Source: Porphyrobacter sp. AAP82 (GTDB taxonomy: Bacteria; Pseudomonadota; Alphaproteobacteria; Sphingomonadales; Sphingomonadaceae). From it: a stretch of 64,000 nucleotides of DNA. The stretch is taken from positions 1 to 64,000 of the forward strand of contig NZ_ANFX01000021.1 of the NCBI RefSeq assembly GCF_000331285.1, given 5' to 3'. Of this stretch, positions 1 to 64,000 are shown piece after piece. Position numbers and translations under genes: made by a program. Numbering within the stretch: position 1 is the stretch's first letter; the number at the start of each line of letters is the position of its first letter. The notes beneath the pieces were generated by a model. That model searched no databases. It had not been told where the DNA came from and worked only from the letters and a program-made list of their open reading frames with translations.

Positions 1-253
1 GGCCTCCGCCGCCGAAGCCGCCGCCACCGCCGCCGCGCGGGCCACCGCCGCCGCCGCCGCCGTAGCGATCACCGCCCCCGCCGCCGAACCGGTCGCCGCC
101 GCCGCCGCCGAAGCGGTCACCGCCCCCGAACCGGTCGCCGCCGAAGTCGCGGGGCGGAAAACCGTCATTCCCGCCGCCAAACGGATCGAAGCCATCTTCG
201 CCGAAACCGTCGCGCTTGTCGCGGCCGCGCCGGCGTCCCCTATCGTAACCCAT
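1..253 (-). CDS. Gly-rich N-terminal part of a probable cold-shock-type protein (partial)
   Basis: The minus strand is open from an ATG at 253 to the window edge. The start is basic and charged (MGYDRGRRGRDKRDGFGE), followed by FDPF and then repeated Gly blocks separated by DRF/DRY (GGGDRFGGGG type). The repetitive CCGCCG DNA is codon repetition for Gly, not a non-coding repeat. Sphingomonad proteins with this start and a Gly-rich linker often carry cold-shock (CSD) nucleic-acid-binding domains afterwards. That domain would lie outside the window, so the name is inference. The C-terminus is missing. An RGG-type RNA-binding or other Gly-rich protein is possible. Confidence 0.45.
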   Translation of the reverse strand, partial: MGYDRGRRRGRDKRDGFGEDGFDPFGGGNDGFPPRDFGGDRFGGGDRFGGGGGDRFGGGGGDRYGGGGGGGPRGGGGGGFGGGG

Positions 254-527
254 AGATCAAAACGTACCTTGCCACACTGCCCGTCCTCCAAAGCTCCGAT
301 GTCGTGAGCAGTGAGCCGCACCGGACACAGTCGCGCCGATCTTGTGGTCCGGCAGCGCACGTGGTTTCAGGTATAGCGTACAAAAGCCTGCTTTGCGAAC
401 GAAATAACCGGGACGACCGGTGAGCCCGGCTGCGAGCCCCGCAAGCCATGGCGCGCGGGCGCTTGCGGCGCGCCCCGCCTTTGGGCAAGAGTGGCGCGCA
501 GGGTCACCGCGACAACAGGACGACAGC

Positions 528-959
528 ATGAGCGATTTTCGCCGCCTCAACGAAAATGTGTTGGTGAGCCCGCAGCTTGCGCTGGAGGATATCGCCGCTG
601 CCGCCGCGCTTGGCGTCTCCACCATCGTCAACAACCGCCCCGACGGCGAGGAGCCCTCGGCGCCGCAGGGTGACGCGATCGCGGCGGCGGCGGCGGCGGC
701 GGGGCTCAACTATGTCGCCATTCCCGTCGGCCATTCGGGCTTCAGCGAGCCGCAGGTCGATGCGATGATCGCCGCGCTGGAACAGGCCGAGGGGCCGATT
801 CTCGCCTATTGCCGCTCGGGCACGCGCTCCACGCTGCTGTGGGCGCTCGCCAGCGCCAGGCAGGGCGACGATCCCGACACCATCGCTCGCACCGCTGCGC
901 AGGCGGGCTATGACGTGGGCCCGATTCGCAGCCTGATCGACATGCTCGCGGCGCGCTGA
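528..959 (+). CDS. TIGR01244-type phosphatase/sulfurtransferase-like protein (DUF442)
   Basis: This 143-residue protein begins MSDFRRLNENVLVSPQL. It matches the short DUF442 / beta-lactamase-hydrolase-like family, which has a tyrosine-phosphatase-like fold. The family landmarks are visible: NNRPDGEEPSAP after the second strand, and the anion-binding Cys loop CRSGTRS near residue 100. The longer open frame back to 420 is rejected because its extension is Arg/Ala-rich out-of-family sequence and the ATG at 528 starts the conserved domain. In related genomes such proteins are linked with sulfide or sulfur handling, but nothing next to it here confirms a substrate. The gene is followed by a small membrane protein and a desaturase-like gene on the same strand. 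Confidence 0.85.
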   Translation: MSDFRRLNENVLVSPQLALEDIAAAAALGVSTIVNNRPDGEEPSAPQGDAIAAAAAAAGLNYVAIPVGHSGFSEPQVDAMIAALEQAEGPILAYCRSGTRSTLLWALASARQGDDPDTIARTAAQAGYDVGPIRSLIDMLAAR

Positions 960-973
960 GGCGCTGCCGTTTC

Positions 974-1393
974 GTGGCCCTGCTGACCCAGACCGCCGGC
1001 TCGCTCGTCGCCATCCTCGCGCTGGCGGGGCTGGCGTGGTGGCTGAAATTGGGCGGGACGCCGCGGCTCGACAGTGCAGCGACGGTCGCGCGCGCGGCGG
1101 GCGAGGTCGAGGACGGGTTCGCGCCGGTAACGTCCGCCTGCGACGCTGCGGGCGCGGCCGCGCTCGCCCGCGATGCGCAGGGGCGGATCATGGTCATCAA
1201 GCGCCACGGCAACCGCTTTGCCGGCCGCGTGCTCGGCCCGGGTGCTGCGGCGCGGATCTGGCGTGACCCCGGCGATATCGCGCTCGAGGTCGATCCGGGC
1301 GAGCCGCGCTTCGGCAAGGTTGTCCTCACCCTCCCCGACGCCGAGGCTTGGGCCGCGGCGATCAATCGGGTAAACGGGGCGCGCGATGCCTGA
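974..1393 (+). CDS. Small membrane-anchored hypothetical protein
   Basis: 139 residues with a GTG start. There is one N-terminal membrane segment at about residues 8-25 (TAGSLVAILALAGLAWWLK). It is followed by a soluble domain with GRIMVIKRHGNRFAGRVL, which suggests a small beta-rich exported or periplasm-facing domain. The family is not recognised. It starts 14 bases after the stop of the upstream DUF442 gene, and its last bases overlap the ATG of the downstream desaturase-family gene by 8 nt. Translational coupling in a three-gene operon is therefore likely. The start is uncertain because the ribosome site is weak and no ATG lies nearby. Confidence 0.7.
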   Translation: MALLTQTAGSLVAILALAGLAWWLKLGGTPRLDSAATVARAAGEVEDGFAPVTSACDAAGAAALARDAQGRIMVIKRHGNRFAGRVLGPGAAARIWRDPGDIALEVDPGEPRFGKVVLTLPDAEAWAAAINRVNGARDA

Positions 1394-2345
1394 CTTCAAC
1401 CCCACCCAATATGCCGTGCCGCTGTTCGTGGCGGCGGTGCTCGCCGAGATGATCTGGGCCCGGTTCCGCGCGCCCGCAGCCTACGAGCCCAGGGACACCC
1501 TCGTCAGCCTGATGTTCGGCCTCGGCTCGACCGTGGCGGGCGCATTGCTCGGCGGATTTGCGCTCACCCTCTTCATCGAGACCTACGAATACCGCATCTT
1601 CGATTTCGGCCCCGAGTGGTGGACGGTGTGGTGGGCCTGGCCGGTCTGCTTCGTGCTCGACGATCTCAAGTATTACTGGGTCCACCGCGCCGGGCATCGC
1701 ATCCGCTGGATGTGGGCGAGCCACGTGAACCACCACTCCTCGCAGCACTACAACCTCTCCACCGCTCTCAGGCAGACATGGACGGGGATGTTCACCTTCG
1801 GCTTTCTCTTCGCGGTGCCGCTGGTGCTTCTGGGCTTCCATCCGGCGATGATCGCGATCTGCGGCGGGTTCAACCTCATCTACCAGTTCTGGATCCACAC
1901 CGAGGCGATTGGCCGCATGCCCGCGTGGTTCGAGGCGGTGATGAACACCCCCTCGCACCACCGCGTCCACCACGCGACCAACCCGCGCTATCTCGACACC
2001 AATTATGCGGGCGTGTTCATCGTCTGGGACAGGCTGTTCGGCACCTTCACCCCCGAGGTCGATGACGAGACAATCCGCTACGGGATCGTCAGGCAATTGG
2101 GCAGCTTCAACCTCCTGTGGTCGGTGTTCCACGAATGGATCGGGATGCTGACCGATATCTGGCGCAGCCCCTGGCAGCACAAGCTGGGCTACCTGCTGCG
2201 CGAACCCGGCTGGAGCCATGACGGCAGCCGCGAGACCTCCGGCATGATCCGCGCGAAGTGGCAGGCCCGGGTCGGCACTGTTGGCCTGCAAGCAACATCA
2301 GTGGCGGAACGAAACCCGATTGCGGGCGGCACGGAAGCTGCCTAA
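1386..2345 (+). CDS. Sterol desaturase / fatty acid hydroxylase family membrane protein
   Basis: 319 residues with several hydrophobic segments. It carries the di-iron His clusters of the fatty-acid-hydroxylase superfamily: HRAGH (about residue 98), HVNHHSSQHYN (about 112) and HRVHHATNPRYLDTNYAG (about 193). These proteins are integral membrane, iron-dependent oxygenases acting on lipids or sterol-like substrates; the substrate here is unknown. The conserved WDRLFGTF follows the last His box, as in the family. The ATG at 1386 lies inside the end of the preceding gene. A second, frameshifted family member lies at the right edge of the window. Confidence 0.9.
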   Translation: MPDFNPTQYAVPLFVAAVLAEMIWARFRAPAAYEPRDTLVSLMFGLGSTVAGALLGGFALTLFIETYEYRIFDFGPEWWTVWWAWPVCFVLDDLKYYWVHRAGHRIRWMWASHVNHHSSQHYNLSTALRQTWTGMFTFGFLFAVPLVLLGFHPAMIAICGGFNLIYQFWIHTEAIGRMPAWFEAVMNTPSHHRVHHATNPRYLDTNYAGVFIVWDRLFGTFTPEVDDETIRYGIVRQLGSFNLLWSVFHEWIGMLTDIWRSPWQHKLGYLLREPGWSHDGSRETSGMIRAKWQARVGTVGLQATSVAERNPIAGGTEAA

Positions 2346-2357
2346 ACCTCTCCTAAC

Positions 2358-2624
2358 GAGCACGTCCCGGCCACTCTGTGTCACCGTGACGGAGCGGAAT
2401 CCGGCGCAGTGCAAGGCGCGAGGAGGGAGCGATGCTGATGCATCGTGACCGACGAGCAACGCCGCAATGCGCCGGATTCCGCCCGCCGCGAAGCGGTTGC
2501 GTCAGGGAGCCCGCTGGACGGCGTTCCGGCGATTGCAGGGGCAACCAGCCCCTGCTGCACGCCGCGCCTTGCCAGCGGGCTCCCTGACGCAATCACGGTA
2601 ACACGGAGTGGCCGGGACGTGCTC
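2358..2624. repeat. Nested cloverleaf-like palindromic element
   Basis: Almost the whole gap between the desaturase-like gene and the GMC oxidoreductase is inverted repeat. Outer arms are 2358-2389 and 2593-2624 (32 nt each, 30 matching). Inside lie two further stems: arm 1 is 2394-2408 with 2468-2482 (15/15) and arm 2 is 2497-2517 with 2572-2592 (21/21). Arm 1 encloses cgatgc-tgat-gcatcg at 2430-2445. Arm 2 encloses gcaggggc-aacca-gcccctgc at 2535-2555. The right outer arm starts directly after arm 2. Arms were compared by eye. The layout would fold as a three-way junction in RNA or cruciform DNA. Confidence 0.85.
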
Positions 2625-2639
2625 TGAAAGGGAGAGATC

Positions 2640-4223
2640 ATGGAAAGTTTCGACTACATCGTCATCGGCGGTGGCAGCGCGGGCAGCGCGGTTGCCGGGC
2701 GGCTCGCGGTGGACGGCACGCGCCGGGTGTGCCTCATCGAAGCGGGCGGGCGCAACGACAACATTCTGGTGAAGACGCCGGGCTTCATGCCCTTCCTGCT
2801 CAAGAACGCGAACTATCGCTACGAGACCGTGCCGCAGAAGGGCTTGGGTGGCCGCACCGGATACCAGCCGCGCGGGCGGGGCCTGGGCGGCTCCTCGGCG
2901 ATCAATGCGATGGTCTATATCCGCGGCAACCGCTGGGATTACGACAACTGGGCGGCCGAGGGCGCGACCGGCTGGGGCTATGACGATGTGCTCCCCTATT
3001 TCAAGCGCGCCGAGGCGAACGAGCGCGGGGGAGATGACTTCCACGGCGCGGGCGGGCCCCTGTTTGTCGAGGACCAGAAATACGCCAACCCGGCGAGCCA
3101 CGCCTTTGTCGAGGCGGCCGCCGCGCTCCAGCTGCGCACCAATGCCGATTTCAACGGCGCGCGGCAGGAGGGCTTCGGGCTCTACCAGGTCACCCAGCAC
3201 AAGGGCGAACGCTGGTCGGCGGCGCGGGCCTATGTGGAGCCGATCCGGCAGCAGGGCAATTTCGCGGTGCGCACCGACACGCTGGTCGAAAAGCTGGTGA
3301 TCGAGGCCGGGCGCGTCATCGGCGTCCGGGTCCGGCGCGGCGGCAAGTCCGAGACGCTGCTCGCGAAGGCCGGCGTGGTGCTGAGCGCAGGCGCGTTCAA
3401 TTCCCCCCAGATCCTGATGCTGTCCGGCATCGGCCCGGCGGAGCATCTCAAGACGCACGGGATCGACGTGGTGCTTGACCGCGCAGGCGTGGGCGGCAAC
3501 CTTCAGGACCATATCGACTATGTCTCGGGCTGGGAGACGCAAAGCGACGTGCCGCTCGGCCAGACGCTCAAGGGCACGCTCAAGATGGCGGCCGCGATCG
3601 TCGAGCACCGCCGCAAGCGGACCGGCACGATGACCACGCCCTATGCGGAAGCGGGCGGGTTCTGGACCGTGATGCCCGAGAGCCCGGCCCCCGACGTGCA
3701 ATGGCATTTCGTCCCCGCGGTGCTCGAGGATCACGGGCGCGAGAAGGTCAAGGCGCACGGCTTCTCGCTCCACGCCTGCGTGCTGCGGCCCGAGAGCCGG
3801 GGGACGGTGCGGCTGGGGAGCGCGGATGCGGCCGCCGCGCCGGTGATCGATCCCAACTTCCTCGATGACGAGCGCGACATGGCGGTTCTGCGCGCCGGCG
3901 TGCGCCTGTCGCACCGCATCGCCGAGGCGCCGCCGCTGCAGGCCTTCGGCCCCAGGGACCGCCACCCCATCGACATGGACGACGACGCCGCGCTCGATGC
4001 GCTGATCCGCGCGCGGGCGGACACGGTCTACCACCCGGTCGGCACCTGCCGCATGGGGAGCGACGCGGACGCCGTGGTCGATCCGAGTCTCAGGCTCAAC
4101 GGGCTCGAGGGCCTGTGGGTGGCGGACGCGAGCGTGATGCCCAAGCTCGTCAGCGGCAACACCAACGCGCCCAGCATCATGATCGGCGAGCGGTGTGCCG
4201 ATTTCGTGATGGCGAGTGAATAG
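2640..4223 (+). CDS. GMC-family FAD oxidoreductase (choline dehydrogenase-like)
   Basis: 527 residues. The N-terminal FAD dinucleotide fold is [20 protein letters not shown] signatures follow: [18 protein letters not shown] (about residues 79-96) and [18 protein letters not shown] (about 250). The C-terminal active-site region is [10 protein letters not shown] with VADASVMP and [15 protein letters not shown]. The family oxidises alcohols with a flavin; sequence alone does not distinguish choline from other alcohols, and no betaine aldehyde dehydrogenase or betI regulator is adjacent. The ATG follows GGGAG at a good distance. The gene stands alone, 15 bases after the large palindromic element. 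Confidence 0.9.
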
Positions 4224-4286
4224 TTTACGCCCTCAAGCGCCGGGCGCGGCCCGTCCGGGCCGCTTGGCTTTCGCGCCATAAGGCGC

Positions 4287-4456
4287 GGCGGCCGTTCGGC
4301 CTTGCGGTCGCTTCGCGCCCGAACCAGAACCCGCCCGATCAGACTGCGCTGATCCGGCCCGCCATCGGACGGGCCGCAAGCGCGACCGCGCGACCGCAGG
4401 CGCCCGGCGCGTAGCGGAGGAACAGCGCCGAGGACGAACGCCCGGAGGGGCGAGCG
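4287..4456 (-). repeat. Dispersed covarying-hairpin element, copy A
   Basis: One of three copies of a structured repeat (others at 34404-34499 and 38577-38732). On the minus strand the shared linker is GTCCTCGGCGCTGTTCC (complement of about 4418-4434). It is flanked by a hairpin at 4439-4452 and a stem 4356-4361 with 4370-4375. The middle hairpin present in the other copies is degenerate here. An extra module at about 4287-4311 is shared with copy C: ggccGTTCggcc here and gcccGTTCgggc there, a compensatory change. The gap 4224-4596 holds this element, a terminator and a GC-rich hairpin, and no convincing gene. Confidence 0.75.
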
Positions 4457-4462
4457 AAAGAC

Positions 4463-4500
4463 AAAAAAGGGCCGGAGACGCATTACGCGGCTCCGGCCTT
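4463..4500 (-). terminator. Intrinsic terminator for glnK-amtB
   Basis: On the minus strand the stem GGCCGGAG (complement of 4491-4498) pairs with CTCCGGCC (complement of 4470-4477). It is followed by a run of six T's (complement of 4463-4468). This lies about 100 bases past the amtB stop and is correctly oriented for that operon. It also sits directly before repeat copy A. Confidence 0.7.
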
Positions 4501-4535
4501 ATTCAGTCTGTTCGTTCGCAGGAGGAACGTGGTGA

Positions 4536-4576
4536 GGCGGGGGGAGGGGAGAGGGAGAGAGAGGCCTCCCCCCGCC
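4536..4576. repeat. GC-rich perfect 12-bp inverted repeat downstream of amtB
   Basis: ggcggggggagg at 4536-4547 is the exact reverse complement of cctccccccgcc at 4565-4576, with a purine-rich loop between. It lies 20 bases beyond the amtB stop and may add to termination or stabilise the 3' end. It lacks a T tract. Confidence 0.6.
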
Positions 4577-4596
4577 AAGCTGGGTGGGTGAGGGGC

Positions 4597-6015
4597 TTAG
4601 TTGTAAGCCCGCTCCCCGTGTTCGGAGATGTCGAGGCCGTTGGTCTCGGCTTCGGCGTCGGGGCGCAGCCCGATGGTGTACTTGAGCGCGAGGAACAGCG
4701 CCGCCGAGACGATCCCGGTCCATGCGACGGTCACGCCGACCGCGTAGATCTGGGTGGTCACCTGGCCGACGAGGTCGAACGCGCCAGCGACGGCCACCGG
4801 CGCGGTGTAGTCGATCCAGCCCTGCCCGCCGAGCGCCGGGTCGGCGACGATGCCGGTCCCGATCGCGCCGATGATCCCGCCGACCGCATGGATGCCGAAG
4901 ACATCAAGGCTGTCGTCGTAGTTGAGCTTGTTCTTCACCGTGGTGACGAAGACATAGCAGATCACCGAGGCGACAGCGCCGAGGATGATCGCCGTGCCGG
5001 GGTGGGCAAAGCCCGCCGCCGGGGTGATCGCCACAAGGCCGGCCACCACACCCGAGACCGCGCCGAGCAGCGAAGCCTTCTTGTGGGTGATCTGTTCGAT
5101 GATCGCCCAGGCCGCACCGGCTGCCGCAGTGGCGACGAAGGTGTTGACGAAGGCGAGCGCGGCGAAGGCGTTGGATTCGAGCGCCGAGCCGGCGTTGAAC
5201 CCGAACCAGCCGATCCACAGCAGGCTGGCGCCGATCATGGTCATCACCAGGCTGTGCGGGGGCATGGGCTCCTTCTTGTAGCCGATGCGCGGGCCGATCA
5301 CGAGGCAGCCGACGAGCCCGGCGATCCCTGCATTGATGTGCACCACGGTGCCGCCGGCGAAGTCGAGCGCGCCCCAGCCCCACAGCAGGCCGTAATCGGT
5401 CGGCGCGGCGTGGAGGAAGTCGGGGCCGGCCCAGTACCACACCATGTGCGCGATCGGGAAATAGGCGAGCGTCATCCACGCGACCACGAAGATGATCAGC
5501 GGGGTGAACTTCACGCGTTCCGCAAAAGCGCCGACGATCAGTGCCGGCGTGATGCAGGCGAAGGTCATCTGGAACATCACGAAGACCAGCTCGGGGAGAT
5601 AAACCCCGTTCGAGAAGGTCGCGGCAAGGCTGGTGACGGTCACCCCCTTGAGGAACGCCTTGTCGAGCCCGCCGACAAACGCCGGGAAGGGGGTGCCGGT
5701 GGAGGTGAAGGCCATCGAGTAGCCCCAGCCGAACCACACCAGCGCGGCAACGCAGACGATGGTGAGGACCTGCATCAGCACGCTCAGCATGTTCTTGGCG
5801 CGCACCAGGCCGCCATAGAACAGCGCGAGCGCGGGAACGCTCATCATCAGGACCAGCGCGGTCGAGACCATCATCCAGGCGACATCGCCCTTGTTGACCA
5901 TGTCGGCAGTGGGCACGAACGGCGTCGGCGCCGCCGCGGGCGCGGCCATGGCCGGCGCGGCGAGCAGCGCCGCCCCGGTCGCCACGACCGCAAGATTGGA
6001 GAGAATGCGCTTCAT
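4597..6015 (-). CDS. amtB: Ammonium transporter AmtB
   Basis: 472 residues. A cleavable signal-like N-terminus (MKRILSNLAVVATGAALLAAPAMA) is followed by the Amt/Rh fold with about 11 membrane segments. The first segments contain ALALFYGGLVRAKN. The pore twin-His pair is visible in GGTVVHINAG and FGIHAVGGIIGAIGTG. It conducts ammonia/ammonium across the inner membrane and is normally blocked by P-II protein. The glnK gene lies 14 bases upstream on the same strand, so the pair is an operon driven by the sigma-54 promoter at 6413-6430. The longer open frame to 6411 is an artefact of reading through the intergenic region. Confidence 0.95.
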   Translation of the reverse strand: MKRILSNLAVVATGAALLAAPAMAAPAAAPTPFVPTADMVNKGDVAWMMVSTALVLMMSVPALALFYGGLVRAKNMLSVLMQVLTIVCVAALVWFGWGYSMAFTSTGTPFPAFVGGLDKAFLKGVTVTSLAATFSNGVYLPELVFVMFQMTFACITPALIVGAFAERVKFTPLIIFVVAWMTLAYFPIAHMVWYWAGPDFLHAAPTDYGLLWGWGALDFAGGTVVHINAGIAGLVGCLVIGPRIGYKKEPMPPHSLVMTMIGASLLWIGWFGFNAGSALESNAFAALAFVNTFVATAAAGAAWAIIEQITHKKASLLGAVSGVVAGLVAITPAAGFAHPGTAIILGAVASVICYVFVTTVKNKLNYDDSLDVFGIHAVGGIIGAIGTGIVADPALGGQGWIDYTAPVAVAGAFDLVGQVTTQIYAVGVTVAWTGIVSAALFLALKYTIGLRPDAEAETNGLDISEHGERAYN

Positions 6016-6029
6016 TGCTTTGGGTCCCC

Positions 6030-6470
<441 letters not shown>

Positions 6471-6550
6471 TTACGCAAGCGCGGGATAATACCCGCCTAA
6501 TTTACGGGCACGTGATTAACACTTAGGCAATTTTTGCGGCCAGCCGTGCG

Positions 6551-7120
6551 TCACTCACCCGCGATATAGCGGTCGGTCGCGCGGGTCGGCAGGCCGTCGA
6601 TACTGCGGGTCCGCTTGGCCATCTTGGCCTCCCACTCGGCGGGATCGGACTGGCGGTGGGCCTTCTTGAGCGTATCGCGCTCGCCCTCCAGCGCCATGAA
6701 GGGCACGCCCCAGCCGCAGGAGGACTGCACGCTCTCGACCGCAATGTCGAAGAACTGGCGCGTGCCGGGCATCAGCGTGAAGTGCGCCGCGAGCGCGCTC
6801 CAATCGGGGTCCTGCGGCAGCACCGGCCGCCCCCGCCCGTAGATGCGCAGGATCAGCGCGGGCTGCTGGAAGTTGCAGAACATCACCGTGATCCGGCCCG
6901 CATCGGTTTGGGCCGCAGCAAGGTGCGCGTGGGTCTCGTTGCCCGATCCGCCAAGGTCGAGCCAGGCGACCCGGGTGGGCGAGAGCACGCGGAAGGCGTC
7001 ATAGCCCTTGGGGCTGAGGTTGATCCGCCCCTCCCCCGCCGCGCTCGCCACGAAGAACACCGGCTGTGCGGCGATCATGGCGATGTGCTTTTCGGTGAGC
7101 GCCTCGGTGAAATCGGCCAT
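6551..7120 (-). CDS. Pyridoxamine 5'-phosphate oxidase family protein
   Basis: 189 residues with the split-barrel flavin-binding pattern: FFVASAAGEGRINLSPKG near the N-terminus, VAWLDLGGSGNETHAHL, then VMFCNFQQPALILRIYGRG. This group (FMN- or F420-binding barrel proteins) is related to PdxH but lacks the PdxH C-terminal signature, so true PNP oxidase activity is not claimed. The ATG at 7120 is chosen over 7141 because AAGGAGGG sits seven bases before it. The gene is monocistronic and lies upstream of the glnK promoter region. Confidence 0.8.
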   Translation of the reverse strand: MADFTEALTEKHIAMIAAQPVFFVASAAGEGRINLSPKGYDAFRVLSPTRVAWLDLGGSGNETHAHLAAAQTDAGRITVMFCNFQQPALILRIYGRGRPVLPQDPDWSALAAHFTLMPGTRQFFDIAVESVQSSCGWGVPFMALEGERDTLKKAHRQSDPAEWEAKMAKRTRSIDGLPTRATDRYIAGE

Positions 7121-7279
7121 GCGCGAACCCTCCTTTTGCACGCGTTCTAGCCCGCAACGGCAGGCTTTCCTACAGCGATGCTGCCGGGGTAGATTGCGCG
7201 CGGCTCTTTCGCATTGTCTGCCCCCCGGTCGCAGCCCGGGTCATGCGCCCGATCCCGGCACGAACATGCGCGAATCTGT

Positions 7280-7370
7280 GTGAACTTCGCTTTTGCCCCG
7301 CAACTGCCTGAAACGCTTTAGGAAATCCTGTAGGATTGCGCGTTTTGCAATGTGAACTTCGTGAACTTCG
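7280..7370. repeat. Three copies of GTGAACTTC
   Basis: GTGAACTTC occurs at 7280-7288 and then twice in perfect tandem at 7352-7360 and 7361-7369. The site lies in the 277-base gap between the alpha/beta hydrolase and the PPOX gene, both on the minus strand, directly upstream of the hydrolase side. Tandem 9-mers could bind a regulator. No family is assigned. Confidence 0.4.
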
Positions 7371-7397
7371 CAAGATTGTTGCGCGCCGCCCCGGCTC

Positions 7398-8267
7398 CTA
7401 GAGGAAATCGCGCAGGGTCTTGATAAAGCGGTCGAACTGGTCGTGGTGAAGCCAGTGCCCGGCCTTCTCGAACTCGATCACGCTGGCGGTTTTGAAGTGG
7501 GCGATGCGCCCGTCCTTCTCCGGGTTCGAGGCCCACGAATCCGCCCCGTAGAGCAACAGCGCCGGGCACCGGATCGCGCTCCACAGCTGTTCGATGAATT
7601 CATCGCCGATATCCTCGACCGGCCAGACATTGAGGTGCGGATCGAACTTCCAGCTATAGGTGCCGTCCTCGTTGCGGTTGACCCCGTGGACGGTGAGGTG
7701 GCGCGCCTGTTCCTTGGTGAGGTAGGCGTTCTCCTCGATCATGCGGGCGAAGGCCGCCTCGATGCTCTCGTATTTGCGCGGCGTGCGCCCGGCCGCCTTG
7801 CGCTTTTTCTCGATCCATTCGGCAAGGCGTTCAGGGTAAGGTGTCTCGCGCTGTTTCTCGCGCCATTCGGGCGAGGGGCCGAGACCCTCGATCGCGACGA
7901 GCTTCGTGACCATGTCGGGAAAGGCCCCGGCATAGCGCAGCGCGACATTCCCGCCCATCGAATGCGCCACCATCCTGACCGGGCCGACGCCAAGCTGGTG
8001 GATCAGCTGGGCAAGGTCATAGACCATGTCGGCGGCCGAATAGACCCCGTCCGAGACCCAGTCCGAATCGCCATGCCCGCGGTGGTCCATGGCGATGACA
8101 TGGTAGTCCGCGCTCAGCGCCTCCGCCGTCCAGTCCCAGCTGCGCGCGTGATCGCGCCCCCCGTGGACCAGCACCAGCGGCGGCTTCCCCCGCCCGCCCC
8201 AGTCGAGGTAATTGAGCTTGAGGCGCTGCGAGATGAAGCTCTGCGAGGTCGGGCCGGTCGTATCCAT
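7398..8267 (-). CDS. Alpha/beta hydrolase
   Basis: 289 residues with a complete hydrolase fold: oxyanion region LVLVHGGRDHARSWD, VIAMDHRGHGDSDW after strand 4, nucleophile elbow VAHSMGGN, acid region LLLYGADSW and catalytic His in EKAGHWLHHDQFD. A cap region lies between about residues 130 and 215. The family hydrolyses esters, amides, epoxides or C-C bonds; the substrate is unknown. The start is taken at 8267 (MDTTGPTSQS). An alternative ATG lies at 8279, and the much longer open frame upstream is out of frame with prfC and not coding. Confidence 0.88.
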   Translation of the reverse strand: MDTTGPTSQSFISQRLKLNYLDWGGRGKPPLVLVHGGRDHARSWDWTAEALSADYHVIAMDHRGHGDSDWVSDGVYSAADMVYDLAQLIHQLGVGPVRMVAHSMGGNVALRYAGAFPDMVTKLVAIEGLGPSPEWREKQRETPYPERLAEWIEKKRKAAGRTPRKYESIEAAFARMIEENAYLTKEQARHLTVHGVNRNEDGTYSWKFDPHLNVWPVEDIGDEFIEQLWSAIRCPALLLYGADSWASNPEKDGRIAHFKTASVIEFEKAGHWLHHDQFDRFIKTLRDFL

Positions 8268-8305
8268 GGCCCCCGCCATGCCGCGAAGCCCGCGCCCCCG
8301 CAAGC

Positions 8306-9826
8306 CTAGCGTTCCTTCGTCGCCGAGAAGGTCAGCTCCGGGTTCTTTTCGACCTGGTAGGTCACGTCCCACGGGCTCTTGGCCATGAACACCATGTCCC
8401 CGTCGCGGTCCTTGGCGAGGTTGGCGCGGTTGAAGCCGGCGAAGTCGTACAGCGCCTTGGCGTCCCCCTTGATCCAGCGCGCGGTGGCGAAGGGCGAGGG
8501 TTCGAGCACGGCTTCGACCTTGTATTCGGCCTCGAGCCGGCTGATCAGCACCTCGAGCTGCAACTGGCCGACCACCCCGACGATGTGGGCCGAGCCGATC
8601 TCGGGATAGAAGACCTGGATCACGCCTTCCTCCGAGAGGTCGTCGAGCGCCTTCCTCAGCTGCTTGGTCTTGGTCGGATCGCGCAGCTGCACGCGGCGCA
8701 GGATTTCGGGGGCGAAGTTGGGAAGGCCGGTGAAGCGCACCTGGTTGCGTTCGGACAGGGTATCGCCCACCCGCAAGGTGCCGTGGTTGGGAATGCCGAT
8801 GATGTCGCCGGCCTCGGCTGTGTCGGCGAGCTCGCGGTCCTGCGCGAAGAACAGGATCGGGGAATGCACCGCGATCGGCTTGCCGAGGCCCGACGGGGTG
8901 AGCTTCATGCCGCGTTTGAAGGTGCCCGAGACCTGCCGCATGAAGGCGATGCGGTCGCGGTGGTTGGGGTCCATGTTGGCCTGGACCTTGAAGATGAAGC
9001 CGGTGACCTCGTCGCGGGTCGGGGGGATCTGCTCCTCGCCTGCGGGCTGGGGGCGCGGCGGCGGGGCGTGGCGGGCGATGGCGTCGATCAGTTCGGTGAC
9101 GCCGAAGTTCTTCAGTGCCGAGCCGAAATACACGGGCGTGAGGTCGCCGTGGCGGAAGGCTTCGAGGTCGAATTCGGGGTAGCCGCCGCGCGCCAGCTCG
9201 ATCTCGTCGAGGAAGCGCTGGGGGATGGCAGCGGTATCGCGGGTGCCGAGGAATTCGCGGCTCGGCCCTTCGGGGCGGGCGACGGTTTCGGTGGCGAAAT
9301 CGAGCAGCCCCTCGAACTCGCCGCCCATGCCGATGGGCCACATCTGGGGCGAGACGTCGAGCGCCAGCATGTCGGCGACCTCGTCCAGCGTCTCGAAGGG
9401 ATCGCGGCCCTCGCGGTCGACCTTGTTGACGAAGGTGAGGATCGGGACGGAGCGCAGGCGGCACACCTCGAAGAGTTTTCGCGTTTGCGGCTCGATGCCT
9501 TTCGCCGCGTCGATCACCATCACTGCGCTGTCGACCGCGGTGAGCGTGCGGTAGGTGTCCTCCGAGAAGTCCTCGTGGCCCGGGGTGTCGAGCAGGTTGA
9601 AGACGATGCCGTCCTTCTGGAAGGTCATCACCGAGGAGGTCACCGAGATCCCGCGCTGCTGCTCGATCTTCATCCAGTCCGACCGCGCCCGCCGGGCAGC
9701 ACCGCGCGCCTTGACCTCGCCGGCCAAGTGGATCGCCCCGCCTTGCAGCAGCAGCTTTTCGGTGAGCGTGGTTTTCCCTGCGTCAGGGTGCGAGATGATC
9801 GCGAAGGTGCGGCGGTTGGAGGTCAC
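8306..9826 (-). CDS. prfC: Peptide chain release factor 3 (RF3)
   Basis: 506 residues. The GTPase domain starts RRTFAIISHPDAGKTTLTEKLLL (G1), with GISVTSSVM (G2), DTPGHEDFSEDTYRTL (G3) and FVNKVDREG (G4). RF3-specific features include KARGAARRARSDWM and the C-terminal VVGQLQLEVLISRLEAEYKVE domain. RF3 recycles RF1 and RF2 after termination. The ATG overlaps the stop of the upstream SDR gene (ATGA at 9823-9826), so the two are translationally coupled within a block running pheS-pheT-SDR-prfC. Confidence 0.97.
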   Translation of the reverse strand: MTSNRRTFAIISHPDAGKTTLTEKLLLQGGAIHLAGEVKARGAARRARSDWMKIEQQRGISVTSSVMTFQKDGIVFNLLDTPGHEDFSEDTYRTLTAVDSAVMVIDAAKGIEPQTRKLFEVCRLRSVPILTFVNKVDREGRDPFETLDEVADMLALDVSPQMWPIGMGGEFEGLLDFATETVARPEGPSREFLGTRDTAAIPQRFLDEIELARGGYPEFDLEAFRHGDLTPVYFGSALKNFGVTELIDAIARHAPPPRPQPAGEEQIPPTRDEVTGFIFKVQANMDPNHRDRIAFMRQVSGTFKRGMKLTPSGLGKPIAVHSPILFFAQDRELADTAEAGDIIGIPNHGTLRVGDTLSERNQVRFTGLPNFAPEILRRVQLRDPTKTKQLRKALDDLSEEGVIQVFYPEIGSAHIVGVVGQLQLEVLISRLEAEYKVEAVLEPSPFATARWIKGDAKALYDFAGFNRANLAKDRDGDMVFMAKSPWDVTYQVEKNPELTFSATKER

Positions 9827-10575
9827 TGGCTGTCGCGCGCGACGCGGAAGCCCGCGAAGTCCTGGTTGACCGGCATCAGCTCGATCCGGTTGATGTTGAG
9901 GTGCGGCGGCAGGCTGGCGATCCAGCCGATGGTGCCGGCGATGTCCTCAGCCGTCATCGGGTTGACGCCGCGATAGAGATCGTCCGAGGCCTGCTGGCTG
10001 CCGGTGCGCACCACGGTGAATTCGGTCTCGACCATCCCCGGCTCGATGCTGGTGACGCGCACCCCGGTGCCGTGGAGATCGGCGCGCAGGGCGAGCGTGA
10101 AGTGGTTCACGAAGGCCTTGGACCCGGCATAGACATTGCCGCCCGGATAGACGTAGTTTCCCGCGACCGAGCCGATGGCGATGATCGCGCCCTTCCTCTC
10201 GATCAGCTGCGGCAACAGCTTGCGGGTCAGCACCGCAAACGCGGTGACGTTGGTGTCGATCATCGTGTGCCAATCGTCGAGACTGGCATTCTGCGCCGGG
10301 CTAAGGCCTTGGGCGAGACCGGCGTTGTTCACCAGCAGGTCGATCTCGCGGAAGCCTTCGGGGAGGCCCGCCAGCGCGGCATCGAGCGCTTCCGTGTCGC
10401 GCACGTCGAAGCAGGCGGTGTGGACTGTGTCCGCGCCCAGTTCGGTGACCAGCGCGTCAAGCCGCTCCTGCCGCCGCCCGGTGGCGACGCAGCGCCAGCC
10501 GTCGGCGACCAGGCGGCGCACGGTGGCCAGGCCGATGCCGGCGGTCGCGCCGGTGACGAAAGCGGTCTTGCTCAT
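9823..10575 (-). CDS. SDR family NADP-dependent oxidoreductase (YdfG-like)
   Basis: 250 residues with the classical short-chain dehydrogenase motifs: TGATAGIG (cofactor), CFDVRD, NNAGLAQG, catalytic Ser in IIAIGSVAGNY and YAGSKAF (YxxxK). The tail ELMPVNQDFAGF resembles YdfG-type dehydrogenases, which act on 3-hydroxy acids such as serine or 3-hydroxypropionate. The exact substrate is not shown. It overlaps pheT upstream and prfC downstream by 4 bases each, so it is embedded in a translation operon although its role there is metabolic. Confidence 0.9.
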   Translation of the reverse strand: MSKTAFVTGATAGIGLATVRRLVADGWRCVATGRRQERLDALVTELGADTVHTACFDVRDTEALDAALAGLPEGFREIDLLVNNAGLAQGLSPAQNASLDDWHTMIDTNVTAFAVLTRKLLPQLIERKGAIIAIGSVAGNYVYPGGNVYAGSKAFVNHFTLALRADLHGTGVRVTSIEPGMVETEFTVVRTGSQQASDDLYRGVNPMTAEDIAGTIGWIASLPPHLNINRIELMPVNQDFAGFRVARDSQ

Positions 10576-12995
10576 CCGCGCAGCTCCCCGCCCAGCTTGG
10601 CCGCGGCGGCGACGACCTTCTCGGCAATCGCCTTGAGGTCGGCATCCTTGAAGCTCGCCTCGCCCGGCTGGAGCGTGACTTCGACGGCGATGGACTTGTG
10701 GCCCTCGGGCACGCCTTGGCCTGCGAACACGTCGAACACCCGCACGCCGGTGATGAAGGCCTTGTCCGCGCCCTGCACGGCGCGCACGAGATCGCCCGCC
10801 GCCAGCGTCGCGGGCACGAGGAAGGCGAAATCGCGGGTCACGGCTTGCAGCGCGGGCGGGGTGAAGCCCGGGCGCGCGAAGGCCGCGCCCTGAGTCAGGT
10901 TTTTCCGGGCCGGGATCGCGTCGAGGAACAGCTCCACCGCCGCGATGGGCCCATCCGCATCGAAGGCTTTCAGGGTCGAGGGATGCACCATCCCGAAGCG
11001 CGCCAGCACCACCTTGGGGCCGAGCCTGAGGGTCGCGGACTGACCGGGGTGGAACTGCGCCCCCGCCCCAAACGCTTCTGGGCCCATCACCATCAGGTTG
11101 GCGACCGGAGCCCCCGCCGCTTCAAGCAGCTGGAGCGCGAGCGCCTTGGCGTCATAGGCGTCGAAGGGCCTGGCCTTGCCGCTCTGCCAGCCGCGCTGCG
11201 TTTTCTCGCCCGCGAGCACGATGCCGAGGGTGGGCTTTTCGTCGGAGAGACCGTTGGCGCCCCGGAAGTAGCGCCGTCCGATCTCGAACAGGCGTGAGGA
11301 TGCCGCGCCGCGGTCGGCATTGCGCTTGGCGGCCATCAGCAGGCCGGGGAGCAGCGAGGGGCGCATCGCCTTCATGTCCTCGCTGATCGGGTTGGCGAGG
11401 GTCCAGAGGGGTTGATCCGAACCGAAGTGCTCCGCCGCCCAGGCGGGCAGGAAGGACCAGGTCACCGCCTCGTTCAGCCCGCTCGCAGCGGCGGCACGGC
11501 GCAGGCCCCGTTCGAGCTTTTGCTGCGGGGTGGCGGTCGGGCGGGCGACGCCTTCCGCGCGGGGAAGCGCGACGCTCGCCACCTTGTCGAGGCCGTGGAT
11601 GCGCACGACTTCCTCGACGAGATCGGCCGGACCTTCGATGTCGTGGCGGCGCAGCGGGCAGGTGACCTGCCAGCCCCCATCTTCTTTGGCGCCGATGCTG
11701 AAGCCGAGGCTTTCGAGGATGCGCTGCTGTTCGGCCTCGGGCACCTCCACCCCGCCGAGACGGGTGGTGAGCGAGGGATCGAAGGCGACGACCTTCGCTT
11801 GCGCCGGCGGCGAACCGGCACGGACGATGTCGCTCGGCGTGCCGCCTGCCAGCTCCACGATCAGCCCGGTGAGCAGATCGAGGCCTTGATCGAGAAACGC
11901 GGGGTCCACCCCCCGCTCGAACCGGGTGCGCGCGTCGGAGGACAGCCCCAGCCTGCGGCCCGTTGCGCCGATGCGGGCGGGATCGAAGTAAGCGATTTCG
12001 AGCAGGACGTCGGTGGTGTCATCCTGCACCCCCGAATGCTCGCCGCCCATGATCCCGGCAATGTCGTGCACGCCCGCATCATCCGCGATCACGACCATTT
12101 CGCTGTCGAGGGTGTAGGTCTTCTCGTTGAGCGCCAGCACCTCCTCGCCGTCCTTTGCGCGCCGCGCCACCACCGCGCCCGAGAGCTTGGCGAGGTCATA
12201 GGCGTGGGCCGGACGCCCGAAGCCCAGCATCAGGTAATTGGTGAGGTCGACCAGCAGCGAGATCGGGCGCTGGCCTGCGCTCTTCAGCCGCGTCTGGAGC
12301 CAGTCGGGCGAGGGGCCGTTGGTCACACCCGTCACCACGCGGCCATAGAAGGCCGGGCAGCCTTGGGGGTCGTCGGTGCGGATTTCGACCGGGCACGCGC
12401 CGCGCGCGTTGAAGGCGGGCATGGGAACCGGCTTCAGCGTCCCCAGCCCCTTGGCCGCCAGATCGCGGGCGATGCCATGGACACCCATGCAATCCGGGCG
12501 GTTGGGGGTCACGGCGACTTCGATCACCGGATCGCTGCCGTGATAGGCGGCGAAATCGGTGCCGACCGGCGCATCGTCGGGCAGTTCGATGATCCCGTCG
12601 TGATCCTCGCCCAGCTCCAGCTCGCGGGTCGAGCACATCATGCCGTTCGATTCGACGCCGCGGATCGCGCTCTTCCTCAGCACCATGCCGTTGGCGGGGA
12701 CGGTAGCGCCCGGCAGGCCCAGCACGCCCTTCATCCCGGCGCGCGCATTGGGCGCGCCGCACACGACTTGCAGCGGGTTGCCGTCTCCGGTGTCGACGGT
12801 GAGCACCTGAAGCTTGTCGGCATCGGGGTGGCGCACGGCGGTCAGCACGTGGGCGATGCGGAAACCGGCGAGCCTCGTAGCCGGGTCCTCCACGCCTTCC
12901 ACTTCAAGCCCGATGGCATTGAGCGCGTCGCAGATTTCCGCCACCGAAGCGGTGGTCTCGAGGTAATCCTTGAGCCAGGTCAGCGAGAACTTCAT
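10572..12995 (-). CDS. pheT: Phenylalanyl-tRNA synthetase beta subunit
   Basis: 807 residues starting [12 protein letters not shown], the standard PheT start. The tRNA-binding OB domain (about residues 40-150) contains [25 protein letters not shown] and [17 protein letters not shown]3/B4 editing and B5 domains follow, and the C-terminal anticodon-binding domain ends in [18 protein letters not shown]. It pairs with PheS as an alpha2-beta2 enzyme charging tRNA-Phe. The ATG overlaps the pheS stop by 4 bases. Upstream extensions of the open frame belong to another reading frame of pheS. Confidence 0.97.
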
Positions 12996-14131
12996 GCGCG
13001 TGCTCCCACGCCGGCAGACAGGGTGGGCTGGTCGAAGGGCGAGAAGCCGTAATGCGCCAGCCAGCGCGGATCGCCGTCGAAGAAGGCGCGCAGATCGTTC
13101 ATCCCGTATTTGAGCATCGCGATGCGGTCGATCCCGAGGCCGAAGGCGAAGCCCTGCCACTCCTTCGGATCAAGCCCGGCGAATTCGAGCACGCGGGCGT
13201 TGACCATGCCGCTGCCGCCCAGTTCCATCCACGCATGGCCCGGCGCATCGCCATGCCCGCCAACGACGCGGCGGCCCCCTTCGTTGGAGTATCCCACGTC
13301 CACTTCAACGCTCGGCTCGGTGAAGGGGAAATAGGAGGGGCGCAGGCGCAAGGTGATATCCTCGCGCTCGAAGAAGGCCTTGAAGAAGGTTTCCAGCGTC
13401 CACTTGAGGTGGCCAAGGTGGATGCCCTTGTCGATGACGAGCCCTTCGACCTGATGGAACATCGGGGTATGCGTCGCGTCGCTGTCCGAGCGGTAGACGC
13501 GGCCCGGCGCGATGATGCGGATCGGCGCGCCCTGATCCAGCATCGCGCGGATCTGGACGGGCGAGGTGTGGGTGCGCAGCAGCACTTCACGGCCCTCGGG
13601 AGTCTTTTGTTGGCCTACCGCTTCGCTACTTGAGGCCAAAGTCTTGTCCGGAAAATAGAAGGTGTCGTGCATCGCCCGCGCGGGATGCGTCTCGTCCATG
13701 TTGAGCGCGGTGAAGTTGTGCCAGTCGTCCTCGATCTCGGGGCCCGTGGCGACCGCGAAGCCGAGGTCGGCGAAGATTTCGGCGAGTTCGTCCATCACCT
13801 GGCTGACAGGGTGCACCGAACCCCGGGGCGCGGCCGCAGCCGGGAGCGTCAGGTCCACCGTCTCGCGCGCCAGCTGTTCTTCGAGCGCAGCGGCTTCCAA
13901 TGCGGCCTTCTTCGCGTCGAGCGCATCGGCGATCGCCGCGCGGGCCGACTGGATCGCGGGGGCGGCCTGTGTGCGTTCTTCGGGGGTCATGCCGCCCAGG
14001 GTCTTGAGCGCAAGGCTCACCCAGCCCTTCTTGCCGAGGGTTTCGAGCCGCTCGGCCTCGAGCGCATCGAGGCTGGTCGCCGCGGCGATCGCGGCCAGCG
14101 CGGCCTCGGTTCGGGAAGTGATGTCGGTCAT
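12992..14131 (-). CDS. pheS: Phenylalanyl-tRNA synthetase alpha subunit, with in-frame palindrome insert
   Basis: 379 residues starting [15 protein letters not shown]. An N-terminal coiled-coil arm precedes the class II catalytic core. Motif 2 region [38 protein letters not shown] and motif 3 [14 protein letters not shown] are present. Between HDTFYFPD and LLRTHTS, PheS proteins usually have a short turn. Here there is [21 protein letters not shown], about 14-16 residues longer. The extra DNA is less GC-rich and is a palindrome (separate entry). The catalytic motifs are intact, so the enzyme should work. Confidence 0.96.
13606..13642 (-). repeat. Palindromic element carried in frame inside pheS
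   Basis: TTGGCCT at 13610-13616 and AGGCCAA at 13633-13639 are exact 7-bp inverted arms. The loop reads AAGTAGCGAAGCGGTA on the minus strand and contains GCGAAGC, a heptamer known to form an unusually stable DNA mini-hairpin. It encodes roughly ASSSEAVGQ inside PheS without breaking the frame. This resembles the behaviour of palindromic elements that insert into genes, as described in Rickettsia. Confidence 0.6.
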
Positions 14132-14232
14132 GGATTGCAGGTGCTCTGAGCCGTGATTTCGCCGAGGCCCGCTAGCGGCAAATCGCCGGAAATGCAAAGG
14201 ACCTTGGCACTCGGGGAGCGGTGCCCGGCCGT

Positions 14233-15135
14233 TCAGGATGCCCCGGCCGGCGTGGGCGCGTGGAGCCCCTGCACCGCCGCGCCTGCCACCGCCAGCCGCG
14301 CCCGCGCCGCCGCCGCCAGCAGGGGCTTCTCCGCGCGCGCATATTCGGACGGGCTCATTCCCATGAAGCGCCGGAAATCGCGCACGAAATGCGACTGGTC
14401 GTGATAGCTGCAATCGAGCGTGCCGAGCCACTTGCGCGAGGGATCGATCATGAACCGCGCAAGGCTTCTCAGGAACCGCTGGCGGCGCAGCAGCAGCTTG
14501 GGCGGAAAGCCGAAAGCGCGCCGCGAGAGGCGCTCGAGACTGCGCACCGTCATCCCCACCCGCGCGGCGATATCGGCCACCGTCAGCGTATCGGGATCGA
14601 TGAGCGCTGCATGGATGGCGATGATCGCGGCCTCGGAAGGGTGCCGGGGCCCGTCGAACAGCCGCGCCATGTGCGCCTCGATCTGCGCGAGTTCTGCGGC
14701 ATGATTGCCGCGGCTCTTCGCCAGCGCGGCGGCAAGCGGGGCGAGGGGAGCGAACACCGGATCGGCGGCGCCATCGACGAAGCGGTCGGCATAGTCGCTC
14801 GCACCGGCAGCAAAGAGCCGTGCCCAGCCCAGCGGGAGCAGCCCGACCCCCCAGCTGTGCCCCGAGCCGACCCGGAACCGCACCGCACGGCTGGTCGGTC
14901 CGGTGACGGTGAAGACGGGGCACGCCGCCAGCGGCCCCGGGCCGATCACCGACTGCGCATCGACCGCGCCCAGAAACCGGATATTGGCCCATTCGGGGTG
15001 GAGCCAGTCCTCCAGCCACACCCTGCCGACCGAGCACACCACATCGGTGCGGTAATAGGTCGTCACGTAACGTCGCAGCGGCTCTGCCGGCAGGGCAAAG
15101 CGCAATTGTACCGAATCCCCTGCCAGCGCGTGCAT
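14233..15135 (-). CDS. AraC-type transcriptional regulator, paralog 1
   Basis: 300 residues from the ATG at 15135; alternatives lie at 15192 and 15231. The N-terminal about 190 residues are a sensor domain with [16 protein letters not shown] and [20 protein letters not shown]. The C-terminal AraC DNA-binding domain has two helix-turn-helix units: [20 protein letters not shown], and [23 protein letters not shown]. It aligns along its whole length with the adjacent paralog at 15263-16198, so the pair arose by tandem duplication. The inducer is unknown. The pair separates rplT from pheS. Confidence 0.85.
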
Positions 15136-15262
15136 CAGATTTTGTCCCCCGCCGCGCCCTGCCCCGGGAGCGCGTGCTGCATGCGACCGCATTGTGACCG
15201 TCTGCCGGTCATCGCGGGGGGCCGATAGCATGATCCAGACAGCAGGGGTAGCGGTGCTTGTG

Positions 15263-16198
15263 TCAGGTGCGAGGGCTGGGCGGCGCCGGCGGATCGAGGG
15301 TCTGCGCCGCGCTGCCCCACACTCTGGCCCGGGCTTCCATGAACGAAGTCAGGATCGGGTGATCGAGCGCGGCATATTCGCTCGGGTTCATCGCCATGAA
15401 ATCGCGGAACTCGCGGGTGAACTGCGCCTGGTCGTGGTAATGCGCGTCCATCGCCTCGGTCCACGGCCGCCCGCCGCGCTGGAGCATGAAGGTCGCAAGG
15501 CTGCGCATGAACCGCTGGCGGCGCATCAGGAGCTTGGGCGAGAAGCCGAAATAGCGGGTGCAGACCCGTTCGAGGGTGCGGATGCTCATCGCGCAGGCGC
15601 TGGCCAGCTCGTGGACCGAGGCGTGATCGCCGTTGACCAGCGCGGCGTGGACCCGGGCAATGCGCGGCTCGTCGCGGCTCGGGCGCATCGCGCGTGCGAG
15701 CCCCTCGACAAGCGCTGCATATTGCTCCTCGATGCTCGCTTCGGGGTCGCACAGCACCTCGGTGAGCGGGGCGAAATGGGCAAAGGCGGGGTGCGCGGCG
15801 CCATCGCAGATGAGGTTGGTGACCGTGCTCGCATCGGCATCGAAGAACCGCGCCCAGCCGAGAGGCAGGAACCCGACCCCCCACATCCGCACCTTGCCGA
15901 GCGAGAAGCGGCACGCGCGCGAGCTGGGGCCGGTGGCGACGAACGGCGCCCCGCTCAGCGTCAGCCCGGCCATCTCGGCTTCGGGCAGGCCCCCGCAGAA
16001 GAAGCGGATGTTGCCCCATTCGGGCTGGAGATAGTCGGTGACCCGGCCCCCGCCCTCGGGCAGGTCGAGCGTGAGGTGGTAGAGCGAGGTGAAGCACCCG
16101 GCGAATTCCGGCGGCGGTTCGCGGAATTCGGCCGACAGCCGTTCGGGCGGCAACGGCGAAGGTCGCCGGGCGGCGCGCGTGTAATTTCCATCCCCCAT
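15263..16198 (-). CDS. AraC-type transcriptional regulator, paralog 2
   Basis: 311 residues from the ATG at 16198; a TTG at 16216 is in frame but weaker. It shares with paralog 1 the sensor pattern YLQPEWGNIRFF, GPSSRACRFSLG and GVGFLPLGWARFFDADAS, and the C-terminal double helix-turn-helix (SVHELASACAMSIRTLERV; YHDQAQFTREFRDFMAMNPSEYA). The extended C-terminal tail differs. Upstream at about 16200-16213 a short palindrome (gcgctataaagcgc) overlaps the start region and could be an autoregulatory site. Function beyond transcription control is not deduced. Confidence 0.85.
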   Translation of the reverse strand: MGDGNYTRAARRPSPLPPERLSAEFREPPPEFAGCFTSLYHLTLDLPEGGGRVTDYLQPEWGNIRFFCGGLPEAEMAGLTLSGAPFVATGPSSRACRFSLGKVRMWGVGFLPLGWARFFDADASTVTNLICDGAAHPAFAHFAPLTEVLCDPEASIEEQYAALVEGLARAMRPSRDEPRIARVHAALVNGDHASVHELASACAMSIRTLERVCTRYFGFSPKLLMRRQRFMRSLATFMLQRGGRPWTEAMDAHYHDQAQFTREFRDFMAMNPSEYAALDHPILTSFMEARARVWGSAAQTLDPPAPPSPRT

Positions 16199-16268
16199 GT
16201 GCGCTATAAAGCGCAAATGGCGCAGTTCTACAAGGCTTGTGGCGGATTTCTACAAACCGGACGCGAAC

Positions 16269-16300
16269 AGGGGCAGGCTCCCGTGCGGGAACCTGCCCCT
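16269..16300 (-). terminator. Hairpin downstream of rplT
   Basis: AGGGGCAGG at 16269-16277 pairs exactly with CCTGCCCCT at 16292-16300, with an inner CCCG/CGGG pair. It lies 33 bases after the rplT stop. No clear T run follows on the minus strand, so it may be a weak terminator or an mRNA-stabilising stem. Confidence 0.55.
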
Positions 16301-16332
16301 ACATTTCGTGCCGGGCCGAGGCCCTGCGCGGC

Positions 16333-16692
16333 TTACGCCGGGAGCGCCGCCTTGGCTTGGGCGATCACGGCCTTGAAGGCGCCGCCTTCGTTCATGGCGA
16401 GATCGGCCATCGCCTTGCGGTCGAGTTCGATGCCAGCCAGCTTGATGCCGTGCATGAACTGCGAATAGGTCAGGCCTTCCATGCGCACGGCAGCGTTGAT
16501 GCGCTGGATCCACAGGGCGCGGAAGGTGCGCTTCTTCACCTTGCGGTCGCGGTAGGCGTACTGCCCGGCCTTCTCGACCGCCTGCCGGGCGATGCGGATG
16601 GTGTTCTTGCGGCGACCGCGATAGCCCTTGGCCTGGTCCAGAATCCGCTTGTGCTTGGCGCGGGTGGTAACACCCCTTTTGACGCGTGACAT
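16333..16692 (-). CDS. rplT: 50S ribosomal protein L20
   Basis: 119 residues, beginning [19 protein letters not shown] and containing the L20 core [25 protein letters not shown], with [16 protein letters not shown] and [17 protein letters not shown]. It binds 23S rRNA early in 50S assembly and in many bacteria represses its own operon. It lies 50 bases downstream of rpmI. The usual downstream partners pheST are displaced here by two AraC-type genes. Confidence 0.98.
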
Positions 16693-16742
16693 ATCAGTAT
16701 ATCCTTGTTTCTACGTGCGTAAGGGCCAAGGCCCGGCTCGCA

Positions 16743-16946
16743 TCAATCCAGCCCGTAGGGCGCCCACTTCTTGATCGTCGGCGTATCGTTGGCCGACAGG
16801 ACCGAGGTGCCGCGGTTGGTGCGGATATACTTCGCATTGTGGCTGATCAGACGGTGACGCTTGCCAGCGACGCCGTGCTTGACCTTGCCGGTGGCGGTGA
16901 TCTTGAAGCGCTTCTTCACACCGCTCTTGGTCTTCAGCTTGGGCAT
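16743..16946 (-). CDS. rpmI: 50S ribosomal protein L35
   Basis: 67 residues, [21 protein letters not shown] to the end [10 protein letters not shown], typical for L35. The ATG at 16946 is chosen over 16961 because MPKLKTKSG is the universal start and AGGAG precedes it. It forms an operon with rplT. The commonly adjacent infC (IF-3) gene is not present upstream; a metallophosphatase gene lies there instead. Confidence 0.97.
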
Positions 16947-17117
16947 TTTCATCTCCTGCATGAGACACGTCGGAACCGGCCATGGCAGCCCTTGTCGCCA
17001 GGCTGGCTAATTGATTCGTGTCGGTGAAGTACGCGCGCTTAGGCGTGTGGGCGGCGAAAGGCAAGGGGGATGGGGGGCGCATGCCGCCCCGCAGCGATGC
17101 TTCGCCAGGTTCGCGCG

Positions 17118-18185
17118 TCAGCGGGTGCCGGGCTGTTTGAGTTCGGCAAGGCTGACCGCCTGGCTGATGCCGATGCTGCCATCGAGCATCTGCACTTCCA
17201 TCAGCACAGACGGCGACGGCGCCCCCCAATCGATCGTCAGCCGCCCGAAATTCGGCATCAGCGGGGCCTTGGCGATGCGGTTCCGATTGGGGCCGAACAC
17301 CGGCCACACTTCGGTCAGCCCGGACGAGGTGAGTTCGTAAAGCGGATAAGGCATGCGCTCGTCCAGCCGCGAGAGTTCGGCATAATGGGTATCGCCCGAG
17401 ATGATCAAAAGGTTTTCAACCTGGGCAAAGTCGATCAGGTCCAGCAGGCGCTGGTGATCCGCCTGAAAATTGATCCACGCCTCGTAGCCGGGCGCATCGG
17501 GCAACATCTGCGTTGACGAGGCAAGAATGCGCAGATCGGCGGGACGGCGCAGTTCGGCCTCCAGCCAGTCCCATTGCGCCTGCCCCAGCATCGTCGCGTC
17601 CGGATCAGGATTGACGACATACTGGCCCTTGTCCTCAGGCTCGACGCTGTAGCCGAGCAAGGGCGTGCGAAAGGTGCGGTTGTCCGGCAGGATCACCTGG
17701 ATCCGGCGGCCTTCGGGGCCGAACAGATAGCTCGCGTAGATGCCTTCATGGCTACGGCGCGGGTGATCGGCCGGCACCCCCCAGAAATCCAGAAAGATTG
17801 CCGCGCTTTCGGCCTTCATCGGATATTCGCTGCCGCCATCATTGACGCCGAAATCGTGATCGTCCCAGGTCGCGATGACCTTCGCATTGCGGCGCAGGGT
17901 GCGGAATCCCGGCTTGGCGGCGAGCTTGTCATACTTGGCTCGCAACACCGCCATGTCCTCGGTGTCGCCATAGATGTTGTCGCCGAGGAAGATGAAGAGC
18001 TCAGGGTTCCAGGCATTCACCAGATCCCAGATCGGCTGTTCCTTGTCCTGATGGGCGCACGAGCCGAAGGCAATCCGGGTGAGCGCCTGTTGTGCTGCGG
18101 GCGCTCCCAGAGCGGGGGCCGAGGCAAGGGCTGCGCTGGTCGCTGCGCCCTTGATCACACCGCGACGCGAAATCGGACTTGCCAC
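17118..18185 (-). CDS. PhoD-like alkaline phosphatase/phosphodiesterase, Tat-exported
   Basis: 355 residues with a GTG start. The N-terminus ISRRGVIKGAATSAALASAPALGAPA is a twin-arginine signal peptide. The metal-binding and catalytic motifs of the PhoD-like metallophosphatase group follow: IAFGSCAHQD, IFLGDNIYGD, IATWDDHDFGVNDGG and LIISGDTHYAE. Such enzymes act in the periplasm on phosphate esters, often under phosphate limitation, but no Pho box was identified. A direct repeat spaced 22 bp lies 62-95 bases upstream (separate entry). Confidence 0.88.
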   Translation of the reverse strand: MASPISRRGVIKGAATSAALASAPALGAPAAQQALTRIAFGSCAHQDKEQPIWDLVNAWNPELFIFLGDNIYGDTEDMAVLRAKYDKLAAKPGFRTLRRNAKVIATWDDHDFGVNDGGSEYPMKAESAAIFLDFWGVPADHPRRSHEGIYASYLFGPEGRRIQVILPDNRTFRTPLLGYSVEPEDKGQYVVNPDPDATMLGQAQWDWLEAELRRPADLRILASSTQMLPDAPGYEAWINFQADHQRLLDLIDFAQVENLLIISGDTHYAELSRLDERMPYPLYELTSSGLTEVWPVFGPNRNRIAKAPLMPNFGRLTIDWGAPSPSVLMEVQMLDGSIGISQAVSLAELKQPGTR

Positions 18186-18246
18186 CCGTTACCTCCGTGG
18201 TTGCACCTGCCGATCACCAACCAGGCGGAGCGGCCGGGCACCCTAT

Positions 18247-18280
18247 CGGACAGGATTGTTGCAAAGTCCGGACAGGATTG
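18247..18280. repeat. Direct repeat CGGACAGGATTG, 22-bp period
   Basis: CGGACAGGATTG occurs at 18247-18258 and 18269-18280. The copies are 22 bases apart, about two helical turns. The repeats lie in the 146-base gap upstream of the PhoD-like gene on the minus strand. Same-face spacing suggests a protein-binding site, for example for a dimeric or tandem-bound regulator. Confidence 0.4.
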
Positions 18281-18331
18281 CAGCTTGAGCCCATCGTGTC
18301 GGTCCGGGTGGGGGGCAATGGCGCTTGCCCC

Positions 18332-19114
18332 TTACCCCATCGCCTCGAGCACGTCTTCCAGCCGCGCCGGATCGCCGAGCGCGATCACCGTGCCGTCGCT
18401 GCCGGCATCGAGCGGGTTGCCCTGCCAGTCGGCCATCATTCCCCCTGCGCCCTCCACCACGGGCACCAGCGCGGCGTAATCGTGCAGCTTCAGCCCCGCC
18501 TCGATCACGATGTCGATATGGCCGCTGGCGACGAGGCCGTAATTGTAGCAATCCCCGCCATAGACGATCTTGCGCTCGGCGACGCTCTTGGCGACCGACA
18601 TGAAGGCGTCGGCTTCCTCGTTGGTGAAGGCGTGGGGGCTGGTGGTGGCAAGCACCGCGTCCGATAATTCCTTGAGCGGCTTGGTGGCGGCGGGCGTGCC
18701 GTTGAAGAGCGTCGGCTGGCCGATGCGGCCCACCCAGCGCTCGCCGCTGACGGCCTGGTCGATGATGCCGAGCACCGGCCAGCCATCCTGAAGCAAGGCA
18801 ATCAGCGTGCCGAAGATCGGGCGGCCGGCGATGAAGCTGGTGGTGCCGTCGATGGGATCGAGCACCCACTGGCGGCCCGCGCCCTCGTTGCGGGTGCCAT
18901 ATTCCTCGCCGATGATGCCGTCGGCGGGGAATTCGGCTTCGATCAGGGCGCGCATCGCGGCCTCGGCGGCGCGGTCGGCTTGGGTGACATAGGTGCGGTC
19001 GGCCTTGCGCTCCTGGCTCCACTGGCCGCGGAACAGCGGACGGATCGCGGCCCCGGCGGCATCGGCGAGCGCCAGGGCGAGGGCAAGGTCCTTATCGGTT
19101 GGCGAGGTCGCCAT
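18332..19114 (-). CDS. Inositol monophosphatase family phosphatase (histidinol-phosphatase-like)
   Basis: 260 residues. The lithium-sensitive phosphatase metal sites are visible: GEEYG, DPIDGTTSFIAG and the C-terminal LKLHDYAALVPVVEGAGG, equivalent to the WDxAA motif. GGDCYNYGLVASGHIDIV resembles bacterial HisN-type histidinol-phosphate phosphatases as much as inositol phosphatases, so the substrate is left open. The ATG at 19114 overlaps the TGA of the upstream gene (TGATG), indicating coupled translation in the order prs - small gene - phosphatase. Confidence 0.88.
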   Translation of the reverse strand: MATSPTDKDLALALALADAAGAAIRPLFRGQWSQERKADRTYVTQADRAAEAAMRALIEAEFPADGIIGEEYGTRNEGAGRQWVLDPIDGTTSFIAGRPIFGTLIALLQDGWPVLGIIDQAVSGERWVGRIGQPTLFNGTPAATKPLKELSDAVLATTSPHAFTNEEADAFMSVAKSVAERKIVYGGDCYNYGLVASGHIDIVIEAGLKLHDYAALVPVVEGAGGMMADWQGNPLDAGSDGTVIALGDPARLEDVLEAMG

Positions 19115-19461
19115 CAGCGGTTCTTCCAATAGTCGAAAGCGAGTTGTTGCTGCGCTTTGACATGCGCAAGAGCGTCAGGGCCGGTCCACTCGCCTTGGTA
19201 ACCGGCGGCCTTTGCCCGGGTGACCCACCAGCCTTGACCGGGCAATTCGTCGGATTGGCGAACCACCAAAACCGCCAGCAATGGCTCGACGTTGGCGCGG
19301 CAATGCTCGTCGATCCTGTCGAGCACGCGGCCCAACTGTCCAACAAGATTGGTATTAAAATCGAACCCGAGACGCTCGATGACTTCCTTGTAAGTCAGCA
19401 TGTTGCCCGTGCGCGCAGCCTCGAGAAGCATGTCCCGAACTTGGCGAGGGTCTAGAGACAT
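19114..19461 (-). CDS. Conserved hypothetical protein coupled to prs
   Basis: 115 residues. The N-terminal half ([20 protein letters not shown], then LTYKEVIERLGF) looks like a winged-helix or helical DNA-binding segment. The second half holds LLAVLVVRQSDELPGQGWW. I recall this family from sphingomonads, where it is sometimes named after neighbouring prs, but it has no PRPP-synthase motif. Both its start and stop overlap neighbours as TGATG, so it is translated with prs and the downstream phosphatase. Codon use is somewhat less GC-rich than its neighbours. Function unknown. Confidence 0.8.
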   Translation of the reverse strand: MSLDPRQVRDMLLEAARTGNMLTYKEVIERLGFDFNTNLVGQLGRVLDRIDEHCRANVEPLLAVLVVRQSDELPGQGWWVTRAKAAGYQGEWTGPDALAHVKAQQQLAFDYWKNR

Positions 19462-20396
19462 CAGTCGAACAGGCTCGAAACCGAGCTCTCGTCCGCAATC
19501 CGCCGGATCGCCTCGCCAACGAGGGGCGCGATGGGCAGGATGCGGATGCGGTCGCTGGCTTCGGCGGCTTCCGTCGGGCGGATCGAATCCGTGATCACCA
19601 GCTCCTTGAGGCTCGATCCGTTGATCCGCGCCACCGCCCCGCCCGACAGCACGCCGTGGGTGATATAGGCCGCGACCGACTTGGCGCCGCCCTCCAGCAG
19701 CGCCTCGGCCGCGTTGCACAGCGTGCCGCCCGAATCGACGATGTCGTCGATCAGGATGCAGTGCCGGCCCGAGACGTCGCCGATGATGTTCATGACCTCG
19801 CTCTCGCCCGGACGGTCACGCCGCTTGTCGACGATCGCCAGCGGCGCGTTGTCGAGGCGCTTCGCCAGCGCCCGGGCGCGCACCACGCCGCCGACGTCGG
19901 GCGAGACCACCATCAGCTGCTGGTCGCCATAGCGCGCCTGGATGTCGGCAGCCATGACGGGCGCGGCATAGAGGTTGTCGGTCGGGATATCGAAGAAGCC
20001 CTGGATCTGCCCGGCGTGAAGATCGACCGCGAGCATCCGGTCGGCGCCGGCCTCGGTGATGAGGTTCGCCACCAGCTTGGCCGAGATCGGGGTTCTCGGC
20101 CCGGGCTTGCGGTCCTGCCGCGCGTAGCCGAAATAGGGCACCACCGCGGTGATCCGCTTGGCCGAGGCGCGGCGCAGCGCGTCGATGCAGATCAAAAGTT
20201 CCATCAGGTTGTCGTTCGCCGGGAAGTTGGTCGGCTGGACGACGAACACGTCCTCCCCGCGCACGTTCTCGTGGATCTCGACGAACACCTCTTCATCGGA
20301 GAACCGCCGCACGCTGGCATCGGTCAGCGGGATTTCGAGATAGGCCGCGATCGCACGGGCGAGCGGCAGGTTCGAATTGCCGGACATGATCTTCAT
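19461..20396 (-). CDS. prs: Ribose-phosphate pyrophosphokinase
   Basis: 311 residues starting [17 protein letters not shown], the canonical alphaproteobacterial start. The flexible-loop region, [35 protein letters not shown], the phosphate site [11 protein letters not shown] and the PRPP-binding loop [17 protein letters not shown] are intact. It makes PRPP from ribose 5-phosphate and ATP for nucleotide, histidine and NAD synthesis. It leads a coupled three-gene unit (TGATG overlaps). The extended frame to 20459 is rejected as upstream noise. Confidence 0.97.
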
Positions 20397-20491
20397 GGAA
20401 ACGCGAATCCCCGTAGGCCCAAGACACAGCCCGCCTAGCGATGCGTCATGGAAATGCAACGCAGTGCGGAGCGGTTCTCGTCAGGCAAGAC

Positions 20492-20524
20492 GCGGCGGCG
20501 GGCAAGGAGGGGACCCGCCGCCGC
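20492..20524 (-). terminator. Hairpin downstream of the GH16 gene
   Basis: gcggcggcggg at 20492-20502 pairs exactly with cccgccgccgc at 20514-20524 around an 11-base loop. It lies 41 bases past the GH16 stop on the minus strand. There is no T run, so termination would be weak or Rho-assisted. Confidence 0.5.
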
Positions 20525-20564
20525 ATCCCGCGCGCTCTGGCGCGCTGGTGTCGGGCCTTGTGCC

Positions 20565-21935
20565 TCAGCCCGGCACTTTCCAGACCTGGAAGCCCTTCAC
20601 CCGCATCTCCGCCGTGCCGCCGGCATAGTCGCCGGTGTGCTTGACCGCGACATTCATCAGCGGGAACCAGGTCGTGCCCTTGAACGGGTTGACGGTCTGG
20701 TAGGTCTCCTTGCCATCGACGAACCAGGTGATGAAATCGGGCGCGATGTCGACGGCGTAGCGGTGGTAGGCAGTGTCGAACCCCGACAGCCCATAGGCAT
20801 TCGCGGCATTGACCTGCATCAGCGCGGTAAAGGTGCGCGTACCATTGGCGCCGCCATGGATGTTGCCGCTGATGTTGCGGGAGAAATTCCAGCCGCTCGA
20901 ATAGCCGAAGCCTTCATAGACGTCGATTTCGGGCGGCCAGCCGCTCGCGGGGAGCAGCCACAGGGCGGGCCATCCGCCGCGGCGGTTGGGCATCATCGCG
21001 GTCCATTCGTATTGCCCGTATTGCAGCTGGGTTGCAGGCATCCGCTGCCCGGTGAGGATCGCGGCGCCGTGGTTCCAGTAGACCCCGTCGTGGAGGATCG
21101 GACTGACAAGCTGCTGGCTGCGGATCACCAGCTCGCCGTTCTCGATGGCGAAGGGGGCCATGGCGGAGGGATGCAGCACCGGATCGAGATAGAGCCCGGT
21201 CTCGGCATTGCCGGGCTGGGTGCGCCCGTGGGGCAGACGCGTGCGCCAGGCATCGGCTGCCCCGCCATCGCTCCAGGTCACCCGGGCAGGATCGAGCTGG
21301 TAGGCGAGCGCGCCGCTCGGGCCGAAGGTCCGCGCCGGGCGGAAGCCGGCGGTTCTGGCCACCCCCGCCGCCGCACCGGCTACCGCGGTGATCCGCGCCC
21401 ACGAATTGATCACCGCGCCGCCCACCACGCCTTCGGGCAGGATCAGGTCGAAGGTGCGCCCTGCGTCCATGTTGATGAGCGGGATGCGCACGGTTTGCTC
21501 CAGCGGGTCGCCCGGGCGGAAGAACAGCGTAGTGACGGTGCGCTGGAAGTGCCGCCCCTCGACGCCGGCCAGCGTGCCCGATCCGTTGCGGGTCATCACC
21601 CGGACGATCACCGTGTTGGGGGTCTGGCGGTTGATGCGGACCGGCACGAAGGCCTCGGTCGCGCCGACCGGCACGCTGACCGTCCCGATGCTGACCGCCG
21701 CCTTGGCAGGATAGGCGGTGCCGTTCTTGAAATCGAAGGCGGCAAAGGGGTTGGTGGTGGTGACGGCGCCTTCGGGCAGGCTGGTGGCGAGCGCGGCCTC
21801 TTTGTCGCCGTTCGGCTGGACGGACGTGGCCGGCTGGGCGGCACTGGCAAGCCCGGCTGACGGCGCGGCCGCCTCATCCCCGCCGCAGGCGCCGAGAACC
21901 GATACAAGAACAGCAAGTGAGACAAGGCGCTTCAT
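20565..21935 (-). CDS. Glycoside hydrolase family 16 lipoprotein
   Basis: 456 residues. The N-terminus MKRLVSLAVLVSVLGACGG has a lipobox (LGAC), so the protein should be anchored in the outer or inner membrane. Residues about 75-180 look like a Calx-beta or other beta-sandwich domain. The C-terminal GH16 domain carries the catalytic ExDxxE motif in PPEIDVYEGFGYSSGW, WPALWLLPASGWPP before it and HRYAVDIAPDFITWFVDG after it. GH16 enzymes cut beta-1,3/1,4-glucans, agar, carrageenan or similar galactans; the precise substrate is unknown. It fits marine or freshwater polysaccharide use. Confidence 0.87.
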   Translation of the reverse strand: MKRLVSLAVLVSVLGACGGDEAAAPSAGLASAAQPATSVQPNGDKEAALATSLPEGAVTTTNPFAAFDFKNGTAYPAKAAVSIGTVSVPVGATEAFVPVRINRQTPNTVIVRVMTRNGSGTLAGVEGRHFQRTVTTLFFRPGDPLEQTVRIPLINMDAGRTFDLILPEGVVGGAVINSWARITAVAGAAAGVARTAGFRPARTFGPSGALAYQLDPARVTWSDGGAADAWRTRLPHGRTQPGNAETGLYLDPVLHPSAMAPFAIENGELVIRSQQLVSPILHDGVYWNHGAAILTGQRMPATQLQYGQYEWTAMMPNRRGGWPALWLLPASGWPPEIDVYEGFGYSSGWNFSRNISGNIHGGANGTRTFTALMQVNAANAYGLSGFDTAYHRYAVDIAPDFITWFVDGKETYQTVNPFKGTTWFPLMNVAVKHTGDYAGGTAEMRVKGFQVWKVPG

Positions 21936-22058
21936 GGGACAATCCTCCGGTTGCCCCGTTTTGATGGGGGCCGGAATCCTGATCCGTCAATATAATCTGG
22001 GTTAAAATACGACGAGTTGTGAAATAACATTCATTAGTAAACGAGAATAGAATATTTT

Positions 22059-22368
22059 TTACTCTTTTGTTAAACGGATCATCGCAGCATTGGCTATGAA
22101 TAGATCGCTGGTGTGTATTTTGACATATTCGGGAAAAGGTCTGTCGCCCGATTCGGATCGGGTCTCCAAGGCCAGAAAGTCCAGGCCGTAACCTTGCGGC
22201 GGCACTGCGGAGCGGCCATGCCCGCGCCGGTCGCGCGTGACGCAGGTGAAGCCGGCGCGGGCGAAATGGGCGACCAGATGATGGAGAGCGGTGCCATCGC
22301 CCGCCCGGACAGCGCCTTGCGGTTGAGGCCCGACGATTATCGCGGAGGCAATCTGCCGCCGGCGCGCC
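22059..22368 (-). pseudogene. Decayed remnant of an alpha/beta hydrolase gene
   Basis: An open frame without a start codon runs from near 22368 to a TAA at 22059-22061. It reads AGDGTALHHLVAHFARAGF, then CVTRDRRGHGRS and VPPQGYGLDFLA. The DRRGHGRS block with the following PxxGY matches the strand-4 region of chloroperoxidase-like alpha/beta hydrolases. No nucleophile, acid or His part follows. Codons change from GC-rich to AT-rich along it. The rest of the gap (21936-22058) is AT-rich intergenic DNA with no other gene seen. Confidence 0.35.
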
Positions 22369-22977
22369 TCACGCCTCCAGTTCGACGTCCCAGTAGAGCC
22401 AGTCGCGCCAAGTTTCGTGGAGGTAGCCGGGAGGGAACATCTTGCCGTGCTGCTGCAATTGCCAGCTGGTCGGGCGGATCGGGGGCTGGTGGATCGGCAT
22501 CCCGGCCTGCTTGGGGGTGCGCCCGCCCTTCTTCATGTTGCACGGCGCGCAGGCGGTGATGATGTTCTCCCACGTGGTCCGCCCGCCAAGTCGGCGCGGG
22601 GTGACGTGGTCGAAGGTCAGGTGATCGTGGCTGCCGCAATACTGGCACTGGAAGCGGTCGCGCAGGAACACGTTGAAGCGGGTGAAGGCGGGAAACTCGC
22701 TCGCCTTCACATATTGGCGCAGCGCGATCACGCTCGGGATCTTCATGTCGAAGCTGGGCGAATGGACCTCGCGGTCGTAGCTCGCGACGATATCCACCCG
22801 GTCGAGGAACACCGCCTTGATCGCGGTCTGCCACGGCCACAGGCTCAGCGGATAGTAGGACAGCGGGGTATAATCGGCGTTGAGCACCAGCGCCGGACAG
22901 GCCGAAAGATTGCGCGTCGGGTCCTCGTCGACCCCGCGGAACTTCGCCACTTTCTCGATCAGTTCGGCATTGAACAC
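22369..22977 (-). CDS. HNH endonuclease family protein
   Basis: 202 residues from a GTG start at 22977 preceded by GGAGG. The C-terminal half contains the zinc-HNH core: FQCQYCGSHDHLTFDHVTPRR, then GGRTTWENIITACAPCNMKKGG, giving two CxxC pairs, the DH dipeptide and a conserved Asn. This is the common stand-alone HNH type found widely in alphaproteobacteria near housekeeping genes. It may act in DNA repair or defence, and its biological role is unknown. Longer upstream open frames overlap gluQ antisense and are rejected. Confidence 0.88.
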   Translation of the reverse strand: MFNAELIEKVAKFRGVDEDPTRNLSACPALVLNADYTPLSYYPLSLWPWQTAIKAVFLDRVDIVASYDREVHSPSFDMKIPSVIALRQYVKASEFPAFTRFNVFLRDRFQCQYCGSHDHLTFDHVTPRRLGGRTTWENIITACAPCNMKKGGRTPKQAGMPIHQPPIRPTSWQLQQHGKMFPPGYLHETWRDWLYWDVELEA

Positions 22978-23050
22978 GACGCGCGTTCCTCCCTGATTGA
23001 CCTCTATCCTGCCGTGGCAGGGCAAAGAGTCAAACCCGTGACAGGGTGGG

Positions 23051-23120
23051 TTTCCACAGAGTTGGCCACAGGGACATCCTGTTGATGACCTGTGGATAGC
23101 GCAAGGAAATGTCCTGTGGC
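23051..23120. promoter_or_regulatory. Cluster of DnaA-box-like motifs (weak)
   Basis: Between the divergent HNH and gluQ genes lie TTTCCACA (23051-23058), GGCCACA (23064-23070), TGTGGATA (23091-23098) and TGTGGC (23115-23120). TGTGGATAG differs by one base from the DnaA box TGTGGATAA; the others are poorer. Neither neighbour is a replication gene, so this is a weak candidate. Confidence 0.25.
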
Positions 23121-23133
23121 ATGGGCCTTTGCG

Positions 23134-23964
23134 ATGGTTCGCACCGCCCCGCCCGTGACCCGTTTCGCGCCGAGCCCCAACGGGCGGCTGCACCTTGGCC
23201 ACGCGCTGTCGGCGATCGTCGCGCATGATCTGGCGGCGGCGGGCGGCGGGCGGTTCCTGCTCAGGGTCGAGGATATCGACGGGCCGCGCTCGCGCCTCGA
23301 ACTGGCGGATGAATTCCGCCGCGATCTGGAATGGCTCGGACTGGAATGGGAGGAGGTCCCCGCCCAGTCCACCCGCCTCGCCAGCTATGCGGCGGCGGCC
23401 GAAGCGTTGCGGGTGCGCGGGCTCATCTACCCCTGCACCTGCACCCGCTCCGAGATCGAGGCGGCAGGTGCCTTGCCCGGGGCGGAGGGCCTGATCTACC
23501 CCGGCACCTGCAAGCACCGCCCGCCCGATCCCGCGCGCCCGGCGGCATGGCGGCTGGATAGTGCGAAGGCCTTGGCCGAAACCGGCGCGCTGCGGTGGGA
23601 GGATGCGCTGGCCGGGCCGCAAGCGGTCGACCTTGCAGGCCTCGGCGATGTGGTGCTGGTGAGGAAGGATCTGCCGGCAAGCTACCACCTCGCCGTCACG
23701 CTTGACGATGCCGCGGACCGCGTCACGCTGGTCACCCGCGGCGCGGACCTGTTCACCGCGAGCCACGTCCACCGCACCCTGCAAGCCCTCCTCGGCAAGC
23801 CCGTGCCGCGCTGGCACCACCACCGGCTGCTGCTTGGCAAGGACGGCGAAAAGCTCGCCAAGCGCCGCGGCTCGCCCGCGCTGGCCGAGCGGCGGGAGCA
23901 GGGCGCGGACGGACGGATGCTCGCCGATCAACTCAGGATGCAACTTTTGTCACTTGGAACCTGA
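23134..23964 (+). CDS. gluQ: Glutamyl-Q tRNA(Asp) synthetase
   Basis: 276 residues. It is a GluRS catalytic-domain paralog without the anticodon-binding domain: TRFAPSPNGRLHLGHALSA (HIGH-type motif), RVEDIDGPRSR, zinc ligands in YPCTCTRSEI and YPGTCKHR, SYHLAVTLDDA, and the KMSKS-like GEKLAKRRG. It charges the queuosine of tRNA-Asp with glutamate. I start at the ATG at 23134, just before the conserved TRFAPSP block. The GTG at 23092 would add an atypical extension. The gene is divergent from the HNH gene. Confidence 0.94.
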   Translation: MVRTAPPVTRFAPSPNGRLHLGHALSAIVAHDLAAAGGGRFLLRVEDIDGPRSRLELADEFRRDLEWLGLEWEEVPAQSTRLASYAAAAEALRVRGLIYPCTCTRSEIEAAGALPGAEGLIYPGTCKHRPPDPARPAAWRLDSAKALAETGALRWEDALAGPQAVDLAGLGDVVLVRKDLPASYHLAVTLDDAADRVTLVTRGADLFTASHVHRTLQALLGKPVPRWHHHRLLLGKDGEKLAKRRGSPALAERREQGADGRMLADQLRMQLLSLGT

Positions 23965-23989
23965 CGCTGATGCGTCCATTTAGGGACCC

Positions 23990-24220
23990 ATGACCTATGT
24001 CCTCATCCCCGCGCTGCTCATCCTCATGGGCCTGACCGCCTTCTCGCTGGTGAAGGGCATCATCGCCTTCCTCCAGACGACCAAGATCGACCTCGAAACC
24101 GGCGAGGGCAGCACCGCGACCGACATGCAGCTCGCCCAGAACAAGGCGATGTTCGCGCGCATCAAGTATCAGGGCCTGGCCATCGTGGTGGTCGCGATCC
24201 TGCTGGCGGTGTCGCGCTAG
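23990..24220 (+). CDS. HIG1-domain small membrane protein
   Basis: 76 residues with two membrane segments (about 4-26 and 56-74) joined by a polar loop. QNKAMFARIKYQGLAIVVVAI matches the HIG1 core around its conserved Gln/Arg positions. Alphaproteobacterial HIG1 proteins associate with cytochrome oxidase supercomplexes; that role is inferred by analogy with mitochondrial Rcf1. It sits between gluQ and the cobalamin adenosyltransferase gene, 12 bases before the latter, so it is co-transcribed. Confidence 0.8.
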   Translation: MTYVLIPALLILMGLTAFSLVKGIIAFLQTTKIDLETGEGSTATDMQLAQNKAMFARIKYQGLAIVVVAILLAVSR

Positions 24221-24232
24221 GCCTCAAGCTTC

Positions 24233-24808
24233 ATGGTCAAGCTCAACCGCATCTACACCCGCACCGGGGATGACGGGACGACGGGTCTCGTCGACGGCTC
24301 GCGTTGCCCCAAGCATTCGGCGCGCATCGCCGCGATGGGTCTGGTGGACGAGGCGAACTCGGCGATCGGCCTTGCGATCTGCGCGCTCGCGGGCGAGGCC
24401 GAGAAGGCGCTCCTCACCCGCGTGCAGAACGACCTGTTCGATCTCGGTGCCGATCTCGCCACGCCCTCGGCCGACGGTGATTTCACCCCGGGCGAGATGG
24501 TGCTGCGCATCGTCCCCAGCCAGCCCGACTGGATCGAGACGCAGATCGATGCGCTCAACGAACGGCTCGAACCGCTCACCAGTTTCGTGCTGCCCGGCGG
24601 GAGCGAGGCGGCCGCGCGCGTCCATGTCGCCCGCGCCACCACCCGCGCCGCCGAACGCGCGATGGTGGCGCTGGCCGCCGAGGACGCGGTCAATCCCGCC
24701 GCGCTCGCCTATATCAACCGCCTCTCCGACCTGCTCTTCGTGCTCGCCCGGGTGGCGAACGACGAGGGCCGCGCGGACGTCAAGTGGGTGCCCGGCCAGA
24801 ACCGGTAG
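24233..24808 (+). CDS. Cob(I)alamin adenosyltransferase, PduO type
   Basis: 191 residues. The ATP-binding N-terminus is NRIYTRTGDDGTTGLVDGSRCPKHS. It is followed by helical bundle motifs VDEANSAIGLA, FVLPGGSEAAARVHVARATTRAAERAM and the C-terminal YINRLSDLLFVLARVAN. These are the hallmarks of PduO-type adenosyltransferases, which convert cob(I)alamin to adenosylcobalamin. The cofactor would serve enzymes such as methylmalonyl-CoA mutase, which is not in this window. The next gene is hbd on the same strand after about 94 bases. Confidence 0.93.
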   Translation: MVKLNRIYTRTGDDGTTGLVDGSRCPKHSARIAAMGLVDEANSAIGLAICALAGEAEKALLTRVQNDLFDLGADLATPSADGDFTPGEMVLRIVPSQPDWIETQIDALNERLEPLTSFVLPGGSEAAARVHVARATTRAAERAMVALAAEDAVNPAALAYINRLSDLLFVLARVANDEGRADVKWVPGQNR

Positions 24809-24902
24809 CGCGCCGATAGCTAGCCAAATAGGCTGCTAGCCAGCGCCCGCGTTCCCCGCTAGGGCGGCGTTCTTGCTGCACTTGCGAAGGAACTCACCCC
24901 CC

Positions 24903-25784
24903 ATGACCAGCCCCATGCGCAACATCGCCGTCATCGGTGCCGGCCAGATGGGCACCGGCATCGCCCAGACCGTCGCGGCCCAGGGCATGAAGGTCATGCT
25001 GACCGATGTCGACCTGCCCCGCGCCGCAGCGGGCAAGGCCAATATCGAGGCGGCGCTCGCCAAGCTGATGGGCCGCGGCAAGATCGAGGCGGCCGAGGCC
25101 GAGGCGCTGCTCGCCCGGATCACGCCGGTCGCCGATTACGCGCCCTTCGCCGAGGCCGACCTCATCATCGAGGCCGCGACCGAGCGCGAGGAGATCAAGA
25201 ACGCGATCTTCGGGAAGGCCGGGAAGGTGCTTGGCCCAGGCGCGATCATGGCATCCAACACCTCGTCGATCCCGATCACCCGCATGGCCAACCACTCGCC
25301 CGATCCGGCGCGCTTCATCGGGCTGCACTTCTTCAACCCGGTGCCGGTGATGGGCCTCATCGAAGTCATCCCGGGCCTTGCCACCGCCAAGGAGACCACC
25401 GACGCGGTGACCGCCTTCGCGCGGGGCCTCGGCAAGGAAGTGGTGCTCAGCCAGGACGAACCCGGCTTCGTCGTCAACCGCATCCTGCTGCCGATGATCA
25501 ACGAGGCGGTGTTCGTGCTCGGCCAGTCCACGGCAGGGATCGAGGATATCGACAAGGGCTGCCGCCTCGGCCTCAACCACCCGATGGGGCCGCTGCAACT
25601 GGCCGACTTCGTGGGCCTCGACACCTGTCTCGACATCATCAAGGTGCTCTACAAGACCACCCGCGACAGCAAGTATCGCCCCGCCCCGCTGCTGGTGAAA
25701 TATGTCGAGGCGGGATGGCTCGGCCGCAAGACCGGGCGCGGGTTCTACGACTACACGGGCGAGGCGCCGGTCCCGACGCGCTGA
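24903..25784 (+). CDS. hbd: 3-hydroxybutyryl-CoA dehydrogenase
   Basis: 293 residues. NAD-binding fold [21 protein letters not shown]; catalytic-domain landmarks [32 protein letters not shown] (catalytic His), [22 protein letters not shown] and the C-terminal [13 protein letters not shown]. It oxidises 3-hydroxybutyryl-CoA or reduces acetoacetyl-CoA, in fatty-acid degradation or PHB/butyrate metabolism. The ATG at 24903 (MTSPMRN) is preferred to the ATG at 24873. Confidence 0.95.
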
Positions 25785-25895
25785 GGCGCGGGCGCTGATC
25801 CCGGCGCATGCCCGGCGCGTCCGGGCGCAGACGGGTCGCAGGCCGGGCAACAATCGGCCGGGCTGCGCGGTTGGGCAGGGGGAAGGAGACGCCCC

Positions 25896-26381
25896 ATGCC
25901 CGAAACCACCCCGCCCCGCCCCGGCCATCTCGCCGGTCCGCCGCCCGAAGCGCATAACGACGAACAGGACCCGCGCGCAGCGCAGGCGCGGGATGTCGCC
26001 GCGGATGCCCGCCGCGAGGACAGCCGCAGCGCCAGCCCGCTCGACAGCACCAAGCCTCCCGCCACCGCCACCGATCCCGCCCCCGACAGCACCGGCGACC
26101 TTGTCGACGAGATGCGCCGCATGGAGGGCGAGGGCCGGATCGACATGTCCGCCTTTGCGGGCGAGCCCAATCACGATGACGAGCCCGGCACCTATGGCGG
26201 CGAGACCACCGATGATGACGACAGCGAATGGCTCACCGCCGATGGCGAGACGCTGAACGAGGAGGAGATCGATATCCTGCTCGACGCGGAAGGCTATGCC
26301 GAACTCGAACGCGCGCTGGATGCAGATGACGAGGACGGGGCCGACGCGGACCCGGTGCCGGGTCTCGACGAGGAGGAGTGA
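25896..26381 (+). CDS. Acidic low-complexity hypothetical protein
   Basis: 161 residues, mostly disordered: Pro/Ala-rich first half, then strongly acidic (TTDDDDSEWLTADGETLNEEEID). The only structured-looking part is LLDAEGYAELERALDADDE near the end. GGAAGGAGA before the ATG gives a good ribosome site. Codon bias supports real coding. No enzyme motif is seen and the role is unknown; similar acidic proteins occur in other sphingomonads from memory. Confidence 0.65.
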   Translation: MPETTPPRPGHLAGPPPEAHNDEQDPRAAQARDVAADARREDSRSASPLDSTKPPATATDPAPDSTGDLVDEMRRMEGEGRIDMSAFAGEPNHDDEPGTYGGETTDDDDSEWLTADGETLNEEEIDILLDAEGYAELERALDADDEDGADADPVPGLDEEE

Positions 26382-26417
26382 GGCGGGCTGTCGCTTGAGC
26401 CGGCCGTGTTGCTGACC

Positions 26418-26792
26418 CTATGACCCTGGTGCCTGATCGTCCGGGATGACCGGATCTGCCGGGGCCGGTCCGGCGATCACCGCTCCCGATGCCAGGGGCG
26501 CGGTCATCGGGTTGCCGGCAGCGACGCTGCTGCCCGGCGAGGGAAGCGGCGCGGGGCTCGCCGGGGTATCGGGATCATACTCGCCGAACACCGCAGGCGG
26601 TGCTTTCTGCCCTTCCCCAGCCACCGGCTGCGCGCCTGCGGCCAGCAGCCCGCGCTGGCCTTCGGACAGGCTCACCACGCGCGTCACCAGCCCGCCATTG
26701 TCCTGCGAACCGATCATCGCCGCCGCGCCGAGCACGGTCAGGACCACAAAGGCGAGCGCCATACGACTGTTCTGGAACAGAAGCCTCATCAT
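26418..26792 (-). CDS. Membrane-anchored hypothetical protein
   Basis: 124 residues starting MMRLLFQNSRMALAFVVLTVLGAAAMIGSQ, a single N-terminal membrane anchor or uncleaved signal. The rest is Pro/Ala/Gly-rich, with GLVTRVVSLSEGQRGLL just after the anchor. It probably faces the periplasm. It lies between an unrelated convergent gene and mutS, 41 bases before the mutS stop on the minus strand. It could be co-transcribed with or separate from mutS. No known domain. Confidence 0.6.
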   Translation of the reverse strand: MMRLLFQNSRMALAFVVLTVLGAAAMIGSQDNGGLVTRVVSLSEGQRGLLAAGAQPVAGEGQKAPPAVFGEYDPDTPASPAPLPSPGSSVAAGNPMTAPLASGAVIAGPAPADPVIPDDQAPGS

Positions 26793-26833
26793 GCCGCGCG
26801 CATAGCAGGCGCATGGTTAAGCCTTGGTTGCCT

Positions 26834-29491
26834 TCAGCCGCGCGCCGCGGGCAGGCCGCGCTTCCATTCATACAGCAGATCGAGCGCCTCGCGCGGGGTC
26901 AGGGCATCGAGATCGGCCGCCCTGAGGCTCTGTGCGAGCTGCTGTTCGGGGGCCGCAGGCTCGGGCTCGGCGGGCGCGAGGTTGGCGAACAGCGGCAGGT
27001 CGCCAAGCCCCGCCGCAATCCCGCCGGTCGCCTCGCGCTGCGCCTCGAGCCTGGCGAGCACCGCCTTGGCCCGCGCGACGACATTGGCAGGCACCCCGGC
27101 GAGCCGCGCGACGGCAAGGCCATAGGAACGGTCGGCCGGGCCATCGGCAAGTTCGTGGAGCAGCACCAGATCGCCCTGCCATTCGCGCGCGCGGACGTGG
27201 TGGAGGCTCAAGGCCTCGCAGGTTTCGGCCAGCCTTGCGAGCTCGTGATAATGGGTGGCGAACAGGCACCGGCAGGAAATCTGCGAATGCACCGCCTCGG
27301 CCACCGCCCAGGCGAGCGCGAGGCCGTCATAGGTGGATGTCCCGCGACCGACCTCGTCAAGGATCACGAAGCTGCGATGGGTGGCCTGCGCGAGGATCGC
27401 GGCGGTCTCGACCATCTCGACCATGAAGGTCGAACGCCCCCGCGCAAGGTTGTCGGCCGCGCCCACCCGGCTGAACAGGCGGTCGACGAGGCCGATTCGC
27501 GCAGCGGTGGCGGGGACGAAGCACCCGGCCTGTGCGAGCAATACGATCAGCGCGTTCTGCCTGAGGAAGGTCGATTTGCCGCCCATGTTGGGCCCCCCGA
27601 TCAGCCACAGGCGGTTATCGGCAGCAAGCTGGCAATCATTGGCGACGAAGCGCTCGCCGGTCTTTGCCAGCGCGGCCTCGACCACCGGATGGCGGCCCGC
27701 GGTGATGGCAAGACCTGCATCCTCGGCGATCTCGGGCCGGCACCAGTCGCCCTCCGCCGCCCGCTCGGCATTGCCCGCGCCCACATCCAGCCGCGCGAGC
27801 GCTGCGGCGGTGGCGGCGATGGCTTCGCGCGCGGCGATGACCTCGGCCACCAGCCTCTCGAAGTGGGCTTCCTCGCAGCCCAGCGCATGGCCGCCGGCCT
27901 CGGCGATGCGGGCGGCTTCCTCGTGCAGTCTCAGCGAGTTGAACCGCACCGCACCGGCCATCGTCTGGCGGTGGGTGAAGCCGCTATCGGGCGCCATCAG
28001 TGCATCGGCATGACGCGCGGAGACCTCGATGAAATAGCCGAGCACCCCGTTGTGGCGGATTTTCAGCGAGGCGATGCCGGTCTCCTCGCGGTAGCGCGCC
28101 TCCATCGCCGCGATCGCGCGGCGCGCATCGCCCGATGTGGCGCGCAATTCGTCGAGCGCGGCGTCATAGCCGTCGGCGATGAACCCGCCGGAAGACCGCT
28201 CGGTCGGCGGCGAGGGGACAAGCGCGCGCGCGAGGTGATCGGTGAGCGCGCCGTGGCCGGTCAGCCGCGAAGTCACCTCGGCGAGCAGCGCGGGCCCGTC
28301 GGGGGCGCCTGCAAGCCAGTTGTGGAGCCGTCCCGCCTCCGAAAGTCCATCGCGCAGCTGGCCAAGATCGCGCGGGCTGCCCCGCCCCGCCACCACCCGG
28401 CCCAAGGCCCGCCCGAGATCGGGGATCGCCCGCAGAATGTCGCGCAATTGCGCGCGCTCGATCGGGCGGTCGCGCCAGAACTGCACGAGAGCCAGCCGGG
28501 CCTCGATGGCACCTGCATCGAGCAGCGGCGCCGACAGGTCCTCGGCCAGCAGCCGCGATCCTGCACCCGTCACGCAGCGGTCGACCGCGCCGATCAGGCT
28601 TCCGGCGCGGCCCCCTTGCGCCGATTCGAGGATCTCGAGGCTCGCGCGCGTCGCCGCGTCCATCGCCATGGTGCTGGCGGTCTCGCGCGCCACCGGGGGG
28701 AGCAGCAACGGCAGACGCCCGCGCCCGACATGGTCGAGATAGGCGACCAGGCCCCCCGCCGCCGCCAGCATCGCGCGGCTGAAGGCCCCGAAGGCATCGA
28801 GCGTCGCGACGCCGTGCACCGCCTTCAGACGCTCCGCCCCGGCATCGCTGGCGAAGGTCGAGCGCGGGCGGAAGATCGCCTCCTCGGGGCCGCCAGATTC
28901 TTTGGGCTCCCAATCCTCGGGCACCACCACCTCGCTGGGCGAGAGCCGCGACAGCACCGCGCCCAATTGCTCGCCCGTGCATTCCTCCAGCACCATCGCG
29001 CCGGTCGAGACATCGACCGCGGCGATCCCGACCTTGCCCCGCAGTTCGGCGAGGGCCGCCAGCACATTGGCGCGGCGCGGTTCCAAAAGCGCTTCCTCGG
29101 TGAGCGTGCCCGCCGTCACCAGCCGCACGATCGCCCGGCCGACCAGCACCTTGGAGGACGGCGTGCCTTCACGCCTGGCGCGCGCCTTGGCTTCCTCGGG
29201 CGTTTCGACCTGCTCGGCAATCGCCACCCGGCAGCCCGCCTTGATGAGACGCGCCAGATAGCTCTCGGCCGAATGCACCGGCACCCCGCACATCGGGATC
29301 GGCGCGCCGCCATGCTCGCCCCGGGTGGTCAGCGCGATATCGAGGATGGCCGCCGCGCGCTTCGCGTCCTCGAAGAACAGCTCGAAGAAATCGCCCATGC
29401 GGTAGAACAGCAGCGCATCGCCCGCCTCTTCCCGCAGGCGCAGATATTGCGCCATCATCGGGGTGGGTTTCGGATCGTCGCGCGCGGGCAT
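26834..29491 (-). CDS. mutS: DNA mismatch repair protein MutS
   Basis: 885 residues. The mismatch-recognition domain I holds the Phe-x-Glu wedge region in RMGDFFELFFEDAKRAA. The clamp and lever domains follow. The C-terminal ATPase has Walker A GGPNMGGKSTFLRQNALIVLLA, the signature RGRSTFMVEMVE, Walker B SFVILDEVGRGTSTYDGLALAWA and the His switch FATHYHELA. It initiates methyl-directed mismatch repair with MutL. The ATG at 29491 is close to the conserved PMMAQYLRLREEAGD. Monocistronic, divergent from maeB. Confidence 0.98.
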   Translation of the reverse strand: MPARDDPKPTPMMAQYLRLREEAGDALLFYRMGDFFELFFEDAKRAAAILDIALTTRGEHGGAPIPMCGVPVHSAESYLARLIKAGCRVAIAEQVETPEEAKARARREGTPSSKVLVGRAIVRLVTAGTLTEEALLEPRRANVLAALAELRGKVGIAAVDVSTGAMVLEECTGEQLGAVLSRLSPSEVVVPEDWEPKESGGPEEAIFRPRSTFASDAGAERLKAVHGVATLDAFGAFSRAMLAAAGGLVAYLDHVGRGRLPLLLPPVARETASTMAMDAATRASLEILESAQGGRAGSLIGAVDRCVTGAGSRLLAEDLSAPLLDAGAIEARLALVQFWRDRPIERAQLRDILRAIPDLGRALGRVVAGRGSPRDLGQLRDGLSEAGRLHNWLAGAPDGPALLAEVTSRLTGHGALTDHLARALVPSPPTERSSGGFIADGYDAALDELRATSGDARRAIAAMEARYREETGIASLKIRHNGVLGYFIEVSARHADALMAPDSGFTHRQTMAGAVRFNSLRLHEEAARIAEAGGHALGCEEAHFERLVAEVIAAREAIAATAAALARLDVGAGNAERAAEGDWCRPEIAEDAGLAITAGRHPVVEAALAKTGERFVANDCQLAADNRLWLIGGPNMGGKSTFLRQNALIVLLAQAGCFVPATAARIGLVDRLFSRVGAADNLARGRSTFMVEMVETAAILAQATHRSFVILDEVGRGTSTYDGLALAWAVAEAVHSQISCRCLFATHYHELARLAETCEALSLHHVRAREWQGDLVLLHELADGPADRSYGLAVARLAGVPANVVARAKAVLARLEAQREATGGIAAGLGDLPLFANLAPAEPEPAAPEQQLAQSLRAADLDALTPREALDLLYEWKRGLPAARG

Positions 29492-29642
29492 GACGATCGC
29501 CTAGCGCGCCGCGCGGCGATTCGGGAATGTCGCCACTTGCAGCTTTCCCCGAACCTGGTGCGATAAACGACCTATCGCATCGGCGCGGCTCGGGCTAAGC
29601 GGGGCACGGTTTGCGTTACGGACGATGAGGGGGACGGGCACC

Positions 29643-31904
29643 ATGGCGGACGACAACAAGGGCGGCTTCACCGCGCGAGAAGCGCTGTTCTATCACGAGA
29701 CGATCCGTCCCGGTAAGCTGGAGATCGTCGCCACCAAGCCGATGACCTCGCAGCGCGACCTCAGCCTTGCCTATTCGCCGGGCGTCGCGGTGCCGGTCGA
29801 AGCGATCGCCGGCGATCCCTCGCTCGCCGCGCGCTACACCGCCAAGGGCAACCTTGTCGCGGTGATCTCCAACGGCACCGCGATCCTCGGCCTCGGCAAC
29901 TTGGGCGCGCTTGCCTCCAAGCCGGTGATGGAAGGCAAGGCGGTGCTGTTCAAGCGCTTCGCCGACGTCGATTCGATCGACATCGAACTGGCCACCGAAG
30001 ACCCCGAAGCCTTCATCAACGCCGTCGCCCTGATGGAGCCGACCTTCGGCGGCATCAACCTTGAAGACATCAAGGCCCCCGAATGCTTCATCATCGAAGC
30101 CGCGCTGCGCGAGAAGATGAAGATTCCGGTGATGCACGATGACCAGCACGGCACCGCGATCATCACCGCGGCGGGCCTGCTCAATGCCTGCCACATCACC
30201 GGCCGCGATTTCGAGGATGTGAAGGTCGTGGTCAATGGCGCGGGTGCGGCGGCGATCGCCTGCACCGCGCTGATCAAGGCGATGGGCGTGCGCCACGAGA
30301 ACGTGATCATGTGCGACCGTTCGGGCCCGATCACTCCGGGCCGCGACGGGGTCGACCAGTGGAAGAGCGCCCACGCCGTCGCCACCAGCGCGACCAGCCT
30401 CGAACAGGCACTGGAGGGCGCGGACATCTTCCTCGGCCTGTCGGCGGCGGGCGCGTTGAAGCCCGAATGGGTCAAGAAGATGGCCGACAAGCCGATCATC
30501 TTCGCCATGGCCAACCCCACGCCTGAAATCATGCCCGACCAGGCCAAGGCGGTGCGGCCCGACGCGATCGTCGCCACCGGCCGTTCGGACTTCCCGAACC
30601 AGGTCAACAACGTGCTGGGCTTCCCCTTCATCTTCCGCGGCGCACTGGATGTGCAGGCAACCACCATCAACGAAGAGATGAAGGTCGCCGCCGCCAAGGC
30701 CATCGCCGAGCTCGCCCGCCAGCAGGTGCCCGAGGAAGTGGCGAGCGCCTATGGCAAGAACCACAAGTTCGGCACCGACTACATCATCCCGGCCCCCTTC
30801 GATCCGCGCCTGATCGAGGTCGTCTCGTCAGCGGTCGCCAAGGCGGCGATGGATTCGGGCGTGGCGCGCACGGCCATTGAGGATTTCGATGCCTACCGCG
30901 TCGCGCTGCGCAGCCGCCTCAACCCGACCACCTCGGTCCTCACCGGCGCCTACGAGATCGCCCGCGCCAATCCCAAGCGGATGGTCTTTGCCGAGGCCGA
31001 GGAAGAAGTGGTGCTGCGCGCCGCGATCCAGTTCCGCGATTTCGGCTATGGCACCCCGATCCTGGTGGGCCGCACCAAGGCAGTGCTGGACAAGCTGCAC
31101 CAGCTTTCGGTCGGCGATCCGGGCAGCTTCGAGATCCAGAACTCGGCCGACAGCGAGCATGTGCCCGCGATGGTCGCCTATCTCTACAAGCGCCTCCAGC
31201 GCCGCGGCTATACCGAGCGCGATGTGCGGCGGATGGTCAACCAGGATCGCAACGTCTTCGCCTCGCTGCTGGTCGCGCTGGGGCATGGCGACGGGATGAT
31301 CACCGGCATGACCCGCACCTTCGCGCAGACCGTGCGCGAGGTGAACCTGGTGCTCGATCCCAAGGAAGGCTGCCTGCCCTTCGGCATCCACATGATGATC
31401 GGCAAGAATCACACGACCTTCCTTGCCGACACCACGATCAACGAACGCCCCGATGCTGCCGCGCTCGCCCACATCGCGCGCGAGACCGCCGCGGTCGCCA
31501 AGCGCATGGGGCACGAACCGCGCGTGGCGTTCCTGTCCTACTCGACCTTCGGCAACCCCTCGGGCCAGTGGCTCGACAATATCCGCGCCGCAGTCGCGAT
31601 CCTCGATCAGGAGGAACAGGGCTTCGAATATGAAGGCGAAATGGCGCCCGATGCCGCGCTCAATCCCAAGGTGATGGCGCTCTATCCCTTCAGCCGCCTG
31701 TCGGGCCCGGCCAATGTGCTCATCATGCCCGGGCTGCAATCGGCGAACCTGTCGGCCAAGCTGCTGCGCGAACTGGGGAGCAACGCGACCATCGGCCCGA
31801 TGATGATCGGCATGGAAAAGCCGGTCCAGATCGTGCCGATGACCGCGAGCGTCCCCGATGTGCTGACGCTCGCGGTGCTGGCGGGCGCGGGGGTGGTGGG
31901 CTGA
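29643..31904 (+). CDS. maeB: NADP-dependent malic enzyme with phosphotransacetylase-like domain
   Basis: 753 residues. The N-terminal malic enzyme domain (about 1-430) includes LAYSPGVAVPV, PVMEGKAVLFKRFADVDS, VMHDDQHGTAIITAAG and VNGAGAAAIAC. The C-terminal about 320 residues resemble phosphate acetyl/butyryltransferase (RMVFAEAEEEVVLRAA; NPSGQWLDNIRAAVAILDQ). This fusion is the MaeB type, which decarboxylates malate to pyruvate and is allosterically controlled by acetyl-CoA through the C-terminal domain. Start at MADDNKGGFTAREAL (29643) rather than 29625. Confidence 0.96.
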   Translation: MADDNKGGFTAREALFYHETIRPGKLEIVATKPMTSQRDLSLAYSPGVAVPVEAIAGDPSLAARYTAKGNLVAVISNGTAILGLGNLGALASKPVMEGKAVLFKRFADVDSIDIELATEDPEAFINAVALMEPTFGGINLEDIKAPECFIIEAALREKMKIPVMHDDQHGTAIITAAGLLNACHITGRDFEDVKVVVNGAGAAAIACTALIKAMGVRHENVIMCDRSGPITPGRDGVDQWKSAHAVATSATSLEQALEGADIFLGLSAAGALKPEWVKKMADKPIIFAMANPTPEIMPDQAKAVRPDAIVATGRSDFPNQVNNVLGFPFIFRGALDVQATTINEEMKVAAAKAIAELARQQVPEEVASAYGKNHKFGTDYIIPAPFDPRLIEVVSSAVAKAAMDSGVARTAIEDFDAYRVALRSRLNPTTSVLTGAYEIARANPKRMVFAEAEEEVVLRAAIQFRDFGYGTPILVGRTKAVLDKLHQLSVGDPGSFEIQNSADSEHVPAMVAYLYKRLQRRGYTERDVRRMVNQDRNVFASLLVALGHGDGMITGMTRTFAQTVREVNLVLDPKEGCLPFGIHMMIGKNHTTFLADTTINERPDAAALAHIARETAAVAKRMGHEPRVAFLSYSTFGNPSGQWLDNIRAAVAILDQEEQGFEYEGEMAPDAALNPKVMALYPFSRLSGPANVLIMPGLQSANLSAKLLRELGSNATIGPMMIGMEKPVQIVPMTASVPDVLTLAVLAGAGVVG

Positions 31905-31909
31905 GAGAG

Positions 31910-31940
31910 GCGCGCCCCTGTCGTTACAGCCGGGGCGCGC
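31910..31940 (+). terminator. Hairpin downstream of maeB
   Basis: GCGCGCCCC at 31910-31918 pairs with GGGGCGCGC at 31932-31940, five bases after the maeB stop and just before the end of the convergent DUF892 gene. No T run, so it may serve both directions as a Rho-assisted or weak terminator. Confidence 0.5.
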
Positions 31941-31946
31941 GGCCCG

Positions 31947-32423
31947 TCACGCCTCGGCCGCTGCCGGATTGACCTCGCCCGAGGCGATCGCAGTCATCTT
32001 GCGGTCGCCGCCGCGGGTGTCTTCGAGGCACTGGACGAGCACGCCCGCGTCCTCCTCGAGCCCCAGCCGCCGGGCAAACGCCGCCGCGGTGCCATAGCCC
32101 GAAATGCCGTAATGGGTCATACGCTGGTATTGCGCGATGATCGAGGCATCGCGCACGTCCTCGTCGGTGAAGTCCGCCTCCACCCCGTGCGCGCGGGCTT
32201 CGGCGACAAGGCCTTCCATGCCCCGGCAATGCTCGCCGCGCGGGTTGGCGTCGTGGCTTTCGATCAGGCTCTTGAGCTGCGCCATCCCCTCCTCGATCCC
32301 CTCGGCCCCGGCCGACAGCGCCTTGCGCAGCTCGCCCGAACGGGCGGTGTCATGGAGCTCGCGCGTCGCCTGCAAGGCCTGGCGGTTGGCGCTGTAGAGG
32401 TCCTTGAGGGTCGAGATGGTCAT
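31947..32423 (-). CDS. DUF892 / YciE-YciF ferritin-like protein
   Basis: 158 residues, all helical. It begins MTISTLKDLYSANRQALQATREL and contains SLIESHDANPRGEHCRGMEGLVAEA and ASIIAQYQRMTHYGISGYGTAAAFARRLG, the ferritin-like four-helix pattern of the YciE/YciF family. These proteins are tied to general stress in other bacteria. Function is inferred; iron binding was not verified residue by residue. GGAGA lies before the ATG at 32423, which is preferred over 32474. Confidence 0.85.
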   Translation of the reverse strand: MTISTLKDLYSANRQALQATRELHDTARSGELRKALSAGAEGIEEGMAQLKSLIESHDANPRGEHCRGMEGLVAEARAHGVEADFTDEDVRDASIIAQYQRMTHYGISGYGTAAAFARRLGLEEDAGVLVQCLEDTRGGDRKMTAIASGEVNPAAAEA

Positions 32424-32529
32424 GGCGGGGCTCTCCGGTGCGGGGTTGGGTTCTGCCCTGGCGATTGCCGGCACCGCCGGAGAGCGGCCCTGTCATGGGT
32501 GAGGGCTGCGACGCGGATCGGACAGGACG

Positions 32530-33543
32530 TCAGGGTCTTGCGACGAGGCGCGCCTCGCGGCCCAGCGCGACCACCGGCCAGCCGCCGCGCCACACCAGCG
32601 GCGCGGCGAGCATGATGCGGCGGGTGTTGATCTCGTCCTCGGGCCGGGCACGGGGGCGCCCGGCGTCGACCGCGTGGTAGAGGATGAAGGTCTCGCCGTC
32701 CTTCTCGGCCAGCGCATTGTGCCCCGGCGCGGTCCATCCGGGCGAGGCTGCGAGGATCACGCCGCCGTTCTGCGGCCTGACCGCGAACGGCCCCGTCGCC
32801 GAGCGCGCGCGGGCCACCATCACCGCGTAATGCGCGTTCGGCCCGCAGCAATTGTCGCCCGAGAAGAACAGATAATACCAGCCTGCGCGATAGGTGACCC
32901 ACGCGCCCTCGACGAGGCGGCGGTAGTGCGCGGGGTCATCGGTCGGCACGGGGGCGACGAGGTCGATCGTCGTGCTGCCGGGGGCAAAGGCGAGGCCGTC
33001 GGCGGTCATCTCGCGCACCTTGATGGGGCCGAACCCCGAGCCCCAGTAAAGCAGCCGCTTGCCGGTCTGAGGGTCGTCGAACAGCATCGGGTCGATATTG
33101 ACGAAGCCGGGGCCGCACAACAGCGGCTTGCCCGTGTCGGTGAAGGGCCCCTCGGGCCGCGCGGCGGTGGCGAGGGCGAGGCACAGGCCCTGCGCCGGGT
33201 CATCGAGCGCGGCATCGGGCTTGGCCGAGTAATAGAGCAGGTAACGCCCCTCGACCCGGGCGACATGCGGCGCCCAGAAATCCTGTGTCCGGCCGGCCCA
33301 TGCAGGCTTCACCGGCAGCGCATCGCCGAAGTGCTGCCACTGCGCAAGGTCGGGCGAGCGGGCGATCTGGATGTTGACCTGCCGGCCTTGCACCGAGCCT
33401 TGCGTGGCATAGGCGTAGAACGTGCCGTCGTCAGCGCGCAGCACGGCGGGGTCGGGGAAGTCGGCATCGATGGCGACGCGCGGTGCGAGTGTGGCACAGC
33501 CCGCCATCAGCAGGGGCAGAAGGGCGATCGCGATCCGGATCAT
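32530..33543 (-). CDS. Glycoside hydrolase family 43 lipoprotein (arabinanase-like)
   Basis: 337 residues. MIRIAIALLPLLMAGCATL is a lipoprotein signal (MAGC). The five-bladed propeller of GH43 shows the catalytic base DFPDPAVL near residue 30, the pKa-modulating Asp in FVNIDPMLFDD, and the general acid Glu in RLVEGAWVTYRAGWYYLFFSG. Similarity is to endo-arabinanase and arabinofuranosidase members; substrate not proven. It complements the GH16 lipoprotein for surface polysaccharide use. Confidence 0.87.
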   Translation of the reverse strand: MIRIAIALLPLLMAGCATLAPRVAIDADFPDPAVLRADDGTFYAYATQGSVQGRQVNIQIARSPDLAQWQHFGDALPVKPAWAGRTQDFWAPHVARVEGRYLLYYSAKPDAALDDPAQGLCLALATAARPEGPFTDTGKPLLCGPGFVNIDPMLFDDPQTGKRLLYWGSGFGPIKVREMTADGLAFAPGSTTIDLVAPVPTDDPAHYRRLVEGAWVTYRAGWYYLFFSGDNCCGPNAHYAVMVARARSATGPFAVRPQNGGVILAASPGWTAPGHNALAEKDGETFILYHAVDAGRPRARPEDEINTRRIMLAAPLVWRGGWPVVALGREARLVARP

Positions 33544-33629
33544 CGGGGGCCTCCGCGCCCGCAGCGGCGCTGTCAGCCCTCATTTATAAGATATATTACC
33601 GCAGGCAAGCAGCTTGCGGTGCGGGGGCC

Positions 33630-34343
33630 TCATTTCCGCCGGAACCGGAAATACCACACCTCGTGGCCGTAGACGGTGCGCGCCTTGTGTTCGTAGCGCG
33701 TCTCGGGCCAGCCGGAGGGGCGGACCTGCCAGTTGGCGGGCTTCTCGACCACCCACTCGAACAGGTCCGTGTGGCGCTGCATCACCATCAGCGCGTGGCG
33801 CAGATAGACCGCGTGGTCGGTGCCGAAGCGGAATTCGCCGCCGGGCTTCAGCTTCTGCGCGAACAGCCGCACCGGGCCGTCGTTCATCATCCGCCGCTTG
33901 GCGTGGCGGGCCTTGGGCCAGGGATCGGGGTGGAGCAGGTAGACCATTGTCAGCGCGCCATCGGGGATGCGGCTGAGCACCTCCAAGGCATCGCCGTGAT
34001 GGATGCGGATATTGGCAAGCCGCTGGTCGGCCACGTGGGTCAGCGCCTGCGCGACACCGTTGACGAAGGGCTCCGCGCCGATGAAGCCGTGATCGGGCAG
34101 CAGGTCGGCGCGGTAGGCGAGGTGCTCGCCCCCGCCAAAGCCGATCTCGAAATGCAGGGGACGCGTGTCGCCGAACAGCACCTCGCTCGTGACCGGGCCT
34201 TCTGCGGGCACGGTGATCTGCGGCAGGAGGTTGTCGACCAGCCCCTGCTGATAGGTGCGCAGCTTCTTGCCGACCGAGCGCCCGTAAAGCCGCGCGATGG
34301 TGGTCGGATCGCCTTCCTTGAATGCCGTCATGGAGAGGGCCAT
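33630..34343 (-). CDS. trmB: tRNA (guanine-N7-)-methyltransferase
   Basis: 237 residues. TrmB motifs: HFEIGFGGGEHLAYRADLLPDHGFIGAEPF (SAM binding), HGDALEVL, VYLLHPDPWPKARHAKRRM (catalytic) and the C-terminal TRYEHKARTVYGHEVWYFRFRR. It methylates G46 in the variable loop of tRNA. Start chosen at MALSMTAFKEG (34343); MTAF at 34331 is a possible alternative. Repeat copy B lies between trmB and ctrA. Confidence 0.95.
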   Translation of the reverse strand: MALSMTAFKEGDPTTIARLYGRSVGKKLRTYQQGLVDNLLPQITVPAEGPVTSEVLFGDTRPLHFEIGFGGGEHLAYRADLLPDHGFIGAEPFVNGVAQALTHVADQRLANIRIHHGDALEVLSRIPDGALTMVYLLHPDPWPKARHAKRRMMNDGPVRLFAQKLKPGGEFRFGTDHAVYLRHALMVMQRHTDLFEWVVEKPANWQVRPSGWPETRYEHKARTVYGHEVWYFRFRRK

Positions 34344-34403
34344 AGAAAAACGCCCGGGGTGTTTCCAGCCCGGGCGTCCGATTTCATCATGACGCGATTG
34401 GCC

Positions 34404-34499
34404 GGCCCGAAGGGCCGCGAGCGCACGGCGCGAGCCGCAGGTGCCCGAGCCGGAAAGGCTCGGAACAGCGCCGAGGACGCTCGCCCGGAGGGGCGAGCG
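34404..34499 (-). repeat. Dispersed covarying-hairpin element, copy B (3' of ctrA)
   Basis: Read on the minus strand from 9 bases after the ctrA stop. Hairpin 1 is CGCTCGCCC-CTCC-GGGCGAGCG (complement of 34478-34499). Next come linker GTCCTCGGCGCTGTTCC, hairpin 2 CCGAGCC-TTTCC-GGCTCGG (34445-34463), linker GCACCTGCGGCTCGCGC and hairpin 3 GGCCC-TTC-GGGCC (34404-34416). Linkers match copies A and C closely while stem sequences differ with pairing kept. Hairpin 1 could also serve as a terminator for ctrA. Confidence 0.8.
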
Positions 34500-34508
34500 C
34501 AAAACCCA

Positions 34509-35204
34509 TTACGCCGCTTCGACCTCGGTCTCGCTGTCGCGCAGCACGTAGCCGCGGCCCCAGACGGTCTCGATGTAGTTGTCTCCGCCGCAGGCCAGCG
34601 ACAGCTTCTTGCGCAGCTTGCAGATGAACACGTCGATGATCTTGAGCTCGGGCTCGTCCATCCCGCCGTAAAGGTGGTTGAGGAACATTTCCTTTGTCAG
34701 CGTCGTGCCCTTGCGAAGCGAGAGCAGCTCGAGCATCGCATATTCCTTGCCGGTGAGGTGCACGCGGGCACCATCGACCTCGACCGTCTTGGCATCGAGG
34801 TTCACGGCGAGCTTGCCGGTGCGGATGACCGACTGCGAGTGGCCCTTCGAACGGCGCACCACGGCATAGATGCGGGCGACCAGTTCCTCGCGGTGGAACG
34901 GCTTGGTGACGTAATCGTCTGCGCCGAAGCCGAAGGAGCGGATCTTCGAATCCATCTCGGAAATGCCCGAAAGGATCAGCACCGGGGTCTGCACCTTGGC
35001 GACGCGCAGCTTCTTGAGCACGTCGTAGCCATGCATGTCGGGCAGGTTCAGATCGAGCAGGATGATGTCGTAATCATACAGCTTGCCGAGGTCCAAACCC
35101 TCTTCGCCAAGGTCGGTCGAATAGACGTTGAAGCCTTCGGTGGTGAGCATCAGCTCGATCGCCTTGGCGGTGGTCGGTTCGTCTTCGATGAGCAGAACGC
35201 GCAT
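34509..35204 (-). CDS. ctrA: Cell-cycle response regulator CtrA
   Basis: 231 residues. Receiver domain with acidic pocket EDE, phosphoacceptor Asp51 in [15 protein letters not shown] and Lys in DYVTKPF. The OmpR-type winged helix carries [46 protein letters not shown] and [15 protein letters not shown], diagnostic for CtrA. CtrA is phosphorylated through CckA-ChpT and controls division, motility and replication genes in alphaproteobacteria. The promoter region has two GAnTC methylation sites and two GTTAAC sites (separate entry). No degradation tag is claimed; the C-terminus ends in EVEAA, similar to the Ala-Ala end that ClpXP recognises in Caulobacter CtrA. Confidence 0.97.
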
Positions 35205-35258
35205 TTCTGTACCCCTGTCTTACCCCTGGTAACCCCCGCTTAGGAGAGGTTGTCGCCT

Positions 35259-35337
35259 GTTAACCACGCCACTTCTCACCAAAAAAGGTTAACAAGAAGT
35301 TTAGCTCGTAAACTTTTTGGAGTGAGTCTTTCGAGTC
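35259..35337 (-). promoter_or_regulatory. ctrA promoter region: two GTTAAC sites and two GAnTC sites
   Basis: Upstream of ctrA, GTTAAC occurs at 35259-35264 and 35288-35293, each containing the CtrA half-site TTAAC on both strands. GAGTC, a CcrM (GAnTC) site, occurs at 35324-35328 and 35333-35337. In Caulobacter, CtrA autoregulation and CcrM methylation act through such sites; the same logic is inferred here. Full TTAA-N7-TTAA pairs were not found. Confidence 0.55.
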
Positions 35338-35408
35338 ACACCCCCGGACGGGGCGAAATCGGGGCAAGGCTAGGACTTTACGATCGCCCCGTCGCCTGAG
35401 GGAAAGTC

Positions 35409-36908
35409 CTAAGACGCCCCCGCCAGTTTCTTCGCCCGCCGCCGCTCCGCGCTCGACCCCAGCCCGATCGCCTCGCGGTATTTGGCGACCGTGCGCCGGG
35501 CGAGGTCGAAGCCCTCCTTCTGGAGCATTTCGGCAAGCTGCTGGTCGGACAGGATATTCTTCGCGGTCTCGGCGTCGATCAGCGCCTTGATGCGGGCCTT
35601 GATCGCGGCGCTCGAAGCGCCTTCGCCGTCGGCTGACGCAACGCCGCTGGTGAAGAAGTATTTGAGCTCGAACGTCCCGCGCTCGCACCACAGGTATTTG
35701 TTGCTGGTGACGCGGCTGACGGTGCTTTCGTGCATCCCGATCTGCTCGGCCACCTCGCGCAAGGTCAGCGGGCGCAGTTCGGCAACCCCGCGGCGGAAGA
35801 AGCCGTCCTGCTGCTTGACGATTTCCGCGGCGGTCTTGAGGATGGTCTTCTGGCGCTGGTCCAATGCGCGGATCAGCCAGTGCGCATCGGCGAGCTTCTC
35901 CTTGAGCCAGCCTTGCGATTCCTTGTTGGTCGCCCCCCGGTTCAATTCCAGATAATAGCCGCGGTTGACGATCAGCTTGGGCAGCGTCTCCTCGTTGATC
36001 GCGATGTCCCAGCCTCCGGCCGCGTTGGCGGTAAGGAGGATGTCGGGGACCACGGTGCCGGTCTCGGCAGGGGCGAAGGCGAGGCCGGGGCGCGGGTTGT
36101 AGCTGCGCAGTTCGCGCAGCATGTCGGCGAAATCCTCGTCGTCGACGCGGCACAGGCGCTTCAAGCGTTCGACCTCCCCGCGGGCAACCAGATCGAGATT
36201 GTCGATCAGCGCCTTCATGCAGGGGTCGTAGCGGTCCGCCTCGCGCGCCTGGATGGCGATGCATTCGGCAAGGTTGCGCGCCCCCACGCCCGACGGGTCC
36301 AATGATTGCACCAGCCGAAGCCCCGCCTTGGCATCGAAGATATCGACCCCGAGATCGTCCGCCACTTCCTCGAGCGGGATGGTGAGATAGCCCGCTTCGT
36401 CGAGCAACCCGATGATGGCCCTCGCGATGAAGCCGGTCTGCGCGTCGCTGGCAAGGGCGCCGACCTGATTTTCGAGATGCTCGGCAAGGGTGATGTCAGC
36501 GGCGCGCAGCTGCTCCCAGTCGGGCATGTCGTCGAAGTCGCCGGAGCCCCCACTGCCGGCCGCGCCCCATTCGGCATCGCGCATCGAAGGCCCCGCGCCG
36601 TCGCCGGTGTCGAAATCGCGGTCCACCGCGCCCAGATCGAGCGGCGCATCGCCCTCGCCCCCGCCGGCCAGCATCAGCTGATCGGCGGTCGCCTCCTCGC
36701 CGGCAGGCGCGGCGATTTCGATGCGGTCAGGCTCGCCCGGGTCGGCAGGCCCGCCGGTATCGAGCAGCGGATTGGCCTCCAATGCGTCGGATATGAAGGT
36801 CTCGATCTCGAGATTGGAGGCCGCCAGCAGCTTGATCGCCTGCTGCAATTGCGGCGTCATTACCAGCGATTGCGTCTGCCGGATATCGAGGCGGGGGCCC
36901 AATGCCAT
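35409..36908 (-). CDS. rpoN: RNA polymerase sigma-54 factor
   Basis: 499 residues. Region I at the N-terminus is IRQTQSLVMTPQLQQAIKLLAASN, which contacts activators. An acidic region II follows (about 60-150). The C-terminal DNA-binding part has the helix-turn-helix LTLREVAEQIGMHESTVSRVTSNKY and the RpoN box ARRTVAKYREA near the end. It directs transcription from -24/-12 promoters, such as the one before glnK at 6413-6430. The gene follows lptB on the same strand, the common lptB-rpoN order, but the usual downstream hpf and ptsN are absent; ctrA follows. Confidence 0.97.
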   Translation of the reverse strand: MALGPRLDIRQTQSLVMTPQLQQAIKLLAASNLEIETFISDALEANPLLDTGGPADPGEPDRIEIAAPAGEEATADQLMLAGGGEGDAPLDLGAVDRDFDTGDGAGPSMRDAEWGAAGSGGSGDFDDMPDWEQLRAADITLAEHLENQVGALASDAQTGFIARAIIGLLDEAGYLTIPLEEVADDLGVDIFDAKAGLRLVQSLDPSGVGARNLAECIAIQAREADRYDPCMKALIDNLDLVARGEVERLKRLCRVDDEDFADMLRELRSYNPRPGLAFAPAETGTVVPDILLTANAAGGWDIAINEETLPKLIVNRGYYLELNRGATNKESQGWLKEKLADAHWLIRALDQRQKTILKTAAEIVKQQDGFFRRGVAELRPLTLREVAEQIGMHESTVSRVTSNKYLWCERGTFELKYFFTSGVASADGEGASSAAIKARIKALIDAETAKNILSDQQLAEMLQKEGFDLARRTVAKYREAIGLGSSAERRRAKKLAGAS

Positions 36909-36963
36909 TATGCGTCGATCCGCATTTCGCTTCGCATAATGCTGCGCGCCGGGCTGGCACGAT

Positions 36964-37013
36964 CCCCCGCCCTTCCACCCGGGATCATAGGCGGAAGGGC
37001 GGAAGGGCGGGGG
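36964..37013. repeat. Perfect 13-bp inverted repeat between lptB and rpoN
   Basis: CCCCCGCCCTTCC at 36964-36976 is the exact complement of GGAAGGGCGGGGG at 37001-37013. A second partial copy (GGAAGGGCGG) starts at 36993. It lies in the 174-base lptB-rpoN gap and may attenuate or terminate readthrough into rpoN. No T run. Confidence 0.5.
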
Positions 37014-37082
37014 AACGGGCTGGCCTCGACCCCGGTGGACCAAGACCCACCCGCAGCCATCAGTTGGCCTCCCACCGGAAAA

Positions 37083-37862
37083 TCACAGCGTGAAGCTCTC
37101 GCCCAGATACAAGCGCCGCACATTCTCGTCGGCGACCAGTTCCTGCGGGGATCCGGCGAACAGCACCTGCCCGCCATAGATGATGCAGGCGCGATCGACG
37201 ATGTCGAGCGTCTCGCGCACGTTGTGATCGGTGATCAGCACCCCGATGCCGCGCTGCTTCAGGTCCTTCACCAGATCGCGGATATCGCTGATCGAAAGCG
37301 GGTCGATCCCTGCGAAGGGCTCGTCGAGCAGCATGATCGAGGGCTTGGCGGCGAGCGCGCGGGCGATCTCGCAGCGGCGGCGCTCCCCGCCCGACAGCGC
37401 CATCGCCGGGCTTTCGCGCAGGCGGGTGAGGCCGAATTCGTCGAGCAGCCGCTCCAGTTCGGAGGCGCGGGTGGCCTTGTCGGGCTCGACCAGTTCGAGC
37501 ACGCAGGCGATGTTCTGTTCCACCGTCATGCCGCGAAAGATCGAGGTTTCCTGCGGGAGGTAGCCGAGGCCGAGGATCGCGCGGCGATACATCGGCAGCT
37601 TGGTCACATCCTCGCCGTCCATCAGGATGCGGCCCGAATCCGGCTTCACCAGCCCCATGATCGAATAGAAACAGGTGGTCTTGCCCGCCCCGTTGGGTCC
37701 GAGCAGGCCGAGCACCTCGCCCTTGGCAACGCTCAGCGAGATATCGGTGAGGACCGCGCGCTTTTCATAGCTCTTGGCGATCGAGATCACCTCGAGCCCG
37801 GAGCCGGTCGGCTGGATCGGGGCGGCCTCGCCCTGCGATTGTGGGAGGGTGGCGGTGTTCAT
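37083..37862 (-). CDS. lptB: LPS export ABC transporter ATP-binding protein
   Basis: 259 residues. ABC motifs: Walker A LLGPNGAGKTTCFY, Q-loop GLGYLPQETSIFRGMTVEQNI, signature LSGGERRRCEIARAL, Walker B IMLLDEPFAGIDPLSI and His switch LITDHNVRETL. These match LptB, which powers LPS extraction with LptFG. An extra about 20-residue N-terminal segment precedes the domain. The start at 37862 is preferred because the frame upstream to 38015 is not protein-like. lptA and lptC are not adjacent here; a divergent membrane gene lies upstream. Confidence 0.95.
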   Translation of the reverse strand: MNTATLPQSQGEAAPIQPTGSGLEVISIAKSYEKRAVLTDISLSVAKGEVLGLLGPNGAGKTTCFYSIMGLVKPDSGRILMDGEDVTKLPMYRRAILGLGYLPQETSIFRGMTVEQNIACVLELVEPDKATRASELERLLDEFGLTRLRESPAMALSGGERRRCEIARALAAKPSIMLLDEPFAGIDPLSISDIRDLVKDLKQRGIGVLITDHNVRETLDIVDRACIIYGGQVLFAGSPQELVADENVRRLYLGESFTL

Positions 37863-38009
37863 TGCGCCCGAGTCTTTAGCACCATGGCGAGGCGAGGAAA
37901 GTGGCGCAGTGCATTTGGCAGGATTTTTGCTTAGGCGCGCGGCAATCGGGTGCCAGGCAGCACAACCCTCCCGCGAATAGAGCGGCTTGCGCGGCGATCC
38001 TTGCGCGGC

Positions 38010-38023
38010 GCGCAATATTGCGC
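38010..38023. promoter_or_regulatory. 14-bp perfect palindrome between divergent genes
   Basis: GCGCAATATTGCGC at 38010-38023 lies in the 243-base divergent gap between lptB and the membrane protein at 38106. It is preceded by two TTGCGCGGCG direct repeats. A regulator binding site is possible but unassigned. Confidence 0.35.
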
Positions 38024-38105
38024 CGGGCGCGCGCGGCTTATTGCAACCGTGCTACACCTTTGCGATACTGCGTTATTCGCATCACACCGTCGGGGAGCGG
38101 CACGC

Positions 38106-38483
38106 ATGGTGAATTCTGAAGAGCGCAACCACGGCAAGGCGCTGTCTGCAACCCGGGTGCGGGACTGGCGCAAGGCGATGAGCGATCATGTCGCCTATGG
38201 CCTGCTCGCCTACACCGCGTTGCAGATCTTCGTGACCGTCAAGGCGCTGGCCGAGGGTTCCTCGACGGGGCTTCCCTACCTTGCACTGATCGTACTGGTC
38301 GCCGGGATCATTCCGGTGTGCCGCTGGTTCGAGAAGCGCTGGGCGGTGCTCGGCGATGCCGAGGCCGCCGACCCTGCGCTCGCGGGCGAATTCCGCCGCG
38401 ACGTCATTGCGCTGTGGGCCATGGCGATCGGCCTGCCCTTCGGGCTGACGCTGATCTTCAAGATGTTGCTGGAAGTGTTTTGA
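38106..38483 (+). CDS. Membrane protein of unknown function
   Basis: 125 residues with three probable membrane segments: HVAYGLLAYTALQIFVTV, LPYLALIVLVAGIIPV and VIALWAMAIGLPFGLTLIF. Between the second and third is a polar loop with WFEKRWAVLGDAEAADPALAGEFRRD. The basic N-terminus (RVRDWRKAMSDH) suggests a cytoplasmic N-end. The ATG at 38106 is chosen over an upstream Arg-rich extension. No family recognised; similar short proteins occur next to lpt genes in sphingomonads from memory. Confidence 0.75.
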   Translation: MVNSEERNHGKALSATRVRDWRKAMSDHVAYGLLAYTALQIFVTVKALAEGSSTGLPYLALIVLVAGIIPVCRWFEKRWAVLGDAEAADPALAGEFRRDVIALWAMAIGLPFGLTLIFKMLLEVF

Positions 38484-38576
38484 TGGGGTGCCCGCCTCCG
38501 CGGGTATCCTTGTGTTTTGCAGCCCCTGCGGGCTGCGAAATCCTCGCTCACGGGGCCTGACGGCCCCATCGCTGCG

Positions 38577-38732
38577 GGCGCCCGTTCGGGCTTGCGGACG
38601 CTAAAGCGACCGATCCCAGCGCATACCACTCATGTTGGCACTGGTTCGGCCCACAGGGCCGCGAGCGCACGCGCGCGAGCCGCAGGTGCCCCGTGGCGCT
38701 AGCCACGGGAACAGCACCGAGGACGGGCCCGC
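38577..38732 (-). repeat. Dispersed covarying-hairpin element, copy C (3' of ppa)
   Basis: Directly after the ppa stop on the minus strand come the linker GTCCTCGGTGCTGTT, hairpin 2 CCCGTGGC-TAGC-GCCACGGG (complement of 38690-38709), linker GCACCTGCGGCTCGCGC and hairpin 3 GGCCC-TGT-GGGCC (38648-38660). Hairpin 1 is reduced to GGGCCC. The extra module shared with copy A is at 38577-38601. The rest of the 38484-38734 gap has further short GC stems and no gene. Confidence 0.8.
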
Positions 38733-38734
38733 AA

Positions 38735-39265
38735 TCAGGAAGTCTTATACCGCTCGATCGCCTCGACGGTGATCTTGCGCGCTTCGGAGGCATCGCCCCA
38801 CTTGCCGACGCGCACCCACTTTTCGGCTTCCAAGTCCTTGTAGTGGGTGAAGAAGTGTTCGATCTGCTGGAAGATGATGCTCGGCAGGTCGGTGGTTTCC
38901 TTGACCTCGGCGTAATAGGGGAAGGTCTCGTTCACCGGCACGCAGACCAGCTTCTCGTCGCCGCCCTGCTCGTCTTCCAGATTGAGCACGCCGATCGGCC
39001 GCGCGCGCACCACGCAGCCCGGGATGAAGGGCGAGCGCGAGATCACCAGCGCATCGAGCGGGTCGCCATCGGGGCTGAGCGTGTGCGGCACGAAGCCGTA
39101 ATTGGCCGGATAGCGCATCGGGGTGTGGAGGATGCGGTCGACGAACAGCGCCCCGCTTTCCTTGTCGAACTCGTACTTCACCGGCTCCCCGCCGGTCGGC
39201 ACCTCGATGATCACGTTGAGATCGTCGGGGGGGTTCACGCCGGTGGGAATCTTGTCGATGCGCAT
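38735..39265 (-). CDS. ppa: Inorganic pyrophosphatase (family I)
   Basis: 176 residues. Active-site signature: KYEFDKESGALFVDRILHTPM, YPANYGFVPHTLSPDGDPLDALV with its cluster of metal-binding Asp residues, and VIEVPTGGEPVKYE at the N-terminus. It hydrolyses pyrophosphate to drive biosynthesis. It stands between a convergent-side repeat and divergent hisS, with the ATG at 39265 giving the full family I length. Confidence 0.97.
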   Translation of the reverse strand: MRIDKIPTGVNPPDDLNVIIEVPTGGEPVKYEFDKESGALFVDRILHTPMRYPANYGFVPHTLSPDGDPLDALVISRSPFIPGCVVRARPIGVLNLEDEQGGDEKLVCVPVNETFPYYAEVKETTDLPSIIFQQIEHFFTHYKDLEAEKWVRVGKWGDASEARKITVEAIERYKTS

Positions 39266-39385
39266 GGATGTTCTCTTCTGGCTGGGCGCCGCGCGTTTGC
39301 GCTTGCGGCGGAGAGGTTCGGATCGCCCCCTTAATCGGTGCGGCAGGATTGCGAAAGGCCCTGTGTGGGCCTAATCCGCGCGCCC

Positions 39386-40645
39386 ATGAGCAAGAAGACC
39401 CCGCGCCAAACACCCCAGGCCATCCGCGGCACGCAGGACATTTTCGGCGCCGATGCCGAGGCCTTCGCCTTCGTCGTCGCAACCTTCGAGCGCGTGCGCC
39501 GCCTGTACCGCTTCCGCCGGGTGGAAATGCCGGTGTTCGAAAAGACCGAGGTGTTCGCGCGCTCGCTCGGCGAGACGACCGATGTGGTCTCCAAGGAGAT
39601 GTATTCCTTCGATGATCGCGGCGGCGAGAGCCTGACCCTGCGCCCCGAATTCACCGCCGGCATCGCGCGCGCCTTCCTCACCAACGGCTGGCAGCAATAT
39701 GCGCCCTTGAAGGTCGCCACCCACGGCCCGCTGTTCCGCTACGAGCGCCCGCAGAAGGGCCGCTACCGCCAGTTCCACCAGATCGACGCCGAAGTGATCG
39801 GCGCGGGCGAGCCGCAGGCCGATGTCGAGCTGCTGGCGATGGCGGACCAGCTGCTGCGCGAGCTGGGCATCCACGATGTCACCCTGCACCTCAACACGCT
39901 GGGCGACGGCGCGAGCCGCGAGGCGTGGCGGGCAGCGCTGATCCAATACTTCCGCGCGGTGAAGGGCGAGCTCTCCGAGGAATCGCAGGAGCGGCTGGAG
40001 AAGAACCCGCTGCGCATCCTCGATTCGAAGGACCCGAGGGACAAGCCCTTCCTGGCGGACGCGCCGAAGATCGACGCGTTCCTGTCGGAGGAGGCTTCGG
40101 CTTTCTTCGCCGCCGTCACCAGCGGGCTCGATGCGGCGGGCGTGAAGTGGGTGCGGGCCGAAAGCCTCGTTCGCGGGCTCGACTACTACCGCCACACCGC
40201 CTTCGAATTCATCCCCGACGAGGGGAGTGCTTCGGCGGCCGCGCTGGGCTCGCAGAGCACGGTGCTGGGCGGCGGGCGCTATGACGGGCTGATGGAGAGC
40301 CTCGGCGGCGCGCCGACGCCTGCCGTGGGCTGGGCCGCGGGGATCGAGCGGCTGGCGATGCTGGTGGGGGCGCGGGAGGAGGAGCGGCTCGAGGCGATGG
40401 TGCTCGTCGAGGATGATGCCGGGCTTGGCGCCGCGATTGCCTTGCTGGCAGACTTGCGCAAGTGCGGTGTCGTTGCCGAGATCATGGCGACCGGTTCGCC
40501 AAAGAAGCGCTATGATAAGGCTGTGAAGCAGCAGCCGCAGCACATTCTGAGGGTCAACGCGACTGGCTACTACGGCATCTCGGGCGAGGGTCCGACCGAC
40601 AGGATTGTCGCTGCGCTCAACAACACGTCGTCTCCCCGGGCTTGA
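39386..40645 (+). CDS. hisS: Histidyl-tRNA synthetase
   Basis: 419 residues. Class II core: [12 protein letters not shown] at the N-terminus, motif 2 [26 protein letters not shown], histidine-binding [15 protein letters not shown], and motif 3 [16 protein letters not shown]-terminal anticodon domain follows. The last six codons and the TGA lie inside a palindromic repeat (40627-40718), so NNTSSPRA at the C-terminus is repeat-derived. Start at [15 protein letters not shown] (39386). It heads hisS-prfA-prmC. Confidence 0.97.
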
Positions 40646-40718
40646 CCCGGGGCCCCGCTTTTCTTCTCGCGGCGGATCATTAAGTAGCGGGATCCCGGAT
40701 CAAGTCCGGGAAGACGAG
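40627..40718. repeat. Palindromic repeat overlapping the hisS 3' end
   Basis: The left arm 40627-40659 (containing CCCGGGCTTGACCCGGG) and right arm 40686-40718 (containing CCCGGATCAAGTCCGGG) are imperfect inverted copies of each other over 33 nt, about 26 matching. Each half is itself a small palindrome. Elements with this cccgg-cttgat-ccggg pattern are common intergenic repeats in alphaproteobacteria (from memory). The left arm supplies the last hisS codons and stop. Confidence 0.75.
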
Positions 40719-40734
40719 AAACACACCGAACCCC

Positions 40735-41802
40735 ATGCAAATCCCCCCCGAACGCCTTGACCAGATCGCGCACCGCTTTGCGGAGCTGGAAGCGCGCATG
40801 GCGTCCGGCACGCTCGAGGGCGAGGCCTTCGTCCGCGCCTCGCGCGACTATGCCGAGCTTGAACCCGTCGCCAAAATCGCCGCCGAAGTGAAGGCCGCGC
40901 GCGAGGAGATGGCGGGGCTCACCGAAATGCTCGCCGATCCCGAGATGAAGGCGATGGCCGAAGAAGAGCTCGCCAACCTCAAATCCGCCCTCCCCGATCT
41001 CGAACGCCGCCTCGCCATCGCGCTGCTGCCGCGCGATTCGGCCGATGCCAAGCCCGCGATGCTCGAAATTCGCGCGGGCACCGGGGGTGACGAGGCCGCG
41101 CTGTTCGCCGCCGATCTCTACCGGATGTACGAACGCTACGCCGCCGAACAGGGCTGGAAGGTCGAGGCCGTCAGCATCGCCGCCTCCGACATCGGCGGCT
41201 ACAAGGAAGTCATCGCCAACGTCACCGGCACCGGGGTCTTCGCCAAATTGAAGTTCGAAAGCGGCGTCCACCGCGTGCAGCGCGTGCCGGTGACCGAGAG
41301 CGGCGGGCGCATCCACACCTCGGCCGCGACCGTCGCGGTACTGGCCGAGCCCGACGAGGTCGACATCCAGATCGAGGACAAGGACCTCAAGATCGACGTC
41401 TACCGCGCGAGCGGAGCCGGGGGCCAGCACGTCAACACCACCGATTCGGCGGTGCGCATCACCCACCTTCCCACCGGGACGGTTGTGACCTGTCAGGACG
41501 GACGCAGCCAGCACAAGAACAAGGAAAAGGCGATGCAGGTGCTGCGCACGCGGCTCTACGATGCCCAGCGCGAGGCGACGCAGGGCGCGGAGGCCGAGGC
41601 GCGCAAGGCGATGGTCGGCAGCGGCGACCGTTCGGAGCGCATCCGCACCTACAACTTCCCCCAAGGCCGCGTCACCGATCACCGCATCGGCCTCACCTTG
41701 CACAAGCTCGAAGAGGTGCTCGCCGGGCCGGGGCTTGCCGAACTGGTCGACGCCCTGATCGCCGAGGACGAGGGCAAGCGGCTCGCCGCGCTCGCGGAAT
41801 AA
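40735..41802 (+). CDS. prfA: Peptide chain release factor 1
   Basis: 355 residues. The GGQ motif is in [19 protein letters not shown], and the stop-recognition region lies within [17 protein letters not shown] and [42 protein letters not shown] is near the C-terminus. RF1 reads UAA and UAG. Its Gln is methylated by PrmC, encoded immediately downstream with a TAATG overlap. RF3 is encoded elsewhere in this window at 8306-9826. Confidence 0.98.
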
Positions 41803-42623
41803 TGACCGTCGGCGAAGCGATCCGCGCCGCAGCGACGCGCCTCGCAGCCACCAGCGATACCGCGCGGCTCGATGCCGAACTGCTGATGGCGCACCTCTTC
41901 GGCGTGACCCGTTCGGAACTGCTGCTGCGCCACATGCGCGATCCCGCCCCGCCGGGCTTTGCCGCGCTGGTCGAACGGCGCACCGGGCACGAGCCGGTCG
42001 CCTACATCACCGGGCGCCAGGATTTCTACGGCCTGCCGTTGATCGTCACCCCCGCCACCCTGATCCCGCGCGCCGACAGCGAGACGCTGGTGGAGGCGGC
42101 GCTGGCGGCGAGGCCCGAGGCCGCCCGCGTGCTCGACCTCGGCACGGGATCGGGGGCGCTGCTGCTCGCCGTGCTGGCCTATCTGCGGGGCGCCCGGGGC
42201 GTGGGCATCGACCGCTCGCCCGAGGCGCTCGCGGTGGCGGAGCGCAATGCCGAAGCGCTGGGGCTGCGCCCGCAGGCGCGGTTCCTCGAGGGTGACTGGC
42301 ACGCGGGCGGCTGGGCCGGAGATCTCGGCACCTTCGACCTCATCTTGTGCAACCCGCCCTATGTCGAGGAGAGCGCCGCGCTCGACCGGCAAGTCACCGG
42401 TTTCGAGCCTGCCTCGGCGCTGTTTGCCGGGCCCGAGGGGCTCGACGATTACCGCGTGCTGATCCCGCAACTGCGCGCGCTGATGCGGCCCGGCGCGCTT
42501 GCCGTGCTTGAAATCGGGGCGAATCAGGCCGGGGCCGTCGGCGCGCTGGCGACCGCCTCGGGGTTTTGCGTGGAGCTGGCCCGCGACCTTGCGGGCCGCG
42601 CGCGGGCCCTGCTGCTGACGTAA
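41802..42623 (+). CDS. prmC: Release factor glutamine N5-methyltransferase
   Basis: 273 residues. Helical N-terminal domain, then the Rossmann methyltransferase: VLDLGTGSGALLLAVLAY (motif I), GIDRSPEALAVAERNAEALG, and the catalytic NPPYVEE with preceding FDLILC. It methylates the GGQ Gln of release factors. Its ATG overlaps the prfA stop (TAATG), the usual coupling. Confidence 0.95.
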   Translation: MTVGEAIRAAATRLAATSDTARLDAELLMAHLFGVTRSELLLRHMRDPAPPGFAALVERRTGHEPVAYITGRQDFYGLPLIVTPATLIPRADSETLVEAALAARPEAARVLDLGTGSGALLLAVLAYLRGARGVGIDRSPEALAVAERNAEALGLRPQARFLEGDWHAGGWAGDLGTFDLILCNPPYVEESAALDRQVTGFEPASALFAGPEGLDDYRVLIPQLRALMRPGALAVLEIGANQAGAVGALATASGFCVELARDLAGRARALLLT

Positions 42624-42899
42624 CAGAATTACGCGCGCGGGGCTTGGCAAACCGGTTTCGCATCGCTACGTCTTGCCTAGGCCAGATGGATTGCGAAGGG
42701 CGCAAACCGCTGGGCCATGCTCCTGAACTCAGCTGATACCGCCGTGAGGGCTCGCCCCCGGCAGCATCCAGCGCGGAGCACGCGGCACGCTTCGGCCCAT
42801 TGGAACGACGGGGTCCGGCGTGGCGCAAGGGCAAGGGGTCTGTTGACCGCGCGTATGACCAATGTTTTCGCGCTAGGTCGCTGTTAAGGAACGTTTTCC

Positions 42900-43682
42900 T
42901 TGAATAACAACCGTAATAACCGGCGTCGTGGACGCGGCAACCGCAACCAGGGCGGAGGCGGCGCACAATTGAACCGCATCGACAGCCGGGCGCGCGGCAA
43001 TGCCCCGCAGATGCTCGACAAGTACAAGAAGCTCGCCCAGGACGCCCAGCACAATGGCGACCGGGTGCAGATGGAGTACTATCTCCAGTTCGCGGACCAC
43101 TATTTCCGCGTGATCGCCGACAACAAGGCGCGTCAGGACGAACAGCGCGGCGGCAATGGCGGCGGCGGCAACCGTCGCCATGACGAGCGCGAGAACCCTG
43201 AGGATTTCGAGGACGATTTCGACTTCGGCCGTCGCAGCGACACGCCGACCCGTTCGCCCTATGACCAGCCCGACACGATCGGCAGTCTCGATGTCGCCGA
43301 GGGCGAGCCCGGGCAGGAGGGCGAAAGCTTTCTCGCCGATGATCGCGGCGATGACCGCGAGACCGGCCGCGGCGAGCGGGACGGCAACCGCGGGGAAGGC
43401 AACCGCGGGGAGGGGCGCGGGGAGGGGCGCGATCGCGGCCAGCGTCGCCAGCCGCGCAAGGAACGGGACGGCAATCGCCAGGATCGCCCGGAACGCAGCG
43501 AGAAGCGCGCCGACAAGCCTGCCGAGCGCACCGAACGCGCCGACAAGCCCGCGCGCACCCGCATGCCCCGCAAGAGCGCCGATGACGGCGAGCAGCGGGG
43601 CATCGACAGCTCGATCCTCCCGCCCTCGATCCGTGGGGACGATACGGGCGGCGATAGCGGCACGCTCGAAACCGTCGAGTAA
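42900..43682 (+). CDS. DUF4167 domain-containing protein
   Basis: 260 residues with a TTG start preceded by AAGGA. Residues 1-80 are the DUF4167 domain: RNNRRRGRGNRNQGGG, NRIDSRARGNAPQMLDKYKKLAQDAQHNGDRVQMEYYLQFADHYFRVI. The remainder is very basic and acidic low complexity (NRGEGRGEGRDRGQ; DRPERSEKRADKP). This alphaproteobacterial family is widely conserved next to prfA-prmC and probably binds RNA, judging from its RGG-like start; that is inference. The 276-base gap before it (42624-42899) holds nothing recognisable apart from this start region. Confidence 0.9.
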   Translation: MNNNRNNRRRGRGNRNQGGGGAQLNRIDSRARGNAPQMLDKYKKLAQDAQHNGDRVQMEYYLQFADHYFRVIADNKARQDEQRGGNGGGGNRRHDERENPEDFEDDFDFGRRSDTPTRSPYDQPDTIGSLDVAEGEPGQEGESFLADDRGDDRETGRGERDGNRGEGNRGEGRGEGRDRGQRRQPRKERDGNRQDRPERSEKRADKPAERTERADKPARTRMPRKSADDGEQRGIDSSILPPSIRGDDTGGDSGTLETVE

Positions 43683-43687
43683 GCGCC

Positions 43688-45307
43688 ATGCGTGAGCGGC
43701 TGGCAGCCGCGGCGAGCGGGGTGCCCGCGCTGCTGCGGCGCTTTCCGGCGCTGACGGCGGTGGCGCTGGGGCTGATCGCGGCCTGCGCCTACCCGCCGCT
43801 CCACCTCTGGCCGCTGGGCCTTGCCGCGCTGGCGGGGTTCGTGTGGCTGGTCCACTCCGCCGAAAACTGGCAGCAGGCTGCGGCGCGCGGCTGGGTGTTC
43901 GGCTGGGCGCACCTGACGCTCGCCAACAACTGGATCGCGACCGCCTTCACCCATCAGGCCAAGATGCCCGAGGTGCTCGGCTGGGCGGCGGTGCCGCTCT
44001 TGTGCGTCTACCTCGCGGTCTATCCGATGCTGGCGGCGCTGGCGGCGCATGGGCTGGCGCGCAAGCAGCCGATGTGGGCCTTCGGGCTGGTGCTGGCAGG
44101 GGCGTGGATCGTCACCGAGTGGCTGAGGGGCTGGGTTTTTACGGGCTACCCGTGGCCGCCGTTGGGGCTGATGCTGCTGGGCACATGGGACGCGCCGGGG
44201 CTGGCGGGCAGCTGGCTGCCAGGGATGGGCAGCTATGCCCTGTCGGGCCTCACCCTGTTTCTCGCGGGGCTGTTCCTGTTCTGCGTTGTGCAAAGGCAGT
44301 GGCTTGCCCTGCTCGCGCTTGCGCTTGCCGTCGTCGGACTGATGTTGGCGCCCGGTACAAAGACGCCGGACTCCGCCCTGCGCTACACCCTCGTCCAGCC
44401 CCATATCCCGCAGTCCGAGATCAACGACGCCTCGAAGTTCGAGGATCAGTTCGAGCGCCTCGCCCGCCTCACCGGCAAGGGCACCGGGAGCCGGCGCATC
44501 GTGCTGTGGCCTGAAAGCGGCGTGCCCGACTATCTCGAGGACGGCTATCCGGCGCGCTACTACACCGCGATGACCGCAGGGGGCGATCCGGACTTCGCCC
44601 GCCGCCGGATCGGCCGGGTGATCGGCCCGCAATCGACCCTGCTGACCGGGGTTGTGAACCTCAATATCGGTCGCCTGCCCGATGGCCGTTCGGGAGCGGT
44701 GAGCGCGCGCAATTCGGTGATGGCGCTGGACGGCGCGGGCCGGATTCGCGGCGGCTACGACAAGGCGCATCTCGTGCCCTATGGCGAATATCTGCCGATG
44801 CGCACCATTCTGGAACCGCTCGGGCTGTCGCGGCTGGTGGCCGGCAGCATCGACTACCTCCCCGGCCCCGGCCCGCGCACGCTGGACCTCGGGCGATACG
44901 GCAAGGCGGGGGTGATGATCTGCTACGAGATCGTCTTCTCCGGCCACGTCGCGTCCCGCGCGAATCGCCCCGACTACATCTTCAATCCCTCCAATGACGG
45001 CTGGTTCGGCAGCTGGGGCCCGCCGCAGCACCTTGCCCAGGCGCGGATGCGGGCGATCGAGGAGGGGCTGCCGGTGCTGCGCTCGACCACCACCGGGATC
45101 AGCGCGGTGATCGACGCGGGCGGCATCGTGCGCGGCACCATCGCACCGGGCAAGGCCGACAGGCTGGAGGGGCTGGTCCCCGCCGCCAAGCCGCCGACGC
45201 TGTTCGCCCGGTGGGGCCATGCGCTGACGCTGGCATGGGCGGCGCTGTTCGCGGGTCTCGGCATCGCGGCACCGAGAGTGCTTGCGCTTGTCCGCGCGCG
45301 CGGCTAG
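43688..45307 (+). CDS. lnt: Apolipoprotein N-acyltransferase
   Basis: 539 residues. About seven N-terminal membrane segments precede a periplasmic nitrilase domain with the Glu-Lys-Cys triad: Glu in IVLWPESGVPDYL, Lys in GGYDKAHLVPYGEYLP, Cys in VMICYEIVFSG. NPSNDGWFGSWGPPQHLAQARMRAIEEG follows, typical of Lnt. It N-acylates lipoproteins, of which several candidates lie in this window. It starts 5 bases after the DUF4167 stop. Confidence 0.95.
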   Translation: MRERLAAAASGVPALLRRFPALTAVALGLIAACAYPPLHLWPLGLAALAGFVWLVHSAENWQQAAARGWVFGWAHLTLANNWIATAFTHQAKMPEVLGWAAVPLLCVYLAVYPMLAALAAHGLARKQPMWAFGLVLAGAWIVTEWLRGWVFTGYPWPPLGLMLLGTWDAPGLAGSWLPGMGSYALSGLTLFLAGLFLFCVVQRQWLALLALALAVVGLMLAPGTKTPDSALRYTLVQPHIPQSEINDASKFEDQFERLARLTGKGTGSRRIVLWPESGVPDYLEDGYPARYYTAMTAGGDPDFARRRIGRVIGPQSTLLTGVVNLNIGRLPDGRSGAVSARNSVMALDGAGRIRGGYDKAHLVPYGEYLPMRTILEPLGLSRLVAGSIDYLPGPGPRTLDLGRYGKAGVMICYEIVFSGHVASRANRPDYIFNPSNDGWFGSWGPPQHLAQARMRAIEEGLPVLRSTTTGISAVIDAGGIVRGTIAPGKADRLEGLVPAAKPPTLFARWGHALTLAWAALFAGLGIAAPRVLALVRARG

Positions 45308-45330
45308 GGCGGTCGGCAGACAAGCGGGAC

Positions 45331-45358
45331 ATAAAGGTTTCCTTATATCTCTATAAGG
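45331..45358 (+). promoter_or_regulatory. Inverted-repeat operator upstream of metK
   Basis: ATAAAGG-TTT-CCTTATA (45331-45347) overlaps the perfect inverted repeat CCTTATA-TCTC-TATAAGG (45341-45358), 50 bases before the metK ATG. The AAGG/CCTT half-sites in AT-rich flanks resemble SahR-type (ArsR family) operators that control metK and ahcY in proteobacteria. Assignment to SahR is inference; no SAM riboswitch fold was seen. Confidence 0.5.
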
Positions 45359-45407
45359 TGCCCTTGGCCCGCCCCGCCACGCCCATTCCAGCCCCCGGGG
45401 GACATCC

Positions 45408-46619
45408 ATGCGCACCAACTACCTGTTCACCTCCGAAAGCGTTTCCGAAGGCCACCCCGACAAGGTCGCCGACCAGATTTCGGACGCGATCGTCGATCTG
45501 TTCCTCTCCAAGGACCCCGAGGCGCGCATCGCCTGCGAAACCCTCACCACCACCCAGCTGGTGGTGCTGGCCGGCGAAATCCGCTGCAAGGGCGTCTACG
45601 AAAACGACGAGTGGGCCCCCGGCGCCAAGGAAGAGATCGAGGCGACCGTGCGCGCCACCGTGAAGCGCATCGGCTATGAACAGGACGGCTTCCACTGGGA
45701 GAAGTTCCTGTTTCTCAACCACCTGCACGGCCAGTCGGCGCACATCGCGCAAGGCGTGGACGCGGGCGAGAACAAGGATGAAGGCGCGGGCGACCAGGGC
45801 ATCATGTTCGGTTACGCCACCGACGAGACCCCGGGCCTGATGCCCGCGACGCTCTACTACAGCCACAAGATCCTCGAGCGCATGGCCGCCGACCGCCACT
45901 CGGGCGCCGCCCCCTTCCTCGAGCCCGATGCCAAGAGCCAGGTGACCCTGCGCTACGAAGGCTCGCTGCCGGTCGCCGCGACAGCGATCGTCGTCTCGAC
46001 CCAGCACAAGCCGGGCTATGACGAGAACGATCCGGCCAAGCAGGCGGAACTTGAAGCCTATGTGAAGGGCGTGATCGCCGACGTGATCCCGCCGGTGCTG
46101 CTGCGCGAGACCGAATATTTCATCAACCCCACCGGCAGCTTCGAAATCGGCGGTCCCGATGGCGACGCGGGCCTTACGGGGCGCAAGATCATCGTCGACA
46201 CCTACGGCGGCGCCTCGCCCCATGGCGGCGGCGCGTTCAGCGGCAAGGACCCGACCAAGGTCGACCGTTCGGCCGCCTACATCACCCGCTACCTCGCCAA
46301 GAACGTGGTCGCCGCCGGCCTCGCCACGCGCTGCACCATCCAGATCGCCTATGCGATCGGCGTGTCGAAGCCTTTGAGCCTCTACGTCGACACCCACGAC
46401 ACCGGCACCGTCGGCGACGACACGATCGAACAGGCGATCCTCGGCATTGCCAAGCTCGGCGGCCTGACCCCGCGTTCGATCCGCACGCACCTTGGCCTCA
46501 ACAAGCCGATCTACCAGCCGACCGCCGCCTACGGCCACTTCGGCCGCACCGCGGAAGGCGACTTCTTCCCGTGGGAACGCCTCGATCTGGTCGACGACCT
46601 CAAGGCCGCGCTGGGCTGA
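45408..46619 (+). CDS. metK: S-adenosylmethionine synthetase
   Basis: 403 residues. MetK motifs: [54 protein letters not shown] (P-loop-like) and the conserved IVDTYGG. It makes SAM from methionine and ATP, the methyl donor used by PrmC and TrmB encoded nearby. [12 protein letters not shown] is the standard start. It lies 100 bases downstream of lnt with its own operator-like sequence. Confidence 0.98.
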
Positions 46620-46644
46620 TTTTATGGGACGGGGGGTGCCGGAC

Positions 46645-46735
46645 AGGCCCACCCCCTGCCCCTCCCGCAAGCGGGAGGGGCGTATCCGCGCCAACCATCC
46701 CCCTCCCGATTGCGGGAGGGGTTAGGGGTGGGCCT
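46645..46735. repeat. Palindromic repeat with two hairpins downstream of metK
   Basis: Outer arms aggcccaccccc (from 46645) and ggggtgggcct (to 46735) are inverted. Within them lie cccctcccgc-aa-gcgggagggg and a second hairpin ccctcccg-att-gcgggaggg. This GC palindrome type is a frequent intergenic repeat in related genomes (from memory). It probably also ends the metK transcript. Confidence 0.7.
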
Positions 46736-46795
46736 GCGCCGACGGCCCAAGAAAACCCCTGTGTCACGGCCTCAGATAGGCTACCTATCGGCCCC

Positions 46796-48028
46796 GTGAT
46801 CCCGCCGCCGCCCCCCGCCCCCCGCATCCTCGCGCTCGACGCTTTGCGCGGCATTGCGGTGATCGGCATCATCGGCATGAATGTGCTCGCCTTCGCCATG
46901 CCGGGGCCGGCCTATTACAACCCGGCGAGCTTCAGCCCCCCGGTCTTCGGCAGCACCAGCCCGCCCGATTACTGGGTGTGGCTGGCGAGCTTCGTGTTCA
47001 TCGAGGACAAGTTCCGCACCCTTTTCGCGATGCTGTTCGGCGCAGGGTGCCTGATCCTTGTCGAGCGTTCCGGACCCCGCCCGTGGCGCGCGCATTATGC
47101 GCGGATGGCCGTGCTTTTCGCGATCGGCCTCGTCCATGCGACGCTCCTTGCGAGCAACGACGTGCTGCGCGCCTATGCGCTCGCCGGGCTGGCCCTGCCA
47201 TTGCTTGCCGGGCTCAGCGCCCGCGCGCTGGTGACGGTCGCGCTGGGGCTGCTCGGCGTCCACCTGTTCATGGGGCTCGCGCTGCTCGGGCCTTCGCTGG
47301 CATCATGGCTGGCAGGCCGCGAGGGGTCCGAGCTTGTGCTCTGGGCCGAGCGCCAGTTCGGGCGCGAACCCGCCGCCATCGCCGCGCTGCTCGAACAGGG
47401 GCGCGAGGCCTTTGGCGCGCGCGTCGTCCGCCGCACCCTCGGCATTCCGGCGCAGATGATCGCGCTGGTTGCCGCGCTGCCCTTGAACCTGTCGGCGATT
47501 GCGCTGGGCATGGGGCTGTGGCGGGGCGGGATGCTGAAGGGCGCGTGGCGCACCTTCCGGCTCCGGCGGATCGCCGGGCTTGCCGCGCTTGTCGCGCTGC
47601 CGGGGCTGCTGGGCCTCGCGGGCGTGCTGGTCAGCACCGGCTTTCCCGCCGCGCTGGTCGGGCCGGTGGCCCTGCTGCTGTCCGCACCCTTCGACATGGC
47701 GCTGGCGGTCGCTTACGCCGCGCTCGCCATGGCCTTCCTCGGCAGCGGCGCGGCGGCGGAGCGGCTGGCGATGGCCGGGCGGCTGTCGCTCACCAACTAT
47801 CTGATGACGAGCGTGATCCTGTCGGCGATCTTTGCGTCCTGGGGCCTCGGCCTGTTCGGCGAGGTGACGCGCTGGCAGGCCTTTGCGATCGGGCTGGTGC
47901 CGGTGGCGGCGATGCTGGCGTGGTCGCCTGTCTGGGTCACGAAAGTAGGACAGGGGCCGTTCGAACGGCTGTGGCGGCGGCTTTCGCACCGGCTTGCATC
48001 GGGTCTTTCCTACACGCCTGAAAAGTGA
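46796..48028 (+). CDS. DUF418 family membrane protein
   Basis: 410 residues from a GTG at 46796; the true start is uncertain. About ten membrane segments. Family marks: LALDALRGIAVIGIIGMNVLAF, KFRTLFAMLFGAGCLI, and near the C-terminus GRLSLTNYLMTSVI and GPFERLWRRLSH, as in DUF418/YeiB proteins. This family includes acyltransferase-like membrane proteins of unknown substrate. The frame upstream through the repeat is not credible coding. Confidence 0.85.
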   Translation: MIPPPPPAPRILALDALRGIAVIGIIGMNVLAFAMPGPAYYNPASFSPPVFGSTSPPDYWVWLASFVFIEDKFRTLFAMLFGAGCLILVERSGPRPWRAHYARMAVLFAIGLVHATLLASNDVLRAYALAGLALPLLAGLSARALVTVALGLLGVHLFMGLALLGPSLASWLAGREGSELVLWAERQFGREPAAIAALLEQGREAFGARVVRRTLGIPAQMIALVAALPLNLSAIALGMGLWRGGMLKGAWRTFRLRRIAGLAALVALPGLLGLAGVLVSTGFPAALVGPVALLLSAPFDMALAVAYAALAMAFLGSGAAAERLAMAGRLSLTNYLMTSVILSAIFASWGLGLFGEVTRWQAFAIGLVPVAAMLAWSPVWVTKVGQGPFERLWRRLSHRLASGLSYTPEK

Positions 48029-48157
48029 CAGCCTTGCGGGGATGAACGCCCGCGCGCCCGTTTGGATGACCGCTCAGGACAGGCTGCACACGACGCGCGG
48101 TTTTCCGTCCCTGGACAGTGTCTCATTGTCTCCTACACGCCAAGCCGGCAGGTGCGC

Positions 48158-49321
48158 TCAGCCGTGCTCCCCGTGGATCGGCGAGGGCCGGTCCAGGGCC
48201 AGTTCGGCGTCGGAGAAGGTGAAGGGGCTCCTCACCCCCGCCATCCCGCCAAGCTCGATCCGCAGCCCCCGGGCGATGACCTGCGGATCGGCGAAGACCT
48301 CGTCCAAGCGGTTGATGGGGCCGGCCGGAACGCCTGCGGCATGGCAGGCATCGAGCAGGCCCTGCTTGGTCCACCCGGCGGTGGCGGCGGCGATTGCGGC
48401 GTCCAGCGCCGCGGCGTTGGCGGTGCGATCGCCGTTGGCGGCAAAGCGCGGATCGGTGGTGAGGCTCGCGAGGCCCAGCACCGCCATCAGCTTGTGGAAC
48501 AGCCCGTCATTGGCCGGCGCAAGGATCACGTGCCCGTCACTGACGGCGAAGACGCCGTATGGCGCGACCTGGGCATGGGCATTGCCCATCCGCGGCGGGT
48601 TCTGTCCGCAAGTGAAGAGGTATGTCGCCTGGTTGGCAAGCATGCCCACCGAGCAATCGAGGAGGCTCATGTCGACCTGCTGGCCCCTCCCGTGCATGGG
48701 CCCCGTGCGCGCGCGCATCAGCAGCGCCGCCTGCACGCCGTTCGCCGCCCACACGCCGGTGGCAAGGTCGCTGATCGAGATGCCCATCTTGACGGGGTGG
48801 CCTTGCGGTTCGCCGGTCAGCGACATGAGGCCGCTCATCCCTTGCGCGACGAAGTCGTATCCGGCCTCCGCGCTGCGCGGGCCAGTCTGGCCGAAGCCGG
48901 TGATCGAGCAGTACACAAGGCCCGGATTGGCGGCGGAGAGGGAGGGGTAATCGAGGCCGAACTTGGCGAGGCTGCCGGTCTTGAAGTTCTCGATGAGAAC
49001 GTCGGCCCCGGCGATGAGGGCCTTCACGCGGGCGAGGTCATCGGGATCGGCGAAGTCGGCGATGATGGAGCGCTTGCCGCGGTTGCAGGCGTGGTAATAG
49101 GCGGCCTCGCGGTGGACGGTGCCAGCAGCGTCGGTGCGCTCCACCCAGGGCGGGCCCCACAGGCGGGTGCCGTCGCCTTCCGGGCTCTCGACCTTGATGA
49201 CATCGGCGCCGAGGTCGGCGAGGATCTGCCCGCAGAACGGCCCGGCGAGCACGCGGGCGAGCTCGATGACCTTGAGGCCGGCGAGCGGCGCCTTGGGGTT
49301 GCGGGGCTGGTCGAGCCACAT
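48158..49321 (-). CDS. CaiB/BaiF family (type III) CoA-transferase
   Basis: 387 residues. PLAGLKVIELARVLAGPFCGQILADLGADVIKVESPEGDG at the N-terminus is the family signature. The catalytic Asp lies in GRGQQVDMSLLDCSVGM, and YDFVAQGMSGLMSLTGE is typical. It swaps CoA between carboxylic acids; donor and acceptor are unknown. It is 3 bases downstream of the esterase gene and probably in one operon with scoA/scoB on the minus strand. Confidence 0.93.
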   Translation of the reverse strand: MWLDQPRNPKAPLAGLKVIELARVLAGPFCGQILADLGADVIKVESPEGDGTRLWGPPWVERTDAAGTVHREAAYYHACNRGKRSIIADFADPDDLARVKALIAGADVLIENFKTGSLAKFGLDYPSLSAANPGLVYCSITGFGQTGPRSAEAGYDFVAQGMSGLMSLTGEPQGHPVKMGISISDLATGVWAANGVQAALLMRARTGPMHGRGQQVDMSLLDCSVGMLANQATYLFTCGQNPPRMGNAHAQVAPYGVFAVSDGHVILAPANDGLFHKLMAVLGLASLTTDPRFAANGDRTANAAALDAAIAAATAGWTKQGLLDACHAAGVPAGPINRLDEVFADPQVIARGLRIELGGMAGVRSPFTFSDAELALDRPSPIHGEHG

Positions 49322-49324
49322 GGC

Positions 49325-50206
49325 CTAGCGCTCCAGCTCGGCCTTGAGGAAGCGGACCGAGTCGGCCAGCACCGTGCCCTTGGCGCGGAACGGGACCGAG
49401 AGCGCCATGACCACCTCCTCGTGGGAGAGCGGGCCGTAGTTGACGACGTCGGCAACCGCGCCCAGCTCGCGCTGGCGGGCGGCGAGGCTGAGGGCGTTGC
49501 GGGCGCGGACGGTGGTGTCGCCATCGGAAGTGACGAGCAGCAGCGGCGGCGCGTCGGCACGGGCGAAGGTGACCGGCTGGGTCTCGGCCGGCTCGGGCCA
49601 CTGGCTGAAGGCGGCGATGGCGCGATCGGAGGTGAAGGGGTGGAAGTCGTAGGGGCCCGACAGGCCGACCGCGGCCTTGACCCCCGCCGGGTCCGCCCCC
49701 GCCGCGGCGAGCCGCTTGGCATCGAGCGCCAGCATCACCGCCTGATAGGCCCCGGCCGAGTGGCCCATGAAGGCGATCCGCCCGGGGTCGCCGCCGTGCC
49801 TTGCGATGGTCTGCTGGGTCCAGGCGACCGCCTCGGCACCATCGTCGAGGAAGGCCGGGAAGTGGACGCCGGGCACCTTGCGGTAGTCGGGGATGACGAC
49901 GAGGAAGCCCTCGCGCGCCAGGGCCCGTCCGGCGAAGGCATAGGAGGTGCGCTCGCCCTTGGCCCAGCCGCCGCCATACCAGAAGATGACGACCGGCAGC
50001 TTGCCAGCCGCTGCTTCGGGCTTCCAGATGTCGAGGCTCTGGCCGTGGCTGCCGAAAGCGATGCCTTCAGCCGCCAGCACCGCGCCGCCCGCCCCGCCGG
50101 CGATGCGGTCGTACCACGAGAGCAGCCGCGGCGGCGAGGTGAAGGCGAGAACCCCGCCCACCGCCGCCGCCAACGCGAAGCCGCCGATCGCGAGCTTGCG
50201 CTTCAT
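49325..50206 (-). CDS. Alpha/beta hydrolase (esterase/lipase-like), membrane anchored
   Basis: 293 residues. An N-terminal membrane segment ([22 protein letters not shown]) leads to a BD-FAE/esterase-like hydrolase: VIFWYGGGWAKGERTSY (oxyanion, YGGG in place of HGGG), nucleophile FMGHSAGAYQAV, acid SDGDTTV, His LSHEEVV. The ATG at 50206 overlaps the scoB TGA (TGATG), so it is translated with scoB. Longer frames upstream are antisense noise. Confidence 0.87.
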   Translation of the reverse strand: MKRKLAIGGFALAAAVGGVLAFTSPPRLLSWYDRIAGGAGGAVLAAEGIAFGSHGQSLDIWKPEAAAGKLPVVIFWYGGGWAKGERTSYAFAGRALAREGFLVVIPDYRKVPGVHFPAFLDDGAEAVAWTQQTIARHGGDPGRIAFMGHSAGAYQAVMLALDAKRLAAAGADPAGVKAAVGLSGPYDFHPFTSDRAIAAFSQWPEPAETQPVTFARADAPPLLLVTSDGDTTVRARNALSLAARQRELGAVADVVNYGPLSHEEVVMALSVPFRAKGTVLADSVRFLKAELER

Positions 50207-50856
50207 CAGGCGGCGAAGTGCGCGGTGGTGCTCGCCGCGATGTCGGCCCCGGTGACGCCCGGAGCCATCTCGATCAGGCGGAACGGCTCGCCCTTGGAGG
50301 GGCGCTGGAACACGGCAAGGTTGGTGATGACCATGTCGACCACGCCTGCGCCGGTCAGCGGCAGGGTGCATTGGGGAATGAACTTCGGGCTGCCGTCCTT
50401 GGCGGTGTGGTCCATCACCACGATGATCTTCTTGACCCCTGCGACAAGGTCCATCGCCCCGCCCATGCCCTTGATCATCTTGCCCGGGATCATCCAGTTG
50501 GCGATGTCGCCATCCTGGCTCACTTCCATCGCGCCGAGCACGGTGAGGTCGATATGCCCGCCGCGGATCATGGCAAAGCTGGTCGCGCTGTCGAAATAGG
50601 CGCTGTGCGGCAGTTCGGAGATGGTCTGCTTGCCGGCATTGATGAGATCGGGATCGACCGCGTCGTCATAGGGGAAGGGCCCGATGCCGAGCATCCCGTT
50701 CTCGCTCTGGAGCGTCACCAGCATCCCTTCGGGGATGTGGTTGGCGACCAGCGTCGGGATGCCGATGCCGAGGTTGACGTAATAGCCGTCCTTCAATTCG
50801 CGCGCGGCGCGGGCGGCCATCTCGTCGCGGGTCCAGCCGGTGGGAAGCGTCGTCAT
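50206..50856 (-). CDS. scoB: 3-oxoacid CoA-transferase subunit B
   Basis: 216 residues. [20 protein letters not shown], the catalytic Glu motif [43 protein letters not shown] and [25 protein letters not shown] identify the beta subunit of succinyl-CoA:3-ketoacid CoA-transferase. With ScoA it activates acetoacetate. Unusually it is separated from scoA by a lipoprotein gene. Start at [20 protein letters not shown] (50856). Confidence 0.94.
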
Positions 50857-50870
50857 GGGAAGAGGTGTCC

Positions 50871-51947
50871 TTACTGGCCCAGCAGCGGTTCGATCAGGAA
50901 CCACCCGTCGCCGATCAGCGGTTCGATGCCGGCGCCGGCTTCGGGGTTGCGCAGGTATTTGAAGCGCAGGTCGAAATCGGGCCGCTCGTCACCGGCGATG
51001 GCAATGATGCAGGTGATCCCGGCGAGGTTGGCGCGGCGCTGGTCCTTGCTGTCGCCCTCGTCGCGGCGCAGCGAGATGATATCCTGCCCGCGCGGGTCGA
51101 GCCCGGATTGCTCGAGCGCGGTGCGAAGACTGCCTGACTGGTCGGTCGAAAGGTCCGTAAGCCACGCGATCTCGACCCGCGCCTCGCGCAGCACCGCAAG
51201 GCCGAGCGCGAGGCTGGGGAGCTGGCCGGGGCTGGCAGGCGGCGCGAAGATGCCGCCCGCCGGATCGAGATCGATCACCGCGATAAGCTGCTCGCCGGCC
51301 GAACAGCGGCGGCGCTTGCCATCGAGCGCGACCGGATCGGCAAGAATCGCCGAGGGCAGCTCGGCCCCGCCCGCCGCCTGCCGCGCGGCGGCCTGGGTGT
51401 AGCGCACGAAGCGCGCGAAGTTGGCCTGCCCGGACGCAAGCGGGCGTTCGGGATCGGGATAGGCGGTCGGCGGGCCGAGCGCGGCGATGCTCGCGGGAGC
51501 GGGGGCAGGCGTCGGGGTCGGCGGAGGGACCGGCTCGGGGGCCGGCGGGGGTGCCGCAGCGATCGCTGGCACCGGCTTGGGGGCCGGGACTGGCGTCGGC
51601 GTCGGGGCAGGCGTCGGGGCAGGCGTCGGGGAAGGTTGGGGCGCAGGCGTCGGGACCGCGACCGGCGGCGCAGCCACCGTTGCCACCGCCACGGGTGCCA
51701 CCGCCACGGGGCGCGCCGGTTGGGGCGCAGGCCCGGGTGCCGGGGGCGAGACGATCACGACCGGCGTCGCTTCTGCGGCCGGGGTTGCTGCGGGCGTCGG
51801 TGCGGCTTCGGGCTGCTCGCCGTCCTTGATCACCCGCGATCCGACCATCGTCGATCCCGCGATCACCGGGATCACCGCCGCCACGCAGCCCGACAGCGAC
51901 GTCCCCGCCAGCAATGCCAGCAGCGCCGCAAACTTCTTGTCCATCAC
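50871..51947 (-). CDS. Lipoprotein with Pro/Ala linker and degenerate HAD-like domain
   Basis: 358 residues. Lipobox LSGC at about residue 21 means a membrane-anchored lipoprotein. Residues about 50-155 are a long Pro/Ala/Thr linker. The C-terminal about 190 residues show HAD-phosphatase landmarks like the acid-phosphatase lipoproteins: motif [10 protein letters not shown] (226-228), AWLTDLS (motif II), SKDQRR with Lys301 (motif III) and [12 protein letters not shown] (motif IV). The Thr after the DxD pair of motif I is missing, so activity is doubtful. The ATG overlaps the scoA stop (ATGA) and its stop is 14 bases before scoB, so it is translated between the two CoA-transferase subunits. Confidence 0.75.
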
Positions 51948-52666
51948 GCCGTCTCCCTCTCCCGCACGGTCCGGAACTCGATCTTCTTGTCATAGGGCGC
52001 GCCGAGGACGATCCGGTTAACGAATACGCCCGCCAGATGGATCTGGTCGGGATCGAGGCTGCCCGCTGGCACCACCTCCTCGACCTCGGCGACGCACACC
52101 TTGCCGCAGGTCGCGGCGGGCAGATTGAAATTGCGCGCGGTCTTGCGGAACACGAGGTTGCCGGTTGCGTCGGCCTTCCACGCCTTGACGATCGCAAGAT
52201 CGGCGAAGATCCCGTGCTCGAGGATATAGGTCTGCATCACCCCGTCGCGGTCGGGGAAGTCCTTGTGCTCCTTGCCCTTGGCGACTTCGGTGCCCACGCC
52301 GGTGCGGGTGTAGAAACTCGGGATCCCCGCGCCCCCTGCCCGCATCCGTTCGGCGAGGGTCCCCTGGGGGCAGAACTCGACTTCGAGCTCACCGGCAAGA
52401 TACTGCCGCTCGAACTCCTTGTTCTCGCCGACATAGGAGCTGATCATCTTGCTGACCTGCCGGGTGCGCAGCAGCTTGCCGATGCCCTCGTTGTCGATCC
52501 CGGCATTGTTGCTGGCGAAGGTGAGGTTCCTGACGCCCGAATCGCGGATCGCATCGAGCAGCCTTTCGGGCAGGCCGCAAAGGCCGAAGCCCCCTGCGGC
52601 GATCAGCAGGTCATCACGCAGCACGCCGGCGAGCGCGCTTGCGGCGTCGGGGTAGAGCTTGGTCAT
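51944..52666 (-). CDS. scoA: 3-oxoacid CoA-transferase subunit A
   Basis: 240 residues. LIAAGGFGLCGLPERLLDAI, FASNNAGIDNEGIGKLL, GELEVEFCPQGTLAERMRAGGAGIPSFYTRTGVGTE and KADATGNLVFRKTARNFN are the alpha-subunit signatures. It works with ScoB. The downstream lipoprotein start overlaps its stop. The 481-base gap upstream (52667-53147) is described under the candidate RNA entry. Confidence 0.95.
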   Translation of the reverse strand: MTKLYPDAASALAGVLRDDLLIAAGGFGLCGLPERLLDAIRDSGVRNLTFASNNAGIDNEGIGKLLRTRQVSKMISSYVGENKEFERQYLAGELEVEFCPQGTLAERMRAGGAGIPSFYTRTGVGTEVAKGKEHKDFPDRDGVMQTYILEHGIFADLAIVKAWKADATGNLVFRKTARNFNLPAATCGKVCVAEVEEVVPAGSLDPDQIHLAGVFVNRIVLGAPYDKKIEFRTVRERETA

Positions 52667-52779
52667 TGCGGCTCGGCTGCCTCTTGTGGTGTCGCCCAGG
52701 GATGACCCCGATGGCGGGATCGGAGCAGTGATTAGAGCGTTCGGGAGGCGCTGTCACCCCTCGCGCGACTCGAAGTCGA

Positions 52780-53040
52780 ATCAACTTTCATGTTGCGACG
52801 CAAAACGGTCACAAAGGCATTTTTTGCCCAATCTTTGAGCGACTGCCGCCGATTTGGGCAGAAATTTGCAAGTTTGCGCACAAATTTGCACCGAAATGGG
52901 TGTTGATTGCACTCTTTGCAACGAACTACGCGTCTTTCGCACTTGCACAATCGGCTCATCTGCGGCATTTGGAAGGTGCCTTTCAGGCATCCTCTCCCAA
53001 ACTTTCCAAGCCCGGTGCCTCGCACCGGGCTTTTTTCTTG
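52780..53040 (+). ncRNA. Candidate small RNA: AT-rich block ending in a strong terminator
   Basis: The 481-base gap between scoA and the Cdc48-like gene has no convincing protein. From about 52780 the sequence turns AT-rich against the high-GC surroundings. It includes the stem TGCCCAATC...GATTTGGGCA (about 52825-52863) and repeated AAATTTGCA, and ends at a perfect intrinsic terminator (53008-53036). A short frame beginning LIALFATNYASFALAQS is possible but would read through the terminator. Promoter not identified; 52667-52779 holds nothing else. Confidence 0.4.
53008..53036 (+). terminator. Strong intrinsic terminator
   Basis: aagcccggtgc and gcaccgggctt form an 11-bp stem with a 3-base loop (53008-53032), followed by TTTTTT to 53036. 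It is oriented for plus-strand transcripts, yet the only annotated plus-strand gene nearby begins 110 bases downstream. This implies an upstream transcript. Confidence 0.9.
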
Positions 53041-53147
53041 CCGGTTGGCGCTACCGCTCGGCCGGCTCCGCGCGCCCCGTCCCGATTGCATTCGGCTCCC
53101 CCCCTTCCTAGCTTGGCGGTCAACCACCGCTTGGACAGGACTGCCCC

Positions 53148-55454
53148 ATGGCCGACGCCGAAACCGCCACCCCGATCCGCACCGTGCGCCTCCAGGTCGC
53201 ACCCGCGCGGCAGGAGGAATCCGGGGCGGGAATCGCCCGCATTCCGCGCGCGGCCTTCCAGAAGCTCGGCATCACCGAGGGCGATGTCGTCGAGATTCGC
53301 GGCAAGCGCACCACCGCCGCGATCGCGATGGCCGCCTATCCGGAAGATGACGCGCTCGACGTGGTGCGCCTCGACGGCCTCCAGCGTGCCAATGCCCAAG
53401 GGGGCTCGGGCGAGCATGTCGAGATCGCGAAGGGGCAATCCCGCCCCGCCACCCGCGTGGTCTTCGCCCCCGCCCAGCGCGAGATGCGCCTCCAGGGGCC
53501 GACCCAGGCCTTGAAGCGCAACTTCTTCCGCCGCCCGCTGGTGGCCGGAGACCTCGTCGCGACCACCGGCCAGCAGCCGGTGCAGAACATGCCCGCCGAC
53601 GTGCGCCAGCTGCTGCGCGCCCCCGCCTATGCACTTACCCAGATCCGCCTCACCGTCGCCTCGACCAGCCCCAAGGGCCTCGTCCATATCGACGAGAACA
53701 CCGAGGTCGAGCTGCGCGCCGAGTTCGAGGAACCGCGCGATGGCCGGGCAGTGGTCAACTATGACGACGTCGGCGGGATGGAGGAGACCATCCGGGCCCT
53801 GCGCGAAATGGTCGAACTGCCGCTGCGCTACCCGGAACTGTTCATCCGGCTCGGGGTCGAGCCGCCCAAGGGCGTGCTGCTGCACGGGCCCCCGGGCACC
53901 GGCAAGACCCGCCTCGCGCAGGCGGTCGCCAATGAAAGCGATGCCGAATTCTTCATCATCAACGGGCCGGAGATCATGGGCTCGGGCTATGGCGAAAGCG
54001 AAAAGCGCCTGAGGGAAGTGTTCGAGGAAGCCACGCGGGCCTCCCCTGCGATCATCTTCATCGACGAAATCGATTCGATCGCCCCCAAGCGCACCCAGGT
54101 GCCGGGCGAGGCGGAAAAGCGCCTTGTCGCCCAGCTGCTCACCCTGATGGACGGGCTGGAGAAGCGCGCCAACCTCGTGGTGATCGCCGCCACCAACCGC
54201 CCCGACGCGATCGACGAGGCGCTGCGCCGGCCCGGCCGCTTCGACCGCGAGATCGTGATCGGCGTCCCCGATCAGCGCGGGCGGCGCGAGATCCTCGCCA
54301 TCCACACCCGCGGGATGCCTTTGGAGAGCGCGGTCGACCTCGACGAACTCGCCCGTGTCACCCACGGGTTCGTCGGCGCGGACATCGCCGCGCTGGCGCG
54401 GGAGGCTGCGATCGAGGCGGTGCGCCGGATCATGCCGCGCCTCGACCTCGACGAACGCACCGTCCCGCCCGAGGTGCTCGAGGACCTGTGCGTCACCCGC
54501 GACGATTTCCTGTCCGCCCTCAAGCGCGTCCAGCCTTCGGCGATGCGCGAGGTGATGGTGCAGGTGCCCAATGTCGGCTGGGCCGACATCGGCGGCGCGG
54601 GGGAATCGGTCGACAAGCTCAAGGAAGGGATCGAGCTTCCGCTGAAGAACCCGGACGCCTTCCGCCGTCTGGGGATCCGTCCGGCCAAGGGCTTTTTGCT
54701 CTATGGCCCGCCGGGCACGGGCAAGACCCTGCTCGCCAAGGCGGTCGCCAAGGAGGCCGAGGCGAACTTCATTTCCATGAAATCCAGTGACTTGCTTTCG
54801 AAGTGGTATGGCGAGAGCGAGCAGCAGATCGCCCGCCTCTTCGCCCGCGCGCGGGCCGTCGCGCCTTGCGTGGTGTTCATCGACGAGATCGACAGCCTCG
54901 TCCCTGCGCGCGGCTCGGGCCAGGGCGAGCCGCAGGTCACGGGCCGGGTGGTCAACACCATCCTTGCCGAGATGGACGGATTGGAAGAGCTGCAATCAGT
55001 GGTGGTGATTGGCGCCACCAACCGGCCGACGCTGGTCGACCCGGCGTTGCTGCGCCCGGGCCGCTTCGACGAGCTGGTCTATGTCGGCACGCCCGACGCC
55101 GCCGGGCGCGAGCACATCCTCGGCATCCACACGGGCAAGATGCCGCTCGCCGGCGATGTCGATCTGGGCAAGCTGGCCGCCGAGACCGAGCGCTTCACCG
55201 GCGCCGACCTCGAAGACCTCGTCCGCCGCGCCGGGCTTGCCGCGCTGCGCCGCGTGGGGGGCGAGGTCAGCGCGGTGGAAGCGCGCGACTTCGAAACCGC
55301 GCTCAAGGATTCGCGCGCGACGGTGACGCCCGAAATGGAGAGCGAATACCAGCAGATGCGCGGCGAACTGAAAAAGCGCGCCGCCGCAGTGCAGCCGATG
55401 GGCTTTTTCGCGCCGGAAATGCTCAAGCCCACACGGGAGAGGAAGCACGATTGA
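53148..55454 (+). CDS. Cdc48/VCP-like AAA+ ATPase
   Basis: 768 residues with the archaeal/eukaryotic Cdc48 layout. The N-terminal double-psi barrel (about 10-190) includes GIARIPRAAFQKLGITEGDVVEI. Two AAA+ domains follow. D1 has Walker A GPPGTGKTRLAQA (about 247), Walker B IIFIDEIDSIAP and ATNRPDAIDEALRRPGRFDRE. D2 has Walker A GPPGTGKTLLAKA (about 520), VVFIDEIDSLVP and ATNRPTLVDPALLRPGRFDEL. It would unfold substrate proteins as a hexamer, with partners unknown in bacteria. Such genes are rare in bacteria but recur in sphingomonads; transfer from archaea is inference. Confidence 0.93.
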   Translation: MADAETATPIRTVRLQVAPARQEESGAGIARIPRAAFQKLGITEGDVVEIRGKRTTAAIAMAAYPEDDALDVVRLDGLQRANAQGGSGEHVEIAKGQSRPATRVVFAPAQREMRLQGPTQALKRNFFRRPLVAGDLVATTGQQPVQNMPADVRQLLRAPAYALTQIRLTVASTSPKGLVHIDENTEVELRAEFEEPRDGRAVVNYDDVGGMEETIRALREMVELPLRYPELFIRLGVEPPKGVLLHGPPGTGKTRLAQAVANESDAEFFIINGPEIMGSGYGESEKRLREVFEEATRASPAIIFIDEIDSIAPKRTQVPGEAEKRLVAQLLTLMDGLEKRANLVVIAATNRPDAIDEALRRPGRFDREIVIGVPDQRGRREILAIHTRGMPLESAVDLDELARVTHGFVGADIAALAREAAIEAVRRIMPRLDLDERTVPPEVLEDLCVTRDDFLSALKRVQPSAMREVMVQVPNVGWADIGGAGESVDKLKEGIELPLKNPDAFRRLGIRPAKGFLLYGPPGTGKTLLAKAVAKEAEANFISMKSSDLLSKWYGESEQQIARLFARARAVAPCVVFIDEIDSLVPARGSGQGEPQVTGRVVNTILAEMDGLEELQSVVVIGATNRPTLVDPALLRPGRFDELVYVGTPDAAGREHILGIHTGKMPLAGDVDLGKLAAETERFTGADLEDLVRRAGLAALRRVGGEVSAVEARDFETALKDSRATVTPEMESEYQQMRGELKKRAAAVQPMGFFAPEMLKPTRERKHD

Positions 55455-55510
55455 GCAGGGGCGCTCCGCTCCTCGAATGTTCCGCGTGAAGCATTGGCGT
55501 GGGACGCTCT

Positions 55511-58351
55511 CTAGTGCGCCGCGTCCCAGCTCAGCCCGGTGCCGATCTCGACCCCGAGCGGGACGGTCAGCTCCACCGCAGGCAGCGCCGCCTCGGCCAT
55601 TACCTGGCGAATGATCGGCGTCGCGGCATCGACCCGCCCCTCGGGCAGTTCGAACACCAATTCGTCGTGGACCTGGAGCAGCATCCGCACATCATGCAGC
55701 CCCGCGCCCGCCAGCGCCGGGAGCATCCGCGCCATCGCGCGCTTGATGATGTCGGCACTCGTGCCCTGGATCGGGGCGTTGATCGCGGCGCGTTCCGACC
55801 CCTGCCGTTCGGCCTGGTTCTTCGAATTGATCCGCGGGAACCATGTCTTGCGCCCGAACAGCGTCTCGGAATAGCCGCGCGACCGGACGCTTTCGAGCGT
55901 TTCGTGGATATAGCGCTGGATGCCCGGGAAGCGCTGGAAATAGGTGTCGATCATGCCTTGCGCCTCTTCGGGCGGCACTTCCAGACGCGCGGCGAGACCC
56001 CAGCGTGAAATCCCGTAAAGTATTGCGAAATTGATCGTTTTAGCGCGGCTGCGGGTATCGCGCGTCACTTCGCCGAACATTTCGCGCGCGGTGCGGGCGT
56101 GGATGTCCTCGCCTGCCGCGAAGGCCTCCTTGAGGCTCGGCACGTCGGCCATGTGCGCGGCAAGCCGCAGTTCGATCTGCGAATAGTCCGCCGCAAGCAG
56201 CACATTGCCCGGCTCGGGCACGAAGGCCTCGCGGATCTGCCTCCCTATTGCCGTGCGGATCGGAATGTTCTGCAAGTTGGGGTCGGTCGAGGACAGCCGT
56301 CCGGTCTGCGCACCCACCAGCGAGTAGGAGGTATGCACCCTGCCCGTATCGGGATTGATCGCGGCTTGCAGCGCATCGGTATAGGTCGACTTGAGCTTCG
56401 CCAGCTGCCGCCATTCCAGCACCAGCCGCGCGACGGCTGCGCCCTCGGCGGCGAGCTTTTCCAGCACGGTGACATCAGTCGAATATTGCCCGGTCTTGCC
56501 CTTCTTCCCGCCCTTGTAGCCCAATTTGTCGAACAGGATTTCGCCCAGCTGCTTGGGACTGCCGACAGCGAATTCCTGCCCGGCGACCGCGTGGATCGCG
56601 CCTTCGAGCCGGGCGATTTCGTGCGAGAATTCCTCCGAGAGCCTCGCCAGACGGGCGCGGTCGACCTTGATGCCCTCGCGCTCCATGCCGGCGACGACGG
56701 GGATCAGCGGGCGGTCGACGCGTTCGTAGATGCGCGCCCCGCCCTCGACCGTCAGACGCGGCTTCAAGTGCGCGTGAAGCCGCCATGTCACATCCGCATC
56801 CTCGGCGGCATAGGCGGTGGCGCGGTCCAGGGGCACTTCGGCGAAGCTGATCGCCTTCTTGCCGGTGCCGCACAGGTCCTTGAACGGGATCGGGGTGTGG
56901 CCGAGGTGGCGCTGCGAAAGCTCGTCCATCCCGTGGCCGCCTCCCATCCCGTCCTCGCCGCGCCCGGCGTCAAGATCGAAGCTGATCACCATCGTATCAT
57001 CGATGGGGGCGACCATGATCCCCTGACGGGCGAGCACGTTGAGGTCATACTTGCCGTTCTGGAAGATTTTCAGAACGGCCTCGTCCTCCAGCAGCGGCTT
57101 CAAGAGGGCGATCGCCTCGGCGAGCGGCACCTGATCCGGCTTCTGCGCGAACATGTCCGTCCCGCCGTGACCCAGGGGGATGTAGCAGGCATCGTTGGGG
57201 CCGAGCGCGAGGCTGACCCCGACGAGATCGGCGCGCATCGCGTCCAATGAGGAGGTCTCGGTATCGACCGCCACGGCCTGCGCGGCCTGCGCGCGCGCGA
57301 CCCAGGCTTCAAGCCGTTGGCGCGTCTGCACCGTCTCGTAGGCGGCGTGATCGACCGCCGGAAACTCCGGGAGGGGCTGGCGGTTGCCCTCGCCCGCCGC
57401 GGGCGCGGCGGCACTCGCGGTCGTGGGCTTGGCCGGGTTGAGATCGGTGGCGCGCGAGGGGCTCCCCACCCCCGCATCCAGCCGCCGCAGCAGCGAGGTG
57501 AAGCCGTGGGTCCCAAGAAACAGCGCCAGCGGTGCCGGCGGGATCGGGCCCAGCGCCATCTCGTCCAGTGGCTGGGGGAGGTCGCAATCCTCCTTCAGCG
57601 TCACCAGCACCTTGGATAGCTCGGCATCCCCGCGCCCCTCGATCAGCCGGTCCCTGAGCTTGGAGGGCTTCATCGCCGGCGCCGAATCCAGCGCCGCTGT
57701 CAGCGAGCCGTGTTCGGCGATCAGCTTGGAGGCGGTCTTGGGACCGATGCCGAAAATGCCGGGCACATTGTCGACAGAATCGCCCATCAGCGCGAGCACA
57801 TCGCCGACAAGTTCGGGGCCGACGCCGAACTTCTCCTCGACCTCGGAAAGCCAGATGCGCTGGTTCTTCATCGTGTCGAGCATGTCGATCTTCGCACCGT
57901 CCACCTCGCCGATCAGCTGCATCAGGTCCTTGTCGGAGGAAACGATGGTGACATCCCAGCCGCGCCGCTGCGCCTCGCGGGCGTAGGTGGCGATGAGGTC
58001 GTCGGCCTCCAGCCCCTCGACCTCGATGCACGGCAGGCTGAAGGCGCGGGTGGCGTCACGGATCAGCGGGAATTGCGGCTTCAGATCCTCGGGCGGTTCG
58101 GGGCGATTGGCCTTGTAGTGTTCGTAGATGTCGTTGCGGAAAGACACCCCGCTCGCATCGAGAATCACCGCAAGGTGGGTCGGGCCATCGGCCGCGTCGA
58201 GATCGGCGGCGAGCTTCCACAGCATCGTGGTGTAGCCATAGACCGCGCCGACCGGCGTGCCTTGCGGGTTCGTCAGCGGGGGCAGGCGGTGATAGGCCCG
58301 GAAGATGTAGGAGGACCCGTCGACGAGATAGAGGTGCTGCTTTTCGGCCAT
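55511..58351 (-). CDS. polA: DNA polymerase I
   Basis: 946 residues. N-terminal 5'-3' exonuclease: YLVDGSSYIFRAYH, EADDLIATYA, SSDKDLMQLIG, GDSVDNVPGIFGIGPKTA. The proofreading domain keeps the metal sites: VDTETSSLDAM (DxE), FQNGKYDLNVLA and AYAAEDADVTW. The polymerase domain shows motif A LLAADYSQIELRLAAHMA, motif B TRSRAKTINFAILYGIS and motif C LLQVHDELVFELP. It fills gaps in repair and Okazaki fragment maturation. All three activities look intact. Confidence 0.98.
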   Translation of the reverse strand: MAEKQHLYLVDGSSYIFRAYHRLPPLTNPQGTPVGAVYGYTTMLWKLAADLDAADGPTHLAVILDASGVSFRNDIYEHYKANRPEPPEDLKPQFPLIRDATRAFSLPCIEVEGLEADDLIATYAREAQRRGWDVTIVSSDKDLMQLIGEVDGAKIDMLDTMKNQRIWLSEVEEKFGVGPELVGDVLALMGDSVDNVPGIFGIGPKTASKLIAEHGSLTAALDSAPAMKPSKLRDRLIEGRGDAELSKVLVTLKEDCDLPQPLDEMALGPIPPAPLALFLGTHGFTSLLRRLDAGVGSPSRATDLNPAKPTTASAAAPAAGEGNRQPLPEFPAVDHAAYETVQTRQRLEAWVARAQAAQAVAVDTETSSLDAMRADLVGVSLALGPNDACYIPLGHGGTDMFAQKPDQVPLAEAIALLKPLLEDEAVLKIFQNGKYDLNVLARQGIMVAPIDDTMVISFDLDAGRGEDGMGGGHGMDELSQRHLGHTPIPFKDLCGTGKKAISFAEVPLDRATAYAAEDADVTWRLHAHLKPRLTVEGGARIYERVDRPLIPVVAGMEREGIKVDRARLARLSEEFSHEIARLEGAIHAVAGQEFAVGSPKQLGEILFDKLGYKGGKKGKTGQYSTDVTVLEKLAAEGAAVARLVLEWRQLAKLKSTYTDALQAAINPDTGRVHTSYSLVGAQTGRLSSTDPNLQNIPIRTAIGRQIREAFVPEPGNVLLAADYSQIELRLAAHMADVPSLKEAFAAGEDIHARTAREMFGEVTRDTRSRAKTINFAILYGISRWGLAARLEVPPEEAQGMIDTYFQRFPGIQRYIHETLESVRSRGYSETLFGRKTWFPRINSKNQAERQGSERAAINAPIQGTSADIIKRAMARMLPALAGAGLHDVRMLLQVHDELVFELPEGRVDAATPIIRQVMAEAALPAVELTVPLGVEIGTGLSWDAAH

Positions 58352-58560
58352 GGCTGCGTGCTAGCACCCGGCGCCGCGCGCGGGTAGGGGTTTGGCAGCG
58401 GGGGCCGCCCGGGCAAAGGCGGGCGGGAATGTGGCGAGATTGCGGCGAAAGCGCCTTGTGCGGCGGCGCTGCGCGCCTTAGATTCGGCAGCGAACCGGAT
58501 GACCGGTCGGCGTGCCCGCCAAGGGTGCGTGGCAATCGCAAGGACAAGGGAACACACCTC

Positions 58561-58848
58561 ATGCGCAAGATCATTCTCGCCGCCGCCATCGCCACCGCCG
58601 CGCTCGGCCTTTCGGCGTGCAGCAACAAGACCGAAGCCGAGGCCGACGAGACGGTCGAGGCGATGAACGCCGACGCCGAAGCCAGCGCCGATGAAGGCGC
58701 CGCGATCGAAGGCGTCGCCATCCAGAGCGCCGAAGACATCCAGGCCGACGCCAAGGATGCGGCCGACGATGCGGTCAAGACCACCGACGAAATCGGCGAC
58801 GATGCGCTGAGCGTCGTCGACCAGGCCGAGGAAGCCGGCGCGGAATAA
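58561..58848 (+). CDS. Small Ala/Asp/Glu-rich lipoprotein
   Basis: 95 residues: MRKIILAAAIATAALGLSACSN, with lipobox LSAC. The mature part is acidic and helical (EADETVEAMNADAEASADEGAA; AKDAADDAVKTTDEIGDDALS), suggesting a coiled or amphipathic small lipoprotein. It would be acylated by Lnt encoded at 43688. A clean intrinsic terminator follows. No function assigned. Only the first 22 residues or so are hydrophobic. Confidence 0.8.
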   Translation: MRKIILAAAIATAALGLSACSNKTEAEADETVEAMNADAEASADEGAAIEGVAIQSAEDIQADAKDAADDAVKTTDEIGDDALSVVDQAEEAGAE

Positions 58849-58877
58849 GCGCCCTTCCCCCCTCGGGGCCGAAACGC

Positions 58878-58922
58878 AAAGGGCGGCTGCCGCTCCGATC
58901 AGGGAGGGGCGCCGCCCTTTTT
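58878..58922 (+). terminator. Intrinsic terminator of the small lipoprotein gene
   Basis: aaagggcggc (58878-58887) pairs with gccgcccttt (58911-58920) around a 23-base loop, ending in a short T run to 58922. It lies 30 bases past the lipoprotein stop. Confidence 0.8.
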
Positions 58923-58950
58923 GCTGTCCGCGGTGTGCGGGGGCGGGGCT

Positions 58951-59979
58951 TCAGCCGCCGGTTGCGTAGGGGGCGCTCGCCCAGTTGCGGGTCGGGTTCT
59001 GCTGCGCCTTCACCGCAAAGCCATCATACACAGCGCGCGCGATCGCGGCGATGCGTTCCTCGCGGGCGAGCTTGCCGCCCTGCCCGGTGGCATAGATGGC
59101 GACCGCGATCACGCGGCCATCGGGGCATTCGATGATGCCGATATCGCTCGAGGTGTTGCTGAGCGAGCCGGTCTTGTGGCTGACGCGGGCTTCGAGCGGG
59201 ATATTGGCGGGGATGCGGCGCTTGCCGGTGACGGTGCGGCTCATCGCGCCGAGGATCACCTGGCGGCTCTGTTCCGACAGATATTCGCCGCGGTAGAGCC
59301 CGGCAAGCAGGCGCACCATCGCGCGCGGGGTCGCCGCATCGCGGGTGTCGATGAAGTTGGCGGGGTTGTACTCGCCATCGTCCCGCACCAGCGTGGCGAT
59401 GTCGCGGTTGATCGAGAACGGCGCCAGCCCCTTGCGCTGCACCCAGCTGTTGACCGCCTGCGGGCCGCCGACCGCGGCAAGCAGCGCGTCGGTCGCGGGG
59501 TTGGAAGAGCGGGTGATCATCAGCTCGATGAGGTCGATCGCCGGCATGTACTGGCCAGCCCTGACCGGCGCCTTGGCGGTGGAAAACCTGGCCGAGGGCA
59601 CCGGCAGCATCAGCGGGAATTCGGAGGTGAGGGTGAAGCGGCCCTGTTCCACCATCTCGAGATAGGTCGCAGCGATCGCGACCTTGCTGGTCGAGGCCAT
59701 CGGGAACAGCTGATCGCCCAGCACCATCACTTCCTCGCCCGTCGCCAGATCGACCGCCGCCACGCCGATGCGGCCCAGCGCGGGGTTGGCGAGATCGGCG
59801 ATGCGCTGCTCGAAGGTCGAGGCGTAGACGGCATCGAAGCTCTGCGGATCGCGCGCCTGGGTGCCGAAGGTGCTGTCGAAGGTCGCCGTCAGATCGTCCT
59901 GCGCCGCAGCCGGGCTGGCAAGCGCCGCGATGGAGGCCAGAAGGCCGGTCAGTGCGGCAAGGAAACGGGGGCGTGCCAT
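58951..59979 (-). CDS. Class A beta-lactamase-related serine hydrolase, exported
   Basis: 342 residues with a signal peptide (FLAALTGLLASIAALASPAAAQ). Active-site motifs: SxxK in MASTSKVAIAATYLEM, SxN in MITRSSNPATDALLAA (SSN in place of the usual SDN) and KTG in VSHKTGSLSNTSSDIGII. RDAATPRAMVRLL matches the omega-loop neighbourhood, but the canonical ExxLN is replaced by DGEYN, so classical deacylation is uncertain. It may be a D,D-peptidase or esterase-like relative. No resistance role is claimed. Start at MARPRFLAA (59979). Confidence 0.85.
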   Translation of the reverse strand: MARPRFLAALTGLLASIAALASPAAAQDDLTATFDSTFGTQARDPQSFDAVYASTFEQRIADLANPALGRIGVAAVDLATGEEVMVLGDQLFPMASTSKVAIAATYLEMVEQGRFTLTSEFPLMLPVPSARFSTAKAPVRAGQYMPAIDLIELMITRSSNPATDALLAAVGGPQAVNSWVQRKGLAPFSINRDIATLVRDDGEYNPANFIDTRDAATPRAMVRLLAGLYRGEYLSEQSRQVILGAMSRTVTGKRRIPANIPLEARVSHKTGSLSNTSSDIGIIECPDGRVIAVAIYATGQGGKLAREERIAAIARAVYDGFAVKAQQNPTRNWASAPYATGG

Positions 59980-60255
59980 GCGACTAAGGCTACTCCGACA
60001 GGGTTTCGGCGGGCTTAACGCTGCACTTAGCCACGCGCGATTCGGCGCGGCAAGGCCCCGCTCTGCCGTGTGCGGCGAACGGTGCGAGAGGCACGACCGG
60101 GATACGCACGAAGGCCGCGGGAGGCGCGCAAGCGCTTGCTCGAAGGTGGTAAGGGGTTCGTCGATTGGGCTCTTGCGGGGCAGCTGGCGCACTTGACTGC
60201 GCACGCGCGCAAGGCAGGGTGGCGGTCAAGCACCGATCCAAGGGGACTTCACGTG

Positions 60256-62592
60256 ATGACCGACACCGCCACCGCCTGCGCCGCGCGCGCCGGCCTTGCC
60301 GCCCTGCTGCTGTCCGCCTCGGGCCTGGCCTTTGCCCAAAGCGAACAGGCGCCCGTGCCGATCGTGAAGCCGGGCGCGCCCGGGCAGGCCTCGAAGACGC
60401 TCTCGGCACAAGAGGCGACCAGGCTCGCGCAGGCAAGCTACACCGCCGGGGACGTCGCCTTCATGCAAGCCATGATCGTCCACCACCAGCAGGCCGTCGA
60501 CATGGCGGTGCTGGTCAAGAACCGCACCAACACCGAGGGATTGAAGACCATCGCCGGCCGCATCGAATCCGGCCAGGCCGATGAAATCGCCTTCATGCAG
60601 ACCTGGCTCAAGGAGCGCGGCGAGCCGCTCGAGGACCCGGCGATGAAGGGTCACGCCGAACACCTGCACCACATGATGAAGGGCATGGCTTCTCCTGCGG
60701 ACCTGAAAGCCCTCGCCGCCGCCAAGGGTGCGGCTTTCGACAAGCAGTTCCTGACGCTGATGATCGCCCACCACGACGGCGCGCTCAGCATGGTGGAGGA
60801 GCTGCTGGGCGAGGACGGCACCGCCGCCGATCCGGTGCTGTTCCAGTTCGTGGGCGATATCGAGAGCGAGCAGAAGGCCGAAATCGGCAAGATGGACAAG
60901 CTCCTCGCCAGCCTTTCGGCCGATCCGCGCACAGGGCTTGCAGCGGGCTTCGACAATGCGGGCGAGGCGATCATGGGCCTCGTCAAGGTCGCCGAGCTGG
61001 GCAAGCCGGCGGGCTTCTTCAACCCCGAGAACCCGGCTGACCTGCGCCCCGTGGTTCCGCCCCGGAAGGACAAGGACGAGAAGGAGCTGGAAGAAGCGGC
61101 CGAAGTTGCCGTGGCGGCAATCGAAGCCGCTGCCGATGCGGCTGCCGCTGCCACCCCGGCCAAGGGCGCTCCCCCCGCCGCCGCTCCCCCGCCGGCGCGT
61201 GAGGAGGAGGACAGCCTCACCGAATATGCCGAACGCACCCCCCTGCTCGATTTCGCCAATACCGACATGGCCTTCTTCGGCGACGTGATGGTGGCGGGCT
61301 CCTACCACGGGTTCAACATCTACCAGCTGGGCGCGGACGGCATCCCCACCTTGAAGAGCAGCGTCGTGTGCCCCGGCGGGCAGGGCGATGTCTCGGTGGT
61401 CGGCAACCTCCTCGTCATGAGCGTCGAGCAGACCCGCGGGCGGATCGACTGCGGGCTCGAGGGCGCGCCGGGCAAGGTCAACGAGGAGCGCTTCCGCGGC
61501 CTTCGCATCTTCGACATCTCCGATCTTGCCGCCCCGCGCCAGGTCGGCGCGGTGCAGACCTGCCGGGGGAGCCACACGCATTCGGTGGTCAGCGCCGATC
61601 CCACGCGCCTCATCATCTACAACTCGGGCACGGCGGGCATCCGCGACGAGAAGGAGCTTGCCGGCTGCATCGGCGGCACGCCGGGCGACACCCGCACCGC
61701 GCTGTTTTCGATCGACGTGATCGAGGTGCCGGTGGCCGACCCCGCCAAGGCGCGCATCGTCAAGTCCCCGCGCGTCTTCGCCGACGAGACCACCGGCGAG
61801 ATCGCCGGCCTGTGGAAGGGCGGCGACCATGGCGACGACACGCAGACCACCGCGCGCACCGACCAGTGCCACGACATCACCGTCTTCCCGGCGCTGAAGA
61901 TCGCGGCAGGCGCCTGCTCGGGCAACGGCATCATCTTCGACATCGCCGATCCCTTGAACCCCAAGCGATTGGACGTCGTCACCGACACCGGCTTTGCCTA
62001 CTGGCATTCGGCGACCTTCAACAATGACGGCACCAAGGTGATCTTTACCGACGAATGGGGCGGCGGCGGGCGGCCGCGCTGCAAGGCGTCCGACCCCAAG
62101 ACCTGGGGCGCCAACGCGATCTACGACATCGTCGATGGCAAGCTGGTGTTCCGCGCGCATTACAAGATGCCCGCGCCCCAGAGCGACAAGGAGAACTGCG
62201 TCGCGCACAACGGCTCGATCATCCCGGTCCCGGGCCGCGATCTGTTTGCGCAGGCGTGGTATCAGGGCGGGCTTTCGGTGATGGACTTCACCGACAGCGC
62301 GAACCCCAAGGAGGTCGCCTATTTCGACCGCGGTCCGATCGACGCCAGGCAGATGGTGCTGGGCGGCTACTGGTCGGTCTACTGGTACAAGAGCCACATC
62401 TACGGCACCGAAATCACCCGCGGGATCGACGTGTTCACGCTGAAGCCGGGCGAGCACCTCAGCAAGGCCGAAATCGCCGCCGCCAACGCCGCCAGGTATG
62501 AAGACAACCGCTTCAACCCCCAGACCCAGACCCGCGTGACGTGGGACGAGGCCGCGATCAAGGCGGCGGCGGCGAGCCGGAAGAGGCGGTGA
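60256..62592 (+). CDS. Exported DUF305 - LVIVD repeat fusion protein
   Basis: 778 residues with a signal peptide (ARAGLAALLLSASGLAFAQ). Residues about 55-220 contain two DUF305 halves with metal-site-like pairs: MIVHHQQAVDMAVL and LIAHHDGALSMVEELL, where His-His and Met could bind copper or another metal. A Pro/Ala-rich linker (about 270-320) leads to a large C-terminal domain with LVIVD-type propeller repeats: GLRIFDISDLAAPRQVG, GIIFDIADPLNPKRLD, GLSVMDFTDSANPKEVA. It is probably periplasmic. The link of the two modules suggests metal-handling on a propeller scaffold (inference). The 276-base gap before it (59980-60255) holds no other feature. Confidence 0.88.
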   Translation: MTDTATACAARAGLAALLLSASGLAFAQSEQAPVPIVKPGAPGQASKTLSAQEATRLAQASYTAGDVAFMQAMIVHHQQAVDMAVLVKNRTNTEGLKTIAGRIESGQADEIAFMQTWLKERGEPLEDPAMKGHAEHLHHMMKGMASPADLKALAAAKGAAFDKQFLTLMIAHHDGALSMVEELLGEDGTAADPVLFQFVGDIESEQKAEIGKMDKLLASLSADPRTGLAAGFDNAGEAIMGLVKVAELGKPAGFFNPENPADLRPVVPPRKDKDEKELEEAAEVAVAAIEAAADAAAAATPAKGAPPAAAPPPAREEEDSLTEYAERTPLLDFANTDMAFFGDVMVAGSYHGFNIYQLGADGIPTLKSSVVCPGGQGDVSVVGNLLVMSVEQTRGRIDCGLEGAPGKVNEERFRGLRIFDISDLAAPRQVGAVQTCRGSHTHSVVSADPTRLIIYNSGTAGIRDEKELAGCIGGTPGDTRTALFSIDVIEVPVADPAKARIVKSPRVFADETTGEIAGLWKGGDHGDDTQTTARTDQCHDITVFPALKIAAGACSGNGIIFDIADPLNPKRLDVVTDTGFAYWHSATFNNDGTKVIFTDEWGGGGRPRCKASDPKTWGANAIYDIVDGKLVFRAHYKMPAPQSDKENCVAHNGSIIPVPGRDLFAQAWYQGGLSVMDFTDSANPKEVAYFDRGPIDARQMVLGGYWSVYWYKSHIYGTEITRGIDVFTLKPGEHLSKAEIAAANAARYEDNRFNPQTQTRVTWDEAAIKAAAASRKRR

Positions 62593-62642
62593 GGCGATCC
62601 TACTAATAGCGATCAAGCATCAACGCGTTTACTAGGTGAGGA

Positions 62643-63236
62643 ATGGCTTGGACAAAAGTTGGGCCTGCCAACATCTTTCTTCTGTACGCGTTAGGTGAAG
62701 CTGCGAGAGCAATTGCGGCGTTTGATGAAGCTCTACGCTTGTCACACATCGTGCATGAGCGACAACCCGGGGTGCAAGCGCTTGAGTTGAAGTCTGTTCT
62801 TGATCAGTTGCGCCTCGGCATCTCAGCCTCGGCAAGTGTCTCGCGGGTGTTTTGGCCAGCATTCAACCGGAACACAGAGGATCTTGAACGTGCTAAGGCG
62901 CGCGCTGTTCGTTTGCGAGAACTCTGTAGAATTCCGCCGCAACATGCTCTCAAAGATCGGACACTAAGAGATGCGGTAGACCATTTTGATGAAAGGTTGG
63001 ACGCTTGGGTTGGCGATGCTCCTAGGCCCTATCTAACTGATCAAACGGTTGCACATCCGCTGACGGTCAATAAGGCTGAGTACTTGTCCGAAGCGGCGCT
63101 TCTAGTATACGATGTCGCGAACAATGAAGTTCTTATACTAGGTAGGCGACTATCTATTATCAAAACTACTGAAGGCTTAGAAGATATTTGCGCTCTGATC
63201 AGCAAGGCACTCGTCAGTTTAGATTGGGACGATTGA
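62643..63236 (+). CDS. AT-rich orphan protein, possibly horizontally acquired
   Basis: 197 residues beginning MAWTKVGPANIFLLYALGEA. The codons are far less GC-rich than the neighbours (gat, aat, tta, ttg frequent), which contrasts with the rest of the window. It is mainly helical with a basic middle region (ERAKARAVRLREL) and the tail LILGRRLSIIKTTEGLEDI. No signal peptide, membrane segment or known motif. The start codon is ATG with GAGG five bases before it. Function unknown; gene acquisition by transfer is inferred from composition. Confidence 0.7.
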   Translation: MAWTKVGPANIFLLYALGEAARAIAAFDEALRLSHIVHERQPGVQALELKSVLDQLRLGISASASVSRVFWPAFNRNTEDLERAKARAVRLRELCRIPPQHALKDRTLRDAVDHFDERLDAWVGDAPRPYLTDQTVAHPLTVNKAEYLSEAALLVYDVANNEVLILGRRLSIIKTTEGLEDICALISKALVSLDWDD

Positions 63237-63273
63237 CAACCGCACTACATCCACGAAGTGGTTTCTTCACTTC

Positions 63274-64000
63274 CTACCCTTCCGGCGCAGCCTTCTTCTC
63301 CATGAACGGGCGCAGCGGGAACAGCCATTGTTCCGCGATCGACAGCCGCTTGCGATCGTCCTGACCGACGATGGCGCTCTCGCCGTCCTTGTAGGTGCCG
63401 AACACGCGGTCCCAGAAGATCACCGAATTGCCGTAGTTGCAGCGCGTGTCCTCGTAGCTCGTGGCGGTGTGGTGCAATGAGTGGTGCGGATCGTGGTGAA
63501 GAAGTAGCCGTACCAGATCGGCGGATCGGCCTTCACATTGGCGTGGGCATAGGTCGCGATCACCCCGCCTGCGGTGATGCTGGCGAACAGGGCGTTCATG
63601 TCGACATCGAGCAGTGCGGTGATGCCGATGGAAATCAGGAACAGCTCCACCGGATTGCCCACGAAGCCCTTGGCCGCGTTCAGCTGGGTGATGTGGTGAT
63701 GCGGCGCGTGGGTCAGCCACAAGGGGGTCCAGTTGTGCATCGCGCGGTGCATCCAGTACTGGCCCAGCTCGAACAGGAACAGGACGATCAGCGTCTGCAC
63801 GAGGAAGGGCAGGTCGGCGAGCCACGGCGTCGCGATGCCCCAGCTGTCCTTCAGCGCGCTCAGCGGCGAATGGATCAGCGCCTCGGTGGCATAGCCGATC
63901 GCGGTGTAGCTGAGGACGACGTAGAACACATCGGTCGCCAGTTCCTTGCCGTTGATGCGCCAGCCCGCGTGGCGCTCGAACACCAGTTCCAGGGCTTGCA
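63274..64000 (-). pseudogene. Sterol desaturase family gene, frameshifted and cut by the window edge
   Basis: The upstream part (about 63487-64000, open to the window edge) encodes membrane segments and the His boxes QYWMHRAMHNW and HAPHHHITQLNAAKG. The C-terminal part (63274-63486) continues in another frame with HHSLHHTATSYEDTRCNYGN and FWDRVFGTYKDG, the next His box and family end. The two fit one protein if one base is missing near 63487. Either a pseudogene or a sequencing/assembly error. The N-terminus lies beyond 64000. Confidence 0.8.

Follow-up and report, generated by a model that had tools for sequence, protein, structure and literature searches.

The window, a stretch of 64,000 nt from Porphyrobacter sp. 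AAP82, carries members of a repeat family whose unit is a chain of four hairpins spanning about 100 nt. We hold it probable, at roughly 60%, that these units are dispersed, non-autonomous palindromic elements similar to REP/BIME repeats and copied as a folded single strand. The unit family is real and widespread; in the genomes sampled, it occurs only in one genus and in part of the family to which that genus belongs.

Copies A (4287-4456), B (34404-34499) and C (38577-38732), which a sequence-only reading had proposed as one element in a single orientation, are all present in the window in like orientation. They match R1, a covariance model built from 15 copies of the window's own genome, at E values of 6e-12 to 2e-10, and all three belong to the R1 training set. 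The first shared linker, GGAACAGCGCCGAGGAC, lies at three window sites with at most one mismatch. Allowing up to three mismatches gives 7 window matches against 0.53 expected; at one mismatch or fewer the linker occurs 18 times in the 2.9-Mb genome, where a reversed control pattern gives 0. The second linker said to be shared is exact in B and C only, A having GCGCCTGCGG instead. A further module with a GTTC loop, assigned to A and C, is present but proves to be a second unit on the plus strand, making inverted pairs. We count five units in the window, not three, the type III unit being a weak match (E 2e-4) recognized by eye. At A, a type I unit faces a type III unit, and at C a type I unit faces a type II unit. 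The features are as follows (S, hairpin; L, linker; P5, linker-linker helix; R2, type II model).

34478-34500, minus strand: S1 of unit B, CGCTCGCCC/GGGCGAGCG, loop CTCC, 8 nt after the ctrA stop codon (34509-34511)
34462-34477, minus strand: L1 of unit B, TCCTCGGCGCTGTTCC
34468-34472, minus strand: GGCGC of helix P5 of unit B, facing GCACC of L2; the middle pair is a C-A combination
34445-34463, minus strand: S2 of unit B, CCGAGCC/GGCTCGG
34435-34444, minus strand: L2 of unit B, GCACCTGCGG
34421-34431, minus strand: S3 of unit B, short, GCGC/GCGC
34403-34417, minus strand: S4 of unit B, CGGCCC TTC GGGCCG
34344-34376, minus strand: ctrA intrinsic terminator, hairpin plus TTTTT, downstream of and outside unit B
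4355-4456, minus strand: unit A- (type I), with S1 at 4435-4456 (two mismatched pairs), L1 at 4419-4434, S2 at 4403-4420, S3 at 4380-4391 and S4 at 4355-4376
about 4229-4321, plus strand: unit A+ (type III, head type by eye), R2 match at 4242-4307 with E 2e-4
4462-4498, minus strand: amtB intrinsic terminator, strong, with U-tract, outside the unit (order: amtB stop, terminator, unit A-)
38647-38731, minus strand: unit C- (type I), behind the ppa stop, with a collapsed S1 at 38724-38731, L1 at 38708-38723, S2 at 38690-38709 (CCCGTGGC/GCCACGGG), S3 at 38665-38676 and S4 at 38647-38661
38519-38612, plus strand: unit C+ (type II), R2 E 5e-19, in the R2 training set, with S1 at 38519-38536, AAATCCTCGCTCA at 38538-38550, S2 at 38552-38567, S3 at 38580-38591 and S4 at 38595-38612

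Pfam matches agree, within their reach, with the gene names given to the upstream neighbors amtB, ctrA and ppa (ammonium transporter, response regulator with Trans_reg_C, and pyrophosphatase, respectively), the label ctrA being that of the sequence-only reading. B and C lie directly behind their genes and begin within about 10 bases of the stop, as had been stated; unit C- ends at 38731 and the ppa stop is at 38735-38737. Copy A, placed behind amtB by the same account, starts 137 nt past the amtB stop and beyond a terminator, outside the proper amtB 3′UTR. On its other side is a plus-strand GMC oxidoreductase gene (Pfam, 2640-4223), whose stop (4223) is directly followed by unit A+ with its GCCCTCAAGCGCCGGGCGC head and the usual S3-TTGCGG-S4 tail. 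Unit C+ stands behind a plus-strand gene ending at 38483, with an extra hairpin (38489-38506) in between. The stems do stay paired in general, except that S1 of copy C is a loop-less palindrome, CGGG/CCCG. The long linkers are not all single-stranded, since L1 (GGYGC) pairs with L2 (GCRCC). The idea that S1 of copy A joins two S1 alleles was dropped; its right arm has no single partner allele.

The unit can be written S1-[P5-S2]-S3-S4, with S1 nearest the gene. From the stop codon, a type I unit runs through a T-rich stretch (roughly YTTTGTT, just upstream of the model start), S1, L1 (TCCTCGGYGCTGTTCC), S2, L2 (GGGCRCCTGCGG), S3, TTGCGG or TCGCGG, and S4; its S1 loop is CTCC in 87 and ATCC in 52 of 170 parsed units. 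Type II heads consist of S1, AAATCCTCGCTCA, S2 and RTCGCTGCGG, and type III heads read GCCCTCAAGCGCCGGGCGC..., types I and II being assigned by model and type III by eye. All three types end in the common S3-TTGCGG-S4 module, and head types can substitute for one another at one site. Across 165 distinct units, the middle position of P5 (GGYGC/GCRCC) is TA in 104, CG in 37, CA in 12, GC in 10, TG in 1 and TT in 1. Among 126 parsed S4 hairpins, 29 of the 46 triloops are TNC in the sense strand. GNA triloops form stable mini-hairpins in single-stranded DNA, and the antisense GNA triloops of S4 are suggestive of such structures; several would equally form UNCG loops in RNA, and the triloops are not taken as proof. 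Apparent pyrimidine-purine pairing at the foot of type II S2 (alignment A5, by eye) is dominated by T-G and C-A and was not counted as a pair.

Single units depart from this plan. One own-genome copy (L153, C7:13667-13752) has an inverted S1 loop, GGAG for CTCC, the sole case in 170 parsed units. In two others (L001 at C13:52102-52199, and C13:167366-167457), S2 holds palindromes like CCCCGGATCAAGTCCGGGG. Genome G186, without a unit behind ppa, has a similar palindrome at that place. This gives the appearance of one repeat family inserted into another.

Related genomes hold plenty of further copies, whose presence was one of the checks set by the sequence-only reading. Both R1 and R2 exclude S4 because the MAFFT alignment A1 misaligned S3 and S4. 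In the own genome (2.9 Mb), R1 gives at least 85 matches at E≤10 and at least 63 at E≤0.01, counts that are lower bounds since 150 of 7223 candidates were scored. Matches occur in at least 34 of 149 family genomes, with at most 29 candidates scored per genome, and in 40 of 41 genus genomes, where the number per genome ranges from 0 to 52. In a 240-genome sample of the class, R1 matched two genomes, both of the window's genus, and none outside it, and R2 matched the identical two; the wide genome searches used stricter filters, under which weak matches can be lost. R1 was also run on 100 of at least 118 named loci sharing the 17-mer pattern, and 34 of the 100 carry a unit at E≤0.01. The records of these 34 are titled Erythrobacter, Sphingomonadales, or genera of the Erythrobacteraceae (Alteraurantiacibacter, Porphyrobacter, Croceibacterium, Tsuneonella and others). 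Loci of Pseudomonas, Streptomyces and other taxa among the 100 tested with R1 have no unit.

The counts given below use 76 of the 85 own-genome matches (9 under 25 bits excluded), 106 of 108 among the family matches listed (2 duplicate places excluded) and 41 of 51 from named loci (10 under 60 bits excluded); the named-locus and family sets overlap in part. Two own-genome copies at separate loci are 98.8% alike across 84 nt. Several own-genome contigs end at or inside units (C14:1-66, C50:3-53, C29:99510-99558 and C35:95042-95093), so the assembly seems to break there and the true copy number may be higher. Searched with 107 bp around unit B, neither the plasmid nor the phage collection gave a match, and carriage by these was set aside. 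Among the titles and abstract openings listed from the open-licence literature, none describes this family in Erythrobacteraceae.

Covariation of the stems, a second such check, exceeds shuffled expectation in every set. Double-changed cells number 52 against 18.6±3.1 in 15 own copies (reached by 0 of 500 shuffles), 40 against 14±2.3 in 13 type II copies, and 352 against 97±7 (0 of 500) in 97 family units, whose alignment was made to the model and leans towards its structure. The weakest measure in the latter set, further pair types, gives 45 against 40.3, a value that 27 of 500 shuffles reach. Eight orthologous units behind ctrA show 28 double-changed cells against 10.4±2.2 and 14 pair types against 10.5 (9 of 500 shuffles reach this), with S1 and S2 100% paired. 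Their alignment (A4) takes eight of 11 type I units, without G158 (incomplete), G174 and G181 (degenerate), and S3 is misaligned in two of its eight rows. Slid controls are low in all tests. The shuffles keep relatedness; the stronger argument lies in the orthologous units and in the S1 stems, of which 170 parsed units have 89 distinct ones.

The units are also set behind genes in a fixed orientation. In 60 of 74 own, 75 of 105 family and 34 of 40 named units, unit and nearest upstream gene share a strand. Counting against this placement, 50 of 221 units overall have an opposite-strand gene as their nearest upstream neighbor. Starts fall -5 to 15 nt from a same-strand stop in 34/74, 51/105 and 24/40, far above the 4.8% obtained by random placement in window gaps of at least 90 nt; the preference for gene 3′ ends, the remaining check, is thereby borne out. 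Downstream neighbors lie on the same and opposite strands in 17 and 17 cases in the own genome (at least 60 bits), 36 and 69 in the family set, and 19 and 20 in the named set. Overlap with a called gene exceeds 30 nt in only 1 of 76 units. Another unit lies within 260 nt of 64 of 221 units (orientations pooled), and at A, at C and in the ppa orthologs inverted pairs sit where two genes converge.

A same-strand tRNA gene is the nearest upstream gene for 10 of 171 units (at least 60 bits), and an opposite-strand one for 1. Nine of the 10 lie at 6-38 nt (one a duplicate record) and one at 328 nt; units L162, L174, L309 and L312 (starts at 1501, 1501, 1197 and 1244) stand 6-13 nt behind their tRNA genes. 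The address is thus "gene end" and not only "stop codon". A role tied to translation or mRNA 3′UTRs alone does not fit these tRNA-adjacent units, which weaken a translation-only function.

The ctrA and ppa loci were each read in 30 of the 41 genus genomes. At ctrA, the core was flagged by script in nine genomes, and inspection by eye added G162 and a degenerate G181, giving 11 type I units. By eye as well, G175 has a type III unit at the equivalent place, G178 and G172 keep a tail remnant, and 16 of the 30 genomes have no recognizable unit. A terminator-type hairpin, CGCCCGGG...CCCGGGCG, with a T-run of variable length, lies downstream in most ctrA loci with or without a unit (by eye). Empty and filled ctrA sites are too diverged to define a target-site duplication of the kind that marks a MITE; inverted pairs of units do occur.

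At ppa, S2 is CCCGTGGC/GCCACGGG in G000, G164, G172, G151, G177 and G185, with loops that vary across the locus (TAGC, TTGC, TCAC, TGGT and GTGC). In G169 the stem is a variant that differs in its outer bases, and in G174 it carries a double change, CCCGTTGC/GCAACGGG. S1 is of the GCAGCCGC type in G169, G177 and G185, with GGGCCCGC and AAACCCGC also found and a shorter form in G174; it is paired save for one mismatch in G169, collapsed in G000 and lost in G151. The opposite unit is type II in G000, G169, G164, G177 and G185 and type I in G172. Orthologous sites that are filled in some genomes and empty in others, or filled with another head type, favor dispersed elements. The persistence of some units at orthologous sites across species also fits retained function.

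The composition of S1 bears on the level at which pairing is maintained. In the 170 of 223 units that were parsed, S1 has 1409 Watson-Crick, 14 GT, 27 AC and 7 other combinations (of 1457). The corresponding figures for 57 terminator-like hairpins from the same loci are 480, 63, 33 and 24 (of 600; GT about 10%), under a common scoring that makes no difference between GT and AC; a best-hairpin finder, which favors paired stems, supplied both sets, and the terminator set includes a few unit hairpins. GT is rarer in S1 (Fisher p about 2e-22, the units not being independent). This near-absence of G-U points to pairing or copying at the DNA level rather than to selection on sense RNA, and is an argument for S1 being maintained as a palindrome in DNA, whether through selection on the folded form or through template switching. 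As to the strand, the evidence is mixed: S4 (GT 34, AC 19) leans opposite to S1 (GT 14, AC 27) and to P5 (T-G 1, C-A 12, where C-A equals G-U on the other strand). The S2 and S3 pair counts, obtained by a crude parse, carry no weight here.

The sequence-only reading had seen in the copies a structured 3′UTR RNA of the upstream gene, whose mRNA hairpins, under selection as RNA, would control decay or slow the terminating ribosome. The copies, their covariation and their 3′-end placement all hold; support for the mechanism is weaker. The fixed orientation, the narrow spacing from stop codons and the retention of units at ctrA and ppa in several species favor this account, and the sense strands of B (z -2.75) and C+ (z -3.74) fold better than shuffles. 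We nevertheless consider it unlikely: B has an even stronger fold on its antisense strand (z -4.01), folding of A- (z -0.86) and C- (z -1.38) is not significant, S1 almost lacks G-U pairs, C-A outnumbers T-G in P5, units also stand behind tRNA genes, and unit A- lies beyond a terminator. Membership in a known Rfam RNA family was rejected, with no unit of the window matched at the gathering threshold, where the only match lies elsewhere, and a single chance-level match, outside the unit, in five loci at E≤1. The same reading had put repeats aside ("rather than random repeats"), and dispersed repeats of a REP/BIME-like kind are what the units are.

If the units are such REP/BIME-like elements, the folded single strand, as single-stranded DNA or cruciform, would be the form that is recognized and copied. 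The stems would stay complementary through selection acting on the DNA hairpin, through template-switch correction and recombination among copies, or through both, and loops and linkers would be held by sequence-specific recognition. The spreading enzyme would be something other than a PF01797-type RAYT of the own genome. Many units would become the first 3′UTR stretch of the upstream gene, where they may act like E. coli REPs near stops by blocking 3′ exonucleases or slowing the terminating ribosome; convergent pairs may insulate or absorb supercoiling. REPs less than 16 nt from a stop codon are reported to lower translation (PMC12306157, citing Liang 2015), and by analogy lowered translation would be the likeliest consequence of units near stop codons.

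A more far-reaching possibility, quite unlikely in our estimate, is a self-rewriting 3′-end element. Here, a system acting on one DNA strand would recognize the shape of a hairpin and the sequence of its loop but not that of its stem, and would set units directly behind protein and tRNA genes with fixed polarity. Stems would continually be rewritten as perfect palindromes through template switching or snap-back copying, and heads exchanged between types at one site.

Template switching and gene conversion could also keep the stems of decaying repeats perfect without any function, and template switching has been proposed as a maker and keeper of perfect stems (PMC8794818). The multi-base compensated changes with few intermediates at the orthologous ctrA site accord with this, as does the inverted S1 loop of one copy, which template-switch copying could leave. 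Such a purely mutational origin is nonetheless distinctly improbable, as it leaves unexplained the constant loops and linkers beside drifting stems, the fixed orientation behind gene ends, and the stable ppa S2 stem with its changing loop.

A GC-rich S1 hairpin directly behind a gene would suit an intrinsic terminator, the other function proposed by the sequence-only reading, but this is very improbable. No U-tract was found behind S1 (an uncounted observation; in type I, S1 passes into L1 by model construction), and the T-rich stretch precedes S1. The window has separate U-tract terminators, among them the ctrA hairpin with TTTTT downstream of unit B, and a like hairpin occurs in relatives with and without the unit (by eye).

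The closest known kind is the REP/BIME repeats, especially the CGTC repeats without a transposase. Like REP/BIME repeats in general, the units are multi-copy, intergenic, palindromic and dispersed, follow the 3′ ends of ORFs, whether the adjoining genes are convergent or co-directional, and are frequently paired. A REP is a single hairpin of 20-40 bp, whereas here four hairpins extend over about 100 nt, and unit length, tag and composite build differ. In position the unit is REP-like, and its effect is probably so too. RIME (Rhizobium-specific intergenic mosaic elements; a title cited in PMC2873474) are mosaic intergenic elements in Alphaproteobacteria, and the units bear a likeness to them by that description.

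The available text on CGTC REPs (Di Nocera et al. 2013, PMC3733652) describes palindromic intergenic repeats of Alphaproteobacteria, including sphingomonads, mostly arranged as inverted (HH) pairs; for the majority of conv-REPs in S. wittichii, the distance to the 3′ end of each of the two ORFs is less than 20 bp. The same text names no dedicated transposase and states mobilization as an open question. Inverted pairing and position at ORF 3′ ends are shared with our units. Sub-families with alternative complementary stem residues are reported as well (PMC3733652), so stem variation as such is not new. CGTC REPs are single hairpins with an unpaired CGTC (TGTC, CCTC) tag, an 8-9 bp stem starting AT, a loop of 4-5 and a CCA-like tail (PMC3733652), in contrast to the four hairpins plus linker-linker helix (about 100 nt) found here. 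The CGTC/AT/CCA anatomy occurs in 0 of 223 units on both strands under a loose pattern of our own, not the consensus figure of the paper. Because it lacks both the single-hairpin build and these features, the unit is not filed as a CGTC REP. GT pairing is described as common in REP stems and as a frequent finding in GTAG repeats (PMC3733652), whereas it is rare in S1. The text also mentions REPs inside E. 'lithoralis' genes without giving sequence, so overlap with a family of PMC3733652 is possible.

The BIME mosaics of E. coli likewise join palindromes and linkers at gene 3′ ends, but differ in length and composition and are accompanied by TnpA-REP (PMC8266576), for which the own genome gives no match. 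REP-like placement and inverted pairing aside, a classical RAYT-driven REP system hardly merits credence, given that PF01797 (Y1/RAYT) has 0 matches in the own genome and shows no association in the family (4 of 34 unit-positive versus 20 of 115 unit-negative genomes), the unit-rich G014, G016, G054, G092 and G103 not being among the 24 positive genomes. A RepRanger table lists 3,055 predicted REPs in Erythrobacter cryptus DSM 12079, and the available text describes no Erythrobacter family (PMC12306157). A record of this strain carries a unit (L116), and single hairpins of the unit family may be among those predictions.

The family is a large addition to the palindromic repeats without a known transposase. 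Its free stems, fixed loops and an S1 almost without G-U help to separate DNA-level from RNA-level causes of covariation, and they caution against taking strong covariation to prove that an RNA is functional. Sister species that have or lack units behind ctrA and ppa offer natural experiments on the function of gene-end repeats.

Other elements were seen in the window. The Rfam match above the gathering threshold is to the suhB/mmgR sRNA (RF00519) at 52971-53046 on the plus strand, with 49.5 bits. An intergenic inverted repeat at 46644-46680/46700-46736 (37 nt, 89% complementary, CCCCTCCCGCAAGCGGGAGGGG) is apparently another palindromic repeat. A second, at 2358-2389/2593-2624 (32 nt, 94% complementary, 203 nt apart), precedes the GMC oxidoreductase gene.
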